50,343 nucleotides of DNA from Bacteroides sp. (GTDB taxonomy: Bacteria > Bacteroidota > Bacteroidia > Bacteroidales > Muribaculaceae), in contig JAAVDB010000044.1 of assembly GCA_014802015.1 (NCBI GenBank), positions 1 through 50,343 on the forward strand, in the 5' to 3' direction. Below, piece after piece: positions 1 through 50,343 of this stretch. Below the pieces are notes generated by a model. That model worked only from the letters and a program-made list of their open reading frames with translations, was not told where the DNA came from and did not search any database. A program made the position numbers and the translations under genes. How positions within the stretch are numbered: the stretch's first letter is position 1; each line of letters begins with the position of its first letter.

Positions 1-1142
1 ACTGCATAAAGATCCTGCATTGTCTTGATAGCGTAACGGTCGCTCTGTATCTGGTTCGCCCGGAGCATTTGCCCGGTCAGCTCTGCGGTGTGCTTGGCTG
101 CGTTCCTCAAAGCCTCTTTTATCAGTGCCGGGCTCTCATGTGTGCCGATGGCGTAGCCGATCGGGTAATTGTTGAACACGTCCAGAACCACAACCAGCGT
201 CAGGCGGTTGGTGTAGGTCGTTACGTTATGCCCCTTTTTGTCCTGCTTGGTTGACTGATACAGTAGCTCCACAGTCCAGCCGTCAAGCGACCACATCAGC
301 ATCGGTGTACTCGGTCGGCTGCGCTTCACCTGCATTGTCACATTATTGCGGAAGTTCGTAACTCCTAAGCGTCCGGCACGTATCACTGTGCCTAACTTCT
401 CACGCCATACGGCAACTGTACCTGCTTTGATCTTTGGCCACTCTTTGACTGTCGCAAAATTATTGTAATAAGTTGCGATTAAGGTGTCAGGGAGGTTGTT
501 ATGGTGCGCCAGCAGTGCGGTTAACACCTGTTCGCGGTCCTCGTCAGCGACTTTCGCAGCATTCCCGTTCAGATACTTGCCTGATATGAAGCAGGCGTAA
601 CCTTGCTCCACATACTCCGCCATCTTCATTTGCAGACGGCGCGCACTGCCTGGCAGTGAGTGGGGCCAGCGGTCAGCCAGTCGCGGAAGCGAGCCAGCCG
701 CACGCGCCCAAAATTCTTTTGCTGCCAGTGCCTTTTTACCACTGCGTTGCCGCTTGCTCACATGAGCATCCCAGCACGCCCGGAAAGCGTTCATAATTGC
801 TGCGTTTGCCGAATACTCCATCACCTTGTCTGCTGGTAGGTTCCGGCCGTCGGTCAGGGTGTAGTTCTCGAAAAAGTTAAGAGCCGCACCGTCCGGTTGC
901 ACTGTGTCTAAAAAATCTTTACTCTCGGCTTGCTCCTGCAAGTCCGGGTAACGGCGGTAAACCTCCGTGCGCCACTTCATCGGCAGGCTCTCAACGGCAA
1001 ACAGTGCCTCACGCCCGTTGCCGCCCTTTTGCACCTGCTTGACCTGGCCTTTTCTTACCAGGGCTTTCAGGTTGGCCGTGGTAATAATACACCCGGTGAA
1101 CTCCGCATGGCTTATACATATTTCACCATTGATTACTTCCAT
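1..1142 (-). CDS. Mu-like prophage transposase A (3' end outside window)
   Basis: DDE transposase of the MuA type that would insert and replicate the prophage by transposition. I translated the minus strand by hand: the frame is open from the ATG at 1142 to the left edge (about 380 residues). The N-terminal 70 residues look like a Mu-type DNA-binding domain that begins MEVINGEICIS and ends near YRRYPD. The catalytic core begins at SLDGWTVEL, whose Asp (about residue 287) should be the first catalytic acid. A strand LVVVLDVFNNYPIGY follows, and the Asp of QSDRY (about 368) is the likely second acid. The third acidic residue lies beyond the window. A purine-rich AAAAGGA sits directly before the ATG. 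It is read in the same direction as the HTH gene at 1572-1958, as early genes are in Mu-like phages. The family call is from motif recognition, not a search. Confidence 0.85.
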   Translation of the reverse strand, partial: MEVINGEICISHAEFTGCIITTANLKALVRKGQVKQVQKGGNGREALFAVESLPMKWRTEVYRRYPDLQEQAESKDFLDTVQPDGAALNFFENYTLTDGRNLPADKVMEYSANAAIMNAFRACWDAHVSKRQRSGKKALAAKEFWARAAGSLPRLADRWPHSLPGSARRLQMKMAEYVEQGYACFISGKYLNGNAAKVADEDREQVLTALLAHHNNLPDTLIATYYNNFATVKEWPKIKAGTVAVWREKLGTVIRAGRLGVTNFRNNVTMQVKRSRPSTPMLMWSLDGWTVELLYQSTKQDKKGHNVTTYTNRLTLVVVLDVFNNYPIGYAIGTHESPALIKEALRNAAKHTAELTGQMLRANQIQSDRYAIKTMQDLYA

Positions 1143-1159
1143 TCCTTTTACTATTTTTG
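1129..1159 (+). promoter_or_regulatory. Bacteroidetes-type promoter for the small + strand phage gene
   Basis: TTG at 1129-1131, a 20 bp spacer, then TATTTTTG at 1152-1159, which matches TAnnTTTG exactly. Predicted start near 1166, about 17 nt before the ATG at 1183. The -33 element lies inside the first codons of the oppositely oriented transposase gene. Confidence 0.6.
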
Positions 1160-1567
1160 TGGATCATTTAAATGGTAACTTTATGAAACATACCGCAACC
1201 ATTATTTTTTACGACACCGTTTCACAGGGAGAGGATTCAAAGCGTTTAAAGCGCATAGCTCGTATGATTCGCCGCGAAAATCTCCCGTTATTAGCAGAGC
1301 GTTACGAACACATTCCATGCAAATTTGATGACCTCTTAAAAGCTCACTCAACTTCATCCGGTTCGTTCGTTGAGATACCCGGTGCGGTAGAGGTGCGTTA
1401 CCGCGTGTGTGTTGAATCATCTGACCAGAAAAAATTGTTTGCGCTAATCGCAATGCTGCGAGCCTTTGGCGATTATTGCGGCATTGGCAACCGCCTATTT
1501 TCTCTGTCAAGTCAATAACCGTTGTCCCAATACGCAACTCTCTTGTATTTCTTGTAATTACTTCCAT
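1132..1567. repeat. 11 bp direct repeats flanking a reversed gene
   Basis: ATTACTTCCAT occurs at 1132-1142 and again at 1557-1567. On the minus strand both copies are a start codon followed by the same codons (ATG GAA GTA AT). The right copy sits 4 bp after the HTH gene, where the transposase start would be expected. The left copy is the actual transposase start. The 425 bp between them holds one gene on the opposite strand. This pattern fits insertion of a cargo gene that duplicated the start region (inference). Confidence 0.6.
1183..1518 (+). CDS. small phage protein of unknown function, opposite to the early operon
   Basis: A 111-residue protein that I do not recognise. It starts MKHTATIIFYDTVSQGED, has a basic helix (KRLKRIARMIRRENL), a central strand-like segment (AVEVRYRVCVE) and a hydrophobic helix (LFALIAMLRAFGDYC). 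No signal peptide or membrane segment is visible. I chose the ATG at 1183 because a well-spaced promoter ends 24 bp upstream and because upstream extension reads back through the transposase gene. It is transcribed against the phage early genes from its own promoter, as expected of a lysogen-expressed cargo gene (moron). A 121-codon frame on the other strand covers the same DNA, but its composition is much less protein-like. Confidence 0.55.
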   Translation: MKHTATIIFYDTVSQGEDSKRLKRIARMIRRENLPLLAERYEHIPCKFDDLLKAHSTSSGSFVEIPGAVEVRYRVCVESSDQKKLFALIAMLRAFGDYCGIGNRLFSLSSQ

Positions 1568-1571
1568 ACTC

Positions 1572-1958
1572 TTACAAATTTTCTGCGATTCCCTGAATCT
1601 CTGACAACTGGGGAATGCTTACGCACTGCTTATTAACCACAGTTTCACCTCTGCGGTTAGTAATCCATGTTTCCCCTGTTTTCTTATCCACGCGCAGAGT
1701 TGCACCATTCTTGAACACCTGACGCATTATCTGCCGCCCATCCTCGGTTGTGTCGTGTATCGTCTCGCATTCCGGGCTTACGACCTTTACAATACCACCA
1801 CAGTTAAGAGCCATTTTACGGATTTTTCGCTCCGTATCAGTACCCTTATTTATGTCCTCGAAATGAAGTGCACGCCAAAGTGTCTGACGTGAGATCCCAC
1901 TAAAAGCCTTTGTTATTAGCTCCCGGGTCTCCTTTGTTGCAGTAATAAATTTTTCCAT
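1572..1958 (-). CDS. phage early HTH protein (Ner-like position)
   Basis: A 128-residue protein at the place where Mu-like phages carry a small DNA-binding regulator, next to and divergent from the repressor gene. Residues 10-50 (ETRELITKAFSGISRQTLWR and the following helix) look like a helix-turn-helix. Residues 85-115 (LRVDKKTGETWITNRRGE) read as a small beta-rich domain. A strong minus promoter (2054-2084) lies about 90 bp upstream. It probably acts in the early control circuit, but that rests on position and the HTH-like segment only. I recognise no specific family. Confidence 0.6.
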   Translation of the reverse strand: MEKFITATKETRELITKAFSGISRQTLWRALHFEDINKGTDTERKIRKMALNCGGIVKVVSPECETIHDTTEDGRQIMRQVFKNGATLRVDKKTGETWITNRRGETVVNKQCVSIPQLSEIQGIAENL

Positions 1959-1997
1959 ATCCTTTTACAGAATTTATAATTTGACCATTTGTGTATA

Positions 1998-2028
1998 TTG
2001 CTAACACGGCTAAATTTTAGTAAATTTG
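1998..2028 (+). promoter_or_regulatory. promoter of the phage repressor gene
   Basis: TTG at 1998-2000, a 20 bp spacer and TAAATTTG at 2021-2028, a full match to the Bacteroidetes -33/-7 pattern. Predicted start near 2035, giving a leader of about 75 nt before the repressor ATG. Confidence 0.7.
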
Positions 2029-2035
2029 GGGCATC

Positions 2036-2108
2036 GTTACCAGTAACACGGTGCAAAGATAAGGGATAATTTTCAACTTATCAAAATATTTGAATGTAAA
2101 TTTTCAAC
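2036..2108. promoter_or_regulatory. candidate repressor operators in the lysogeny switch
   Basis: GTTAC-CA-GTAAC (2036-2047) is an inverted repeat lying exactly between the two predicted start sites. AATTTTCAAC occurs twice as a direct repeat, at 2068-2077 (inside the minus promoter spacer) and 2099-2108 (just before the repressor ATG), about three helical turns apart. Either could bind the S24-type repressor or the HTH protein. The role is inferred from position only. Confidence 0.45.
2054..2084 (-). promoter_or_regulatory. early promoter for the HTH gene and transposase
   Basis: Reading the minus strand: TTG (2084-2082, within TTTTG), a 20 bp spacer, then TATCTTTG (2061-2054). Predicted start near 2047. 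It faces the repressor promoter, and the two transcripts overlap by about 12 bp. Confidence 0.7.
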
Positions 2109-2109
2109 C

Positions 2110-2814
2110 ATGTGTAAAATATTACCCAGAATAAAAGAACTGGCAGATCAGGAAGGCATTACAATCGGTGCTCTTGAGCGCAGCATAGGTGCAAGTAAGG
2201 GCGTATTATCAAGAGCGATAAACAACGGCACAGACATTCAATCAAAATGGCTCCAAGCAATAGTTGAAAATTATCCCCGCTATTCAGCGCAATGGCTTTT
2301 AAGTGGAGAAGGTGAAATGATACTAAATGAAAATTCGCAATCTTCTGTAAAGGCTGGAGATAATAATTTTTCTAGATTATCACAGTATCAAAGAGCCTCT
2401 GACTCTTTTATAGGAGCGATCCCGCTAGTCTCTGAAAAAGCCGTAGGAGGTATAAGTAATGAATACTTTTCGATAAAGAAAGATGATGTCTTAGGATATT
2501 ACATCATTCCCAAATTTCGCAACTTAGGAGTGGATTTTCTTATCGAGGTCACAGGAGATTCTATGATGCCACATCTCAGCCCTGGTGACATTATTGCATG
2601 CTCTATAATCCGCAACTCAAAATTTATACAGTGGAACAAGTGTCATCTTATAGCAACACGTGAACAAGGCCTTATCATTAAACGAATCATGCCGGCTGAA
2701 TCAAATGATAATTTAAAGGCTGTCTCCGACAATAAGGATTATCCTCCATTTGATATACCCAAAGACGAGATAATTAGCATGGCACGTGTAGTAGGATCCA
2801 TTCATCTTGAGTAA
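2110..2814 (+). CDS. prophage repressor, HTH plus S24 peptidase-like domain
   Basis: A CI/LexA-type phage repressor of 234 residues. Residues 1-70 form an XRE-like HTH (IKELADQEGITIGALERSIG then ASKGVLSRAINNG). A linker leads to a C-terminal S24 self-cleavage domain with the serine in TGDSMMPHLSPGD (about Ser151) and the lysine in LIIKRIM (about Lys191), so the Ser-Lys dyad is present. It is probably inactivated by self-cleavage during DNA damage, as in lambda-type repressors, although a clear Ala-Gly cleavage site is not obvious. It reads towards the prophage end, as the c gene does in Mu, and is opposed by the early promoter across a shared control region. Confidence 0.88.
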   Translation: MCKILPRIKELADQEGITIGALERSIGASKGVLSRAINNGTDIQSKWLQAIVENYPRYSAQWLLSGEGEMILNENSQSSVKAGDNNFSRLSQYQRASDSFIGAIPLVSEKAVGGISNEYFSIKKDDVLGYYIIPKFRNLGVDFLIEVTGDSMMPHLSPGDIIACSIIRNSKFIQWNKCHLIATREQGLIIKRIMPAESNDNLKAVSDNKDYPPFDIPKDEIISMARVVGSIHLE

Positions 2815-3054
2815 TACGCTGTACCTCCCCCCCGATACCCCCTAAAGGATCAAAATAAGTGATTTTCACCTTTTTTCTGCTATAATTCGAGTTATTTATT
2901 AGACTATCTCCAATAAATCAGAATGTTACATGATATTAAAACCATTCATTTAATAGCTTATTTATGACATTAAAGGGGTGTTAATCGCTTCAAAACTGCC
3001 GTTTTTTGTCGTTTTTTTGTCCCTATGGGGGCACGAACCATACCGCGAAAGTAC

Positions 3055-3085
3055 CCCCAACTGTATCCCCAACTGTATCCCCAAC
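3055..3085. repeat. 12 bp tandem repeat, about 2.5 copies
   Basis: CCCCAACTGTAT is repeated at 3055-3066 and 3067-3078, followed by a partial copy CCCCAAC. It lies in the non-coding part of the prophage end. No function can be read from it. Confidence 0.7.
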
Positions 3086-3401
3086 CCCATTTTGAAAACG
3101 AAACGTACACAATTTTGACCACTCCGACAACCTCATTTTGACCCTCTGAAAGCCTGTCGAAGCCACTACCATTTAACAGCCGTTCAAAAGCCCTTAAACA
3201 CTTCCTCGCCCGAACCCTCCTTCGCGTGCGCATAGGCGTGTAATGTCTCGCTCTGCCGACAATTCCACCAAAGCAGCACAACGCCCCACAAAAGCCGTAA
3301 ACGCTTGAATTTCGCGCCCTCTGCCTCGTTCTGGCTCATTCTACCACCCACACAACAAAAGCGGCCACATAGCCGGCGAAAACCAGCCATGCAGCCGCGC
3401 G

Positions 3402-3495
3402 AAATTAAAGCCAATTCAACAGGAATTAAAGCCGCATTAAACGCTCGTTAAACGGATCGGTCCTGAAATTCAACCCCGATTAAAGCAAATTCAAG
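3402..3495. repeat. candidate transposase-binding repeats at the prophage end
   Basis: Three copies built on ATTAAAGC: AAATTAAAGCCAATTCAAC (3402-3420), GAATTAAAGCCGCATTAAAC (3423-3442) and GATTAAAGCAAATTCAAG (3478-3495). The core starts at 3404, 3425 and 3479, so the first two are 21 bp apart, two helical turns. A partial copy of the second half (AAATTCAAC) lies between. MuA-type transposases bind about three approximately 22 bp sites at each end of the element, which is the basis of this call. A terminal CA at 3502-3503 would be a reasonable end. Confidence 0.5.
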
Positions 3496-3504
3496 TAAAT
3501 GCAC

Positions 3505-3609
3505 GCTTCGTTTTCATCTCACCCGACCACGAACAACCCTACATTCTCAATCATATCAGCAAGTTACACACATTTCAAACGCTCAACACAATGCTCGCTT
3601 CGTTTTCAT
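3505..3609. repeat. 13 bp direct repeat, 92 bp apart
   Basis: GCTTCGTTTTCAT at 3505-3517 and 3597-3609, also sharing the C before it. One copy starts immediately beyond the likely prophage terminus and the other lies just before the terminator. It could be an old duplication or a binding site. Confidence 0.6.
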
Positions 3610-3641
3610 GCCCATAAAACGATGTTACGACAAATATGAGT

Positions 3642-3679
3642 CTCGGCCGACAATCGCATGATTGCCGGCCGAGTTTTTT
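3642..3679 (+). terminator. strong rho-independent terminator
   Basis: CTCGGCCG (3642-3649) pairs with CGGCCGAG (3666-3673). The stem continues inward through one mismatch to CAATC/GATTG and ends in six T (3674-3679). No gene ends just before it, so it probably belongs to a transcription unit split by the prophage, or to an unannotated small RNA. Confidence 0.8.
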
Positions 3680-3687
3680 AGAGTTGT

Positions 3688-3837
3688 TTCGACTATGAAT
3701 GTTAAATGCAGGGACGCATATCATGGACACTTTTTGTGCTGTCGCTCAGTCACAATGCCATCGCATTGCTTCTTAACTCCACTCCAAGAATCACTCCATG
3801 ATATGCGTCCCTCCATTTAACACTCATCATAGTCGAA
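3688..3837. repeat. 150 bp element with about 40 bp imperfect inverted repeats
   Basis: The left arm 3688-3727 and the right arm 3795-3837 are reverse complements apart from a 3 nt indel and two mismatches. Both begin TTCGACTATGA on their own strand and share AGGGACGCATATCATGGA at the inner end. The 67 bp between them contain a smaller inverted repeat, CAATGC-CATC-GCATTG. The size and long terminal repeats resemble a MITE. Alternatively, transcribed from the methylase gene that ends 7 bp away, it would fold into a very long hairpin. I see no clear target duplication. Confidence 0.7.
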
Positions 3838-3844
3838 CCGTCAC

Positions 3845-4951
3845 TTAGGTACCAGGTGTTGAGGACGAGCTATTTAACTCTTTAGGATAAGATATTATGA
3901 GTACCTCATTTGATGTTGTGTCACTCAGAACATATTTAATATTGCGAGAAAAGCGAAGTTCGCTATGTCTCTCATGTTTTGCCAGTAATTCGATTAAAGT
4001 GTTAATCGAAGGTATACCATTTGAACGATAAGAAAATACCAATATACAGTTCTTAAACTGTTCGATTAATTGATTAAATCCGGATGTGATATTATTCTTG
4101 TCTGTCCAGATATTGTATTGACGCTTTAATCTATGATGCTTGCTTTTAAAATCAATTAGATTAATCCAATCGTCGTAATATACAAGGCCATTGAGAAAAT
4201 GATAAAAATCGGCATAGTCTACACCAACCCCCTTTTCACTAATATAGGGAGTATCAATATATACTAAATCATATTCATTTTCAATACTCAATGCATCCTT
4301 ATTTAGTACATGGCAATTCGTTCCATTATCAAAAACTGCATTATTCGCTTCTCTCACAAAAGCCTTGAAGTGAATCTCAAACGGGGTATCCCATGTCTTC
4401 TTATTCCCAAAGGACCGCTTGACATCCATCTGGCGCACATATAAGTTTTTACGATGAAACAGATTGTAAGGTCTCTTTATTATACATGACTGAAAAAGAG
4501 CGAACCAGGCAATAGCTCTTTTATACTCGTTCTCAATAGTGGAAATATTATACCTTACAACATCTAGCCAATGATTTTCTTCATCAGTATAATAGATGTC
4601 CTTGAAATTATCCGCTATAAATGTAGGATAATCAATATTAGGATGTTCGGCTAATATAAAGTCTACATCAGATGCACTTAATAATGTAGAACTATTCTCG
4701 ATTAATGCTTTACCTATAATAGAATTGAAAGGTAATATGTCATTGTATGTTACAGACTTGCCATTGTCCTTTAGCTTGTAGGCTACGGACCCTGTCCCGC
4801 CAAATGCATCTAAAGCCGTATGGAACGGAATGTCTGAAATTTCACGCCATATCCAATCTACAAATTTAGCTTTGCTGCCCTGATATCTTGTAGATGGGAA
4901 TTTATTTTTGACTTGTATTTCTGATTCAGAAAATAATGATAGCTGCTGCAT
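3845..4951 (-). CDS. DNA adenine methyltransferase of an EcoRV-like R-M system
   Basis: A 368-residue N6-adenine methyltransferase that should protect host DNA from the endonuclease encoded just upstream. Motif order is that of the D12/alpha class: RYQGSK (22-27), motif I DAFGGTGS (48-55), then motif IV as DTPY (233-236) instead of the usual DPPY, preceded by LVYI. The start is set by spacing: the endonuclease stop codon lies 1 bp before this ATG, so the two are translationally coupled. The N-terminus carries QQLSLF (2-7), which fits the sliding-clamp-binding consensus and could tether the enzyme to replicating DNA (inference). The gene is clearly more AT-rich than the backbone to its right, which suggests transfer. 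The target is predicted to be the partner's site, GATATC. Confidence 0.9.
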   Translation of the reverse strand: MQQLSLFSESEIQVKNKFPSTRYQGSKAKFVDWIWREISDIPFHTALDAFGGTGSVAYKLKDNGKSVTYNDILPFNSIIGKALIENSSTLLSASDVDFILAEHPNIDYPTFIADNFKDIYYTDEENHWLDVVRYNISTIENEYKRAIAWFALFQSCIIKRPYNLFHRKNLYVRQMDVKRSFGNKKTWDTPFEIHFKAFVREANNAVFDNGTNCHVLNKDALSIENEYDLVYIDTPYISEKGVGVDYADFYHFLNGLVYYDDWINLIDFKSKHHRLKRQYNIWTDKNNITSGFNQLIEQFKNCILVFSYRSNGIPSINTLIELLAKHERHSELRFSRNIKYVLSDTTSNEVLIISYPKELNSSSSTPGT

Positions 4952-4952
4952 A

Positions 4953-5732
4953 TTATTTTATATTTCTGAATTTTTTATAACTTGCCAAATTATTATAATA
5001 TGGTTCTGCAAGTTCGGCCTTTTTTGCCATATCAGGGGTAAGATAATTAGTCCAATAATCGTCAAAAACATCTTCACCCAGCTCGGCAAAGGTACCGTTT
5101 CCGTTGATTAAGTCTTTAATCAACGATACTGAGCCTATATTTTTTGTATTTCCGCTACCAGGTCTGTCTACCGCTATTCTCCATTTTTCCTGAACAAAGA
5201 ATGTGATATCTTTTACTACAGATATAATTTCGTCAAGATTTTCTATCTGATACATTTTACGCTCATCAATAGCCTCGTCATTCTCACTATAGATGATACC
5301 TAATACAATATGAGCTTTGTACGATGAATACGGGTATGTTATATTTTTACTGCTTTTGCGATTGCGGAAATATCCGGTGAATGCACCTAAGGTCATTCCA
5401 TTAATTTTTGTTGAGGATTTTCGATAGCTGCTTTTAAGATCTACCGCAAACAGATTGCCTTCACAGTCAATGAACGTAACATCAGGATAAAAGTTTTGTT
5501 CCTTTGTGAGTTCTAAACGGAGTCTGTTGTCTTGAGCAAATTTATACAAAAGAGGGAAGATATACAGCTCTATGATTTTTGATACAACTTTTGTATCGGT
5601 AGAGATAGTATAGATGTGCTTATACACATCTATGAAACCTTTTACAACCCATTGTCCATCTTTAGTAGAGACAAATGGCGTAAAAGATTGTACTGCGTTT
5701 CGTAATTTTGAGATAAATTCGTCCTTAGTCAT
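4953..5732 (-). CDS. type II restriction endonuclease, EcoRV family
   Basis: A 259-residue endonuclease, close to the length of EcoRV (245). The catalytic pattern is present: Glu55 (SKIIEL, matching EcoRV Glu45), YPD with Asp84, and VDLK with Asp98 and Lys100. The segment GSGNTKNIGS (192-201) matches the recognition loop of EcoRV, in which Gly182, Gly184 and Asn185 read the outer bases. The C-terminal FDDYWTNY and YYNNLASYKKFRN also follow EcoRV. Predicted activity is blunt cutting within GATATC. I know EcoRV from memory, so the comparison should be confirmed by alignment. The start aligns well with the EcoRV N-terminus. The promoter is so close that the mRNA may be leaderless. No controller (C) gene is visible. 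Confidence 0.93.
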   Translation of the reverse strand: MTKDEFISKLRNAVQSFTPFVSTKDGQWVVKGFIDVYKHIYTISTDTKVVSKIIELYIFPLLYKFAQDNRLRLELTKEQNFYPDVTFIDCEGNLFAVDLKSSYRKSSTKINGMTLGAFTGYFRNRKSSKNITYPYSSYKAHIVLGIIYSENDEAIDERKMYQIENLDEIISVVKDITFFVQEKWRIAVDRPGSGNTKNIGSVSLIKDLINGNGTFAELGEDVFDDYWTNYLTPDMAKKAELAEPYYNNLASYKKFRNIK

Positions 5733-5736
5733 AAAG

Positions 5737-5768
5737 CAAAGTTACAAATATTATTTGATAAGCACAAA
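5737..5768 (-). promoter_or_regulatory. promoter of the R-M operon
   Basis: On the minus strand: TTTG (5768-5765), 20 bp, then TAACTTTG (5744-5737). Transcription should start 5-8 nt beyond the -7 box, i.e. at about 5729-5732, on top of the endonuclease ATG (5732-5730). Confidence 0.75.
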
Positions 5769-5840
5769 CTCAGAACCAACTTTTACAACAAAGAACTTAA
5801 ACTTATCTGCGGGTATACCAATGAGTTAAGGGATGTGTGG

Positions 5841-5874
5841 AAAAGAAAAGAGGACTCTCAAATCGAGAATCCTC
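5841..5874 (-). terminator. terminator of tRNA-Leu
   Basis: On the minus strand GAGGATTCTC (5874-5865) pairs with GAGAGTCCTC (5859-5850) with one mismatch, followed by TTTTCTTTT. It begins 8 nt after the tRNA 3' end. Confidence 0.75.
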
Positions 5875-5881
5875 TGTGTTG

Positions 5882-5963
5882 TACCCGGACCCGGGCTCGA
5901 ACCGGGATGGGTTGCCCCAACGGTGTTTGAGACCGTCGCGTCTACCGATTCCGCCATCCGGGC
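5882..5963 (-). tRNA. tRNA-Leu (CAA)
   Basis: An 82 nt class II tRNA without encoded CCA. The acceptor strand GCCCGGA (5963-5957) pairs with TCCGGGT (5889-5883), with a G.U first pair and A as discriminator. The anticodon arm is ACGGT-CTCAAAC-ACCGT, so the anticodon is CAA at 5929-5927. A long variable arm and the T arm GGTTCGAGCCC follow, as expected for tRNA-Leu. The 3' end faces the accessory island to the left, the usual side for integration. I did not find a copy of the tRNA 3' end in the island. Confidence 0.95.
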
Positions 5964-6013
5964 GATGGTGCGTTGCGGACCTGATGTCCGTTGCCGCTTC
6001 GGTTTTGCTTGGG

Positions 6014-6045
6014 CAAAGTTAGTGAGTTTTTTCCGTTCGCGCAAA
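6014..6045 (-). promoter_or_regulatory. promoter of tRNA-Leu
   Basis: On the minus strand: TTTG (6045-6042), 20 bp, TAACTTTG (6021-6014). Predicted start near 6007, about 44 nt upstream of the mature tRNA 5' end. The -33 element lies in a small inverted repeat (CGCAAAAT/ATTTGCG) that could also weakly terminate the GH43 transcript. Confidence 0.75.
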
Positions 6046-6098
6046 TGATTTTGCGTAATTTAATGAAGTGTTATACTTGTTACAATATAATACGTCTG

Positions 6099-7772
6099 TC
6101 AAAGCGTGGCGGATGTGGCATACAATCCGATGGTCGATCCTGTGAATCCTCCTCGCTGTGTGGCGATGTGTTCCGCGGGAACATCCTCGGCCAGGATGCG
6201 CCAGTCACCACCGGGCAGAAGGTAGGAGAAGTCGTACGTTTTGCCTTTAGATTCAACCTTGAGTCCTATCGGTCCGGATACTTTCCCTATCTCGTCAGAT
6301 GCAATCAGTTGGTTATCTTTCTTTTTGCCAAGACGATATAATACCACTCTGTCACCCTCTACGGCCAGAAACATCTGACGTTGTTCGTTTTTGACCATCA
6401 ATAATCCGGCTGAACCGGCGGATTGAGCAGCGGGTTCGACCTCGGTCTCTGCAATAAACTTGTGGTGCTGCATGCGTCGCAACACACATGCCGGAGTCCG
6501 GCCCGACTTACTGTCAAGGTCGGCATATTTCAGCCGCAGACCGTCACCACACCTGTACCATTTGGCCGGATCGCCCCACAATGACATCCATTCCGGTGAC
6601 AGGGTCGAAGCGTTGAAATCGTCTCTCCATGTGAAGTTGCCTGCCTGATCGGAGTTCTGAATGCCGGTAAGTGACGGTATATTACCCTTGATCGACACGG
6701 TGTCGAGACATTGGGTTATGTATGGAAATCCGTCGGCGCTCCATTTCACCGGCATAAGATATGTCTCGCGTCCCAGATGATCCTCTCCTTCATTCCACGG
6801 ACGGCAACCGAGAAATACGGCATACCATTCGCCTGTCGGAGTCTGTACGATGTCCGCATGACCTGCACATGTCACGGGCAGATTACGGTTGGTCTTGAGC
6901 AGACGTTGTGTCAACATCGGGTTACGGCTCCAACGTCGGTATGGACCGAATACGCTGTCGGCACGATAGCACACCTCTGAGTGTACCCAGTTGGTGCCAC
7001 CTTCGGCCGCCAGAAGATAATATTTCCCATTGATCTTGTAGATATGAGGGCCCTCGTTGCGTTCGAGTCGTTCCTCCGGGCCGACTCCTTCCTCCCTGAA
7101 CCGTACCGGCTCGCCGACGGTCTTGCCCGTCTGAGGGTCAAACTCGATTATCGACAGTGCGCGGTAATTACTCCATTTCACCGGGCTGTGCTCGTCACTC
7201 TTATGTACGATGTATGCCTTCCCGTCTTCGTCGAAGAAGAATGACGGGTCTATACCCTCCACATCAGGCAGCATAACGGGATCGCTCCACTCGCCGCGTG
7301 GATCCTTAGCCGTGACATAGAAGTTTTTTGATCCACCCTCTCCGCCATTCATCACACAGGTTGTAATCATGTAATAGGTCTGATTGTGTGGATTGTAGCT
7401 GAGAGCCGGCGCATAGATTCCCCCCTTGTCGATCGACAGCCCTTCGAGCCATGGCAGCTGTGAAGGGCGTGACAATACATTGCCTACATGCTCCCATGAC
7501 ACGAGGTCGCGCGAATGATACAGCGGAACGCCGGGGAAATATCCGAACGTTGATGTGACCAGCCAGTAATCGTCGCCCACACGGCATATCGACGGGTCTG
7601 AAGCCCATCCGCCTATTACGGGATTAAAGTAATCACCCGCCGCGGTGAGCGGATTTTCTTTGTAATAATCATCATTTCCCTGATAGGAAAAGTAGTTGAA
7701 TTTTGCTTCGGATTGAGCGTTACAGGTCAGTATGCCACCTAACATGCACAAGCCGATAAGATAGTTTTTCAT
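6099..7772 (-). CDS. secreted GH43 beta-xylosidase/arabinofuranosidase
   Basis: A glycoside hydrolase family 43 enzyme of 557 residues, acting on xylose- or arabinose-containing side chains in the periplasm or at the surface. Residues 1-19 form a signal peptide (LIGLCMLGGILTCNAQ). The five-bladed propeller carries the three expected acids: Asp59 in WASDPSI as general base, Asp175 in GIDPSFFF as pKa modulator, and Glu240 in RNEGPHIYK as general acid. From about residue 385 a beta-sandwich domain of the GH43 C-terminal type follows (FTWRDDFNASTLSPEW). Substrate specificity cannot be read from sequence. The carbonic anhydrase-like gene ends 11 bp upstream, so the two may be cotranscribed although their functions do not obviously belong together. 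The PUL with GH31 and GH3 lies 24 kb away. Confidence 0.88.
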   Translation of the reverse strand: MKNYLIGLCMLGGILTCNAQSEAKFNYFSYQGNDDYYKENPLTAAGDYFNPVIGGWASDPSICRVGDDYWLVTSTFGYFPGVPLYHSRDLVSWEHVGNVLSRPSQLPWLEGLSIDKGGIYAPALSYNPHNQTYYMITTCVMNGGEGGSKNFYVTAKDPRGEWSDPVMLPDVEGIDPSFFFDEDGKAYIVHKSDEHSPVKWSNYRALSIIEFDPQTGKTVGEPVRFREEGVGPEERLERNEGPHIYKINGKYYLLAAEGGTNWVHSEVCYRADSVFGPYRRWSRNPMLTQRLLKTNRNLPVTCAGHADIVQTPTGEWYAVFLGCRPWNEGEDHLGRETYLMPVKWSADGFPYITQCLDTVSIKGNIPSLTGIQNSDQAGNFTWRDDFNASTLSPEWMSLWGDPAKWYRCGDGLRLKYADLDSKSGRTPACVLRRMQHHKFIAETEVEPAAQSAGSAGLLMVKNEQRQMFLAVEGDRVVLYRLGKKKDNQLIASDEIGKVSGPIGLKVESKGKTYDFSYLLPGGDWRILAEDVPAEHIATQRGGFTGSTIGLYATSATL

Positions 7773-7783
7773 GGTTAAGTAAC

Positions 7784-8308
7784 TTATTCTTCAGGATTTG
7801 TATACCAGCGAGAGTACATGAGATAGTTGCGTGCTATCTTAGTGTTGAGTTCGCGTGAAGTCTCAGGATCGACCATCTTGATGAATTTGGCCGGAGCGCC
7901 GCCCCACAGCTCATTGGGTCCGATCTTGGTGCGTGACAGTACGACCGAACCGGCAGCTACGAGTGCGCCTTCGCCTACTTCGGCATCATCCATCACTACG
8001 GCACCCATACCGATGAGTGCGAGGTTATGGATCTTTGCACCATGAATGGTGACATTATGGCCGATCGACACGTCATCACCGATCTCGATTGTCGATTTCT
8101 GATAGAGGGTGTGGAGGACAGATCCGTCCTGGATATTTACACGATTGCCGATACGTATAGAGTTGACATCGCCGCGCAGCACGGTGTTAAACCACACGCT
8201 GCACTCTTCGCCCATCTCAACATCTCCGATGATGGTGCTGTTTTCTGCAAGGAATGTATCGCGGCCGATTTTGGGTGTGAAACCGCGTACCGGAATTATA
8301 AGAGCCAT
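7784..8308 (-). CDS. gamma-class carbonic anhydrase-like hexapeptide protein
   Basis: A left-handed beta-helix protein of 174 residues, the normal length for the YrdA/gamma-carbonic anhydrase group. Hexapeptide repeats run through residues 15-150. The three zinc-binding histidines of the family are visible as His66 (VLHT), His84 and His89 (IGHNVTIHG). No signal peptide is present, so it acts in the cytoplasm, probably as a trimer. Real carbonic anhydrase activity varies in this family and is not proven by the ligands. It lies between aminopeptidase P and the GH43 gene on the same strand. Confidence 0.88.
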   Translation of the reverse strand: MALIIPVRGFTPKIGRDTFLAENSTIIGDVEMGEECSVWFNTVLRGDVNSIRIGNRVNIQDGSVLHTLYQKSTIEIGDDVSIGHNVTIHGAKIHNLALIGMGAVVMDDAEVGEGALVAAGSVVLSRTKIGPNELWGGAPAKFIKMVDPETSRELNTKIARNYLMYSRWYTNPEE

Positions 8309-8323
8309 AGGTCGTATATTATT

Positions 8324-8357
8324 GGGAATGGATGACTATTGCGTGTCATCCATTCCC
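8324..8357. terminator. hairpin between aminopeptidase P and carbonic anhydrase genes
   Basis: GGGAATGGATGAC (8324-8336) pairs perfectly with GTCATCCATTCCC (8345-8357). No good T run follows on the minus strand (AATAATATA), so it may attenuate read-through or protect the 3' end of the aminopeptidase mRNA. Confidence 0.55.
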
Positions 8358-8378
8358 GGGTTTTATCGTTGTCGTTAA

Positions 8379-10169
8379 TTATTTCTCAAGCGGAGCTGTC
8401 GCATCAGCGAGCCATGCGCGCTCGTCCTCAGTGAGTGACGGGGCGAGGCGGTCGTAGACTGTGCGGTGATAATTGTTGATCCACTCGATCTCTTCGTGGC
8501 TCATGATCGAGGTGTCGAAGAGTGCGCGGTCAAACGGACACATAGTAACGGTCTCGAATGCGAAGAATCGTCCGAACTCGGTAGTCTCGTAGGGGACGGT
8601 GAGCACGAGATTCTCACAGCGTATACCATAGCGGCCTTCGAGATACACGCCGGGCTCGTTAGATGTGAGCATGCCGGGCATGAGCGGAGCCATCGTGTCG
8701 TTGAGGCGGATGCTCTGCGGGCCTTCGTGAACGTTGAGGAAGTGACCTACGCCGTGGCCGGTGCCATGGAGATAACTCTTGCCCTCTTTCCAGAGCGGCA
8801 TGCGGGCCATCGCGTCGAGCTGGTGACCGCGTGTACCTTCGGGGAATACTGATGTAGCTATGGCGATATGACCCTTCATCACGAGGGTGAAGTCATGGCG
8901 CATATCGGCCGTCGGGGTGCCGAGAGCGATGGTACGGGTGATGTCGGTAGTGGCATCGAGATAGTTGGCGCCCGAGTCGATGAGCAGGAGATTGTCAGTG
9001 GCGAGCGCGGTGTCTGATTCGGGAGTGGCCGAATAGTGTACGATGGCTCCGTTGGCTCCGAAACCGCAGATGCTGTCGAAACTCAGGTCGAAGAACAGTG
9101 AGTCGGTACGGCGGTTGCGTTCGAGGATGTCGGCGACACCGATCTCGGTGAGCGGACGTCCTGACTCGACGATCTCCTTGATTTCCTTGATGGAACGCAC
9201 CATATATACGCCGTCACGGACATGTGCGTCACGGATGCCCTGCATCTGTATCGCGTTCTTGATAGCCTTAGGGAGGGCAAGGGGCGAGTCGCCGAATACG
9301 CAGTGACCTTCCAGAGCCGAAGCCACGGCTCCCGATGCACGTGAACCACTGAGCAGGACGGTGACTGACTGAGGCAGTGAAGCGAGAAACTCAAGGGCCG
9401 ATCCGTATGATGCGGTCTGAACGCCGGTCTCTGTAAGATACTTCTCAACCTCGGGAGTGAGTTTGGCGCTGTCGATGAACAGTCGGGCTTCGTCCGGACC
9501 GACGTAAAGGAATGATGTCGCCACCGGATTGTAAGGCACGTCGGTCGAGCGGATATTCAGAATCCAAGCTATCTCGTCAAGTGCAGAAGTAAAGTAGGCT
9601 GACGCTCCGGCCTCGGCAGTGTCCTTGCGCAGAGTGGCGAGTTTGTCCGCCGCACTCTCACCGGCATATTTTACCTCGTGAACGAACACGGGGCCGTCGG
9701 GCAGGGCGGGGCGGTCGGCCCAAACATTATCGATAGGATCAAAGTTTACATTGAGGTTGATGCCGTGACGATCGAGGAGCGAACGGATCTTGGCAGTATC
9801 ATCGGCGGACATAAGCATACCGTTGATGCCTACGGTGTCACCCTTGGCGAGAGTGTCACAGAGGAATTGATTGATGGTCGGAACTCCGGGCAGACCCTCT
9901 TTCATCAGCTCGATACCTGCGCCGCGAGTCTGAGTCTCGCCCTGAAGGAAATATCGGCTGTCCACCCAGAGGTATGCGCCACGGTCGGTGATTACCAGCG
10001 TGCCGGCCGAGCCGGTGAAACCTGTGAGATAGCGCACGATGTGCCAGTGGTCAGAGATATATTCGCTCAGATGGGGGTCGGTACGAGGGATTATGGTAGC
10101 TTTGATTCCGGCTTTCGCCATCAGATCGCGGAAAGCGGATATCCGTTGGATGCTTGTTTCGGTAGACAT
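8379..10169 (-). CDS. Xaa-Pro aminopeptidase (aminopeptidase P, M24B)
   Basis: A cytosolic metallopeptidase of 596 residues that removes an N-terminal residue preceding proline. It has the long three-domain layout of eukaryotic-type aminopeptidase P: two creatinase-like N-terminal domains (about 1-140 and 155-305), then the pita-bread catalytic domain and a C-terminal M24 extension. The metal ligands are present: Asp398 (LLIDSG), Asp409 (TTDITRT), His472 (GTGHGVGH), Glu505 (SNEPG) and Glu519 (RCENL). There is no signal peptide. Expression comes from its own promoter at 10196-10227. Confidence 0.95.
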   Translation of the reverse strand: MSTETSIQRISAFRDLMAKAGIKATIIPRTDPHLSEYISDHWHIVRYLTGFTGSAGTLVITDRGAYLWVDSRYFLQGETQTRGAGIELMKEGLPGVPTINQFLCDTLAKGDTVGINGMLMSADDTAKIRSLLDRHGINLNVNFDPIDNVWADRPALPDGPVFVHEVKYAGESAADKLATLRKDTAEAGASAYFTSALDEIAWILNIRSTDVPYNPVATSFLYVGPDEARLFIDSAKLTPEVEKYLTETGVQTASYGSALEFLASLPQSVTVLLSGSRASGAVASALEGHCVFGDSPLALPKAIKNAIQMQGIRDAHVRDGVYMVRSIKEIKEIVESGRPLTEIGVADILERNRRTDSLFFDLSFDSICGFGANGAIVHYSATPESDTALATDNLLLIDSGANYLDATTDITRTIALGTPTADMRHDFTLVMKGHIAIATSVFPEGTRGHQLDAMARMPLWKEGKSYLHGTGHGVGHFLNVHEGPQSIRLNDTMAPLMPGMLTSNEPGVYLEGRYGIRCENLVLTVPYETTEFGRFFAFETVTMCPFDRALFDTSIMSHEEIEWINNYHRTVYDRLAPSLTEDERAWLADATAPLEK

Positions 10170-10195
10170 GATATATTATTTAAGTGTTACTTCTG

Positions 10196-10227
10196 CAAAT
10201 GTAATGATTAATATGATAATACACAAA
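10196..10227 (-). promoter_or_regulatory. promoter of the aminopeptidase P gene
   Basis: On the minus strand: TTTG (10227-10224), 20 bp, TACATTTG (10203-10196). The -33 element abuts the hairpin that ends the upstream regulator gene. Confidence 0.75.
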
Positions 10228-10267
10228 CGTGTCCGCACAGCTTTAGGTATAGCCGGAACGGACACGT
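10227..10267 (-). terminator. hairpin terminator after the Crp/Fnr gene
   Basis: ACGTGTCCG (10227-10235) pairs with CGGACACGT (10259-10267). On the minus strand TTTGTGTATT follows, a modest T-rich tail that is also the start of the next promoter. Confidence 0.6.
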
Positions 10268-10301
10268 CGGTATAAGATATAAAATATGTGGTAAAGATAG
10301 A

Positions 10302-10994
10302 CTAATCCGGTTGGCGGAGGAGGATTGAGCGCAGGGCGCGGCGTGACCGGACACGGATCTCGTTGGGGCTGTAGTCGAGGATGCCGCGTTCATGCAATGA
10401 GTCAAGTGCGGCTATGAATGACGATCGCTGCACACCGAACAGTGAGTAGAGATCGCGTTGCTTGGCGGTGAGGACGATATTGTCCGAATCCATCTGCGTG
10501 AGGGCTATTATCCAGAATGCAATGCGTTCTTCGAGCGATCCCGATGTGATGGCAAGCACACCGTCAACGGCCTTCTGTGCGTTGGTCGACAGGATGTTGA
10601 GGTAATTATACAGAAATATTTCGTCACTCTGTAACAGCACTATCAGATCGTTCTTTTCGATCTGCATCACCGATACGGTGTCGATGGCCGTAGCCGAGGC
10701 CGGATAGATAGTGTTGCGTCCGAACAGGAAATCCGGCGATATGACTGCGGGTGCTGTAAGGGTTTGACTCACACGCACACGATCGCTTTCGTTGCGGATG
10801 GTCATACGTACATTTCCCGAGATTATAAATTTAATGTGGGTGCAAGGTTCGCCGGCTGTAATCATCGGTTCGCCTGGAAGATATTTGAGAAACGCGAGTC
10901 GGGTGTTGCCCACGATTTCCGACAGACGTGCGTAGCTGATACCCTTGAATAGAGGGAGTGTCATCAGATTCTCATACATACTGTTGGGTGTCAT
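10302..10994 (-). CDS. Crp/Fnr-family transcription regulator
   Basis: A 230-residue regulator. Residues 15-130 form the cyclic-nucleotide-binding-type beta-roll (GEPMITAGEPCTHIKFIISG then VRMTIR). A dimerisation helix follows, and then a C-terminal winged helix with recognition helix near RSSFIAALDSLHERGILDY. The cysteine spacing needed for an Fnr iron-sulfur cluster is absent: only one Cys is seen near residue 46, so it is not an oxygen sensor of the classical Fnr kind. Its effector is unknown. The BASS transporter gene ends 54 bp upstream on the same strand, so they may be one unit. Confidence 0.88.
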   Translation of the reverse strand: MTPNSMYENLMTLPLFKGISYARLSEIVGNTRLAFLKYLPGEPMITAGEPCTHIKFIISGNVRMTIRNESDRVRVSQTLTAPAVISPDFLFGRNTIYPASATAIDTVSVMQIEKNDLIVLLQSDEIFLYNYLNILSTNAQKAVDGVLAITSGSLEERIAFWIIALTQMDSDNIVLTAKQRDLYSLFGVQRSSFIAALDSLHERGILDYSPNEIRVRSRRALRSILLRQPD

Positions 10995-11048
10995 GACTTA
11001 TTGCGGGCTGATAGTTGAAACTGTATACTTAATTAACGTCGGTATGTA

Positions 11049-11969
11049 TTATTTGGTTTTACCGATGTCGCGTTTGGTCTTGAAATATAACTGGGCCGAA
11101 TTGATGGTATTCTGCCACGCCACGTATGCGGCCGGGGCTACGGATGTGATAGGGTGCAGATAGGTAAGCGCCATCCAGATGGCCAGTACGGTGTTTTTCT
11201 GACCGAGGCCCTGGGCTCCGGCTATCTTATCGCCACACCGGCGTCCGATGCGGCGACCGATATAGAACTGGCCGCAGCAGACGATGAGTGACAGTCCGGC
11301 GAGCCACAGCATCTCAGGTATCATCTCGGGCGGCTCGGACATGATGAAACTGACGGCACGACCCACGACGATAAACAGCGACACTGCCCAGATGTAGAAT
11401 GACAGTGACTGATGTGATGAGATAGCTGCATGTAGCTTGGGGGTGAACCGTAGCAGTGCCAGTGCCGTGAACAGCGGGAGGATTATCAGCGGTACCACCC
11501 GTGTGGCGATGAGCATGACCGAGTCGATGAACGTGATGTCGGCCTCTGATCCCATCATCGTGAACAGCAGGGGTGCAAGGACGGCAACGCAGACATTCGA
11601 TACGATCGAGAATGTAGCCAGTCGCGGGATGCTGCCGCCGAGCATTCCGGTGATGACCGGAGCGGCTGTGGCTGTGGGGCAGAATACACATATAAATGTG
11701 CCCTCGGCAAGTTCTCGGCTTATTGGCAGCAGTACGAAATACAGAGCGATGGCGCCGAATATCTGTACTGCAATCAGTCCGCCTGACAGCCGTGTGATGC
11801 GAAACTCGCTCGGCCGTACGCGACAGAAGGTGATGAGGAGCATCACGAATATGAGATAGGGTGCGAGAAAGGCTATAGCGTCGATGAAATTGTGAAATAA
11901 AATTCCGCAGACCATCGCTATAGGCAGCATCCACGGTTTGAGACGTTGTCGAAACAGTGTGAGATTCAT
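11049..11969 (-). CDS. bile acid:sodium symporter (BASS) family transporter
   Basis: A 306-residue inner-membrane protein with about nine or ten hydrophobic segments. Two inverted-repeat signature regions of the BASS family are visible: CPTATAAPVITGMLGGSIPR (about 95-114) and GQKNTVLAIWMALTYLHP (about 256-273), which form the crossed helices at the sodium and substrate sites. In gut Bacteroidales such proteins could carry bile acids, pantoate or other organic anions, and the substrate cannot be told from sequence. A TAATTTTG box lies at 11993-12000 on the minus strand, but without a good -33 partner. It is divergent from the hypothetical gene at 12049. Confidence 0.85.
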   Translation of the reverse strand: MNLTLFRQRLKPWMLPIAMVCGILFHNFIDAIAFLAPYLIFVMLLITFCRVRPSEFRITRLSGGLIAVQIFGAIALYFVLLPISRELAEGTFICVFCPTATAAPVITGMLGGSIPRLATFSIVSNVCVAVLAPLLFTMMGSEADITFIDSVMLIATRVVPLIILPLFTALALLRFTPKLHAAISSHQSLSFYIWAVSLFIVVGRAVSFIMSEPPEMIPEMLWLAGLSLIVCCGQFYIGRRIGRRCGDKIAGAQGLGQKNTVLAIWMALTYLHPITSVAPAAYVAWQNTINSAQLYFKTKRDIGKTK

Positions 11970-12048
11970 TTTTTTTATCCAAATAAACGGCGCAAAATTA
12001 GTGAAAAATTCTTAAGTTTGTTCTCTCTAATCAGTTCGTAAGTTATAA

Positions 12049-12579
12049 ATGGCTGACAATTACCTTGAAAATCGAATGGAGGCGTACCGTTCAGGGCGTC
12101 TTGCTACACATAACCGCACCTCGGCATCCATGCGTGCGCCGCGAAGATCCAATCAGCTCACCATTACTTATCCACCTATGACTGTGCTGATCGTCGCAGA
12201 TGAGTCAGGGGGGCTTGTGGCCGACACACTATCGGCATTTACCTCTACAGGGTGTCGTGTTGCATTTACGTCACCTGATGTAAAGGTGTCGACATCATTG
12301 GCACAGCGCACGGGGGCCAGATATTATCCGGCAGGTATGACGTTTGACGGTATAATGAATGATATTACGGGTCATTGGGGTGTGCCGGATGTGATACTGC
12401 TGTTTGACCCGGATAGTGATTCTATCGGTAAACTGCCTGAATCGGTGCGCATGATCAATGCCCGTAGGATATGTGAGAACAATAGAGGGACAGCCACGGC
12501 CGTGCTCGCCCGTCATCTGCTCTATCTCTCTCATCCTGACAATGCATTTCTTCTTGATTCATCCGGGGATTTTGCGTAA
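12049..12579 (+). CDS. conserved hypothetical protein with Rossmann-like fold
   Basis: A 176-residue cytosolic protein. The first 45 residues are polar and basic (MADNYLENRMEAYRSGRLA). From residue 46 the alternating pattern MTVLIVADESGGLVADTLSA, GCRVAFTS, VILLF, AVLARHLLYL resembles a shortened dinucleotide-binding fold related to short-chain dehydrogenases, but the glycine motif and the catalytic Tyr-Lys pair are missing. A role as an enzyme is therefore doubtful. A TAAGTTTG box lies 38 bp upstream. Its stop codon TAA forms the first bases of the ychF promoter -7 box. Confidence 0.7.
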   Translation: MADNYLENRMEAYRSGRLATHNRTSASMRAPRRSNQLTITYPPMTVLIVADESGGLVADTLSAFTSTGCRVAFTSPDVKVSTSLAQRTGARYYPAGMTFDGIMNDITGHWGVPDVILLFDPDSDSIGKLPESVRMINARRICENNRGTATAVLARHLLYLSHPDNAFLLDSSGDFA

Positions 12580-12584
12580 CTTTG
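12554..12584 (+). promoter_or_regulatory. promoter of ychF
   Basis: TTG at 12554-12556, 20 bp, TAACTTTG at 12577-12584. The whole -33 element lies inside the upstream gene, and its stop codon is part of the -7 box. Confidence 0.75.
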
Positions 12585-12622
12585 CACAATTGTTCAACGA
12601 AAATTTAAACTAACGATTATAA

Positions 12623-13726
12623 ATGGCACTCCAGTGTGGCATCGTCGGACTCCCCAACGTGGGCAAGTCCACGCTTTTTAACTGTCTTTCCAATGCAAAG
12701 GCCCAGTCGGCCAACTTCCCGTTCTGTACCATCGAGCCCAATGTGGGTGTGATCACTGTCCCCGATGACCGTCTCAACACACTCGTCGAGATGTGCAATC
12801 CCCGTTCGGTAGTCCCCGCGACGGTCGAGATTGTCGACATTGCCGGACTCGTGCAGGGCGCGAGCAAGGGTGAGGGGCTTGGCAACAAGTTTCTTGCGAA
12901 TATCCGTGAGACCGATGCCATACTCCACGTCCTCCGCTGTTTTGACGATGACAATGTGACACATGTCCACAACAACGTAGATCCTGTACGCGACAAGGAA
13001 ATCATTGACTATGAGCTTCAGCTCAAAGACCTTGAGACTGTCGAGAGCCGTATCGCAAAGACTCAGAAGCAGGCTCAGACCGGCGGTGACAAAGTGGCCA
13101 AGATGCAGTATGAGGTACTGAAGAAATATCAGGAAGCCCTTCAGCAGGGTAAGCCCGCCCGTACGGTCACGCTTGAGACTCCCGACGAGCAGCGGTTTGC
13201 GCGTGACCTATTCCTGCTCACATCCAAGCCCGTCATGTACGTATGCAACGTTGACGACGCGTCAGCCGTAGATGGTAATAAATATGTCGAGGCAGTCCGC
13301 GAAGCCATAAAGGATGAGGATGCCCAGTTGCTCATAGTCGCAGCCCAGACCGAGAGTGAGATAGCCGAACTTGACACATACGAAGAGCGTCAGGAATTTC
13401 TTGCCGAGATAGGTCTTCAGGAGTCAGGAGTGGCCCGACTCATACGCGCCGCCTACGCATTGCTCAACTTACAGACATTCTTCACCGCCGGTTCGGATGA
13501 GGTGCGTGCATGGACATTCATGCGCGGCAGCAAGGCTCCGCAGTGTGCTGGCATCATCCACACTGATTTTGAGAAAGGCTTTATCCGTGCGGAGGTTATA
13601 AAGTATGACGATTACGTCACGCTCGGATCAGAGTCGGCAGTGCGCGACGCCGGCAAGATGGCGATAGAAGGTAAGAACTACATCGTGCAGGACGGCGACA
13701 TCATGCACTTCCTCTTCAACGTCTGA
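12623..13726 (+). CDS. ychF: YchF/OLA1 ribosome-associated ATPase
   Basis: A universally conserved P-loop protein of the Obg group, 367 residues, the usual length. Walker A is GLPNVGKST (9-17) and switch II is [10 protein letters not shown] (about 73-82). The base-specificity motif is a non-canonical NVDD where GTPases have NKxD, which is why YchF prefers ATP. A coiled-coil insert follows the G domain (about 130-175), and a TGS domain ends the protein (from about 283: [20 protein letters not shown]). It binds ribosomes and takes part in stress responses. It is transcribed alone, from its own promoter to the terminator at 13774. Confidence 0.97.
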
Positions 13727-13773
13727 TCACACATCCGTGGGCGAATCATAATCTCCCCCTCTCAAAAAAGAAC

Positions 13774-13804
13774 TGCACCCTGAATGTATAACGTTCAGGG
13801 TGCA
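13774..13804. terminator. bidirectional terminator between ychF and miaA
   Basis: TGCACCCTGAA (13774-13784) pairs perfectly with TTCAGGGTGCA (13794-13804). T-rich tails lie on both sides (ATTCATTTTA on plus, GTTCTTTTTT on minus), which suits two converging genes. Confidence 0.85.
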
Positions 13805-13822
13805 ATTCATTTTATGTATTGT

Positions 13823-14761
13823 CTATTTTATTAGATCTATTATCCGGCGGTTAAATTCGTCTGTGGGAAGGTCATGGTCGAGCCAATGGACGGGGATGTC
13901 GGGCAGGCGACGTTCCATGCCTCTGAACCATGTCATCTGTCGTTTGGCAAACTGATGTATGGCTATCTCAAGCTGTGACACCATCTCTTCATAGCTTAGT
14001 ACGCCTGTGAGATGCAGGGTGAGATATTTGTATTCGAGTCCGTAGTATATCAGGTCGTCAGGCTCTATGCCGCTGTCAAGCAGACGGCGCATCTCGTCAA
14101 GCATTCCTGCATCGAGGCGTGCGCGCAGACGTTTGCTGATGCGTCGGCGGCGTGTGTCGCGGTCCACGGATACTCCTATCACCAAGGCGTCCTTGACGGG
14201 ATGAGGTTCGGCCTGCGAGGCGGCTTCGGGGTGTTCGGCATAATAGCTCTGTATCTCGATTGCCCGGATCGCACGCTGACAGCTGTCAACATCGGTAGTG
14301 TTGTGGAGCGATTTCATGGACGCGAGTATTCCGGTCAGTTCTTCAAGTGTCTTGCCACGGAGACTGTCGCGCAGAGGTCGGTTCTCAGGCACTTCGGGCA
14401 GAGCGAGCCCTTTGAGTACGCTCTCGACATAAAGACCGGTCCCGCCGCACAGTATCGGCATACGTCCGCGTCCGACGATGTCGGCGTAAGCGGTGCGGTA
14501 ATCGCGTAGAAATTCGTATAGATTGTATTTGTATCCGGCAGGGCAGATGTCGATGAGGTGAACAGGTACGTCGCCGTATTCCTCTATGTCCTTGCCGGTC
14601 CCGAGATCCATACCACGGTATATCTGACGGGAATCGGCACTTATGATCTCGCCGTCAAGCTCGCGTGCCAGTTCTACCGCTCGCCGGGTCTTGCCCGACG
14701 CGGTGGGGCCGGTGATGACGATGAGTGACGGATGTGTGCCTGCGTTGCCTGACGCGCTCAT
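13823..14761 (-). CDS. miaA: tRNA dimethylallyltransferase MiaA
   Basis: It transfers a dimethylallyl group to A37 of tRNAs that read UNN codons. It has 312 residues, the normal length. P-loop GPTASGKT lies at about 18-25, followed by ISADSRQIYRGMDLGTGK, with the catalytic Asp and the DMAPP-binding region. LCGGTGLYVESVLKG (about 100) binds substrate, and CQRAIRAIEI and the FAKRQMTWFRG motif near the C-terminus contact the tRNA. The start overlaps the stop of the upstream membrane-protein gene by 4 bp (ATGA), so translation is coupled. Confidence 0.97.
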   Translation of the reverse strand: MSASGNAGTHPSLIVITGPTASGKTRRAVELARELDGEIISADSRQIYRGMDLGTGKDIEEYGDVPVHLIDICPAGYKYNLYEFLRDYRTAYADIVGRGRMPILCGGTGLYVESVLKGLALPEVPENRPLRDSLRGKTLEELTGILASMKSLHNTTDVDSCQRAIRAIEIQSYYAEHPEAASQAEPHPVKDALVIGVSVDRDTRRRRISKRLRARLDAGMLDEMRRLLDSGIEPDDLIYYGLEYKYLTLHLTGVLSYEEMVSQLEIAIHQFAKRQMTWFRGMERRLPDIPVHWLDHDLPTDEFNRRIIDLIK

Positions 14762-16089
14762 TTTTTTATCGCGTAAAGGTTACGCCAGAATTTACGCAGT
14801 CTGAAGAACGGTTTGTCCTCGTTGAGATTGTGCACCTTCAGCCACACAGGTGAGTTGAAGTCCACATCCCAATCGCAGATGCCGTCGAGACGGAATATCG
14901 GATGATAATTCTTGACTTTATACAGGCGTTTGCCCTCGGCATCATAGGTCTTCCAGGCCATTGTCACGGTGTAGAGGCGATGGATCTCGGATGCGAGCAG
15001 AGGTGTCAGCTCGCGGTTGTGCAGCAGACGTTCCACTTGCGAGAGGTTATACCATTCGCCTTTGAATCGTGAATCCTTGAGCACATCGGCCGACTTGGGA
15101 CAGCAGATGTAGTGATACGTATTGCGGTTGCCTGTCGCTTCCTGCGACATGTACATGAAGCGCAGAGTGAAGTCCTCGTCCTTTATCAGCGATATGTCGC
15201 GAAACAGCTGGCGTGCCCTGTCGAGTGTCATCTCATCCATGTGGCGGACGGTAATGGAGGCCGGCGTGTCATAGAGGTATCCGTCAGGCAGATCGTTGTA
15301 CTCCTGATCGTCGCTTGACAGGAAGAACTTGTCGCCTGATATAATCAGCACCCTCAGGCTCGAAGAAGAGCCGTGGCGTATGTCACTGCCGTCGTAATCC
15401 TGACAGTAATATGCCCAGAGTGTGAAGCAACGTGCCCCGATATAGAACACGGATATTACATAAAGTATGATCGGGAGCCATCCGAAGAACACTCGGTCAG
15501 GCTCATTGATGTTGACATTGATGTAGAAATACAGATAGTATCCCCATCCTACCAGAGTCATCGTGCCTGAGATGCCCATCAGGAACATGCGCTGATAACG
15601 GCTCTCCTGCGAGTAGATCTTGCCGAGAAATCCGCGTTCCGACTCCGAACCGAGCAGCAATGTGCAACGCTGACAGGCTGCATATCTTTTGCCTCGGATG
15701 AATGACCATACGGTGGTAAGGAATGTCACGGGAGCCTTAATCAGGACAGTCACGTAAGGAATGGCCGGATTGATCGAGCTCGGTTCGTAGAAGTAATTGA
15801 TGTATCCGCGTTTGTATATGATACTGATGATGATCATAATTATCGCCGAGTAGAATAGCGATCGCAGTGCTATTGTGGGTATGAGCGAGCATACGGAGGT
15901 GCCTGACCGCATTGACGAACGTTCATAGATAATGAGCACTCCGACCATCAGCAGCGATACGATGGGGGTGTACATTGCGGGCAGGTACACACTGAGGAGT
16001 ACGGGCAGATATGTAGCGGTTCCGGCTATGACCCAGTTGAGCCACAGACTGAAGATTGCGTTTTCGTGTGATTTTATCCTATTGGGCAT
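14758..16089 (-). CDS. unknown polytopic membrane protein upstream of miaA
   Basis: A 443-residue protein that I do not recognise. Residues 10-250 contain about six hydrophobic segments (WLNWVIAGTATYLPVLLSVYL, IVSLLMVGVLIIY, SLFYSAIIMIIISIIY, FLMGISGTMTLVGWGYYLYF, LPIILYVISVFYIG). Between segments lies a conserved-looking cytosolic loop with CQRC and GSESERGFLGKIYSQE (about 150-175). The last 190 residues form a soluble domain (RVLIISGDKFFLSSDDQ, YHYICCPKSADVLKDSRF, AWKTYDAEGKRLYKVKNYHP). Its overlap with miaA is the only functional context. It lacks the motifs of any transporter or enzyme I know. Confidence 0.75.
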   Translation of the reverse strand: MPNRIKSHENAIFSLWLNWVIAGTATYLPVLLSVYLPAMYTPIVSLLMVGVLIIYERSSMRSGTSVCSLIPTIALRSLFYSAIIMIIISIIYKRGYINYFYEPSSINPAIPYVTVLIKAPVTFLTTVWSFIRGKRYAACQRCTLLLGSESERGFLGKIYSQESRYQRMFLMGISGTMTLVGWGYYLYFYINVNINEPDRVFFGWLPIILYVISVFYIGARCFTLWAYYCQDYDGSDIRHGSSSSLRVLIISGDKFFLSSDDQEYNDLPDGYLYDTPASITVRHMDEMTLDRARQLFRDISLIKDEDFTLRFMYMSQEATGNRNTYHYICCPKSADVLKDSRFKGEWYNLSQVERLLHNRELTPLLASEIHRLYTVTMAWKTYDAEGKRLYKVKNYHPIFRLDGICDWDVDFNSPVWLKVHNLNEDKPFFRLRKFWRNLYAIKK

Positions 16090-16187
16090 AGGGATGGATT
16101 TATTTCAATATAACTGAAATGAGACGGTATGATGTATGAGTACGTGTCTTGGTTATGAGCCGGGAGAGGGGGGCGTCGTTATCTTGT

Positions 16188-18389
16188 TCAGAGATTCTTG
16201 TTGAAGTAGTCAAGCATCTTTGAGTAGACGTTCAGACGGGAATTGCAACCGTTGATCGAGTGATTCATGTTGGGATATAGCCATAAGTCACAGAATCGTC
16301 CGAGCGACTGCATAACGGATACATACTGCATAGTGTTCATCAGATGCACATTGTCATCGGCTGTGCCGTGCATCATCAGCATGGGGATATTCACATCGGC
16401 TACGTGATTGAGCGGGGCCGACTCCATATATCCCTGAGCATTCTGCTGAGGTGTGAGCATGTAGCGCTCGGAGTATATAGTGTCGTAAAAGCGCCAGTCT
16501 GTCACTGGGGCGATAGCCACGGCGCAAGCGAATGGTGATGATTTGTCCGACACGGACATGAGTGTCTGATAGCCTCCATAGCTCCATCCGGCGATGCCGA
16601 TACGGTCAGGATCGACATACGGGAGTGTGGCAGCCCAGCGGGCGGCTCCGCGCAGGTCGATCGCCTCATAGTGGCCGAGATTCTTGTATACGATTGTCTC
16701 CCAGGCACGACCGCGACCGCCTGTGCCGCGCGGATCAACCGTGATGACCACATATCCGTTCATGGCTGCATACTGCATCCAGTCCACTGACCAGCGGTTG
16801 AGCACCTGCTGTGAGCCGGGGCCGCTGTACTGGTCGATGATTACAGGATAACGGCGCGATGCACCGGTATCGGCGGGGCGATATATCGCGGCGTTCATCG
16901 TCACACCCTCGGATGTGGTGATGGTGATAAATTCGGGTTTGGGAGCCGATGCATACTTCTCGGCCAGGCCTGCGTTGTCCTCAAGCACGCGCACTTTCTT
17001 ATCTGCGGGAGCCGAGTAGAGCGTGCACACAGGCGGGGTGGTCGAGTTGCTGTAGGTCACGGCGTAATAATCCATTGTCGGGGCGAACCATGCCGATGCG
17101 ATGCCTGTGGCGGGAGTGAGATTTTTACTTACACCCTTGGCATCGACACGGGTGATGACGCGGTTGACAGGGCCGGTGGATGTGGACTGGAAATAATAAT
17201 TGCCCTTGACATCCGTGCCGTAGAACTGCTTTACGTCATATTCACCGGACGTGAGAGTCTTGACCAGCTGACCTTCGTAGCTGTACATATAGGCGTGCTC
17301 GTATCCGGTGCGGGCCGAGAGTATGATCATGCCTTTGGGCATAAGGGTCATGTTCTCGTATGTGTCGGGACATATCCATGCCTCGCTCTGCTCGGTGAAG
17401 ATTGACTTTGACACACCCGACTTGGGATTGACCGAAAAGATTTCCATATAGTTCTGGTCGCGGTTGAGCGTAGTCACGAGCAGACGGCCCGAACCGTCGG
17501 CCGCATACGCTATGCGGGGGATGTATTCGATGTCATTACCGGGGAGGGTGACATTCTTGGTCTTGCGGTTGTCCACGTCATAACTGTGGACCGTCACCAC
17601 TGAATTAGGCTGTCCGGCCACAGGATATTTATATGTGAAGCTACCCGGGTATAGTGCATACTGTGTCATCGGATTGCATGTGCCCTCATACATCGGGAAT
17701 GTATAGGTGGGCACGTCAGTCTCGTTATATTTCAGATAGCAAAGAGTCATACAGTCAGGCGCCCATGACATCGAACGTGAGGTGGCAAATTCTTCCTCAT
17801 ACACCCAGTCGGGCACACCGTTGATGACACGGTTGACGGCGCCGTCGGTCGTGACGGCCACTTCGGTACCGAAATCGAGCTTGCTGAGATAGATATTGTT
17901 GTCAGTGCCGACAAATGCCACCATGCGTCCGTCGGGTGAGAAGAGGGGAGCGCGCTGGGGCTTGTGCTCGTCCGACAGAGGGGTGAGTATGCGGGTGCGC
18001 AGCTCGTAGACGTAGAACACTGCCTGGGTCGAACGCCGGTAGATAGGTTCGGTGGCCGTAGCGATGAGCAGTTTCGATCCGTCAGGGCTGAGAGTGAAAC
18101 TCTCGATGCGGTCTATCGTTGCCTGGCGTGTATGAGTCACATCCATTACGGTCTCGGTCTCGGCACCGTTGCGGATGTCATATTTCACTACGCGTTTGCC
18201 GTCGGGACTGAGTTGGAGATACGACTGTCCGTCGGCAGTGAAGTAGGGAGCCGGCACACTCTTGGCGCGATTGGACGGGTATACGTACGGTGCCAGATCG
18301 GAGAAGTCGCTGATGTTTACAGCCGATGATGCGGAGAGATTTATGACGCCCGCTGTCGCGAGCACTAATGCGGATGCTACTCTTTTCAT
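16188..18389 (-). CDS. dipeptidyl peptidase IV-like serine peptidase (S9)
   Basis: A secreted S9 family peptidase that would release Xaa-Pro dipeptides from peptides in the periplasm or at the surface. It has 733 residues from the ATG at 18389. The frame runs 41 codons further upstream, but those residues are basic, overlap the preceding gene and lack a signal, while this ATG opens a signal peptide (MKRVASALVLATAGVINLSA). Residues 40-480 form the beta-propeller (LSPDGKRV, LSPDGSKLL, FSPDGRMVAF repeats), with the DPP IV-type DWVYEEEF motif. The alpha/beta-hydrolase domain has the triad Ser603 (GWSYGGY), Asp678 (HGTADDN) and His710 (MNHSI). The coiled-coil gene lies 26 bp upstream. Confidence 0.93.
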   Translation of the reverse strand: MKRVASALVLATAGVINLSASSAVNISDFSDLAPYVYPSNRAKSVPAPYFTADGQSYLQLSPDGKRVVKYDIRNGAETETVMDVTHTRQATIDRIESFTLSPDGSKLLIATATEPIYRRSTQAVFYVYELRTRILTPLSDEHKPQRAPLFSPDGRMVAFVGTDNNIYLSKLDFGTEVAVTTDGAVNRVINGVPDWVYEEEFATSRSMSWAPDCMTLCYLKYNETDVPTYTFPMYEGTCNPMTQYALYPGSFTYKYPVAGQPNSVVTVHSYDVDNRKTKNVTLPGNDIEYIPRIAYAADGSGRLLVTTLNRDQNYMEIFSVNPKSGVSKSIFTEQSEAWICPDTYENMTLMPKGMIILSARTGYEHAYMYSYEGQLVKTLTSGEYDVKQFYGTDVKGNYYFQSTSTGPVNRVITRVDAKGVSKNLTPATGIASAWFAPTMDYYAVTYSNSTTPPVCTLYSAPADKKVRVLEDNAGLAEKYASAPKPEFITITTSEGVTMNAAIYRPADTGASRRYPVIIDQYSGPGSQQVLNRWSVDWMQYAAMNGYVVITVDPRGTGGRGRAWETIVYKNLGHYEAIDLRGAARWAATLPYVDPDRIGIAGWSYGGYQTLMSVSDKSSPFACAVAIAPVTDWRFYDTIYSERYMLTPQQNAQGYMESAPLNHVADVNIPMLMMHGTADDNVHLMNTMQYVSVMQSLGRFCDLWLYPNMNHSINGCNSRLNVYSKMLDYFNKNL

Positions 18390-18415
18390 AATTGGTTTCT
18401 TGGGTCGGTAAATGG

Positions 18416-19879
18416 TCAGAACAATGAGAGTTGGGCGGCGTTGTCGTTGGATGGGCGTCGCGGAGGCTCGTGGTAACCGAAGTCGGGATCGTCCTTGTGG
18501 CCGGCAAACCATTCGGTGTTGTCGAGATCGTCGTCGAGTTTCACTTTCTTGGGACGGCCTCTGCGCTTGGACTGTCGCGGCTTGGGGTCGGGTGAGAAGA
18601 TTTCATCCTGACCGGAGATGTCCACCGGGTCGGGTGTGACGGATGCCGGTGCTGTCTGTTGAGCGGGACCTGCGGTGACGGGTGATGATGCGGTTATCTT
18701 TTCGAGTTCCAGCCTGAGTTGCTTGATCTCATTGCGCAGACGGGTCTCATTGTTGGCCTGATTGTACAGATTGTTTTCTATGGTGTGGCGCAGGGACGCG
18801 TTCTCCTCATTGAGTCGGGCTATCTGTGCCTCGCGCTCGGCGCGTTTTTCCTCTTTCAGAGCCTCTTTAAGCTCGATAATACGGTTTTCGAGACGAGCCT
18901 TGACCTGCTCGAACGATGCCACCTGTTCCTGTATCTGTTCAAGGGCCATCTCCTGCTGTCGGCATGTGTCCTCGAACTCGTGTCGTTTTGATGCGGCCTG
19001 ATTACGCAGGTCGTTGATCATCTCGTCGCTCATACGGGTTTTGACCTCAAGCTGTTCGCGCAGGGTGGACTGGGTGGACAGTTGTTCCTTCAGATCGTCG
19101 ACGGTCTTGTCGAGCTCGGATATGCGGGCATCGCGTCCGGCGATGATGCTCTTATGCTCCTCGATTATATTTTCATGTTCGGACTTGGTGATGACATCCT
19201 CCTGCTGAGAGGCTGTCTGCTCGGCCGGAGTGTGGTCGTCGTGCAGATATTTGGCTGACAGATAGCTCTCCTTCTCGGCGATATGCTTGGTCACCTGAGC
19301 CTCAAGGTCGTTGATGCGGTCGAGCAGAGCGCGTTTCTGTCGCTCGATGCTCAGATGCAGTTTGCGGTTTTCCTGACGCAGAGCCTTGCTGCCCTGCACC
19401 TCTTTCTCAAGAGCGATCACACGTCTTTTCAGTCGCTCGGCTTCCGACGGGCCGGCCGCACGGCTGACGCGACGGCGCAGATTTTCATTGATGGAGTTGA
19501 TGATATATGCCCGCTGGGCTTCGATCGACAGACATTTCTTCACGAAGTCTGACTGAGACTCGTTAAACAGCTCGATTACCGCATCAAACAGGTCGGCGGG
19601 AAGTTCCGTGTCGCTGAACTCGGCCGGAGCCGGAGTGTTATCGTTCACGGCGACAGCTTTCTCATCCGACTCATTGTCCTTGTGGTCGTCGTCGTCCGCC
19701 ATAGAGTCCGATGTGGTTGTCGACGTCACGATGACGGGGGCAGGGACCGGGACGGGCTGTGGCGGCGTCACAGGGGGCTGTGCGGCGTATGTGGGTAACG
19801 ATGAGTCGTATTCCTCCTCATCCTCTTCGCTATCGCCTCCGAAACCAAAGGCACTTATTATACCTCTCCAGAATGACAT
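18416..19879 (-). CDS. coiled-coil protein with AT-hook-like motif and C-terminal clamp-binding motif
   Basis: A 487-residue cytosolic protein with no recognised family. After MSFWRGIISAFGFGG comes a very acidic patch (SEEDEEEYD), then a Pro/Thr-rich low-complexity region to about residue 95. Residues 100-155 look globular (PADLFDAVIELFNESQSDF). A long coiled coil spans about 160-400 (heptads rich in E, K, R, Q). The tail has a basic AT-hook-like stretch KRRGRPKKVK (438-447), and the protein ends exactly in QLSLF (483-487), which fits the consensus QL(S/D)LF for binding the DNA sliding clamp. Together these suggest a DNA- or replisome-associated structural protein (inference). It may share a transcript with the DPP IV-like gene 26 bp downstream. 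Confidence 0.75.
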   Translation of the reverse strand: MSFWRGIISAFGFGGDSEEDEEEYDSSLPTYAAQPPVTPPQPVPVPAPVIVTSTTTSDSMADDDDHKDNESDEKAVAVNDNTPAPAEFSDTELPADLFDAVIELFNESQSDFVKKCLSIEAQRAYIINSINENLRRRVSRAAGPSEAERLKRRVIALEKEVQGSKALRQENRKLHLSIERQKRALLDRINDLEAQVTKHIAEKESYLSAKYLHDDHTPAEQTASQQEDVITKSEHENIIEEHKSIIAGRDARISELDKTVDDLKEQLSTQSTLREQLEVKTRMSDEMINDLRNQAASKRHEFEDTCRQQEMALEQIQEQVASFEQVKARLENRIIELKEALKEEKRAEREAQIARLNEENASLRHTIENNLYNQANNETRLRNEIKQLRLELEKITASSPVTAGPAQQTAPASVTPDPVDISGQDEIFSPDPKPRQSKRRGRPKKVKLDDDLDNTEWFAGHKDDPDFGYHEPPRRPSNDNAAQLSLF

Positions 19880-20084
19880 GCTATGATTCTTGATTAATAA
19901 GGAACTCTTATAAATAAAACGTCAATAGGTTTTCCCCTACGCAGCCGTTGCAAGATTCATTAGTTTTCAATGGTTACGTATGGTTACTAATCTTGGCAAA
20001 GTTAACATAAATTTCCCGCAATAGCTAATATTAACAGAAAAATATTCGGAGTCAGGCACGATAACTGTTGAGATATACAAAATG

Positions 20085-20125
20085 ATACCCCTCGTTCCGC
20101 CGGTCGGACGGCTGACGAGGGGTAT
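20085..20125 (-). terminator. hairpin closing the rseC-rnfB-rnfC operon
   Basis: ATACCCCTCGT (20085-20095) pairs perfectly with ACGAGGGGTAT (20115-20125), with a GC-rich inner loop. The minus strand continues CATTTTGTATATC, a weak T tail. It lies 36 bp past the rnfC stop. The remaining 200 bp up to the coiled-coil gene hold ATGGTTAC twice (19970-19977 and 19980-19987) and a TAACTTTG box, probably that gene's promoter region. Confidence 0.65.
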
Positions 20126-20161
20126 CGGTTATGTACGATTACGTGAGTCGGATTATGGCGT

Positions 20162-21502
20162 TCAGCTCTTGGCTGCTGCTGCGCGGGCGCGCATGGCGGC
20201 CATGACTTTGGCCTTGCCTACGCGGATATAGTCGACGAGCGGACGTGATGCCGGACAGATGTAGCTGCATGAGCCGCATTCGATACAGTTGGCTATCTTC
20301 TCCTGCTCGGCATCATCCCACTGCTTGAGGCGTGAGAGTGTGCTGATGAGGAACGGTTCGAGACCCATCGGGCAGGCGTTGACACAGGCACCGCATCTGA
20401 TGCAAGGCTCCGCCTCGCGACGGTGGGCATAGCGGGCATCGAGCAGTATGCCCGAGGTGCCCTTGATCATGGGTGTGTCGAGTGTCGAAGCTGTACGCCC
20501 CATCATCGGGCCGCCTAGGATGGCTTTCTCATACTCCATGCCTTCGACGAGAGTGCTGAGGATGGTGCCGAGGGGCACGCGCAGGTTGCGGCCGTCGTTG
20601 CCGTCATGGATGGTGAGCACTCGGTCGAGGATTGGCTCGCCGAGATAGACGGCGCGGTATACGGCGTATGCGGTGGCTACATTCTGCACGATGGCTCCTG
20701 TAGCGATGGGGAGTCCTCCCGAGGGTACTTCGCGTCCGGTGACAGCCTCGATAAGCTGTTTTTCACCGCCTTGGGGATATTTGACCTGCATCGTCATCAC
20801 CTCGATGCCGGGGGCCGTGGCACATGCCTCGGTCATGGCTGCGATCGCTTCGGGCTTGTTGTTCTCGATGGCGATGACACCGCGGGCCACACCGGCGGCG
20901 CGCATCAGCATCTGGACGCCCTTGACGATCTCGCGTGAGCATTCGCGCATCAGCATGTCGTCGCATGACAGACAGGGCTCGCACTCGGCGGCATTGATTA
21001 TCACCACCTCGGCCTTGCTGCCGGGAGGGGGCATTAGCTTGACATGAGTCGGGAATGTGGCTCCACCGAGGCCTACGATACCGGCCTCCTTGATGATGTC
21101 GATTATGGCTTTGGGTTCGAGTGCGGCTATCTCGTTTTCCGAGCGTTTCTGGCTCTTGTCAGCCATGGCTGCGGCATCGGCCTCGCGGTCGGCCTCATCG
21201 CTCTTGATATAGATAGCCTCGACCGGCATGCCCTGCGGTGTACGGGCGATGTCTACCTTGACTACGGTGCCCGAGATGGGGGTGTGCACGTGAGCCGAAA
21301 CGAATCCTCCTGCCTCGGCCACACGGTCACCGCGTTTTACGTGGTCACCTTTCTTAACCACCGGTTTGGCCGGAGCGCCGATGTGCTGTGACACGGGGAG
21401 TACGACCTCGACGGGGAGCGGCATGTTGACGATAGGTTTGCCGGCCGCTATCTTGTTCTCGGCGGGATGAACGCCACCGATTTTGAATGTATGCAGTTTC
21501 AT
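20162..21502 (-). CDS. rnfC: Rnf complex subunit C
   Basis: The peripheral NADH-binding subunit of the ion-pumping Rnf complex, which couples reduced ferredoxin to NAD+. It has 446 residues. The N-terminal barrel-sandwich region contains KPVVKKGDHVKRGD (about 44-57). The flavin/NADH-binding core contains GLGGATFPTHVK and NAAECEPCLSCDD. The C-terminal part has two ferredoxin-type motifs, CIRCGACVNACP and CIECGSCSYICP, ligating two [4Fe-4S] clusters. It lies 30 bp after rnfB. The usual next genes rnfD, G, E and A do not follow: the operon ends in a hairpin and an unrelated gene begins. Confidence 0.95.
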   Translation of the reverse strand: MKLHTFKIGGVHPAENKIAAGKPIVNMPLPVEVVLPVSQHIGAPAKPVVKKGDHVKRGDRVAEAGGFVSAHVHTPISGTVVKVDIARTPQGMPVEAIYIKSDEADREADAAAMADKSQKRSENEIAALEPKAIIDIIKEAGIVGLGGATFPTHVKLMPPPGSKAEVVIINAAECEPCLSCDDMLMRECSREIVKGVQMLMRAAGVARGVIAIENNKPEAIAAMTEACATAPGIEVMTMQVKYPQGGEKQLIEAVTGREVPSGGLPIATGAIVQNVATAYAVYRAVYLGEPILDRVLTIHDGNDGRNLRVPLGTILSTLVEGMEYEKAILGGPMMGRTASTLDTPMIKGTSGILLDARYAHRREAEPCIRCGACVNACPMGLEPFLISTLSRLKQWDDAEQEKIANCIECGSCSYICPASRPLVDYIRVGKAKVMAAMRARAAAAKS

Positions 21503-21532
21503 GATATAATCAGGGGTTGAGGAGTGACGGGA

Positions 21533-22396
21533 TTAGACAGTGGCATTCTCAGCCGGTGCGGGTGCGGGCTCGGCCTTCTTGACCGGGAAGTTTACGGCGT
21601 GGATGGCATGTGTGGGACACTGGTCGACACACTTCTTGCAGAGTTTGCACTTCTCGTAGTCGATGTATGCGAGATTGCTTGTCACAGCGATGGCCTCGTG
21701 AGCGCACGCCTTGGCGCACTTGCCGCAGCCGATACATGACACCTTGCATGCCTTCATGGCCAGGGCGCCTTTCTCCTTGTTGGAGCAGGCTACGTATACA
21801 CGCATGCCGCGCGGACCCTTGTTGCGCAGTTCGATGATGGCACGGGGACATGCCTTGACACACGCTGCACAGCCGACGCATTTGTCCTCGATGACTTCGG
21901 GCAGGCCGGTCTCAAGATTCATGCGCATGGCACCGTAGGGACAGGCCTCGACGCAGTCGCCGCAACCGAGACATCCGTTGGGGCATGCAGTCTCGCCCGA
22001 GCCGAGCGATGCGAGCACCGCACATGAGGGCGCGCCTTCAAATCGGGCGTGGGCCGGACGCAGGTCGCAGGTACCGTTACATTTTATCACGGCGATCTTA
22101 GGCTTGGTCGCTACAGGGGTGAGGCCTACGATGTCGCCGATTTTTTTCATTACTTCAGCGCCTGACGAGGGACATGTCAGACCGTCGAGAGTGGTCGCGC
22201 CTACGCAGGCTACGGCAAAGTCGCGACATCCGCTGCGTCCGCATCCGCCGCAGTTAGCTCCCGGCAGGAGAGCTTCTACCTGGTCGATACGGGGATCCTC
22301 GTGTACATGAAAGCGCTGTGCCACCATGTAGAGCACTGCGGCACCTACGATGCCGATAATGCCGAGGACGATGATTGATAGGATAATTACGTTCAT
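21533..22396 (-). CDS. rnfB: Rnf complex subunit B
   Basis: The ferredoxin-like electron entry subunit of Rnf, 287 residues. An N-terminal membrane anchor (IIVLGIIGIVGAAVLYMVA) is followed by the RnfB-specific cluster motif CGGCGRSGCRDFA (about 50-62). Several ferredoxin motifs follow (CLGCGDCVEACPYGA, CVGCAACVKACP, CIGCGKCAKACAHEA, CKLCKKCVDQCP), so it could hold five clusters in all. The start is unambiguous, 67 bp after rseC. It shares an operon with rseC and rnfC. Confidence 0.95.
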   Translation of the reverse strand: MNVIILSIIVLGIIGIVGAAVLYMVAQRFHVHEDPRIDQVEALLPGANCGGCGRSGCRDFAVACVGATTLDGLTCPSSGAEVMKKIGDIVGLTPVATKPKIAVIKCNGTCDLRPAHARFEGAPSCAVLASLGSGETACPNGCLGCGDCVEACPYGAMRMNLETGLPEVIEDKCVGCAACVKACPRAIIELRNKGPRGMRVYVACSNKEKGALAMKACKVSCIGCGKCAKACAHEAIAVTSNLAYIDYEKCKLCKKCVDQCPTHAIHAVNFPVKKAEPAPAPAENATV

Positions 22397-22463
22397 GGTA
22401 TGTGATGGAAAGTTATTGTTGCATGTAATTAAGGTCGGGAGGAGGAGGCGGATAGGTGACGGG

Positions 22464-22892
22464 TCAGAGTCGTCTGATGCGCCACGTTATCTTCTGTGCG
22501 AGCCGTTTACGGCACAGATAGAGGCCGAAGTCATATATGACGAGTGCTCCGAATCCTATGGCGAGCGATATGGCGCCGCTGTCGGGCCACACCAGACGTA
22601 CGGCCAGCGTCACGCCGATGAACAGGATGGTAGGGAGTATCAGCGCCCACCATGTGGCGCGGAGTGTCGATGCAGAGGTGGCCGAGACCTCGATGCGTTC
22701 GCCTACGGTGTATTTCCGTGCCTCGGGGGTGTCGATGGTGATGTTCTCGCCCTCACCGGCCGAGCTGTCCTTGTTGCACAGCGAGGCCACGGCGCATCCG
22801 TCGCAGCTGCATGAGCCGTCGGCGCGCAACGTTATCGTGCCGTCTGTGACATGGGTTATTGTGCCGGAATGTGTGACGTAATCCTGTTTCAT
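22464..22892 (-). CDS. rseC: RseC/SoxR-reducing system family protein
   Basis: A small inner-membrane protein commonly found ahead of rnf genes in Bacteroidales, 142 residues. An N-terminal beta-rich region carries the Cys cluster CSCDGCAVASLC. A middle GERIEV segment and two membrane helices follow (WWALILPTILFIGVTLAV and AISLAIGFGALVIYDFGLYL). I chose the ATG at 22892. A TTG six codons upstream is in frame but lies inside the -7 box of the promoter. The predicted leader is only about 9 nt. Its exact function in this phylum is unknown, and an accessory role for Rnf is inferred from the linkage. Confidence 0.9.
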   Translation of the reverse strand: MKQDYVTHSGTITHVTDGTITLRADGSCSCDGCAVASLCNKDSSAGEGENITIDTPEARKYTVGERIEVSATSASTLRATWWALILPTILFIGVTLAVRLVWPDSGAISLAIGFGALVIYDFGLYLCRKRLAQKITWRIRRL

Positions 22893-22907
22893 GGTATAAT
22901 ATCTTCG

Positions 22908-22938
22908 CAAAGGTAATTATTTTCGCAATAATGACCAA
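22908..22938 (-). promoter_or_regulatory. promoter of the rseC-rnfBC operon
   Basis: On the minus strand: TTG within TTTTG (22938-22936), 20 bp, TACCTTTG (22915-22908). Predicted start near 22901, about 9 nt before the rseC ATG. Confidence 0.75.
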
Positions 22939-23048
22939 AATAAAAAAATTATAAAAATGAATGAAACCGCCTCCGCTTGTCGTGGTGACAGGCGGAGGCG
23001 GTCATGAGGGTGACACGCTGAGATGAGCGTGGGTTGTGCTGTGTGCTA

Positions 23049-25886
23049 TTAACGCTTGATGAGACGGGCGATGTTGTTCTTGCCGTCAGCTACGACGCGG
23101 AGCACGTAGTTGCCTGCGGGGAGTGCGGTAACGTCAAGCTGCTCGGCTGTGTTGCTGCTGTCATAACGACGGTCGAGTACAAGGGCACCGTTCATCGAGT
23201 AAACGGCGATCTCGCTGATGGCACCGTTGGCGGTGACTGTGGCTACAGACTCGGCGGGGTTGGGGGTTACAGAGCATACGGTGTTATCCTCAACGATGGT
23301 CTCGATGCCTGATGCCTGATCGGTAACATAGATCCATACGAAGTCATCGCCGTTCTCAAACTTCAGCTTGGTACCACCTGCGGGCGCAAAGCTCAGCTGA
23401 TAGAGGCTATTGTAGGGGAGCTTTTTATTATCAAGTCCCATCGCGGTCTTGTTAGTAAGAGCTTCGTAAGTGAATGTCTGGCCTTTGGTCAGATCAAGAG
23501 TGATGGCTGAATAGTTGTCATATCCGATAAGCTTGCCGCTTGCGTCATAGAAGTAAGGATATACGGTCTTGCTATAGGAGTCTGAGATACCCTCAAATTC
23601 AACAGAAGCCTTGAATGTGTATCCTACGCGGGGTGCGACTAATTTGCCGTCCTCATAATAGTTGCCAAGATCAGTTACGAAATTAACTTTCTTAACGACG
23701 GCAAGATCGGTGAGTGACTTACCGTTGGTGACATTAACCTTCATGCCGTCACCGATCTGAGTGCCGTACTTGTCACAGAGAGTGAGGGTATATTCGGTCT
23801 CGTAGAGCTGGTCGGCGAGCGACTGATTGATCCAGCGTACCTGTCCGCTTTCGCCGGCGGGGATGTCTACAGTCACAGCCTGAAGCTTGACCTCATGGCC
23901 CCAATTGTCATAGAGGTAGGGATAAACAGTGCCGAGATACTCTGCACCGGTATTGTTCAGGACGGCGCCGATGGTGTAAGAGGCGGTGGCGTCAATCTCG
24001 GTGAGAGGTGTCGCCAGATTTGCATCGTTGGTGGCAAAGAAGCCTACCTTGTCGATAGCGAGGTCTGACAACTGTCCATCGGGAGCGGTTACATACATAT
24101 AGGTGTCGTCGTATGAGATCTTGAGCTCGCTGACATCACCCAGAGATGTGAGAACATACTCGTAGGGGAGGCCTGCCTTGAACAGGTTGTAGCTTGAACC
24201 GCCGGTGCCAGTACCAGTGCCGGTACCAGTGCCGGTGCCTGTACCTGTGCCTGTACCTGTACCTGTGCCGCCTGAAGCTGCTTTCTGCATTACGAGGCGA
24301 ACGGTGTAGTTGACGTTCTTCTTAAGATTGGATGTAAGATAGATGGTTCCTACTGATGCACCGATCGCAGTTGTAACATCGGGCTTGAGAGTCATGTTGG
24401 TGAGACCGATGTAGACATTGTCGCTGCCGTCTTCAGGCTCACATTCAAAGCCCATTACATACTTGATGCCTTTGCTCTTGATCTCTTCAGTAGGCACGCA
24501 TGCCATTTTGATACCTTTTCCGTTGAAGTAATTGAACTTACATAGTCCCGACGGTCTATTGGAGGGATCGGCTAATTCAAATTGGTTGGTGTAAACACCG
24601 GCGGGTGTACCTACTCTGTAGATGTTGAGTGTACCGTCAGCATACAATACTGTGCTGGGTTCACTGCCTTCAACAGGCTTCTTGAGACCGAAGATAGCAC
24701 CCTGTGATGCGGTGTAACGGCTTGCATCGGCATAAGAACCATAGGGCATATTACCACCGATGATGTTGAGGCGGAAGTTGCCGTCCGCAGGCTGTACACC
24801 ACCGGGGTTGCTGAACAGGATGTGGAATCCTTGAGCGTTATATCCATCGATAACAAATGAATAAGTGGTGCCGTCGGCGTTCTTGCCGTCATAGTATACG
24901 GGGCCGTTGTTGTTGAGCTCGTCATAGATCATCTGGTTCCACTCCTGGAGAGAGTAGAAGTTGCGAAGCACGTAGTTGAGGCCCTGGTCATAACCGAAAT
25001 AGTTGACGAGTGCGTATGCCACGTCATTGCCGATGGCTGTGCTGTTGTCTACGCCATAGTATGTCTCGATACCGTAGCCGATAGCCTGAATGAGTGATTG
25101 CAGAAGTTTGGGATCGGTAGAAGAACCGGTTCCTGTACCGGTTCCTGTACCTGTACCGGTACCTGTGCCGGTACCAGTTCCGGCGCTTATGCGGGTCGGC
25201 ATCTTTGCCCAGTCGAATGACACTGTGGTAAAGTCACATTTCAGTTCACCGACTTCATTGTTGTATTGGTAGCTGACAGAGCCGTTACCCTCTTGAGGCC
25301 ATTCGTGGTATCTCATGATCTTGGCAAGAGAGAGGGCGCCGGTACCGGCATTTGCATGGATGTCTTTGTCATCATCATCCTTTCCCAGTACGGGGCAGTC
25401 AGCATTGTACGGAGCACCGGTATTCCAAGACGAGCCTTTAGTTGAAGTGATCTTGTTGGTGATGTTTTGAAGAGCAACAGCATCGGCGGTAGGTGCGATG
25501 ATGCCTGCCGAGGTTGCTGCGACAATCTCCTCAGAGTAGTGCTGAAGCCAAGCCTTGAGGTCGGCGGGGATGTTTTCGGGATCAAATGTGCCGTTTTCAG
25601 AATATCCTACTACGGGTACGGCTACGTCATCGGCCGAGAGGACAACGTATCCGCCATCTTCGTTGTTGAGGACGTAAAGGGTAGAGAGTGATGAACTCTT
25701 TTCGGTGTGAACCAGTTTGAGCTCGCCGCCTGAGCGTGATCCGCGCAGGGGGGCTACTTTAGATGTCAGTCTTGCTGATGCAAGAGCCTCGTCGACACTG
25801 AGCTGACGGGCTGATGCCTGCTGCGATACGCCCATAGTAAGGGCACCGGCAAGCATGCCGAGTGACAGTTGGTAGAATTTTGCCAT
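23049..25886 (-). CDS. secreted C10 (SpeB-like) peptidase homologue, probably inactive, T9SS cargo
   Basis: A 945-residue protein with a signal peptide (1-26, ending QQASA). Residues 28-130 are a SpeB-type prodomain (LYVLNNEDGGYVVLSADD), and 150-400 a C10 peptidase domain recognised by SWNTGAPYNADCP and KIMRYHEWP. The catalytic residues are missing: the expected Cys aligns with Thr182 (AGTGALSLAKIMRYH), and the expected His of GHAFVIDGY aligns with Tyr342 (TYSFVIDGY). Two Gly-Thr tracts interrupt it, at about 236-254 inside the peptidase fold and at about 540-562 between domains. Several beta-sandwich modules follow, and the last 80 residues (VTPNPAESVATV to RLIKR) are a type A type IX secretion sorting domain. 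Family members degrade host proteins. This one more likely binds something, or acts as an adhesin or decoy (inference). Confidence 0.85.
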   Translation of the reverse strand: MAKFYQLSLGMLAGALTMGVSQQASARQLSVDEALASARLTSKVAPLRGSRSGGELKLVHTEKSSSLSTLYVLNNEDGGYVVLSADDVAVPVVGYSENGTFDPENIPADLKAWLQHYSEEIVAATSAGIIAPTADAVALQNITNKITSTKGSSWNTGAPYNADCPVLGKDDDDKDIHANAGTGALSLAKIMRYHEWPQEGNGSVSYQYNNEVGELKCDFTTVSFDWAKMPTRISAGTGTGTGTGTGTGTGTGTGSSTDPKLLQSLIQAIGYGIETYYGVDNSTAIGNDVAYALVNYFGYDQGLNYVLRNFYSLQEWNQMIYDELNNNGPVYYDGKNADGTTYSFVIDGYNAQGFHILFSNPGGVQPADGNFRLNIIGGNMPYGSYADASRYTASQGAIFGLKKPVEGSEPSTVLYADGTLNIYRVGTPAGVYTNQFELADPSNRPSGLCKFNYFNGKGIKMACVPTEEIKSKGIKYVMGFECEPEDGSDNVYIGLTNMTLKPDVTTAIGASVGTIYLTSNLKKNVNYTVRLVMQKAASGGTGTGTGTGTGTGTGTGTGTGTGGSSYNLFKAGLPYEYVLTSLGDVSELKISYDDTYMYVTAPDGQLSDLAIDKVGFFATNDANLATPLTEIDATASYTIGAVLNNTGAEYLGTVYPYLYDNWGHEVKLQAVTVDIPAGESGQVRWINQSLADQLYETEYTLTLCDKYGTQIGDGMKVNVTNGKSLTDLAVVKKVNFVTDLGNYYEDGKLVAPRVGYTFKASVEFEGISDSYSKTVYPYFYDASGKLIGYDNYSAITLDLTKGQTFTYEALTNKTAMGLDNKKLPYNSLYQLSFAPAGGTKLKFENGDDFVWIYVTDQASGIETIVEDNTVCSVTPNPAESVATVTANGAISEIAVYSMNGALVLDRRYDSSNTAEQLDVTALPAGNYVLRVVADGKNNIARLIKR
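24201..24272. repeat. hexamer tandem repeat encoding (Thr-Gly)11
   Basis: About eleven degenerate 6 bp units of the form GGTACC/GGTACA/GGCACC, read on the minus strand as alternating Thr and Gly codons. The unit is two codons, so gain or loss of copies keeps the frame. Synonymous variation between units suggests it is not freshly expanded. Confidence 0.9.
25123..25187. repeat. hexamer tandem repeat encoding (Thr-Gly)9
   Basis: A second tract of the same type, about nine units, in the same gene, placed in a loop of the C10 peptidase domain. It uses more GGAACC units than the other tract. Confidence 0.9.
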
Positions 25887-25931
25887 GTGTTAGTATTGAG
25901 AATTAATTAGTATTTCATAATATTTAGTTCG

Positions 25932-25962
25932 CAAATATAATAAAATGATAAGAACAGAGCAA
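25932..25962 (-). promoter_or_regulatory. promoter of the C10 homologue gene
   Basis: On the minus strand: TTG (25962-25960), 20 bp, TATATTTG (25939-25932). Predicted leader of about 40 nt. The -33 element lies in the stem of the preceding terminator. Confidence 0.75.
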
Positions 25963-25991
25963 TTTTCTTGTAAGAAAAAAGGCTCTGTTCT
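25951..25991 (-). terminator. terminator after the SPOR lipoprotein gene
   Basis: AGAACAGAGC (25951-25960) pairs with GCTCTGTTCT (25981-25990), with a further TTTTCTT/AAGAAAA inner stem. On the minus strand it is followed by TATCATTTTATTAT. Confidence 0.7.
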
Positions 25992-26065
25992 CAAATATTA
26001 TCTAATTTTTAGAAAAATCTTCCAAAATGTCAGCGAGACCGCTGTCTCTATCTTAACATGTCAAC

Positions 26066-26587
26066 CTATCTGAAATTGGCAGGGGTGAGGATGAACGGCA
26101 GGGGAGACTTGAGTACGATCGAACGGTCGGAGGTGACTTTGCGCCACCCGGCGAGAGCCTCTTCGGGGGTCGGCACCGAGGAGGTGATGACGTAGTAAAG
26201 CGGTTCGCGAGTGTGTACGATCATAGCGCTGTCATATCCGCTGTCGATAAGTCGCTGCCGCATCTGACGTGCGTTGAACACCTGTTTGAACTGACCCACG
26301 ACGATGTTGTAACGCCTGATGTTGTCGCGTGACGAGCCTCCGCCGTCGGTGTAACCGATGTATTCACGACGCACCGGCAACGAGTCGCCTCCGACTACGA
26401 GCCATGAGGTGACGGCACTGTTGCGTATGCGTCCGTAGATGGTCGAGTCAAGCCCGGTGGACTCGCGGCGCTGTTCAGCCGCAGCCTCGTAGGCCTTGCG
26501 GTAATTCTCCTCGGTGGTCTTGCATGAGACGGCGCACATTACGGTGAATGCGGCTGCTAAAAGGATATGAAGTCGGTAGATTTTCAC
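26066..26587 (-). CDS. SPOR-domain lipoprotein
   Basis: A 173-residue lipoprotein. I chose the GTG at 26587, 8 bp after the ilvA stop, because it opens directly into a lipoprotein signal (KIYRLHILLAAAFTVMCAVS, then the lipidated Cys22). The longer frame adds 35 residues that overlap ilvA and look random. A charged segment (ENYRKAYEAAAEQRRES) follows the Cys. The C-terminal 75 residues (YNIVVGQFKQVFNARQMRQR, SGYDSAMIVH, YYVITSS) form a SPOR fold, which binds peptidoglycan lacking side peptides at division sites. It is probably cotranscribed with ilvA without functional relation. Confidence 0.8.
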   Translation of the reverse strand: MKIYRLHILLAAAFTVMCAVSCKTTEENYRKAYEAAAEQRRESTGLDSTIYGRIRNSAVTSWLVVGGDSLPVRREYIGYTDGGGSSRDNIRRYNIVVGQFKQVFNARQMRQRLIDSGYDSAMIVHTREPLYYVITSSVPTPEEALAGWRKVTSDRSIVLKSPLPFILTPANFR

Positions 26588-26595
26588 TGTATGTA

Positions 26596-27801
26596 TCAGT
26601 TTACTAAATGATGTCCGGCATCGGTGAGGGCCTTGCGCAGCCGGGCTATATGTTCGCTGTTGCGAGTCTCGGCCTCGATGCGCAGAATGCATCCGTTGAT
26701 AGAGGTGGCGTCCGAGTTGCGCTCGTGTATCACCGAGATGATGTTGGCGCCGTTATCGCCGAGTATGCTGCATATACCTGACAGCTGTCCGGGCTTGTCG
26801 CCGACATCGAGTTTGAAGGTGTGGTTGCGTCCGCTCTTGACGAGTCCGCGTGTGATGACACGGTTGAGACTGGTCACGTCGATATTGCCACCAGAGACTA
26901 CGCAGACGGTCTTTTTGCCCTTGATGGGTACTTTGTCAAACATAGCTGCGGCTACGGATACGGCTCCGGCACCTTCGGCTACGAGTTTCTGCTGCTCGAT
27001 GAGTGCGAGGATTGCTGCCGCGATCTCGTCCTCGCTCACGGTGACGATCTCGTCGACGTATTTCATGCAGAAGTCAAACGTATTCTCGCCCGGCTCCTTG
27101 ACGGCGATGCCGTCGGCTATGGTGGCGACTGAACTGAGGTGCTCGCGCTTGCCTTCACGCAGCGATCTGTACATGGATGGAGCACCTTCGGCCTGCACGC
27201 CGTAGACCTTGACGTCAGGTTTGAGCTGTTTGAGCGTGAAGGCGATGCCGGCTATGAGTCCGCCTCCGCCCACGGGGACGATCACGGCCTCGACATCGGG
27301 CATCTCTTCAAGGATTTCAAGGGCTATGGTGCCCTGTCCGGCTATCACTTTGGGGTCGTCGAACGGGTGGATGAATGTGTATCCGTGCTCCTTCTGCAGC
27401 TCGACTGCTTTCTGATAGGCATCGTCATAGACTCCGGGCACGAGGCACACTTCGGCACCGAGGCGTTTGGTGGCTTCGATCTTCGAGAGCGGAGCACCGG
27501 CGGGGAGGCAGATGAGTGACTTGATGCCGTTGTGGGTGGCGGCGAGCGCTACGCCCTGGGCATGGTTGCCGGCCGAGCAGGCTATTACACCCCTGGACCG
27601 CTCTTCGGGGGTGAGTTGCGAGATTTTATAGTAAGCTCCACGGAGCTTGAAGGCGCCGGTGTGTTGCAGATTCTCGGGCTTGAGGTAGACGTGTGACTCG
27701 GGGTTGAGACGTGTCTCGCCGATGAGGCGGGGATGACGCGCTACGTCGCGCAGCACCCGGGCGGCGCGGTAGACTTCGGATAGTTCAAGCTTTTCTGACA
27801 T
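26596..27801 (-). CDS. ilvA: threonine dehydratase with ACT domain
   Basis: A PLP enzyme deaminating threonine to 2-oxobutanoate, for isoleucine synthesis or threonine breakdown. It has 401 residues from the ATG at 27801. The 58 extra codons upstream overlap a terminator and are not protein-like. The PLP lysine is Lys52 in TGAFKLRGA, the phosphate loop is SAGNHAQG (77-84), and the glycine-rich VPVGGGGLIAGIA lies near 175. The C-terminal 80 residues form one ACT-like domain (FKLDVGDKPGQLSGICSILG). A single short domain is typical of the Bacteroidetes and catabolic-type enzyme, so strong isoleucine inhibition is not assured. A TATTTTTG box lies 26 bp upstream with a poorly spaced -33. Confidence 0.94.
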   Translation of the reverse strand: MSEKLELSEVYRAARVLRDVARHPRLIGETRLNPESHVYLKPENLQHTGAFKLRGAYYKISQLTPEERSRGVIACSAGNHAQGVALAATHNGIKSLICLPAGAPLSKIEATKRLGAEVCLVPGVYDDAYQKAVELQKEHGYTFIHPFDDPKVIAGQGTIALEILEEMPDVEAVIVPVGGGGLIAGIAFTLKQLKPDVKVYGVQAEGAPSMYRSLREGKREHLSSVATIADGIAVKEPGENTFDFCMKYVDEIVTVSEDEIAAAILALIEQQKLVAEGAGAVSVAAAMFDKVPIKGKKTVCVVSGGNIDVTSLNRVITRGLVKSGRNHTFKLDVGDKPGQLSGICSILGDNGANIISVIHERNSDATSINGCILRIEAETRNSEHIARLRKALTDAGHHLVN

Positions 27802-27870
27802 GATGATGTAGGATAAGACGGCGCAAAAATAAGAAAAATTAAGATGATAACGTCCAAAAAAATGTATAAA

Positions 27871-27910
27871 ATATATGGTCCCGAAAAAATCATTTTCCGA
27901 GACCATATAT
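27871..27910 (-). terminator. terminator after trxA
   Basis: ATATATGGTC (27871-27880) pairs with GACCATATAT (27901-27910), with an inner CGGAAAA/TTTTTCG extension. A T-rich tail follows on the minus strand (TTTATACATTTTTTT). Confidence 0.8.
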
Positions 27911-27934
27911 TGTGCTGTTTTGTCGTGTCGGGTC

Positions 27935-28243
27935 TTATTTGCCCGGTTGCTCCTGAATGCGGATCTTGTCCTCAAGCACTTCGAGCTGCTGGAGTCCCGA
28001 CGCGCGCCACTGGGGCATACCGTTCTTGAAGATTATGATGGTCGGCACGCTGCGTATCTGATATTCGGCCGACAGTTCGGGATTGCGGTCGACATCGATC
28101 TTGATGATATTGGCGTCATCGCCTACTTTCTTTTTCAGTTCTTCGAGTATCGGGGCCTGCATCTTGCACGGGCCGCACCAAGTGGCGAAGAAGTCGACAA
28201 GCGTGGGCTTGTCGCTGTTGATCATATCCTTAAATTCGCTCAT
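27935..28243 (-). CDS. trxA: thioredoxin
   Basis: A classical cytosolic thioredoxin of 102 residues, with the redox pair Cys23 and Cys26 in TWCGPCK, the buried Asp of VDFFA and the cis-proline of RSVPTII. It reduces protein disulfides. A GGTGTTAT/ATAACACC inverted repeat (28237-28285 region) lies upstream between it and the DJ-1 gene and may end that transcript. The terminator at 27871 closes the unit. Confidence 0.96.
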
Positions 28244-28294
28244 AATAAGATAGGTGTTATAGATTCTTTTTTATGCCTATATAACACCTGTCCG

Positions 28295-28324
28295 CCACGA
28301 AAGGTTTAGCCACGAAAGGTTTAT
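28295..28324. repeat. 15 bp tandem duplication at the end of the DJ-1 family gene
   Basis: GCCACGAAAGGTTTA occurs twice without a gap (28295-28309 and 28310-28324). The second copy contains the stop codon of the minus-strand gene, so the first is a duplicated 3' end now in the spacer. Confidence 0.85.
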
Positions 28325-28875
28325 AGCAGTATTCCGGATGCCACCTGCTGTGCGGCTTCGGGGCTGCGTAGGGCGGTGATGAGTGCGAGGGCGAACGGGA
28401 TGGCTGACGACGGGCCGTTTGAGGTGATGACGTTGCCGTCGACCGCTACACGTACGTCACAATGAGTGGCGCCCCCGTCGCGCAACTGCTGCTCGAATCC
28501 GGGATAGCATGTGGCCTGATGTCCGTCAAGGATGCCGAGCGGGGCGAGTGTCACGGCAGGTGCGGCACAGATGGCTGCGACGTATCGGCCGTCACGATAT
28601 TGGGCCACCAGGGTGTCGGTAAGTGTCGGGCATACGGCGAGATTGCTCGCCCCGGGCATTCCGCCGGGACATACCAGCATAGCAGCTCCGCCGAGATCGG
28701 TGTCGGCGATGAGTGCATCGGCCTGTACGCAGATGCCGTGTGCGCCGGTCACGCTGTGCGACTCATTGACGGATACGGTGGTTACCTTAATGGCTGCACG
28801 ACGCATGAGGTCGACCGGTGCGAGCGCTTCGATCTCTTCAAAGCCATCGGCGAGAAATACATATACTTCTGACAT
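28321..28875 (-). CDS. DJ-1/PfpI family protein
   Basis: A 184-residue cytosolic protein of the DJ-1/YajL type. The family's nucleophile elbow is seen as the Cys in VAAICAAPAVTLA, and the acidic partner as the Glu in DGFEEIEALAPVD. The ending TSNGPSSAIPFALALI is also typical. Members act as glyoxalases, chaperones or cysteine-oxidation sensors, and which of these applies is not visible. It is divergent from apbE, with a TAAATTTG box on the minus strand in the 90 bp between them. Confidence 0.9.
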   Translation of the reverse strand: MSEVYVFLADGFEEIEALAPVDLMRRAAIKVTTVSVNESHSVTGAHGICVQADALIADTDLGGAAMLVCPGGMPGASNLAVCPTLTDTLVAQYRDGRYVAAICAAPAVTLAPLGILDGHQATCYPGFEQQLRDGGATHCDVRVAVDGNVITSNGPSSAIPFALALITALRSPEAAQQVASGILL

Positions 28876-28965
28876 ATCAGTGATGGTTTTTTGTGTGATT
28901 ATCTATATCCGCAAATTTACACTTCTTTCGGGATAATTCACTAATTTTGTCGAAAAATTATCGTT

Positions 28966-29958
28966 ATGTCACATCTGAAAAATGTCTGTATATATATAAT
29001 AGTATCCGTCACACTTCTCGTCGCGTGCACGCCTCCGGCCCGTTATCGCTCGGCCGAGGGGGTGATGTGGAACACCACCTATCACATAACCTATCGCTCG
29101 GACCGTGACCTGCACGATTCGATCATTGCGGTAATGAAACGGGTGGAGCAGTCGCTGAGTCCGTTTGCCGATTCGTCGCTGATCTCGGCGGTAAATCGTG
29201 GTGAAGCAGTGAAGGCCGACTCGCTGCTGATGCGTATCTTCAATGCTTCGGTCGAGGTAAACCGTATGAGTCACGGAGCGTTTGACCCGACAGTGGCCCC
29301 GTTGGTCAATCTGTGGGGCTACGGTTACCGTACGACTGGTGTAGAGCCTACAGCCGAAGCTATCGATTCGCTGCTTGGCTCGGTGGGTATTGGGGAGTGC
29401 TCCATCACAACGGATGGATTTATAAGGAAAAAATCGCCCGCGACTGAATTTAACTTCTCGGCCATCACGAAGGGTTACGGTTGTGATCTGGTAGGCGAGA
29501 TGCTTGCCCGTAACGGGTGTGAGGATTATATGGTGGAGATCGGAGGCGAGATAGTTTTGGCCGGATGTTCGCCCCGTGGCCGTCAGTGGCGCATCATGGT
29601 CGACGCGCCGATCGACTGTGATACTGCCATCGTGCACGAACGTATGGCTGTGGTTGAACTGACCGGGAGGGGGGTGGCCACTTCGGGCAATTACCGCAAT
29701 TATCGCGAGACTCCCGAGGGACGCACGTGGCACACCATAAGTCCGCGTGACGGTCGTCCGGCCATGACCGACCTGCTGTCGGCTACGGTGGTAGCTCCTG
29801 ACTGTATGCTGGCTGATGCGTATGCCACAGCCTGCATGGCGCAAAGTGCCGACTCGGCAATGGCCATGATTGAGTCGTTGCACGGGGTCGAGGCTCTGCT
29901 CGTGACCCGTGACACAGTGATGACGAGCAGTAATTTCCCGCCATTATCAGCTAATTAA
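28966..29958 (+). CDS. apbE: FAD:protein FMN transferase (ApbE), lipoprotein
   Basis: It attaches FMN covalently to threonines of extracytoplasmic flavoproteins such as RnfG and RnfD. It has 330 residues. The lipoprotein signal ends at LLVAC (Cys21), which places it in the periplasm, anchored to the membrane. Family motifs in order: GAFDPTVAPLVNLWG (about 105), NFSAITKGYGCD (about 163), MVEIGGEIVLAG (about 186), ATSGNYRNY (about 243) and HTISPRDGRP (about 257). DAYATACM near the C-terminus supplies the Mg-binding Asp. Its Rnf substrates D and G are not encoded nearby, although rnfB and rnfC are 6 kb away. Confidence 0.94.
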   Translation: MSHLKNVCIYIIVSVTLLVACTPPARYRSAEGVMWNTTYHITYRSDRDLHDSIIAVMKRVEQSLSPFADSSLISAVNRGEAVKADSLLMRIFNASVEVNRMSHGAFDPTVAPLVNLWGYGYRTTGVEPTAEAIDSLLGSVGIGECSITTDGFIRKKSPATEFNFSAITKGYGCDLVGEMLARNGCEDYMVEIGGEIVLAGCSPRGRQWRIMVDAPIDCDTAIVHERMAVVELTGRGVATSGNYRNYRETPEGRTWHTISPRDGRPAMTDLLSATVVAPDCMLADAYATACMAQSADSAMAMIESLHGVEALLVTRDTVMTSSNFPPLSAN

Positions 29959-30096
29959 ATTTGCGTGGTCTGCGCATATTCGGTTCAGAAAGTATGTTGT
30001 AAAACATATTTTTTGAACCTTTTTCTTTGTGGCAGTGTTATAATATCGAATCACGAATTAATCAACTATTAAAAACTATTAAAAACTATTACTATT

Positions 30097-30222
30097 ATGA
30101 CACTTACATTTAAAACATTACGCGCAGACATGAAACATATTATGCATCACCTCGCAGATGCCGAGAGTTTCCGCACCACAGGTGATTGCAGCGTTCATAC
30201 CCACCACAGAAGCCATCGCTAA
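30097..30222 (+). CDS. possible 41-residue small protein
   Basis: An ATG-started frame of 41 codons, MTLTFKTLRADMKHIMHHLA at the start and a His/Arg-rich end (SVHTHHRSHR). It is preceded by three CTATTAAAAA-type repeats (30066-30090) and sits in a 470 bp apbE-to-terminator stretch. It resembles no family I know. Support comes from the shared leader motif with the next small frame and from the common terminator at 30431. Confidence 0.4.
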   Translation: MTLTFKTLRADMKHIMHHLADAESFRTTGDCSVHTHHRSHR

Positions 30223-30264
30223 TATATCGACATTAAATAATCAACCTTTAAAAGACAGATTATT

Positions 30265-30351
30265 ATGAAACTATCAAACATATATCGTCGCGTCCGTGAC
30301 GCGTATCGTGAATCAGCAGCACTCATCTATCGTTATAATACCCGTATGTAA
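30265..30351 (+). CDS. possible 28-residue basic small protein
   Basis: An ATG-started frame, MKLSNIYRRVRDAYRESAAL then IYRYNTRM, an amphipathic basic helix. Its upstream sequence (AATCAACCTTTAAAA, then ATTATTATGA) repeats the pattern before the 41-codon frame (AATCAACTATTAAAA, then CTATTATGA). A third frame of 22 codons (30362-30430, MKHIDKTDQRYCNRRTCPP) ends directly at the terminator. Translation is unproven. Confidence 0.4.
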   Translation: MKLSNIYRRVRDAYRESAALIYRYNTRM

Positions 30352-30430
30352 CATGTGAGATATGAAACACATCGATAAAACAGATCAAAGATATTGCAAC
30401 CGGCGCACATGCCCGCCTGCAAAAATGTAA

Positions 30431-30470
30431 AGACTCGACCAGTGAAACATCTGTAGTCGAGTCTTTTTTT
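30431..30470 (+). terminator. rho-independent terminator of the small-ORF transcript
   Basis: AGACTCGAC (30431-30439) pairs with GTCGAGTCT (30456-30464), followed by seven T. It shows that the small-ORF region is transcribed as its own unit, separate from the regulator gene downstream. Confidence 0.85.
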
Positions 30471-30510
30471 GATATTTCAGACAATATACTTTGTTGACTT
30501 GATTATTTTT

Positions 30511-30541
30511 TTGCATATCACGGGGAATTTGAGTTACTTTG
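30511..30541 (+). promoter_or_regulatory. promoter of the PUL regulator gene
   Basis: TTG in a T run (30511-30513), 20 bp, TTACTTTG (30534-30541), one mismatch to TAnnTTTG. Predicted start near 30548, so the leader before the ATG at 30557 is about 9 nt. Confidence 0.65.
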
Positions 30542-30556
30542 TATATAAAACCGTTC

Positions 30557-31255
30557 ATGTCCCTGATTCTACCATACATCCTCCTGTCAGTCTGCATCTG
30601 CTGTATCTGTGGCTTGTGTATTGCCATGCGTCGCAGGTGTGGACGGCGCATGCCGGATGTTGATGAATTTCGCACCGGTCTCAGACACATAATCGAGTCG
30701 ATTGATGCGATCGCCGGTGAGGGATGCGATGACGAGTTGAGGACCCGACTTACCGACATCCGTGAAGAGGCACGGGGGTTGTTGAGTAAGGCTGAAATGA
30801 CAGCTGATGCCAATAACGGGATCGATGTAACATCTCAATCGCAGAAGACTGATTATATGCGTCCGGGCACTGAGACATGCGTTGTGACGGATAACTGTAG
30901 GGATAGACTGGATGCTATCAATGACGATCTTGTTGAGAAGGCCATGAAATATGTCGAGGCCAATATGCACCGTGCGGATCTCTCGGTCGAACAACTGAGT
31001 GATCATCTGGGTGTGAGCCGTGTACACCTTTACAATAAGATTAAGACTACGGTTGATATGACTCCGATTGAATTTATACGTATCATACGTCTCAGACGTG
31101 CCGCCGTAATGTTGCGTGAGGAGGATATGACCGTGGCGGAGGTGGCCGGAAAGGTTGGATTCAACACCCCTCGCATTTTCAGCAGATATTTTCGCGACGA
31201 GTATGGCATGTTGCCGTCGCTCTATCAGACAAACAATCATCATACCGAACCATGA
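30557..31255 (+). CDS. membrane-anchored AraC-type regulator of the PUL
   Basis: A 232-residue regulator. I take the ATG at 30557: the in-frame TTG at 30539 lies within the promoter -7 box. Residues 2-23 are a single membrane helix (SLILPYILLSVCICCICGLC), followed by RRRCGRR, so the rest should be cytosolic. Residues 35-75 look helical, and a variable linker follows. The C-terminal 105 residues are an AraC-type double HTH (LSVEQLSDHLGVSRVHLYNK and MTVAEVAGKVGFNTPRIFSR), close to the output domain of hybrid two-component systems of Bacteroidetes PULs. There is no periplasmic sensor or kinase part. Its stop overlaps the GH31 start by 4 bp, so it very likely controls this locus. Confidence 0.85.
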   Translation: MSLILPYILLSVCICCICGLCIAMRRRCGRRMPDVDEFRTGLRHIIESIDAIAGEGCDDELRTRLTDIREEARGLLSKAEMTADANNGIDVTSQSQKTDYMRPGTETCVVTDNCRDRLDAINDDLVEKAMKYVEANMHRADLSVEQLSDHLGVSRVHLYNKIKTTVDMTPIEFIRIIRLRRAAVMLREEDMTVAEVAGKVGFNTPRIFSRYFRDEYGMLPSLYQTNNHHTEP

Positions 31256-34143
31256 AAAAAATTCGACTTGCGGCATTGCTTCTTGCATCGGCGGCAATGC
31301 TGTTCACTACCGGTTGTACTGAAGGCAAATTCAGTAAGGACGATACCGGCATTACAGTCAACCTTTCACCTTCGCAGGATAATGACGTGCGCAAAGTGCG
31401 ACTGCAAGTGCTGGGCGACAAGATAATACGCGTGTCTGCCACCCCGGACCGAAAATTTTCGAAAGAGCAGAGTCTCGTCACCGTCCCGCAGGCCGAGCAG
31501 GCAGCTTTTACCGTCGAAGAGAGTGATACGACAGTGTCGGTTGTGACCGCCGAGATACGTGCCACGGTCAGTCTCGCCACTGGCGATGTAAAGTTTTATA
31601 ATAAGGACGGACGCCTGATCGTGGCCGAGGCTGACGGTGGCCGCGAGTTTTCGCCGATCAAGGTCGAGGATACCAAGGGTTATACCGTCCGTCAGGTGTT
31701 CGAGTCACTCAGTGACGATGAGGGCATCTATGGACTCGGTCAGCATCAGAGTGACGAATTTAATTACAAGGGTCGTAACGAGGAACTGTTTCAGTACAAT
31801 ACCAAGGTCTCAGTCCCGTTTGTCATCTCGACCGACAATTACGGCATACTCTGGGACAGCTATTCGCTGTGCCGATTCGGCAATCCGGAGCCTTACAGTC
31901 AGTTAGGACAGGTATTTAAGATATTCGACAAAGACGGACGCCCCGGAGCATTCACAGGGACCTATACACCTAAGGGAGCCGACACTCCACAGATAGTGCA
32001 GCGCGAGGATTCGATATACTTCGAGCACCTGATGCGCCATGACCTCAGCCACGTGGTCAATCTGCCGCAGGACTTCAGCTACGCGGGCAGCCATGTGGAA
32101 TATGAGGGCGAGCTCGAAGCCCCCGAGTCGGGCGAATACAAGTTTAACTTATATTATTCCGGCTATATCACCGTCACCATCGATGGTCGTGAGGTCGTGC
32201 CCGAACGCTGGCGTACGGCATGGAATCCCAACTCCTACAAATTCAGCGTGCGTCTTGAGGCCGGACAGCGTGTACCGGTCAGAATCGACTGGCAGCCCAA
32301 CGGCTCGGTGGCTTATTGCGGACTGCGCGCCTACTCACCTCGCTCGGACAAGGAGCAGATGCAGATGAGCTGGTGGGGCGAGATGCAGTCGCAGATCGAC
32401 TACTACTTCATCTATGGCGAGAATATGGATGACGTCATCAGCGGTTACCGTAAACTCACAGGCAAGGCTCCGATCATGGCCAAGTGGGCTATGGGCTATT
32501 GGCAGAGCCGCGAGAAGTACAACACTCAGGACGAAGTGCTGTCGACGCTCGCCGAGTTTCGCCGCCGCAATATTCCCATCGACAATATAGTCATCGACTG
32601 GCTGCACTGGAAGGAGGATGCGTGGGGCAGCCACGAATTTGACCCCGCACGATTTCCCGACCCCAAAGGCATGGTCGACTCTATTCACGCCATGAACGGA
32701 CGAGTGATGATCTCGGTGTGGCCGAAGTTTTATGTCAACACCGAGCATTACAAGGAGTTTGACCGCAAAGAGTGGATGTATAAACTGCCCGTGCAGGACA
32801 GTATACGTGACTGGGTAGGTCCCGGCTATCTCGGATCGTTCTATGACGCATACGATCCCGATGCGCGCCGTCTGTTCTGGCATCAGATCGAGGATCATTA
32901 CTATCCGCTCGGCATCGATGCATGGTGGATGGATGCTTCCGAGCCTAATATCCGTGACTGTACCGACATACAGTATCGCAAAGATCTCATCACTCCGACA
33001 GCCCTCGGTCCGTCGACAAAATATTTCAATGCCTACGGTCTGATGAATGCCGAGGCCATCTATGACGGACAGCGCGGCGCTGACCATGACAGACGCGTGT
33101 TTCTGCTGACCCGCTCGGGTTTTGCCGGCCAGCAGCGTTACTCCACCGCTACATGGAGCGGAGACATCGCTACGCGTTGGGAGGATCTCAAGGCCCAGAT
33201 CTCGGCCGGTCTTAACTTTGCCGCCTCGGGCATACCTTACTGGACACATGACATAGGCGGATTCTGTGTCGAGGACCGCTACGTCAAGGCTGCGAAAGAG
33301 GCTGACAAGACAGGTGCGGAAAACGCTGACATGAAGGAGTGGCGCGAACTCAACACGCGCTGGTATCAGTTTGGGGCGTTCTCACCACTGTTCCGCTCGC
33401 ACGGACAGAAACCCTTCCGCGAGATATTCAACATCGCGCCTGACAATCATCCGGCCTACAAGTCGGTAGTCTACTACACGCAGCTCCGCTATGCACTCAT
33501 GCCTTACATCTATTCACTTGCCGGCATGACCTATTTCCGCGACTACACCATCATGCGTCCGCTTGCCATGGACTTCACCGCCGACAAGACCGTGCGTAAC
33601 ATCGGTGATGAATACATGTTCGGACCCGCACTGCTTGTGGCACCCGTCTATAAGTATGGAGTCACCTCGCGCGAGGTGTATTTCCCCGACGGTGCCACGT
33701 GGTATGACTTCTATACAGGCAAGGCTGTTGACGGCGGGCAGACACTCAACATCGCGGCACCATACGAGCGCATCCCCCTCTATGCCCGTTCAGGTTCGAT
33801 CATCCCGATCGGCCCCGAGATGCAGTGGAGTGATGAACGTCAGGCCGATGTCATCGATCTGTACGTCTATGCCGGTCAGGACGGCGAGTTCCTGCTGTAT
33901 GAGGATGACGGTCTGGACTATAATTATGAAAAAGGGGAATATGCCATTATCCCTCTGTGGTGGAACGATGCCAAATCGACACTCTCCATCGGAGAGCGCC
34001 AGGGACGTTATCCGGGCATGCTCACGACCCGCAAATTTAATATCATAAAGGTGTCACCCGACTCGCCTCATGGCTACAGCCGTGACAATAAGGGTCATGT
34101 CGTCGCTTACAACGGTGCCGCAAAGAGCGTTAAATTAAAGTGA
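31252..34143 (+). CDS. GH31 alpha-xylosidase with PA14 insert, lipoprotein
   Basis: A 963-residue family 31 glycosidase with a lipoprotein signal (LAALLLASAAMLFTTGC). The layout is an N-terminal beta-sandwich, an inserted PA14 domain at about 255-365 (DFSYAGSHVEYEGELEAPES onward), the (beta/alpha)8 barrel, then beta domains. The nucleophile is Asp561 (WWMDASEPN) and the acid/base Asp638 (TWSGDIATRW), 77 residues apart. The PA14 insert and overall size match the Bacteroides ovatus xyloglucan alpha-xylosidase BoGH31A as I remember it. Expected reaction: removal of alpha-1,6-xylose from the non-reducing end of xylogluco-oligosaccharides in the periplasm. Other alpha-glycosidase activities cannot be excluded. 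It overlaps the regulator stop and precedes a GH3 gene by 43 bp. Confidence 0.92.
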   Translation: MKKIRLAALLLASAAMLFTTGCTEGKFSKDDTGITVNLSPSQDNDVRKVRLQVLGDKIIRVSATPDRKFSKEQSLVTVPQAEQAAFTVEESDTTVSVVTAEIRATVSLATGDVKFYNKDGRLIVAEADGGREFSPIKVEDTKGYTVRQVFESLSDDEGIYGLGQHQSDEFNYKGRNEELFQYNTKVSVPFVISTDNYGILWDSYSLCRFGNPEPYSQLGQVFKIFDKDGRPGAFTGTYTPKGADTPQIVQREDSIYFEHLMRHDLSHVVNLPQDFSYAGSHVEYEGELEAPESGEYKFNLYYSGYITVTIDGREVVPERWRTAWNPNSYKFSVRLEAGQRVPVRIDWQPNGSVAYCGLRAYSPRSDKEQMQMSWWGEMQSQIDYYFIYGENMDDVISGYRKLTGKAPIMAKWAMGYWQSREKYNTQDEVLSTLAEFRRRNIPIDNIVIDWLHWKEDAWGSHEFDPARFPDPKGMVDSIHAMNGRVMISVWPKFYVNTEHYKEFDRKEWMYKLPVQDSIRDWVGPGYLGSFYDAYDPDARRLFWHQIEDHYYPLGIDAWWMDASEPNIRDCTDIQYRKDLITPTALGPSTKYFNAYGLMNAEAIYDGQRGADHDRRVFLLTRSGFAGQQRYSTATWSGDIATRWEDLKAQISAGLNFAASGIPYWTHDIGGFCVEDRYVKAAKEADKTGAENADMKEWRELNTRWYQFGAFSPLFRSHGQKPFREIFNIAPDNHPAYKSVVYYTQLRYALMPYIYSLAGMTYFRDYTIMRPLAMDFTADKTVRNIGDEYMFGPALLVAPVYKYGVTSREVYFPDGATWYDFYTGKAVDGGQTLNIAAPYERIPLYARSGSIIPIGPEMQWSDERQADVIDLYVYAGQDGEFLLYEDDGLDYNYEKGEYAIIPLWWNDAKSTLSIGERQGRYPGMLTTRKFNIIKVSPDSPHGYSRDNKGHVVAYNGAAKSVKLK

Positions 34144-34186
34144 CGGAGTAGTTGAACATAATCATATAACATAACAATATCACATT

Positions 34187-36403
34187 ATGAAACATCACAT
34201 TATTGCTGCCGCGACACTTCTGTTGTCAGCCATCCCGGCTGTAAGAGCTGAGGTGCCTGTCTATCAGGATGAATCGCGCCCCATCGATGAGCGTGTGGAG
34301 GATGCGTTGAAGCGTATGACCCTGCGCGAGAAGGTGGCCATGTGCCATGCTCAGGGCAAATTCTGTTCTCCCGGAGTGCCTCGTCTCGGCATCCCTGACC
34401 TGTGGATGAGCGACGGCCCTCACGGTGTGCGTGCCGAGGTCAACTGGAATGACTGGGGAGTTGCCGGATGGACAAATGACTCGATCACCGCATTTCCGGC
34501 ACTTACGGCGCTCGCTGCGACGTGGAATCCGACCCTCGCCGGACTCTATGGCAATGCTATCGGCGAGGAGGCGCTCTATCGCGAAAAGGATGTGATGCTG
34601 GGTCCCGGAGTCAACATCTACCGTACTCCGCTCAACGGCCGCAACTTCGAGTATATGGGCGAAGATCCGTATCTGGCCGGTGAGATGGTGGTGCCGTACA
34701 TCCGCGAGATGCAGAAAAACGGTGTCGCCGCATGTGTCAAGCACTACGCTCTCAACAATCAGGAGCGTTGGCGCGGACACATCAATGTCAATCTGAGCGA
34801 CCGTGCCCTGCATGAAATATATCTGCCCGCATTCAAGAAGGCCGTAATCGACGGCGGCTCGTGGTCGATCATGGGCGCATATAATAAGGTGCGCGGTGAA
34901 CATGCATGTCACAATGATCTGCTGCTTAACAAGATCCTGAAGGGCGATTGGAATTTCGACGGTGTGGTCATCTCCGACTGGGGTGGCACACATGACACCC
35001 GCGAGGCCGCCCTCAACGGACTTGACCTTGAGATGGGCACCTACACCAACGGTCTCACCACCGAATCGGCCAACGGCACTGATGCATATTATCTGGCCAA
35101 TCCCTATCTCGCAATGCTTGAGAGTGGCGAACTGCCCATGTCGACGCTCGATGACAAGGTGCGCCGTCTGCTCCGTCTGAATTTCCGCACCGCGGCTCGC
35201 CGTAACAAAGCTTACGGCTCGATCGCATCACCCGAGCATTATGCTGTCGCCGAGGCTATCGGCAACGAGGCTGTGGTTCTGCTCAAGAACGCGCCCGTAG
35301 GTAAGAAACAGCCCGCATTGCTCCCGGTCGACGCTTCGCGTTATGACCGCATACTCGTGGTGGGTGAGAATGCCACCCGCAATCTTATGGCCGGTGGCGG
35401 ATCATCCGAACTGAAACCCAAGGATATTGTTACCCCGCTTGAAGCACTCAAAGCTATCTATGGTGATAAGGTGGAGTACACCGAGGGTTATCGTTCAGGT
35501 CGTGCCATGTACAGCAACGTTGACAAGATTCCGGTTGAGGTTGTCGATTCTCTCCGTAACACGGCTGTGGATATGGCACGCAAGGGCGGTCTTGTCATCT
35601 TTATCGGCGGTCTTAACAAGAATAACAGTCAGGACTGTGAGGACAGCGACCGTAAGGAGTATGGACTGCCGTTCGGTCAACCTGCCCTGATCGAGCAGAT
35701 TGCAGCGGTCAATCCTGATGTGGTGGTCGTGCTTTTGGGCGGCAATGCTGTCGAGATGCCTTGGGCCTCAAAGGTTCCGGCCATTCTCCAGGGATGGTAT
35801 CTCGGCTCGATGGGTGGCAACCCTATAGCCAATATCCTGTCGGGAGCAGTCAATCCGTCAGGCAAACTTCCCTTCTCGTTCCCCGCACGTCTTGAGGATA
35901 ATGCCGCCCATCATTTCGGCACCATATCTTACCCCGGCGATTCGATCAATCAGGAGTATCTTGAAGACATCCTCGTCGGTTACCGTTGGCATGACACCAA
36001 AAAGATTCCGGCCCTCTATCCGTTCGGCCACGGACTCAGCTACACCACGTTCAGCTACGGCAAGCCTGTAGCGTCGGCCGGAACTATCTCAGAGGGTGAG
36101 AACATTACCATCTCGATACCTGTCACCAACACAGGTGACCGAGAAGGTAAGGAGACCGTGCAGCTCTACATCGGCGACGAAAAAGCATCCGTAATCCGCC
36201 CCCTCAAAGAACTCAAGGGCTTCGACAAAGTCGCGCTTGCCCCGGGCGAGATGCAGACTGTGACATTTACAGTCACACCGGACGATTTGAAATTCTACGA
36301 TCCCTCGACATCATCATGGATTGCCGAGCCCGGACGTTTCAAGGCCTATATCGGATCATCGTCTACCGACATCCGCGCCACCGTCCCGTTTGAACTCCGA
36401 TAA
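34187..36403 (+). CDS. GH3 beta-glucosidase
   Basis: A 738-residue family 3 glycosidase with a signal peptide (IIAAATLLLSAIPAVRAEVP). Residues 40-340 form the barrel with the nucleophile Asp264 in VVISDWGGTHD. KHYALNNQERWRGHINVNLS contains the KH and substrate-binding region. The alpha/beta-sandwich domain follows (about 370-590), and the last 110 residues form a fibronectin III-like domain (VPVTNTGDREGKETVQLYIG). Beside a GH31 xylosidase its likely task is to remove backbone glucose once xylose is trimmed. Beta-xylosidase activity is the alternative. A strong terminator 44 bp after the stop ends the transcript. Confidence 0.92.
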   Translation: MKHHIIAAATLLLSAIPAVRAEVPVYQDESRPIDERVEDALKRMTLREKVAMCHAQGKFCSPGVPRLGIPDLWMSDGPHGVRAEVNWNDWGVAGWTNDSITAFPALTALAATWNPTLAGLYGNAIGEEALYREKDVMLGPGVNIYRTPLNGRNFEYMGEDPYLAGEMVVPYIREMQKNGVAACVKHYALNNQERWRGHINVNLSDRALHEIYLPAFKKAVIDGGSWSIMGAYNKVRGEHACHNDLLLNKILKGDWNFDGVVISDWGGTHDTREAALNGLDLEMGTYTNGLTTESANGTDAYYLANPYLAMLESGELPMSTLDDKVRRLLRLNFRTAARRNKAYGSIASPEHYAVAEAIGNEAVVLLKNAPVGKKQPALLPVDASRYDRILVVGENATRNLMAGGGSSELKPKDIVTPLEALKAIYGDKVEYTEGYRSGRAMYSNVDKIPVEVVDSLRNTAVDMARKGGLVIFIGGLNKNNSQDCEDSDRKEYGLPFGQPALIEQIAAVNPDVVVVLLGGNAVEMPWASKVPAILQGWYLGSMGGNPIANILSGAVNPSGKLPFSFPARLEDNAAHHFGTISYPGDSINQEYLEDILVGYRWHDTKKIPALYPFGHGLSYTTFSYGKPVASAGTISEGENITISIPVTNTGDREGKETVQLYIGDEKASVIRPLKELKGFDKVALAPGEMQTVTFTVTPDDLKFYDPSTSSWIAEPGRFKAYIGSSSTDIRATVPFELR

Positions 36404-36446
36404 CAAATATTAGGGAATAAAAATTGTATATAGCTATCCGGCTTGT

Positions 36447-36485
36447 GGCCGGGAATGCCTTGAAGGTGTTCCCGGCCATTTCTTT
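36447..36485 (+). terminator. terminator after the GH3 gene
   Basis: GGCCGGGAA (36447-36455) pairs perfectly with TTCCCGGCC (36469-36477), followed by ATTTCTTT. Confidence 0.85.
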
Positions 36486-36519
36486 AAAAATGTGAAAACA
36501 GTTAATGTGTGTTAAAAAA

Positions 36520-36549
36520 TTGGGGGGGTAATTTTATGTATTACATTTG
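36520..36549 (+). promoter_or_regulatory. promoter of the TlpA-SusC-SusD operon
   Basis: TTG at 36520-36522, a 19 bp spacer beginning with six further G, and TACATTTG at 36542-36549. The predicted leader is about 79 nt and AT-rich. This splits the locus into an enzyme unit and a transport unit. Confidence 0.7.
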
Positions 36550-36634
36550 TGAAAATTTATTAATGTTAACTATTGCATCGAAAAATATTTAAGATTGCAA
36601 GTTTTTTAAGAATTTTCAAGCAAATTGTAAAATT

Positions 36635-37771
36635 ATGAAGCGATTTAAATGTCTATTTCTGATGGCGGCTGTTGGCGTGTCCGGAATGATCAACGCGCAG
36701 CAGACGGTCAAGATCAGGGGTAAAGTAGGACTTTTTAACGAAGGCGATAAAATGTCAGTCATGCAGCGTGACGACTACACTTCCAACACTCTTGCCGAGG
36801 CTCCTATTCAGGCCGACGGCACATACGTACTGGAGGTGCCCGTCGCAAAGGCAGGCAAGGCCTTATTATTGTGCGGCAATCACGAGCGCCTCTATTTCTG
36901 GCTGGAGGACGAGGATATAACAGCTGATTTTGCAGGCAAAGATACGACAAAGGTTAGAATGATTGTGCCCAAATTGATAGAAGCCAAGGGCGGTCCCAAG
37001 ACCGAACTGTACAACTGGTGTAATTTTATTGACCATCAGGCCTACAAGGAGATGATCAATACTTATAATAGTGTCAGGATGGACAGTCTGCCCAAGTCGG
37101 TGTGTGATTCGATCATCACAAATCTCCGCAAAGGCTCAAGGGACATAACACGTGAATATGCCCGTCGTTTCGTGAAGCAGAATCCCACGACCACGAGTGT
37201 GGTGGCATTCTTCCCGATGCTGTCCGAGACCGAGGATTCACTGCTCATCGAGAATACCCTCGATAGCATCATCAAGGCTAATCCTGATTCGCGTGTTGCA
37301 CAGAATTACCGTGCCGATCGTGCCGAGAAGCAGGCGCTTGATCGCGCTATAGCTATCGGAGCACCTGCTCCCGACCTGACATTCAATAATCTTGACGGCA
37401 AGCCGGTAAGCATCAGTTCGTTCAAGGGCAAAGTGCTGATCGTAGACTTCTGGGCCAGCTGGTGCGGTCCCTGCAGGGCAGAGATACCCAGCCTCAAGAA
37501 AATCTATGATGAGTTCAAGGACAACGATCGCGTAGCTTTCCTCAGCATCTCGATCGACAGTGACAAGGATGCGTGGCTCAAGGCTGTCAAGAAGGAGGCA
37601 ATGCCATGGGAACAGCTGCTCGCTCCCAATGCCGGACAGCTGGCCCTCAAGACTTATCAGATCTCAGGCATACCTCACATTATCTGTATAGCCGAGGACG
37701 GCACCATATTCCGCAAGGAGATACGTGGTGATGGCGTTCGCACAGCTATCGTTGATGCTCTGGCACGATAA
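36635..37771 (+). CDS. TlpA-like thiol-disulfide protein with DUF4369-type N-terminus
   Basis: A 378-residue exported protein (signal MKRFKCLFLMAAVGVSGMIN). Residues 24-120 resemble the DUF4369 beta-sandwich (VKIRGKVGLFNEGDKMSVMQ, AGKALLLCGNHERLYFWLED). A helical middle follows (120-235), and a thioredoxin fold from 240 with Cys277 and Cys280 in WASWCGPCRAE and the cis-Pro in SGIPHII. Such proteins are common in Bacteroidetes and act as periplasmic redox partners. It is the first gene of the operon with SusC and SusD, an unusual member for a sugar locus, perhaps assisting outer-membrane lipoprotein folding (inference). Confidence 0.88.
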   Translation: MKRFKCLFLMAAVGVSGMINAQQTVKIRGKVGLFNEGDKMSVMQRDDYTSNTLAEAPIQADGTYVLEVPVAKAGKALLLCGNHERLYFWLEDEDITADFAGKDTTKVRMIVPKLIEAKGGPKTELYNWCNFIDHQAYKEMINTYNSVRMDSLPKSVCDSIITNLRKGSRDITREYARRFVKQNPTTTSVVAFFPMLSETEDSLLIENTLDSIIKANPDSRVAQNYRADRAEKQALDRAIAIGAPAPDLTFNNLDGKPVSISSFKGKVLIVDFWASWCGPCRAEIPSLKKIYDEFKDNDRVAFLSISIDSDKDAWLKAVKKEAMPWEQLLAPNAGQLALKTYQISGIPHIICIAEDGTIFRKEIRGDGVRTAIVDALAR

Positions 37772-37779
37772 GTCGGGGC

Positions 37780-37817
37780 GAGTGTAATCTGTCTGACAAT
37801 CATTGAGTGTAATCTGT
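37780..37817. repeat. 13 bp direct repeat ahead of susC
   Basis: GAGTGTAATCTGT at 37780-37792 and 37805-37817, 25 bp apart, in the 87 bp between the TlpA-like and SusC genes. It may be a regulator site or a duplication. Confidence 0.7.
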
Positions 37818-37858
37818 TTATAACCACATAATTTTCACATTATCAAAAAATAGTAACT

Positions 37859-40800
37859 ATGATTAAAAGGTGCATTACATGCATTCTGTTGATGTTCGTC
37901 GCCATACAGGTGATGACAGCGCAGAATCCGTTGGTGGTCACCGGTCGTGTGCTCGGCAGTGATGACGAGCCTCTGCCGGGAGCCACAGTGAGCGTTACGG
38001 GTACCTCCGTGGCAACGGCTACGGACATTGACGGTAACTTCACGCTCAAAGTCCCCGTTGCCAACACGAACGGTAAGATACATGCCTCATATATCGGTAT
38101 GCGTCCTGCCGAGATGGCGATAAGTAAGATCTCAGGTCCGGTGACATTAAAGCTGATCGAAGATGACAACAAACTTGACGAGATCATCGTCACCGGTTAC
38201 ACGACTCTCAGCAAGGAGAGAGCCACCGGATCATTCGGTACCGTATCGGCCAAGAAACTCGAAGGCAAACTCTCGACCAGCCTCGCCGACCGTATCGAAG
38301 GCCAGATGGCCGGCGTGGTGCTCAATAAGGATGGCAGCATGAGCATCCGCGGACGCGCCACTCTCAACGCCGAGACCGACCCTCTCGTCGTAGTGGACGG
38401 TTATCCCACTGAGCTCAAACTGACCGACCTCAACCCTGACAACATTGCCAATATCACCGTGCTCAAGGATGCTGTGGCAGCTTCGATCTACGGCTCACGT
38501 TCGGCCAACGGTGTGATCATCGTGACCAGCAAGCAGGGTGAGGAGGGCAAGATGAGGGTAAGCTATCGCGGTACACTCAAGGTGCTCCCCAAGCCTGATC
38601 TCGATTATCTGCACATGGCCAATGCCTCCGACTATATCGATGCCCAGCTTGACCTCTACAATCAGAATCCCGGAGGTGTGAATATTGCTAAAAAAGGTAC
38701 TATCGATGATCTCAATCGCCTCATCGCCAGTCATAATGCCGGTATGATTTCGGATGCAGAGTATGATGCAAGTGTCAATCGTCTGCGTCAGAACGATTTC
38801 CTTGCCGACATGAAAAAATATATGTTCCGCACCGAGCTCACCCAGACCCACAACGTCGGCCTCAGCGGCGGTACTCCCGTCAACCGTTACAATCTGGCTA
38901 TAAACTATACCAATACCAAAGGTTCGTTCATCAACACTCACAGCAACCGTGTGATCATTGACCTGAACAATGAGTGGAAGCCGTTCAAATTCCTCACCGT
39001 TGGTATCGGCACAAGCATTACATACTCGAGAAGCCATTCACCTCTGACCGGATGGCAGACTTATACCGACTACGGACGTTACACATTCCCGTACTCAAGC
39101 CTTGTCGATGCCAACGGTAACCTCAACGATCTGTCACCGCTGACCTACGCCTCGCAGGAAATGTACGCAGGTGTGGCAGGTTGTAAAAGTACATATTATA
39201 ACCCCATCCAGGAGTCATACGAGTCTTACAGCAAGACTGTCAACTTCGGTGCCCGTGTCAACGGATTCCTGCGATTCAATATCATTCAGGGTCTGAATCT
39301 TGAAGTCGGCGGCAACTGGAACCGTTCCAACTCGACCTACAAGGCTATAAATACATCTGAGAGCTATGTGATGCGTAACGCCTATAACAGCTCGACATCT
39401 ATGTCCAATCCCACCAACCATTACATCCCTGACGGAGACGCCATTAACGAGACCCGTTATACGAGCGAGGACTGGACACTGCGTACACAGGTGTCGTACA
39501 GCAAGAGTTTCGGTCTGCACCGCATCAGTGCCCTGGCCGGTAATGAGGTGCGCAGGATCTCGTATGACAACAATCAGTATGAGACCCGTCTCGGCTACAA
39601 CTCCACTGCCGGCTCGTTCTCGCCTGTCAACATGAAGGATCTTAACAGCGGCGCATACAACAGCGACATGCTTGGCGGCAGCGCCGGATTCTCACCCTCC
39701 TACGGATCATATTCGTTACGAGACAACCGCTTCGTATCATGGTACTTCAACGGTTCATACGAGTACAACAACCGTTATCTTGTCAGCGGAAGTATTCGTG
39801 AGGACCTGACCAACTTCTTCGGCACCGATCCCAAATATCGTCACAAACCTCTCTGGTCAGTCGGTGGCACATGGAAGGTTTCAAACGAGGATTTCTTCAC
39901 TGCATCATGGGTCAGCCGTCTTAACCTTCGCGCCTCTTACGGTGTCAACGGTAACATCTCGCTCTCCGAAGGTCCGTACCTCATCCTTGCGGCCGGAAGT
40001 TTCAACTCCGTCACCGGCGGTGTTGCCAACAACATTTCGTCGTTCCCCAACAACACATTGCGCTGGGAGAAAACCAAGACGACTAACGTCGGCATCGACT
40101 TTGACGTGCTTGACAACCGTCTGGGTGTAAGCATCGATTACTACTACAAGAAGTCAACCGATATTCTCGCCGCCGATGCGGTAGACCCGACCACCGGTAC
40201 ATCGCGTATGACCAAGAACCTCGGAGCCATCGACAACCGCGGTGTGGAAATCTCGCTCCACGGCACCCCCGTACGTACATCCGATTTCAGCTGGGATATG
40301 ATATTCAACATGAGCTTTAACAAGAATAAAGTCATCGAATACAACGTAGCCCGCAACTATCCTACGAGCTGGGCATTCAATACCCCCATACACGCAGCAG
40401 GCTACCCGATGTTCGGTCTGTTCGGTTATCGTTTTGCCGGACTCGACAACAATGGTGTCGTAACCATCTATGATAATGAAGGTGGCACCAAGCTCGCTGC
40501 TGATGCCACGGTCGATGACATCGTATATCTCGGTTCAAGCGTTCCCAAGACTGAAATGTCATTCACTAACGTGCTGAAGTATAAGAACTGGGATCTATCG
40601 TTTATGTTCATCGCCAAGTTCGGTCACAAATTCCGTAAGGACGTTTTCCAGGGTTCGAACATCAACAGCCGTTACGTGAGCCAGCGCTGGCAGAAACCGG
40701 GTGACGAGGCTCATACCATCTATCCTAACCTTGAGTCATGGAACATGGACCTCTTCTACTTCCCCTACTGTGACATCAACACAGGCAATGCAAGCTATGC

Positions 40801-41047
40801 CAAGCTGAGAGACCTTACACTTGCCTATACATTTGACAAGGCTCTTCTCCAGAAGATTGGTATGAGTGAAGCACGTATCTATCTCCAGGGGAGAAACCTG
40901 TTCCGTATCACAGCCAAGGGCGTTGACATCGACCCTGAGACAATGGAAATCAACTATGATGGCGGTGCCGGCGCGTCGACCAACAGTGGATTCTCCGTAC
41001 TGCCCCGCAGCGCAGAGTATTACGTAGGTTTATCCTTCAGTTTCTAA
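37859..41047 (+). CDS. SusC-like TonB-dependent outer-membrane transporter
   Basis: A 1062-residue SusC family protein that imports oligosaccharides across the outer membrane with TonB energy. Signal peptide 1-20, then a carboxypeptidase-D-like domain (VVTGRVLGSDDEPLPGATVS), a TonB box-like EIIVTGYTT (about 107), the plug (about 115-230, with VLKDAVAASIYGSRSANGVI) and a 22-strand barrel ending in LSFSF, a C-terminal aromatic typical of BAM substrates. SusD follows after 43 bp. The substrate is predicted from the neighbours to be a xylose- and glucose-containing oligosaccharide. Confidence 0.95.
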   Translation: MIKRCITCILLMFVAIQVMTAQNPLVVTGRVLGSDDEPLPGATVSVTGTSVATATDIDGNFTLKVPVANTNGKIHASYIGMRPAEMAISKISGPVTLKLIEDDNKLDEIIVTGYTTLSKERATGSFGTVSAKKLEGKLSTSLADRIEGQMAGVVLNKDGSMSIRGRATLNAETDPLVVVDGYPTELKLTDLNPDNIANITVLKDAVAASIYGSRSANGVIIVTSKQGEEGKMRVSYRGTLKVLPKPDLDYLHMANASDYIDAQLDLYNQNPGGVNIAKKGTIDDLNRLIASHNAGMISDAEYDASVNRLRQNDFLADMKKYMFRTELTQTHNVGLSGGTPVNRYNLAINYTNTKGSFINTHSNRVIIDLNNEWKPFKFLTVGIGTSITYSRSHSPLTGWQTYTDYGRYTFPYSSLVDANGNLNDLSPLTYASQEMYAGVAGCKSTYYNPIQESYESYSKTVNFGARVNGFLRFNIIQGLNLEVGGNWNRSNSTYKAINTSESYVMRNAYNSSTSMSNPTNHYIPDGDAINETRYTSEDWTLRTQVSYSKSFGLHRISALAGNEVRRISYDNNQYETRLGYNSTAGSFSPVNMKDLNSGAYNSDMLGGSAGFSPSYGSYSLRDNRFVSWYFNGSYEYNNRYLVSGSIREDLTNFFGTDPKYRHKPLWSVGGTWKVSNEDFFTASWVSRLNLRASYGVNGNISLSEGPYLILAAGSFNSVTGGVANNISSFPNNTLRWEKTKTTNVGIDFDVLDNRLGVSIDYYYKKSTDILAADAVDPTTGTSRMTKNLGAIDNRGVEISLHGTPVRTSDFSWDMIFNMSFNKNKVIEYNVARNYPTSWAFNTPIHAAGYPMFGLFGYRFAGLDNNGVVTIYDNEGGTKLAADATVDDIVYLGSSVPKTEMSFTNVLKYKNWDLSFMFIAKFGHKFRKDVFQGSNINSRYVSQRWQKPGDEAHTIYPNLESWNMDLFYFPYCDINTGNASYAKLRDLTLAYTFDKALLQKIGMSEARIYLQGRNLFRITAKGVDIDPETMEINYDGGAGASTNSGFSVLPRSAEYYVGLSFSF

Positions 41048-41090
41048 TGTGATAGGAACTTATTGACGTTTAATTTTTAAGAATTACTTA

Positions 41091-42650
41091 ATGAAAGCAA
41101 TTAAATATATTCTTCCGTTGACGCTCGCCGCGATGGTTGCATCATGTGATGATTATCTTGATGTCAAGCCGGTCGGCAAGATGATACCTACCGAAGTGTC
41201 GCAGTTCGAGAATCTTCTCAACAGCTCGAATACCATCGATTTTTTCATGATGGACAACAACCGTGGTTGTTGTTATGCGATGCTTGGTGACAACCTGTGT
41301 ATCTCAGAGACACAAGCCCGTTACCAGTACACATCCACTCATCCCAATCTTGAGATGCTTGCGGCCTATGTGTTCTATGACAAGCTTGTGAATCCCAACA
41401 CGACACCATTCTTCTGGACAAGCGGTATCTATCGTTCGGTCGCATACTTCAACAATGTCATCGATGGTATCGAAGGTCTTGGTGCCGATGATGAGTATTC
41501 GCTGGGAGTCATAGCTCAGGCCCGAGTAGGCCGTGCATGGGTATATCTCAACGCTGCCAATACTTATGGCCCCGTGTATAATCCCGACGGGCCTAATGAT
41601 ACGCCTTGCATCCCTCTCCGCACCAGTGGCGATCCTACAGTGTCTAACGGACCTCTTGCCACTACGGCACAGCTTTACGCTCAGGTTAAGGCCGATCTGG
41701 ACTTCGCTTGCAATCACGCTCCTCTCCACAGTGCTAATGCCGCACGTGCCACACGCTCGGCAGCATACGCCCTGAGGGCTGAGTATCACATGTACACACG
41801 CAATTGGACTGAGATGCTCAGAGATGCACAGGAAGCATGGCGTCTGGCTCTTGAGACAAAAGGCTCCGTTGACAATCTCATCTATAACCTCGCTGATTTC
41901 TATTACGAGGAAGTGTCGCAGAACAATCCTCCGGAAGGTGTCGATCCGCGCGTCTATATGGAATTTCGCGGTCCCGACCTCAACTTCGAGATGACCGAAA
42001 ACCGCGAGAATCTCCTGTATCGCATCTCGCCATACGGAGCGTCACCCAGCCGTTTCTATCCCTCCGATGACTGGATGTCAATATTTGACAAGAATACCGA
42101 CAGACGTTGGGATCTCTTTGCACTGGCCGATGAGGGCTATAGGACAACAGTCGGCTCTACCGAGTATGATGACGGCATACACATCGCCTACTATCGCTCT
42201 GACCTGATGTCGACATGTTCGTCGCTTACCCATCCGCTCCTGTTGCTCGAAAAGGCCGAGGCCGAGGCACGTACAAATCATCTGACCGATGCGTTGGCAA
42301 GCCTCAACACACTGCGCAAATACCGTTACTCAGGTACGGACACCGACCTTGCAGGCGGCGCGTCAATGAGTCAGGACCAACTGCTCGAAGAGATTCTTAA
42401 CGAGCGTCGGCGTGAGCAGCACATTGTATCGTTCCAGCGCACTGTCGATCTGAAGCGTTACGCCTACGACACCGGCAAACCATGGTGCAAGCAGGTGATC
42501 GTGCATAAGATCGGTGACAAGGAGTACAGCGCACCCATCACCGCACCCGTGTTTAACTCGATCAACATCGACAATGCCATCCTCAAGTACAATCCCGAGT
42601 GGGGCATTCCCTTGTCGACAGGATCATACGCTCCATATTCATTGCTCTAA
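41091..42650 (+). CDS. SusD-like surface glycan-binding lipoprotein
   Basis: The 519-residue lid of the SusCD importer. The lipoprotein signal ends at VASC (Cys19), followed by DDYLDVKPVG, the start seen in most SusD proteins. Helical TPR-like pairs dominate the middle (YSLGVIAQARVGRAWVYLNA), and the C-terminal motif LLEEILNERRREQHIVSFQR is typical of the family. It binds glycan at the cell surface. No separate second surface glycan-binding protein follows: the operon ends in a hairpin. Confidence 0.95.
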   Translation: MKAIKYILPLTLAAMVASCDDYLDVKPVGKMIPTEVSQFENLLNSSNTIDFFMMDNNRGCCYAMLGDNLCISETQARYQYTSTHPNLEMLAAYVFYDKLVNPNTTPFFWTSGIYRSVAYFNNVIDGIEGLGADDEYSLGVIAQARVGRAWVYLNAANTYGPVYNPDGPNDTPCIPLRTSGDPTVSNGPLATTAQLYAQVKADLDFACNHAPLHSANAARATRSAAYALRAEYHMYTRNWTEMLRDAQEAWRLALETKGSVDNLIYNLADFYYEEVSQNNPPEGVDPRVYMEFRGPDLNFEMTENRENLLYRISPYGASPSRFYPSDDWMSIFDKNTDRRWDLFALADEGYRTTVGSTEYDDGIHIAYYRSDLMSTCSSLTHPLLLLEKAEAEARTNHLTDALASLNTLRKYRYSGTDTDLAGGASMSQDQLLEEILNERRREQHIVSFQRTVDLKRYAYDTGKPWCKQVIVHKIGDKEYSAPITAPVFNSINIDNAILKYNPEWGIPLSTGSYAPYSLL

Positions 42651-42684
42651 AAAATACCCTCCAATATACTGAATTGATCAACTT

Positions 42685-42718
42685 AACAGCGGTGTGCCGG
42701 CCTCGGCACACCGCTGTT
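42685..42718 (+). terminator. terminator after susD
   Basis: AACAGCGGTGTGCCG (42685-42699) pairs perfectly over 15 bp with CGGCACACCGCTGTT (42704-42718). The plus-strand tail has few T, so it may work by its very stable stem. Confidence 0.7.
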
Positions 42719-42722
42719 GCAT

Positions 42723-42759
42723 AAAAAAGTCCAACTTCCTGAGTGTGGAGGTTGGACTT
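42723..42759 (-). terminator. terminator of the adenylation-protein gene
   Basis: AAGTCCAAC (42727-42735) pairs with GTTGGACTT (42751-42759), with TTCC/GGAG inside. On the minus strand six T follow at once. Confidence 0.8.
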
Positions 42760-42790
42760 GATATTTTATATGATGTTATTGTTGTATTTC

Positions 42791-44275
42791 TCATCCTGCA
42801 GCTGAATCTTTGAGTACGACGGGGAGTGCGAGTGTGTTGACCTGGCCTGATGCGGTGACCGGAAGTTCGCGCAACAGCACGAAAAATTCGGGTATCATAT
42901 AGGCCGGCAGGTACTGGGCCAGACGGTTCTTGACCCAAGAGAGGCTGAACGAAGAGGTAGTGGGCACGACATAACCTACGAGATAGGTAGCTCCCTTTTC
43001 ATCCTGATAGTGTACGACTGCACAATCGCTGACCTCGCCTGTAGCGAGAAGTGCGCGCTCGACTTCACCTGTCACTACTCGTTTGCCGAGGATGTTGACC
43101 TCACTCTCCTTACGGCGTACATACGAGATGTTGCCGTCAGTCAGACGTATACCGATGTCACCTGTGCGGGCTACGCGTGTGCCGTCAGGGAGTATGGCGA
43201 TGGACGAGAGCTGTTCGGCACGGTGGTCGCCCGTGAATGAGTCAGCCACGCCTGAGCCGGCAATGCATATCTCACCCTCCTCTCCGTCAGCTACGGGACG
43301 GAGTTCGCTGTCGAGCAGCATTACCTCCACACCGTCGAGCGGACTGCCGATGGGGAAGTTGCCTGATGCGAGCGAGTAGCCGTTGTTGCAGCAGTAACAT
43401 GTAGTGAGTGCGGTGCCTTCGGTCGGTCCGTAGGTGTGATAGACGGGGAGCTGTTCGAGCAGGTGACCGATGGATGAGGGGTTGAGCTGGTCGCCACCGC
43501 TGATGAGCATACGCAGTGTGATCGGTAGCGAGGGCATACGGTTCAACTCCTGGAGCAGATAGGGGAATCCGCTGATGATTGACACGTACTGATCGTCGGC
43601 AAACTGCATGAGTGCCTGTGGATTGTTGCGTGTGGCGGCTGACGGTATGGCGAGTACGGCTCCGTTGAGAAGCGTGCCGAATACCTCTTCGATAAATATA
43701 TTGACGATGCATGCCGAATACTGGAGCAGCACGTCGTCAGGTGATATGTTGAACGTCTGTCCGAAACGCCGGGCCATCTCGACGACCTGACGGTTGCCTA
43801 CCATCACGCCGATGGGATAACCGGAGATGCTGGAGGTGTACATGATATATGCTGGTCGGTCGGCCTTGCAACGGTCGGGCAGGGGATAGAGTTCGGAGGC
43901 CGATGTGATCTGGCTACCTACGATGAAGAGTGTGAAGTCACTGAGCATCGAGCTGTATTTCTCCTGAGTCACGACGAAATCCACTCCGCTCTCGGTGAGA
44001 AAACGGTTCATCCTCTCGGGGGGGAAGTCCGGCTCGACGGGCACGAATGCCGCGCCGCATTTGATGATCGCCATGATGGCGGCTATCATTTCCAGACTGT
44101 GGTCCATGACCACACCCACACGTGCGGGGATAAAGGTCGGAAACCGTGATATGAGTGTATCGACCATGCGGTCGAGCCCTGAATAAGTTACGCATGAACG
44201 CTCGTCAATGATGGCGGGCTGGTCGGGTTGAGCAGTGACGAGTTCCTTGAAGCGTGAATAGATCGTCGTATCCAT
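42791..44275 (-). CDS. lone NRPS-type adenylation protein with degenerate core motifs
   Basis: A 494-residue member of the AMP-binding superfamily with an NRPS A-domain pattern and no carrier or condensation domain. Core motifs are visible: A2 (KCGAAFVPVEPDFPPER, 72-88), A5 (HTYGPTEGTA), A7 (ARTGDIG) and A8 (RRKESEVNILGKRVVTGEVE). Two motifs are broken. A3, normally TSGSTGKPKG, reads TSSISGYPIG (147-156). The catalytic lysine of A10 (SGKVDR) is Gln478 in TASGQVNT. Adenylate formation should therefore be poor or absent, and it may bind a ligand or serve a structural role (inference). It lies 101 bp after the ATPase-TOPRIM gene on the same strand, with AAGAAGGATG before the start. Confidence 0.85.
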   Translation of the reverse strand: MDTTIYSRFKELVTAQPDQPAIIDERSCVTYSGLDRMVDTLISRFPTFIPARVGVVMDHSLEMIAAIMAIIKCGAAFVPVEPDFPPERMNRFLTESGVDFVVTQEKYSSMLSDFTLFIVGSQITSASELYPLPDRCKADRPAYIMYTSSISGYPIGVMVGNRQVVEMARRFGQTFNISPDDVLLQYSACIVNIFIEEVFGTLLNGAVLAIPSAATRNNPQALMQFADDQYVSIISGFPYLLQELNRMPSLPITLRMLISGGDQLNPSSIGHLLEQLPVYHTYGPTEGTALTTCYCCNNGYSLASGNFPIGSPLDGVEVMLLDSELRPVADGEEGEICIAGSGVADSFTGDHRAEQLSSIAILPDGTRVARTGDIGIRLTDGNISYVRRKESEVNILGKRVVTGEVERALLATGEVSDCAVVHYQDEKGATYLVGYVVPTTSSFSLSWVKNRLAQYLPAYMIPEFFVLLRELPVTASGQVNTLALPVVLKDSAAG

Positions 44276-44376
44276 GATTACATCCTTCTTAATAGTTTAT
44301 ATCATAATAACACTTATCCGGCACAGCGGTTGAGTCGGATTTAGTTAAAATTTGGAAACTACAGAAGGATAGTAGA

Positions 44377-45981
44377 TTACATGGCGGTCTCTGAGTCCGT
44401 GCCGTCCGTGAGATTGAATGTGGCCCTGATGGCCGAACGTATAGTGTCGGAGCCGGTGCGGTTGTGGGCGAGGATATTGATGATGGTGTTGATGTATGTA
44501 TCCTTGTCATCATGCCTCAGTCCGCAATGGCGCGCCACGTGACTTTCTGACAGCATGGTCTTACGGTTATAGACGCGCAGTATCGATGCATAGTCCCCCT
44601 CCTTGACATATCTGCGGAAGTCGCGGCACAACTGCTCGTACAGCGCCAGCGGATTAAGCTCTTCGGCCAGGTCTCGTATATGTGCCTCAAGCTGGTTGAT
44701 GTTGGCGAAACGTCCGTCTATGCGGTGTTCCACCCCCTTTTTGATGCGATGGCGTGTGTGCTGCAGAGCCTGTTGGCGCAGGTCGGTCTCGAAGAGACGG
44801 ATGATGTTGCGCCTGACCTTTTCAAACACCTCGTCGGGATCACGGCGGTTGAGGGAGGCGAGCGTGCGTATGACCGGTTCGAGCATGAAGATATTCTCGA
44901 TTTCGGCCACATCGGGCACGAATACCTGCTTCTTGCGCAGATATGCCACTTCGCCCTCGTCGCGACGGTCACGGTCGACGATGCCGTAGGCGTTGAGGTT
45001 GTGGAATGCACGAAGTGAGTTGAACGTGCGTGTCGACTCGATGACGCGGTCACACCCGCCGAGCGATTTGACCGTATAGTCGTTGAATATTAGCGGATAG
45101 AGACGTGCGTCAATGGAGTTGACACCGTCCCCTTCGATGAACAGTACGGGTTTGCGTGCGCCGAGGATGGCGAGAAACACGTCGTCGCTTATCCCCTCGG
45201 CCGATGTGAGCAGGTCATAGTCCCACTCGCCGTGATCGTAGTCATAGTCCTTGACCCAGATGGTGCACCCTTCGCCGCGCGATGAAGCGAACTGCAGGTC
45301 GTGTGTCACGTATATGAACGTGCAGTCGGGACGCGAGTTCTCGATGCTGTTCCACAGCGATGCCGTTGATGACGGATGCAGAAACATTTCGGGCGACTCG
45401 ACGAGTATCACTGCATCCTTGGGCGCGTAGGTCACCGCTCCGAGATAATAGAACACGGTCTTCTCTCCGTCCGACAGTTTAGACGGCGAATAGGGATCCG
45501 AATCCGAGTCGCGGCTGAAGAGCATGCGTCCGCTGTCGACGAGGACCCTGTTGCCCGGGAATACCTTGTGCCACTGCTGCATCACGCGGTCGAGCCGTGT
45601 GGGGGGCGGCAGTTGCGTACGCAGATGATGAGCTGCCCCCTCGTCCGAGTATTTGTATTGGATGAGATTGAGCATCTCTTCATTGACCATCATGCCGATT
45701 AGTCGCTCAAACTCGCCGCGCAGATCGGGGCGGAGGAGTGAAGAACCGCTGACGGCACGGTTATAGATTGAGTCGATGGACGTATCGCTCTGATCCTGAC
45801 TGTCGCGGTTGTATAGAGCTTTTAGAGCCGACAGGCGAAATGTGCGGTGACCGAGATCAGCGGCCAGACGGTTAGCGAAACGGGTTTTGCCCGAGCCGTT
45901 GGCGCCTATGATGACGATGTGGCGCATTCCTGAGGTGTCGATGTCGAGAGGTGCGGATCCTGTGCGTGGAGGGAGTAGCAT
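44377..45981 (-). CDS. single-chain ABC-type ATPase plus DUF4435/TOPRIM protein (PARIS-like)
   Basis: A 534-residue protein joining two parts. Residues 15-235 form an ABC/SMC-type ATPase: Walker A GANGSGKT (26-33), signature LSDGEK (169-174), an altered Walker B VILVESPEMFLHP (191-203, where DEPE is usual) and H-loop THD (His227). Residues 275-400 match a DUF4435 TOPRIM-like domain: Glu283 in LFIEGDG, then VDRD (Asp336, Asp338), and a further acidic cluster VAEIEN. The rest is helical. PARIS anti-phage systems consist of an AriA ATPase and an AriB DUF4435 nuclease, and merged forms exist, so this could be one. Similar proteins are also widespread as uncharacterised chromosomal genes. No partner gene is adjacent, and the base composition is like its neighbours. 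Confidence 0.8.
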   Translation of the reverse strand: MLLPPRTGSAPLDIDTSGMRHIVIIGANGSGKTRFANRLAADLGHRTFRLSALKALYNRDSQDQSDTSIDSIYNRAVSGSSLLRPDLRGEFERLIGMMVNEEMLNLIQYKYSDEGAAHHLRTQLPPPTRLDRVMQQWHKVFPGNRVLVDSGRMLFSRDSDSDPYSPSKLSDGEKTVFYYLGAVTYAPKDAVILVESPEMFLHPSSTASLWNSIENSRPDCTFIYVTHDLQFASSRGEGCTIWVKDYDYDHGEWDYDLLTSAEGISDDVFLAILGARKPVLFIEGDGVNSIDARLYPLIFNDYTVKSLGGCDRVIESTRTFNSLRAFHNLNAYGIVDRDRRDEGEVAYLRKKQVFVPDVAEIENIFMLEPVIRTLASLNRRDPDEVFEKVRRNIIRLFETDLRQQALQHTRHRIKKGVEHRIDGRFANINQLEAHIRDLAEELNPLALYEQLCRDFRRYVKEGDYASILRVYNRKTMLSESHVARHCGLRHDDKDTYINTIINILAHNRTGSDTIRSAIRATFNLTDGTDSETAM

Positions 45982-46042
45982 GATGGTAGAAGATTTTTGT
46001 GAGGTGAGGGGGTATGATCAAGAGATTGTTCTTTTACAACCG

Positions 46043-47311
46043 CTAAAATTCATATCGCGAGGATATGTTGACCAGAAGGGCTGATGAGACTCCGTGGGCC
46101 GATGCTCCTTCGGGGATATGGTAGGCGGTGGACGGTTTTACCGTAAATCGGTAGCGTGACATCTCGTATCCCACCGAGGCATGTGTGCTGAAATGCGGAC
46201 TGAGCCGCAGGACACATCCGACACCTATACGTCCTACGGGCGATGAAGTGCCGGTGCTGACGGATGAGTCGTCGAGATTTAACGGCAGGTTGTGACGGTA
46301 GCCTGCGGCGGCCTCAGCTGTCAGACGGAAACGGCTGCTGAGAGTGTGGATATAATAAGGAGCCACCATCGCGCTGACCGAAGTGAGCGACTTGACGAAG
46401 GTACGGTCATGGTGTACGTTGGTGACGAGCGGTGTCGACAGCAATCCTACCTCCAGTGCCACCCCCCAGTGGTCGGAAAATCTGTGACCGCTGCGCAGCG
46501 ACACCGACAGTGAGGGCAGACGTTCTATAGAGGTCTGACCTGCATGTATCGGACCGAGCGGGAGTGAGAGTCCGGTCTGCAATGACATGAATGAGAAGTA
46601 TGACTCTTTGCACAGATCACGCCCTGTGATGCAGGCTTGAGAATTGCCGAATATGAGATCGCTTATCAGATAGCCGACGTTGGCCGAGAGTATGCCTATA
46701 CCGGCACCGGCGATTACATCCACAGGATAGTGATGACGGTCAAATATACGCTCAAGAGCTATGCCTGTGGCGAGCGTGTAGGCTCCGACCGTGTACCACG
46801 GTGACAGGTCACCGAGTTCGTAAGCCGCCATTGTCGCGCCCATGAATGCCCAGGCCGTGTGGCCTGACGGGAACGCGTCGGGCCCGCTCACGTCAGGACG
46901 TATGTCTACTATAGCCGATTTAAGCCCCTTGACACTACCTGCCATAAATGCCGTGGCCACAGCCTGTGTCACGGCCAGGCGTTTCCAGTCCGACCTGGTG
47001 TGAGCGCCGGCGGCCTTGAATACCCAAGGGGTGAGGGTCGGTACATACTGGAGGTAATCGGCCAGATGATCAGCGCCCTTGTCAGACGATCTTACCTTGA
47101 AAGCATGCGGATAGATCTGACGAGCGGTCCCGGCCACACCGAGCATTCCCGCTCCGGCCACTATGCCTGGCCACGGATGCAGTGACTTGATCGGACGCAG
47201 GGTGTCGGCTTCAATTATAGTATCGGCATGCGTCACACTCCCCCTGATCGAGATGATCGTGAGCAAAAGGACTGTGATGAACCTACATGTGTATGAATAG
47301 GTGGCCGACAT
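46043..47311 (-). CDS. PAP2 phosphatase with C-terminal outer-membrane-barrel-like domain
   Basis: A 422-residue exported protein (signal FITVLLLTIISIRGSVTHA). Residues 50-225 are a PAP2 phosphatase: KSAIVDIRP (motif 1), PSGHT (motif 2) and RIFDRHHYPVD (motif 3, with Glu in place of the leading Ser), among hydrophobic helices. From about 240 alternating beta-strands follow (FMSLQTGLSLPLGP, RLTAEAAAGYRHN, FSTHASVGYEMSRYRFTV) to a final Phe (SSRYEF), the mark of a BAM-inserted barrel. A predicted function is dephosphorylation of a lipid or isoprenyl phosphate in the envelope. It lies 78 bp after the AraC gene and 61 bp before the ATPase gene. Confidence 0.85.
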   Translation of the reverse strand: MSATYSYTCRFITVLLLTIISIRGSVTHADTIIEADTLRPIKSLHPWPGIVAGAGMLGVAGTARQIYPHAFKVRSSDKGADHLADYLQYVPTLTPWVFKAAGAHTRSDWKRLAVTQAVATAFMAGSVKGLKSAIVDIRPDVSGPDAFPSGHTAWAFMGATMAAYELGDLSPWYTVGAYTLATGIALERIFDRHHYPVDVIAGAGIGILSANVGYLISDLIFGNSQACITGRDLCKESYFSFMSLQTGLSLPLGPIHAGQTSIERLPSLSVSLRSGHRFSDHWGVALEVGLLSTPLVTNVHHDRTFVKSLTSVSAMVAPYYIHTLSSRFRLTAEAAAGYRHNLPLNLDDSSVSTGTSSPVGRIGVGCVLRLSPHFSTHASVGYEMSRYRFTVKPSTAYHIPEGASAHGVSSALLVNISSRYEF

Positions 47312-47389
47312 GGTCGTGGTGATGCGTGCTTAGTGATTAATATTGCGGGTTTATATGCTCTCAACGCTTGTGAGTGCAGGATTGTTGTG

Positions 47390-48340
47390 TCAGGAGCGTT
47401 GATATTCCGACGGTGACATGCCTGTGAGATGCTTGAAATATTTTCCGAATGACGATTGATTTGGAAAATTAAGTTCGTAAGCTACCTGCTGGATGTTCTT
47501 TCCCGAGAATCGCAGCAGATTCTTGGCTTCGAGTATGACGTACGAGTCGATTACCTCGGTAGCCGACCGTCCGGTGCTCTCCTTGATTATGAGCGACAGG
47601 TATTTGGGCGAGATGAACAGTTTGCCGGCATAGAACGCGACCGACCGTTCGCGCACGTGATGCTCATGCACGAGACGCATGAACTCGTTGACGTAAGTCG
47701 AGCGGCGCGAACGTGACGGCCTTACCTCGTCAGGCGAGTCCTTGAGGCGGCGGGTCACGAGGTTGAGCACCTGATACAGAAGTGCGGCGATGAGACAGCG
47801 TGCTATGGACTTAGTGTAGAGATTATCACTGTTTTCCGACGAATTGCGGTGCAGCAGACTGAAATATTCGCGCAGTCCGGCAGTCTCGTCGGGGGTGATG
47901 TGCATCACGCGGTCGGCATCCGAGCGCTGTCCGAAATTCAGAGGTCTGGATGAGCCGATGACATTGAGGTCGAAATTAATATCATGCATGAACTCGGTCG
48001 ACACGAACAGCAGATAACAGTCCAGATCGGTCGGATCGATCTTCTTCATCTCGATCATCGAGCCTGGTGGAATAACGGTGATGCATTCCGATGTCAGCGT
48101 GACGGGTGTAAGGTTAAGCTCAAAATCGAGCTGTCCGCTGACGCACAGTATCCACGAGATGCCGTCGATACGTAGCGGTCCGTCGATATGGTCAATGCCG
48201 TTGAGACTGTCAAACCGCATGGCGCGGAGGATGGTGTCGGAGGTCAGACGCGTGAACAGATAGTCGTCACTCAGATTGGAGAACTCGGACGAGAATCGCG
48301 ACAATGCAGTGAGTTGGTTGAGGTTGACGGTATTTCCCAT
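47390..48340 (-). CDS. AraC-family transcription regulator
   Basis: A 316-residue cytosolic regulator. Residues 40-150 look like a cupin-type effector domain (SWILCVSGQLDFELNL, CITVIPPGSMIEMK). The C-terminal 100 residues are a double HTH (FYAGKLFISPKYLSLIIKES and IQQVAYELNFPNQSSFGKYF, ending MSPSEYQRS). The effector is unknown. A TACTTTTG box lies about 45 bp upstream without a clear -33 element. It precedes the PAP2 gene and follows the porin gene on the same strand. Confidence 0.9.
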   Translation of the reverse strand: MGNTVNLNQLTALSRFSSEFSNLSDDYLFTRLTSDTILRAMRFDSLNGIDHIDGPLRIDGISWILCVSGQLDFELNLTPVTLTSECITVIPPGSMIEMKKIDPTDLDCYLLFVSTEFMHDINFDLNVIGSSRPLNFGQRSDADRVMHITPDETAGLREYFSLLHRNSSENSDNLYTKSIARCLIAALLYQVLNLVTRRLKDSPDEVRPSRSRRSTYVNEFMRLVHEHHVRERSVAFYAGKLFISPKYLSLIIKESTGRSATEVIDSYVILEAKNLLRFSGKNIQQVAYELNFPNQSSFGKYFKHLTGMSPSEYQRS

Positions 48341-48475
48341 AATGACGGTATGTTTAGAGGAGCAGAATTATGCAAAAGTAGTCAAAATATCCTCAAATGC
48401 CATCGTTGTGACTAAAATTTTGGTAAAAAAGGCGCGAATCAGCGAATAATAGGCAAGAATATTTCTCATAAAAAT

Positions 48476-48514
48476 ACTGTCCGCGGCCAGTATATATAAT
48501 TGTCCGCGGACAGT
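48476..48514 (-). terminator. terminator after the porin gene
   Basis: ACTGTCCGCGG (48476-48486) pairs perfectly with CCGCGGACAGT (48504-48514). The minus strand continues ATTTTTATG. Confidence 0.85.
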
Positions 48515-48534
48515 GATTAAGTACCTGTATGGGA

Positions 48535-49707
48535 TCAGAATATGATCTGGAGACGGGCTTCGATGGTGTTGACGTGACGTGATGGGAGAAGATTCTCGAC
48601 ATAACGGTCGCGCACGTTGGTGTAGGAGTAACGTAGACGGGCCAGCATCCATGAGTTGATGTAGTAGTTGAGGGTACAGCTGACATCGTTGGTGATACCT
48701 GCCATGACACCTGCTCCCGAGTCGCTTGCATCGGTATAATTATAGCACACTGCGAGTTCGAGCGAACCGGGGGCGGGGGTGGCTACACCGGCATCGGCAT
48801 GTGAATAACCGTAGCGTGAGCCTATGAGCAACGAGCGTACCATGCCGTATGCTCCGTGGGCCTGATAATTTTTGTATCCGCCCTTACGGATTACGTTCAT
48901 GTAGTAATACTGGGCTTCGAATGCGACGTTGCCTTTGACGATAAGCAGTTCAGGCGTCATCTTGAATAGGCTGCGTGCATTATCGATGTTGGCCTGAAGG
49001 AGTGACACTTTGGATACACGGCTCGGGAAGTTGGCCGAATAGCTGAACCCGGTGTGATCGTCAGAGGTCGGGGTCGAATAGTTGAATGACGAACCTACCT
49101 GTACCACATCACCGTCGGTGCAGCGGGGACGCCATACGAGTCTGGTCTGTGCACCCCAGCCCTGTTTGCCCATCGCTGTGGCATTCTGGGTAATGGCATT
49201 CTGCTCGACAAAGAGCGACGTGCCGGCGAAATACTGTCCTTTATCATACACCCACATGGCTGCTAACAGTCGCGGATTGGCATAGAAGAACTCATTGGAT
49301 GTAGGTTCCTCGTAGGTTTGTTTCATCGACGAGCTTGTCTCGGAGTTAAGACCCCACTGCGGTACGAAATATCCTACGCGTACGAGATTGGACGGATTGA
49401 AGTCATATTCGAGATATGTATCTTTGAGGCCTACCTTACCGTAAGCGAATCCTACATCGACTTTGGCCTTCCACTTTCCATACGAAGCCTTGGCTCCGAC
49501 ACGGATGTCGGGAATGGCGACACCGTCGACAAATTTAGTGTCGGTCTCATCGGTGACTCCTCCGTTACCGCCCATATAGACGGCACCGTCCATAAGTATG
49601 CGGCCTGTGGGTGTTACGGATAATTTTTTCTCAGTCTTCTGTTCCTGAGCGTATGCTGCGCCGGCGCATAGTGTTACTGCCGCGATGGTGAGTAGAATAT
49701 TTTTCAT
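48535..49707 (-). CDS. OprO/OprP-like outer-membrane porin
   Basis: A 390-residue barrel protein with a signal peptide (LLTIAAVTLCAGAAYA). Regular amphipathic strands, the segment VGYFVPQWGLNSETSSSMKQ, typical of phosphate-selective porins (OprO/OprP type), and a terminal Phe (ARLQIIF) support an outer-membrane channel. In this family the substrate is often phosphate or pyrophosphate. The acid phosphatase gene 56 bp upstream on the same strand makes a phosphate-release and uptake pair likely (inference). Confidence 0.87.
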   Translation of the reverse strand: MKNILLTIAAVTLCAGAAYAQEQKTEKKLSVTPTGRILMDGAVYMGGNGGVTDETDTKFVDGVAIPDIRVGAKASYGKWKAKVDVGFAYGKVGLKDTYLEYDFNPSNLVRVGYFVPQWGLNSETSSSMKQTYEEPTSNEFFYANPRLLAAMWVYDKGQYFAGTSLFVEQNAITQNATAMGKQGWGAQTRLVWRPRCTDGDVVQVGSSFNYSTPTSDDHTGFSYSANFPSRVSKVSLLQANIDNARSLFKMTPELLIVKGNVAFEAQYYYMNVIRKGGYKNYQAHGAYGMVRSLLIGSRYGYSHADAGVATPAPGSLELAVCYNYTDASDSGAGVMAGITNDVSCTLNYYINSWMLARLRYSYTNVRDRYVENLLPSRHVNTIEARLQIIF

Positions 49708-49763
49708 AGCGGTGGTGTTTTTTGTGTGTGAATGTATAAAGGTAAGAAGAAGTGATGAGGGGG

Positions 49764-50343
49764 TTAATCGGTAGTAGTAGGTGTGGGCAGAGGGGTACCC
49801 TTGGCTACCTTACCGGCCTTTTTGAGTTCACGGAACTCTTTCTTGGCCTTTTCGAGCTGTTTCTGGAAAGCAGGGTCGGCGTGCAGACGGGCTACGGTGA
49901 CCGCACCTGTGATACGTCCGGCATCGACATCGCTCTGGAAATGATAACCGCAGATGACGCGGCTCTCGCCCATCTCATATCCGCGTTTCAGGATCTCGTT
50001 CTGACGTTCGGGATTGATCTCGGCCAACACCAGAGCGGTGGCCCATCCGATTGAGGTGTGTCCCGAGGGATATGAACCGTTGGTCGATAATTCTTCCTGC
50101 TGTTCAGGATTACAGGTGTCCTCATTGTAGAACGAGAACGGGCGTTCGCGGTTGTAATAGTTCTTGGCTTCACGTGTGCCGAGATCGCCGGCATCCTCAC
50201 GCATTCCTACCACTAATTTAAGTATCTCGGGGGTGTCCTCGCATATCTCTACACCGAATGCTTCTGAGAAAGCTTCGGGTACACCGTTGCCTTCTACGCG
50301 TGCATCGGTCACGGCCTGATCGCCGCGCGGGGTGTTGCGCATG
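49764..50343 (-). CDS. class A (PhoN-type) acid phosphatase, 5' end outside window
   Basis: A PAP2-superfamily acid phosphatase cut by the right edge, so the visible Met at 50342 need not be the start. About 192 residues are seen. All three motifs are present: [15 protein letters not shown] and [17 protein letters not shown]. The length and the CGYHFQSD signature fit class A non-specific acid phosphatases, which are periplasmic. The C-terminus is a charged helix and a PLPTPTTTD tail. No promoter lies in the 56 bp before the porin gene, so the two are probably cotranscribed. Confidence 0.9.

Follow-up and report, generated by a model that had tools for sequence, protein, structure and literature searches.

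A single gene that joins an AriA-like ATPase to an AriB-like TOPRIM domain, the two components of the anti-phage system PARIS, is near-core in a group of gut Bacteroidales families and has descended there mostly vertically. We put at roughly 55% the probability that this AriAB-type gene was fixed once in an ancestor of these bacteria and, mainly vertically inherited, has become a near-core, dispensable host gene encoding an occupancy-switched nuclease of host RNA. Since it occupies an ordinary chromosomal site in most members of its family, with a worn ATPase and a kept nuclease, the gene product looks like a resident component of the cell and not like a mobile defence gene.

Domain assignment and predicted fold

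The gene lies on the minus strand of the window, by which we mean the whole 50,343-nucleotide stretch of DNA that was analysed. The initial annotation had described its product as an ABC-type ATPase and a DUF4435 TOPRIM domain, the PARIS pair, fused in one chain, and both profile matches and the predicted folds of the two halves bear this out. The features of the gene and, as context only, three neighbouring genes are the following, where counts out of 195 refer to core-clade sequences, with some genomes present twice (L043 and L060, for example, are the same contig).

42791..44275 (-): downstream neighbour, AMP-binding (adenylation) enzyme (context only)
44377..45981 (-): fused AriA-like ATPase and DUF4435 TOPRIM protein, ATG start, 534 aa
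45196..45981 (-): ABC/AriA-like ATPase half, residues 1–262
45883..45906 (-): Walker A, GANGSGKT, residues 26–33; K32 in 195/195
45460..45477 (-): ABC signature, LSDGEK, residues 169–174; S170 and E173 in 195/195
45388..45411 (-): altered Walker B, VILVESPE, residues 191–198; DEPE in relatives outside the clade
45394..45396 (-): S196, at the position of the catalytic Glu, AriA E393, by equal-length (ungapped) aligned stretches
45301..45303 (-): H227 of the H-loop THD; 195/195
44551..45156 (-): DUF4435/AriB-like TOPRIM domain, residues 276–477
45133..45135 (-): TOPRIM E283; 195/195
44968..44976 (-): TOPRIM DRD, D336 to D338; both Asp in 195/195
44893..44904 (-): E360-x-E362-N363 motif of DUF4435; 195/195
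46043..47311 (-): upstream neighbour, PAP2 phosphatase with a possible outer-membrane barrel (weak match; context only)
47390..48340 (-): AraC regulator (context only)

Pfam matched AAA_21 to residues 159–230 of the 534-residue protein (40.9 bits) and DUF4435 to residues 276–477 (86.2 bits, cut-off 27). The merged AriAB profile of PADLOC (PDLC02982), which along with DUF4435 had been proposed as a check, scored 317.5 bits, residues 17–497 aligning to positions 43–543 of 570, and the AriB profile (PDLC02983) scored 75 bits. Of the other proteins scanned with the AriAB profile, four core members reached 355–412 bits and three mobile or sporadic fused proteins 447–582 bits; all these values are profile scores, of which PADLOC's own system-level cut-offs form no part. 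An AriA-type ABC ATPase domain, an AriB/DUF4435 TOPRIM domain with its catalytic acids and a merged AriAB profile match are all present, and by both sequence and fold the window protein is a member of the AriAB family.

The structure comparison with AriA–AriB that had also been suggested gave a concordant picture, the best realigned matches of the predicted folds being AriA for the ATPase half and AriB for the TOPRIM half. Foldseek ranked PtuA, OLD and GajA on top for the full model, with AriA absent among the matches listed, and AriA came first when the list was realigned. For the C-terminal half, AriB was found by fold search, where a sequence profile run against the PDB did not find it and gave only matches at E >= 0.063, with RIG-I and two tRNA synthetases as weak, probably chance matches. 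The viral structure library held no good full-length match, with a query TM of at most 0.29 among the matches listed.

Distribution, descent and surroundings

Within the window's family, 258 of 297 genomes carry the gene at E<=1e-20, including 184 of the 204 of good quality and 28 of 30 genera; four of the genomes listed have two matches and the others listed have one. An even sample of the order yielded matches in 25 of 295 genomes, which fall into family blocks (3/3 in each of f22, f28, f60, f88 and f109, 2/3 in f105 and 1/3 in f3) together with a handful of sporadic matches whose identity is about 30%, and a phylum sample yielded 3 of 296, the window's genome among the three. All three counts include the window's own genome, the samples hold one genome per species, and the family names attached to f-numbers are inferred. 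The fused form is found in at least seven families, and the carriers named among the best 80 of 395 relatives are Muribaculaceae, Barnesiella, Coprobacter, Gallibacteroides, Parabacteroides and other Tannerellaceae. One Parabacteroides genome (name inferred; G400) has, besides the core gene, a second, sporadic-type AriAB relative with DEPE (L056).

Losses exist within the family, in f105 (genome G499) and in f3 (two of three genomes, one of them G513), and the gene is therefore not essential. Of the 20 non-carriers listed for the family, 19 lack any DUF4435 match, including five listed as 99% complete; when these 20 and two weakly matching genomes were searched again for DUF4435, three of the 22 gave any match, one of them a non-carrier. 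Absence can be genus-wise, extending to 4/4 listed g26 genomes and to most listed g3 genomes of the family.

Distant fused relatives occur on plasmids (53 records, all below 60% identity); a DEPE-type relative, for example, lies on a Synechocystis plasmid (L191). A Parabacteroides plasmid copy (H1) was considered and rejected: the 219-kb record in question (L140, NZ_OY725834.1), filed as a P. distasonis plasmid, is probably a chromosome fragment, since uvrA and nhaA are on it, as is the usual GT39 neighbour, alongside other chromosome-like genes. A phage-borne origin was rejected too, as no relative was found in viral contigs and the sole match in phage records was to Oenococcus phage phi9805, in two records and at 29% identity over 68%.

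The gene tree largely follows that of RpoB. Patristic distances correlate with r 0.89 over 29 carrier genomes from six families (29 of 30, G383 having no RpoB), and 14 of 26 splits are common to both trees; 14 gene splits have good support, and of these 8 are also well supported in RpoB and 3 conflict with it. A clade check on the five families other than f1 found each to be a clade in both trees, and f1 appears as one clade in both as printed. Here and in the wider RpoB tree that follows, the carrying families other than f3 are represented by carriers alone, which places G499 outside the trees. In an RpoB tree of 59 genomes of the order, the carriers of f1, f22, f28, f60 and f109 form a clade of 27 (UFB 91) into which no other sampled family falls; adding f105 and the f3 carrier gives a clade of 32 (UFB 67), whose two members without the fused gene are one f3 genome and an f59 genome with a two-gene form. 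Descent has been mostly vertical, and one gain with some losses would be the simplest account.

Relative to RpoB, the gene evolves about 7.4 times as fast. Compared with MenA in 25 of 29 loci, its mean pairwise identity is 0.505 vs 0.533 (r 0.94), with the gene less conserved in 84% of pairs, and compared with GT39 in 30 of 34 GT39 loci it is 0.702 vs 0.670 (r 0.68). For pairs more than 78% identical, dN/dS has a median of 0.048, calculated without zero or saturated dS, and a maximum of 0.135, a quick length and identity filter having skipped some pairs. These rates fit a gene that is maintained, and whole-gene dN/dS weakly suggests that it may also be free of an obvious arms race. We rejected a pseudogene on the dN/dS of about 0.05 and the few internal stops: of 60 further Muribaculaceae genes, L248 alone is interrupted well inside, the stop of L230 being at the very end, and one stop was flagged in 12 of the matches listed in the family search.

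The cluster of the PAP2 neighbour directly adjoins the gene in two further loci of the window's genus, and that of the AraC regulator lies one or two genes upstream in 8 of its 9 loci. Over 78 loci (the 77 named ones and the window, or 81 minus 3 without the gene called), a GT39-type glycosyltransferase is directly downstream on the same strand in 34 and MenA, often overlapping, in 16. MenA is also the neighbour in 10 of 20 further Muribaculaceae stretches, and its identity was confirmed by NCBIfam in two loci. A menaquinone function, for which the MenA neighbour might speak, was not adopted because something other than MenA comes next in the 34 GT39 loci and in 8 of the 9 loci of the window's genus, where the linkage is seen once. 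The enzyme at 42791–44275 is a single NRPS-like adenylation enzyme whose cluster recurs beside the gene, or close to it, at two other loci of the genus. The window also holds two PAP2-family phosphatases within 4 kb (46043–47311 and 49764–50342), of which the second, running to the window's end, is PhoC acid phosphatase-like below the model cut-off.

The gene stands outside any obvious island, as had been noted from the sequence: PADLOC gave no match at E<=0.001 in 10 other window proteins scanned, and Pfam no mobile-element family among the seven neighbours scanned. Across 28 loci, PADLOC was run on 106 neighbour proteins (up to the four nearest genes per locus, chains above 900 aa dropped) and matched 17 models, each in one or two members; about half are helicase models, one match is strong (PDC-S27, a candidate system) and one is to an AriA model. 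On these raw match counts, PADLOC found no repeated defence partner among the 106 proteins.

Two-gene and stand-alone relatives were encountered as well. In f59, which we guess to be Bacteroidaceae, three loci (L286, L287 and L290) hold a two-gene operon in which a compact AAA ATPase with DEPE (about 282 aa) is paired with a DUF4435 protein (about 332 aa), the L290 pair scoring 196 bits for AriA and 216 bits for AriB. DUF4435 occurs in 117 of 121 genomes of this family (that of G354), the two-gene layout itself having been read in those three loci, and the pair is probably near-core there; next to the fused form, AriA/AriB-like genes therefore seem to have reached near-core status at least twice in Bacteroidales. 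A stand-alone DUF4435 protein of 362 aa (L292, genome G408 of f113; AriB model, 158 bits) adjoins what appear by eye to be clpB and phenylacetate-CoA ligase genes, with no adjacent ATPase in the 3.7 kb covered. On a Paraburkholderia plasmid (L192, 5423–9698), a defence-like island contains a two-gene AAA and DUF4435 pair with a fused AAA-DUF4435 gene immediately after it.

ATPase wear and nuclease conservation

Eleven residues (K32, S170, E173, H227, E283, D336, D338, R340, E360, E362 and N363) are invariant in all 195 core-clade sequences, and for this reason the fused architecture and its motifs are not a matter of chance. They include the TOPRIM acids E283, D336 and D338, which the initial annotation had read as intact in the window protein. 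The TOPRIM domain is the most conserved region, with 33 of 93 columns invariant and a mean entropy of 0.82 vs 1.38 to 1.97 elsewhere, and the predicted nuclease is by these measures the part under the strictest constraint.

The altered Walker B (VESPE for DEPE), also pointed out at the start, turned out to be a clade-wide change at the position of the catalytic glutamate. Residues 363–425 of AriA align over equal length to 179–241 of the ATPase-half profile, placing E393 at the second letter of DEPE; over the same AriA stretch, wild type scores 2.1 bits more than the chain shared by the E393Q entry. We take E393 to be the catalytic glutamate of AriA, partly from general knowledge of ABC ATPases. 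The role is further drawn from the PDB title 'AriA (E393Q)' and from PMC9122126.

All 11 sporadic or plasmid relatives outside the core clade have DEPE. Inside it, DEPE is kept in f28 and the f3 carrier, EEPE is found in Tannerellaceae (with a few EEPG or EEPT), and EDPE in Coprobacter, Gallibacteroides, Barnesiella relatives and f22 (one genome QDPE). In Muribaculaceae, Glu occupies the catalytic position in 0 of 99, replaced by Ser (64), Asn (22), Asp (6), Ala (5), Thr (1) or His (1). Placed on a tree of the core clade and the outside relatives (four partial ones left out; support for core-clade monophyly, 62), the Walker B change reads as stepwise wear. ATP hydrolysis is probably lost or slow in the Muribaculaceae proteins, and loss of the catalytic glutamate does not prove that all ATPase activity is gone. 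The steps from DEPE to EEPE, EDPE, DDPE and DSPE offer a natural series for how an ATPase-gated nuclease may work while its ATPase wears away.

Function and comparison with known systems

Because the ATPase catalytic residues are not intact, with S196 at the AriA E393 position, and the distribution is neither accessory, mobile nor island-borne, filing the gene as a PARIS defence system is unwarranted. The initial call of a fused PARIS defence system is not supported as worded for a gene that is near-core and syntenic in a family group; the alternative offered with it, a resident or housekeeping relative, fits better with 258/297 genomes in the family vs 25/295 in the order. Homologues universal and syntenic throughout the order and free of island linkage had been named as evidence against defence, and this pattern is nearly reached in one Bacteroidales family group, not in the whole order. 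The two missing features lower the chance that the protein is PARIS, not that it works in a PARIS-like way.

In the reading that we favour, the gene was probably fixed once in the ancestor of the gut families comprising Muribaculaceae, Barnesiella, Coprobacter, Parabacteroides and relatives, and would later have passed on mainly vertically as a near-core, dispensable host gene. The AriA-like heads may bind ATP and assemble, and the assembled heads would restrain the covalently attached AriB-type TOPRIM nuclease, which ATP or ligand occupancy would switch. Once active, the nuclease may cut host RNA, possibly tRNA by analogy with AriB, and so slow translation under stress. Being fused, the nuclease cannot be ejected, unlike in PARIS, and since the catalytic glutamate is gone, the switch in Muribaculaceae cannot rest on normal ATP hydrolysis; a tied effector, hydrolysis that is probably lost or slow and a nuclease that is the most constrained part together favour a host RNA nuclease gated by ATP occupancy.

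The main rival, which we regard as rather unlikely, is a resident (core) innate immune protein acting by PARIS-like abortive infection and fixed by constant gut phage pressure, in which ATP hydrolysis was no longer needed once sensor and effector were fused. The best realigned fold matches to AriA and AriB, the AriAB profile match and the invariant nuclease residues agree with it, and fused relatives elsewhere can sit in defence islands, as L192 does beside its two-gene pair. A defence gene can also become fixed: according to one survey, PARIS is one of the four system families in N. meningitidis, their presence following phylogeny (PMC9090908). Against it stand the lack of island linkage in the scanned neighbours, the mostly vertical, near-core distribution, a pace about that of MenA with low dN/dS, and the lost catalytic glutamate; in E. 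coli, by contrast, PARIS no longer gave defence once predicted catalytic residues of the ATPase were mutated, and mutating predicted TOPRIM residues had the same effect (PMC9122126). A housekeeping RNA or DNA processing enzyme without switch-like toxicity, similar to RNase M5 or to Cran1, an OLD protein of archaea, is improbable. The AriB active site does resemble that of RNase M5 (PMC12409363), and Cran1 of Sulfolobales is a precedent for vertical inheritance of an OLD protein whose role lies outside defence and for which no antiviral effect was detected (PMC12796447); absence from some near-complete family genomes and from most of the order sample would, however, be unusual for basic processing. 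That this genome recently picked up an ordinary mobile copy of PARIS, an idea with which the fit of the merged PARIS model agrees, is refuted by the 258 carriers among 297 family genomes, the tree largely congruent with RpoB and the lack of any mobile-element family among the seven Pfam-scanned neighbours.

If the favoured reading, an occupancy-switched nuclease of host RNA, is right, a gene filed under anti-phage defence by profile-based tools is a near-core gene of major gut bacteria. More tentatively, gut Bacteroidales might hold a PARIS-type nuclease in their core genome as a hydrolysis-free occupancy switch that regulates host RNA, in that case, much of what is counted as PARIS in gut Bacteroidales would be host genes and not defence. 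The original survey based its single-gene PARIS models on 10+10 sequences picked by domain content (PMC9122126), and models of this kind would, on our reading, not separate such host genes from defence. Nowhere in the literature searched was this gene seen described as part of a core genome.

In PARIS, a hexamer of AriA holds AriB until a phage protein frees it, and the freed AriB cleaves tRNA-Lys and stops growth (PMC11455837; PMC12409363). The window protein resembles this system in its AriA-like ATPase fold, its AriB-like TOPRIM fold with DUF4435 and its nearly full-length match to the merged model, and differs in being fused in cis and in having Ser for the Walker B catalytic Glu (AriA E393); the gene differs in being near-core and mostly vertical in one family group, with no island found. 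PtuA, the ATPase of Septu and of retron PtuA systems, works with an HNH partner. Septu is set apart by that partner, the window gene having no HNH family among the seven neighbouring proteins scanned with Pfam. Cran1, a class 5 OLD protein, is alike in joining ATPase and TOPRIM, in belonging to a defence-related family, in vertical inheritance within one order and in a conserved neighbour gene; it is archaeal, has an OLD-type TOPRIM and is reported to be not deletable, while the window gene is of the DUF4435 type and lost in some genomes. The f59 pair shares the AriA- and AriB-like parts and differs in consisting of two genes, with a canonical DEPE and visibly different TOPRIM motifs.
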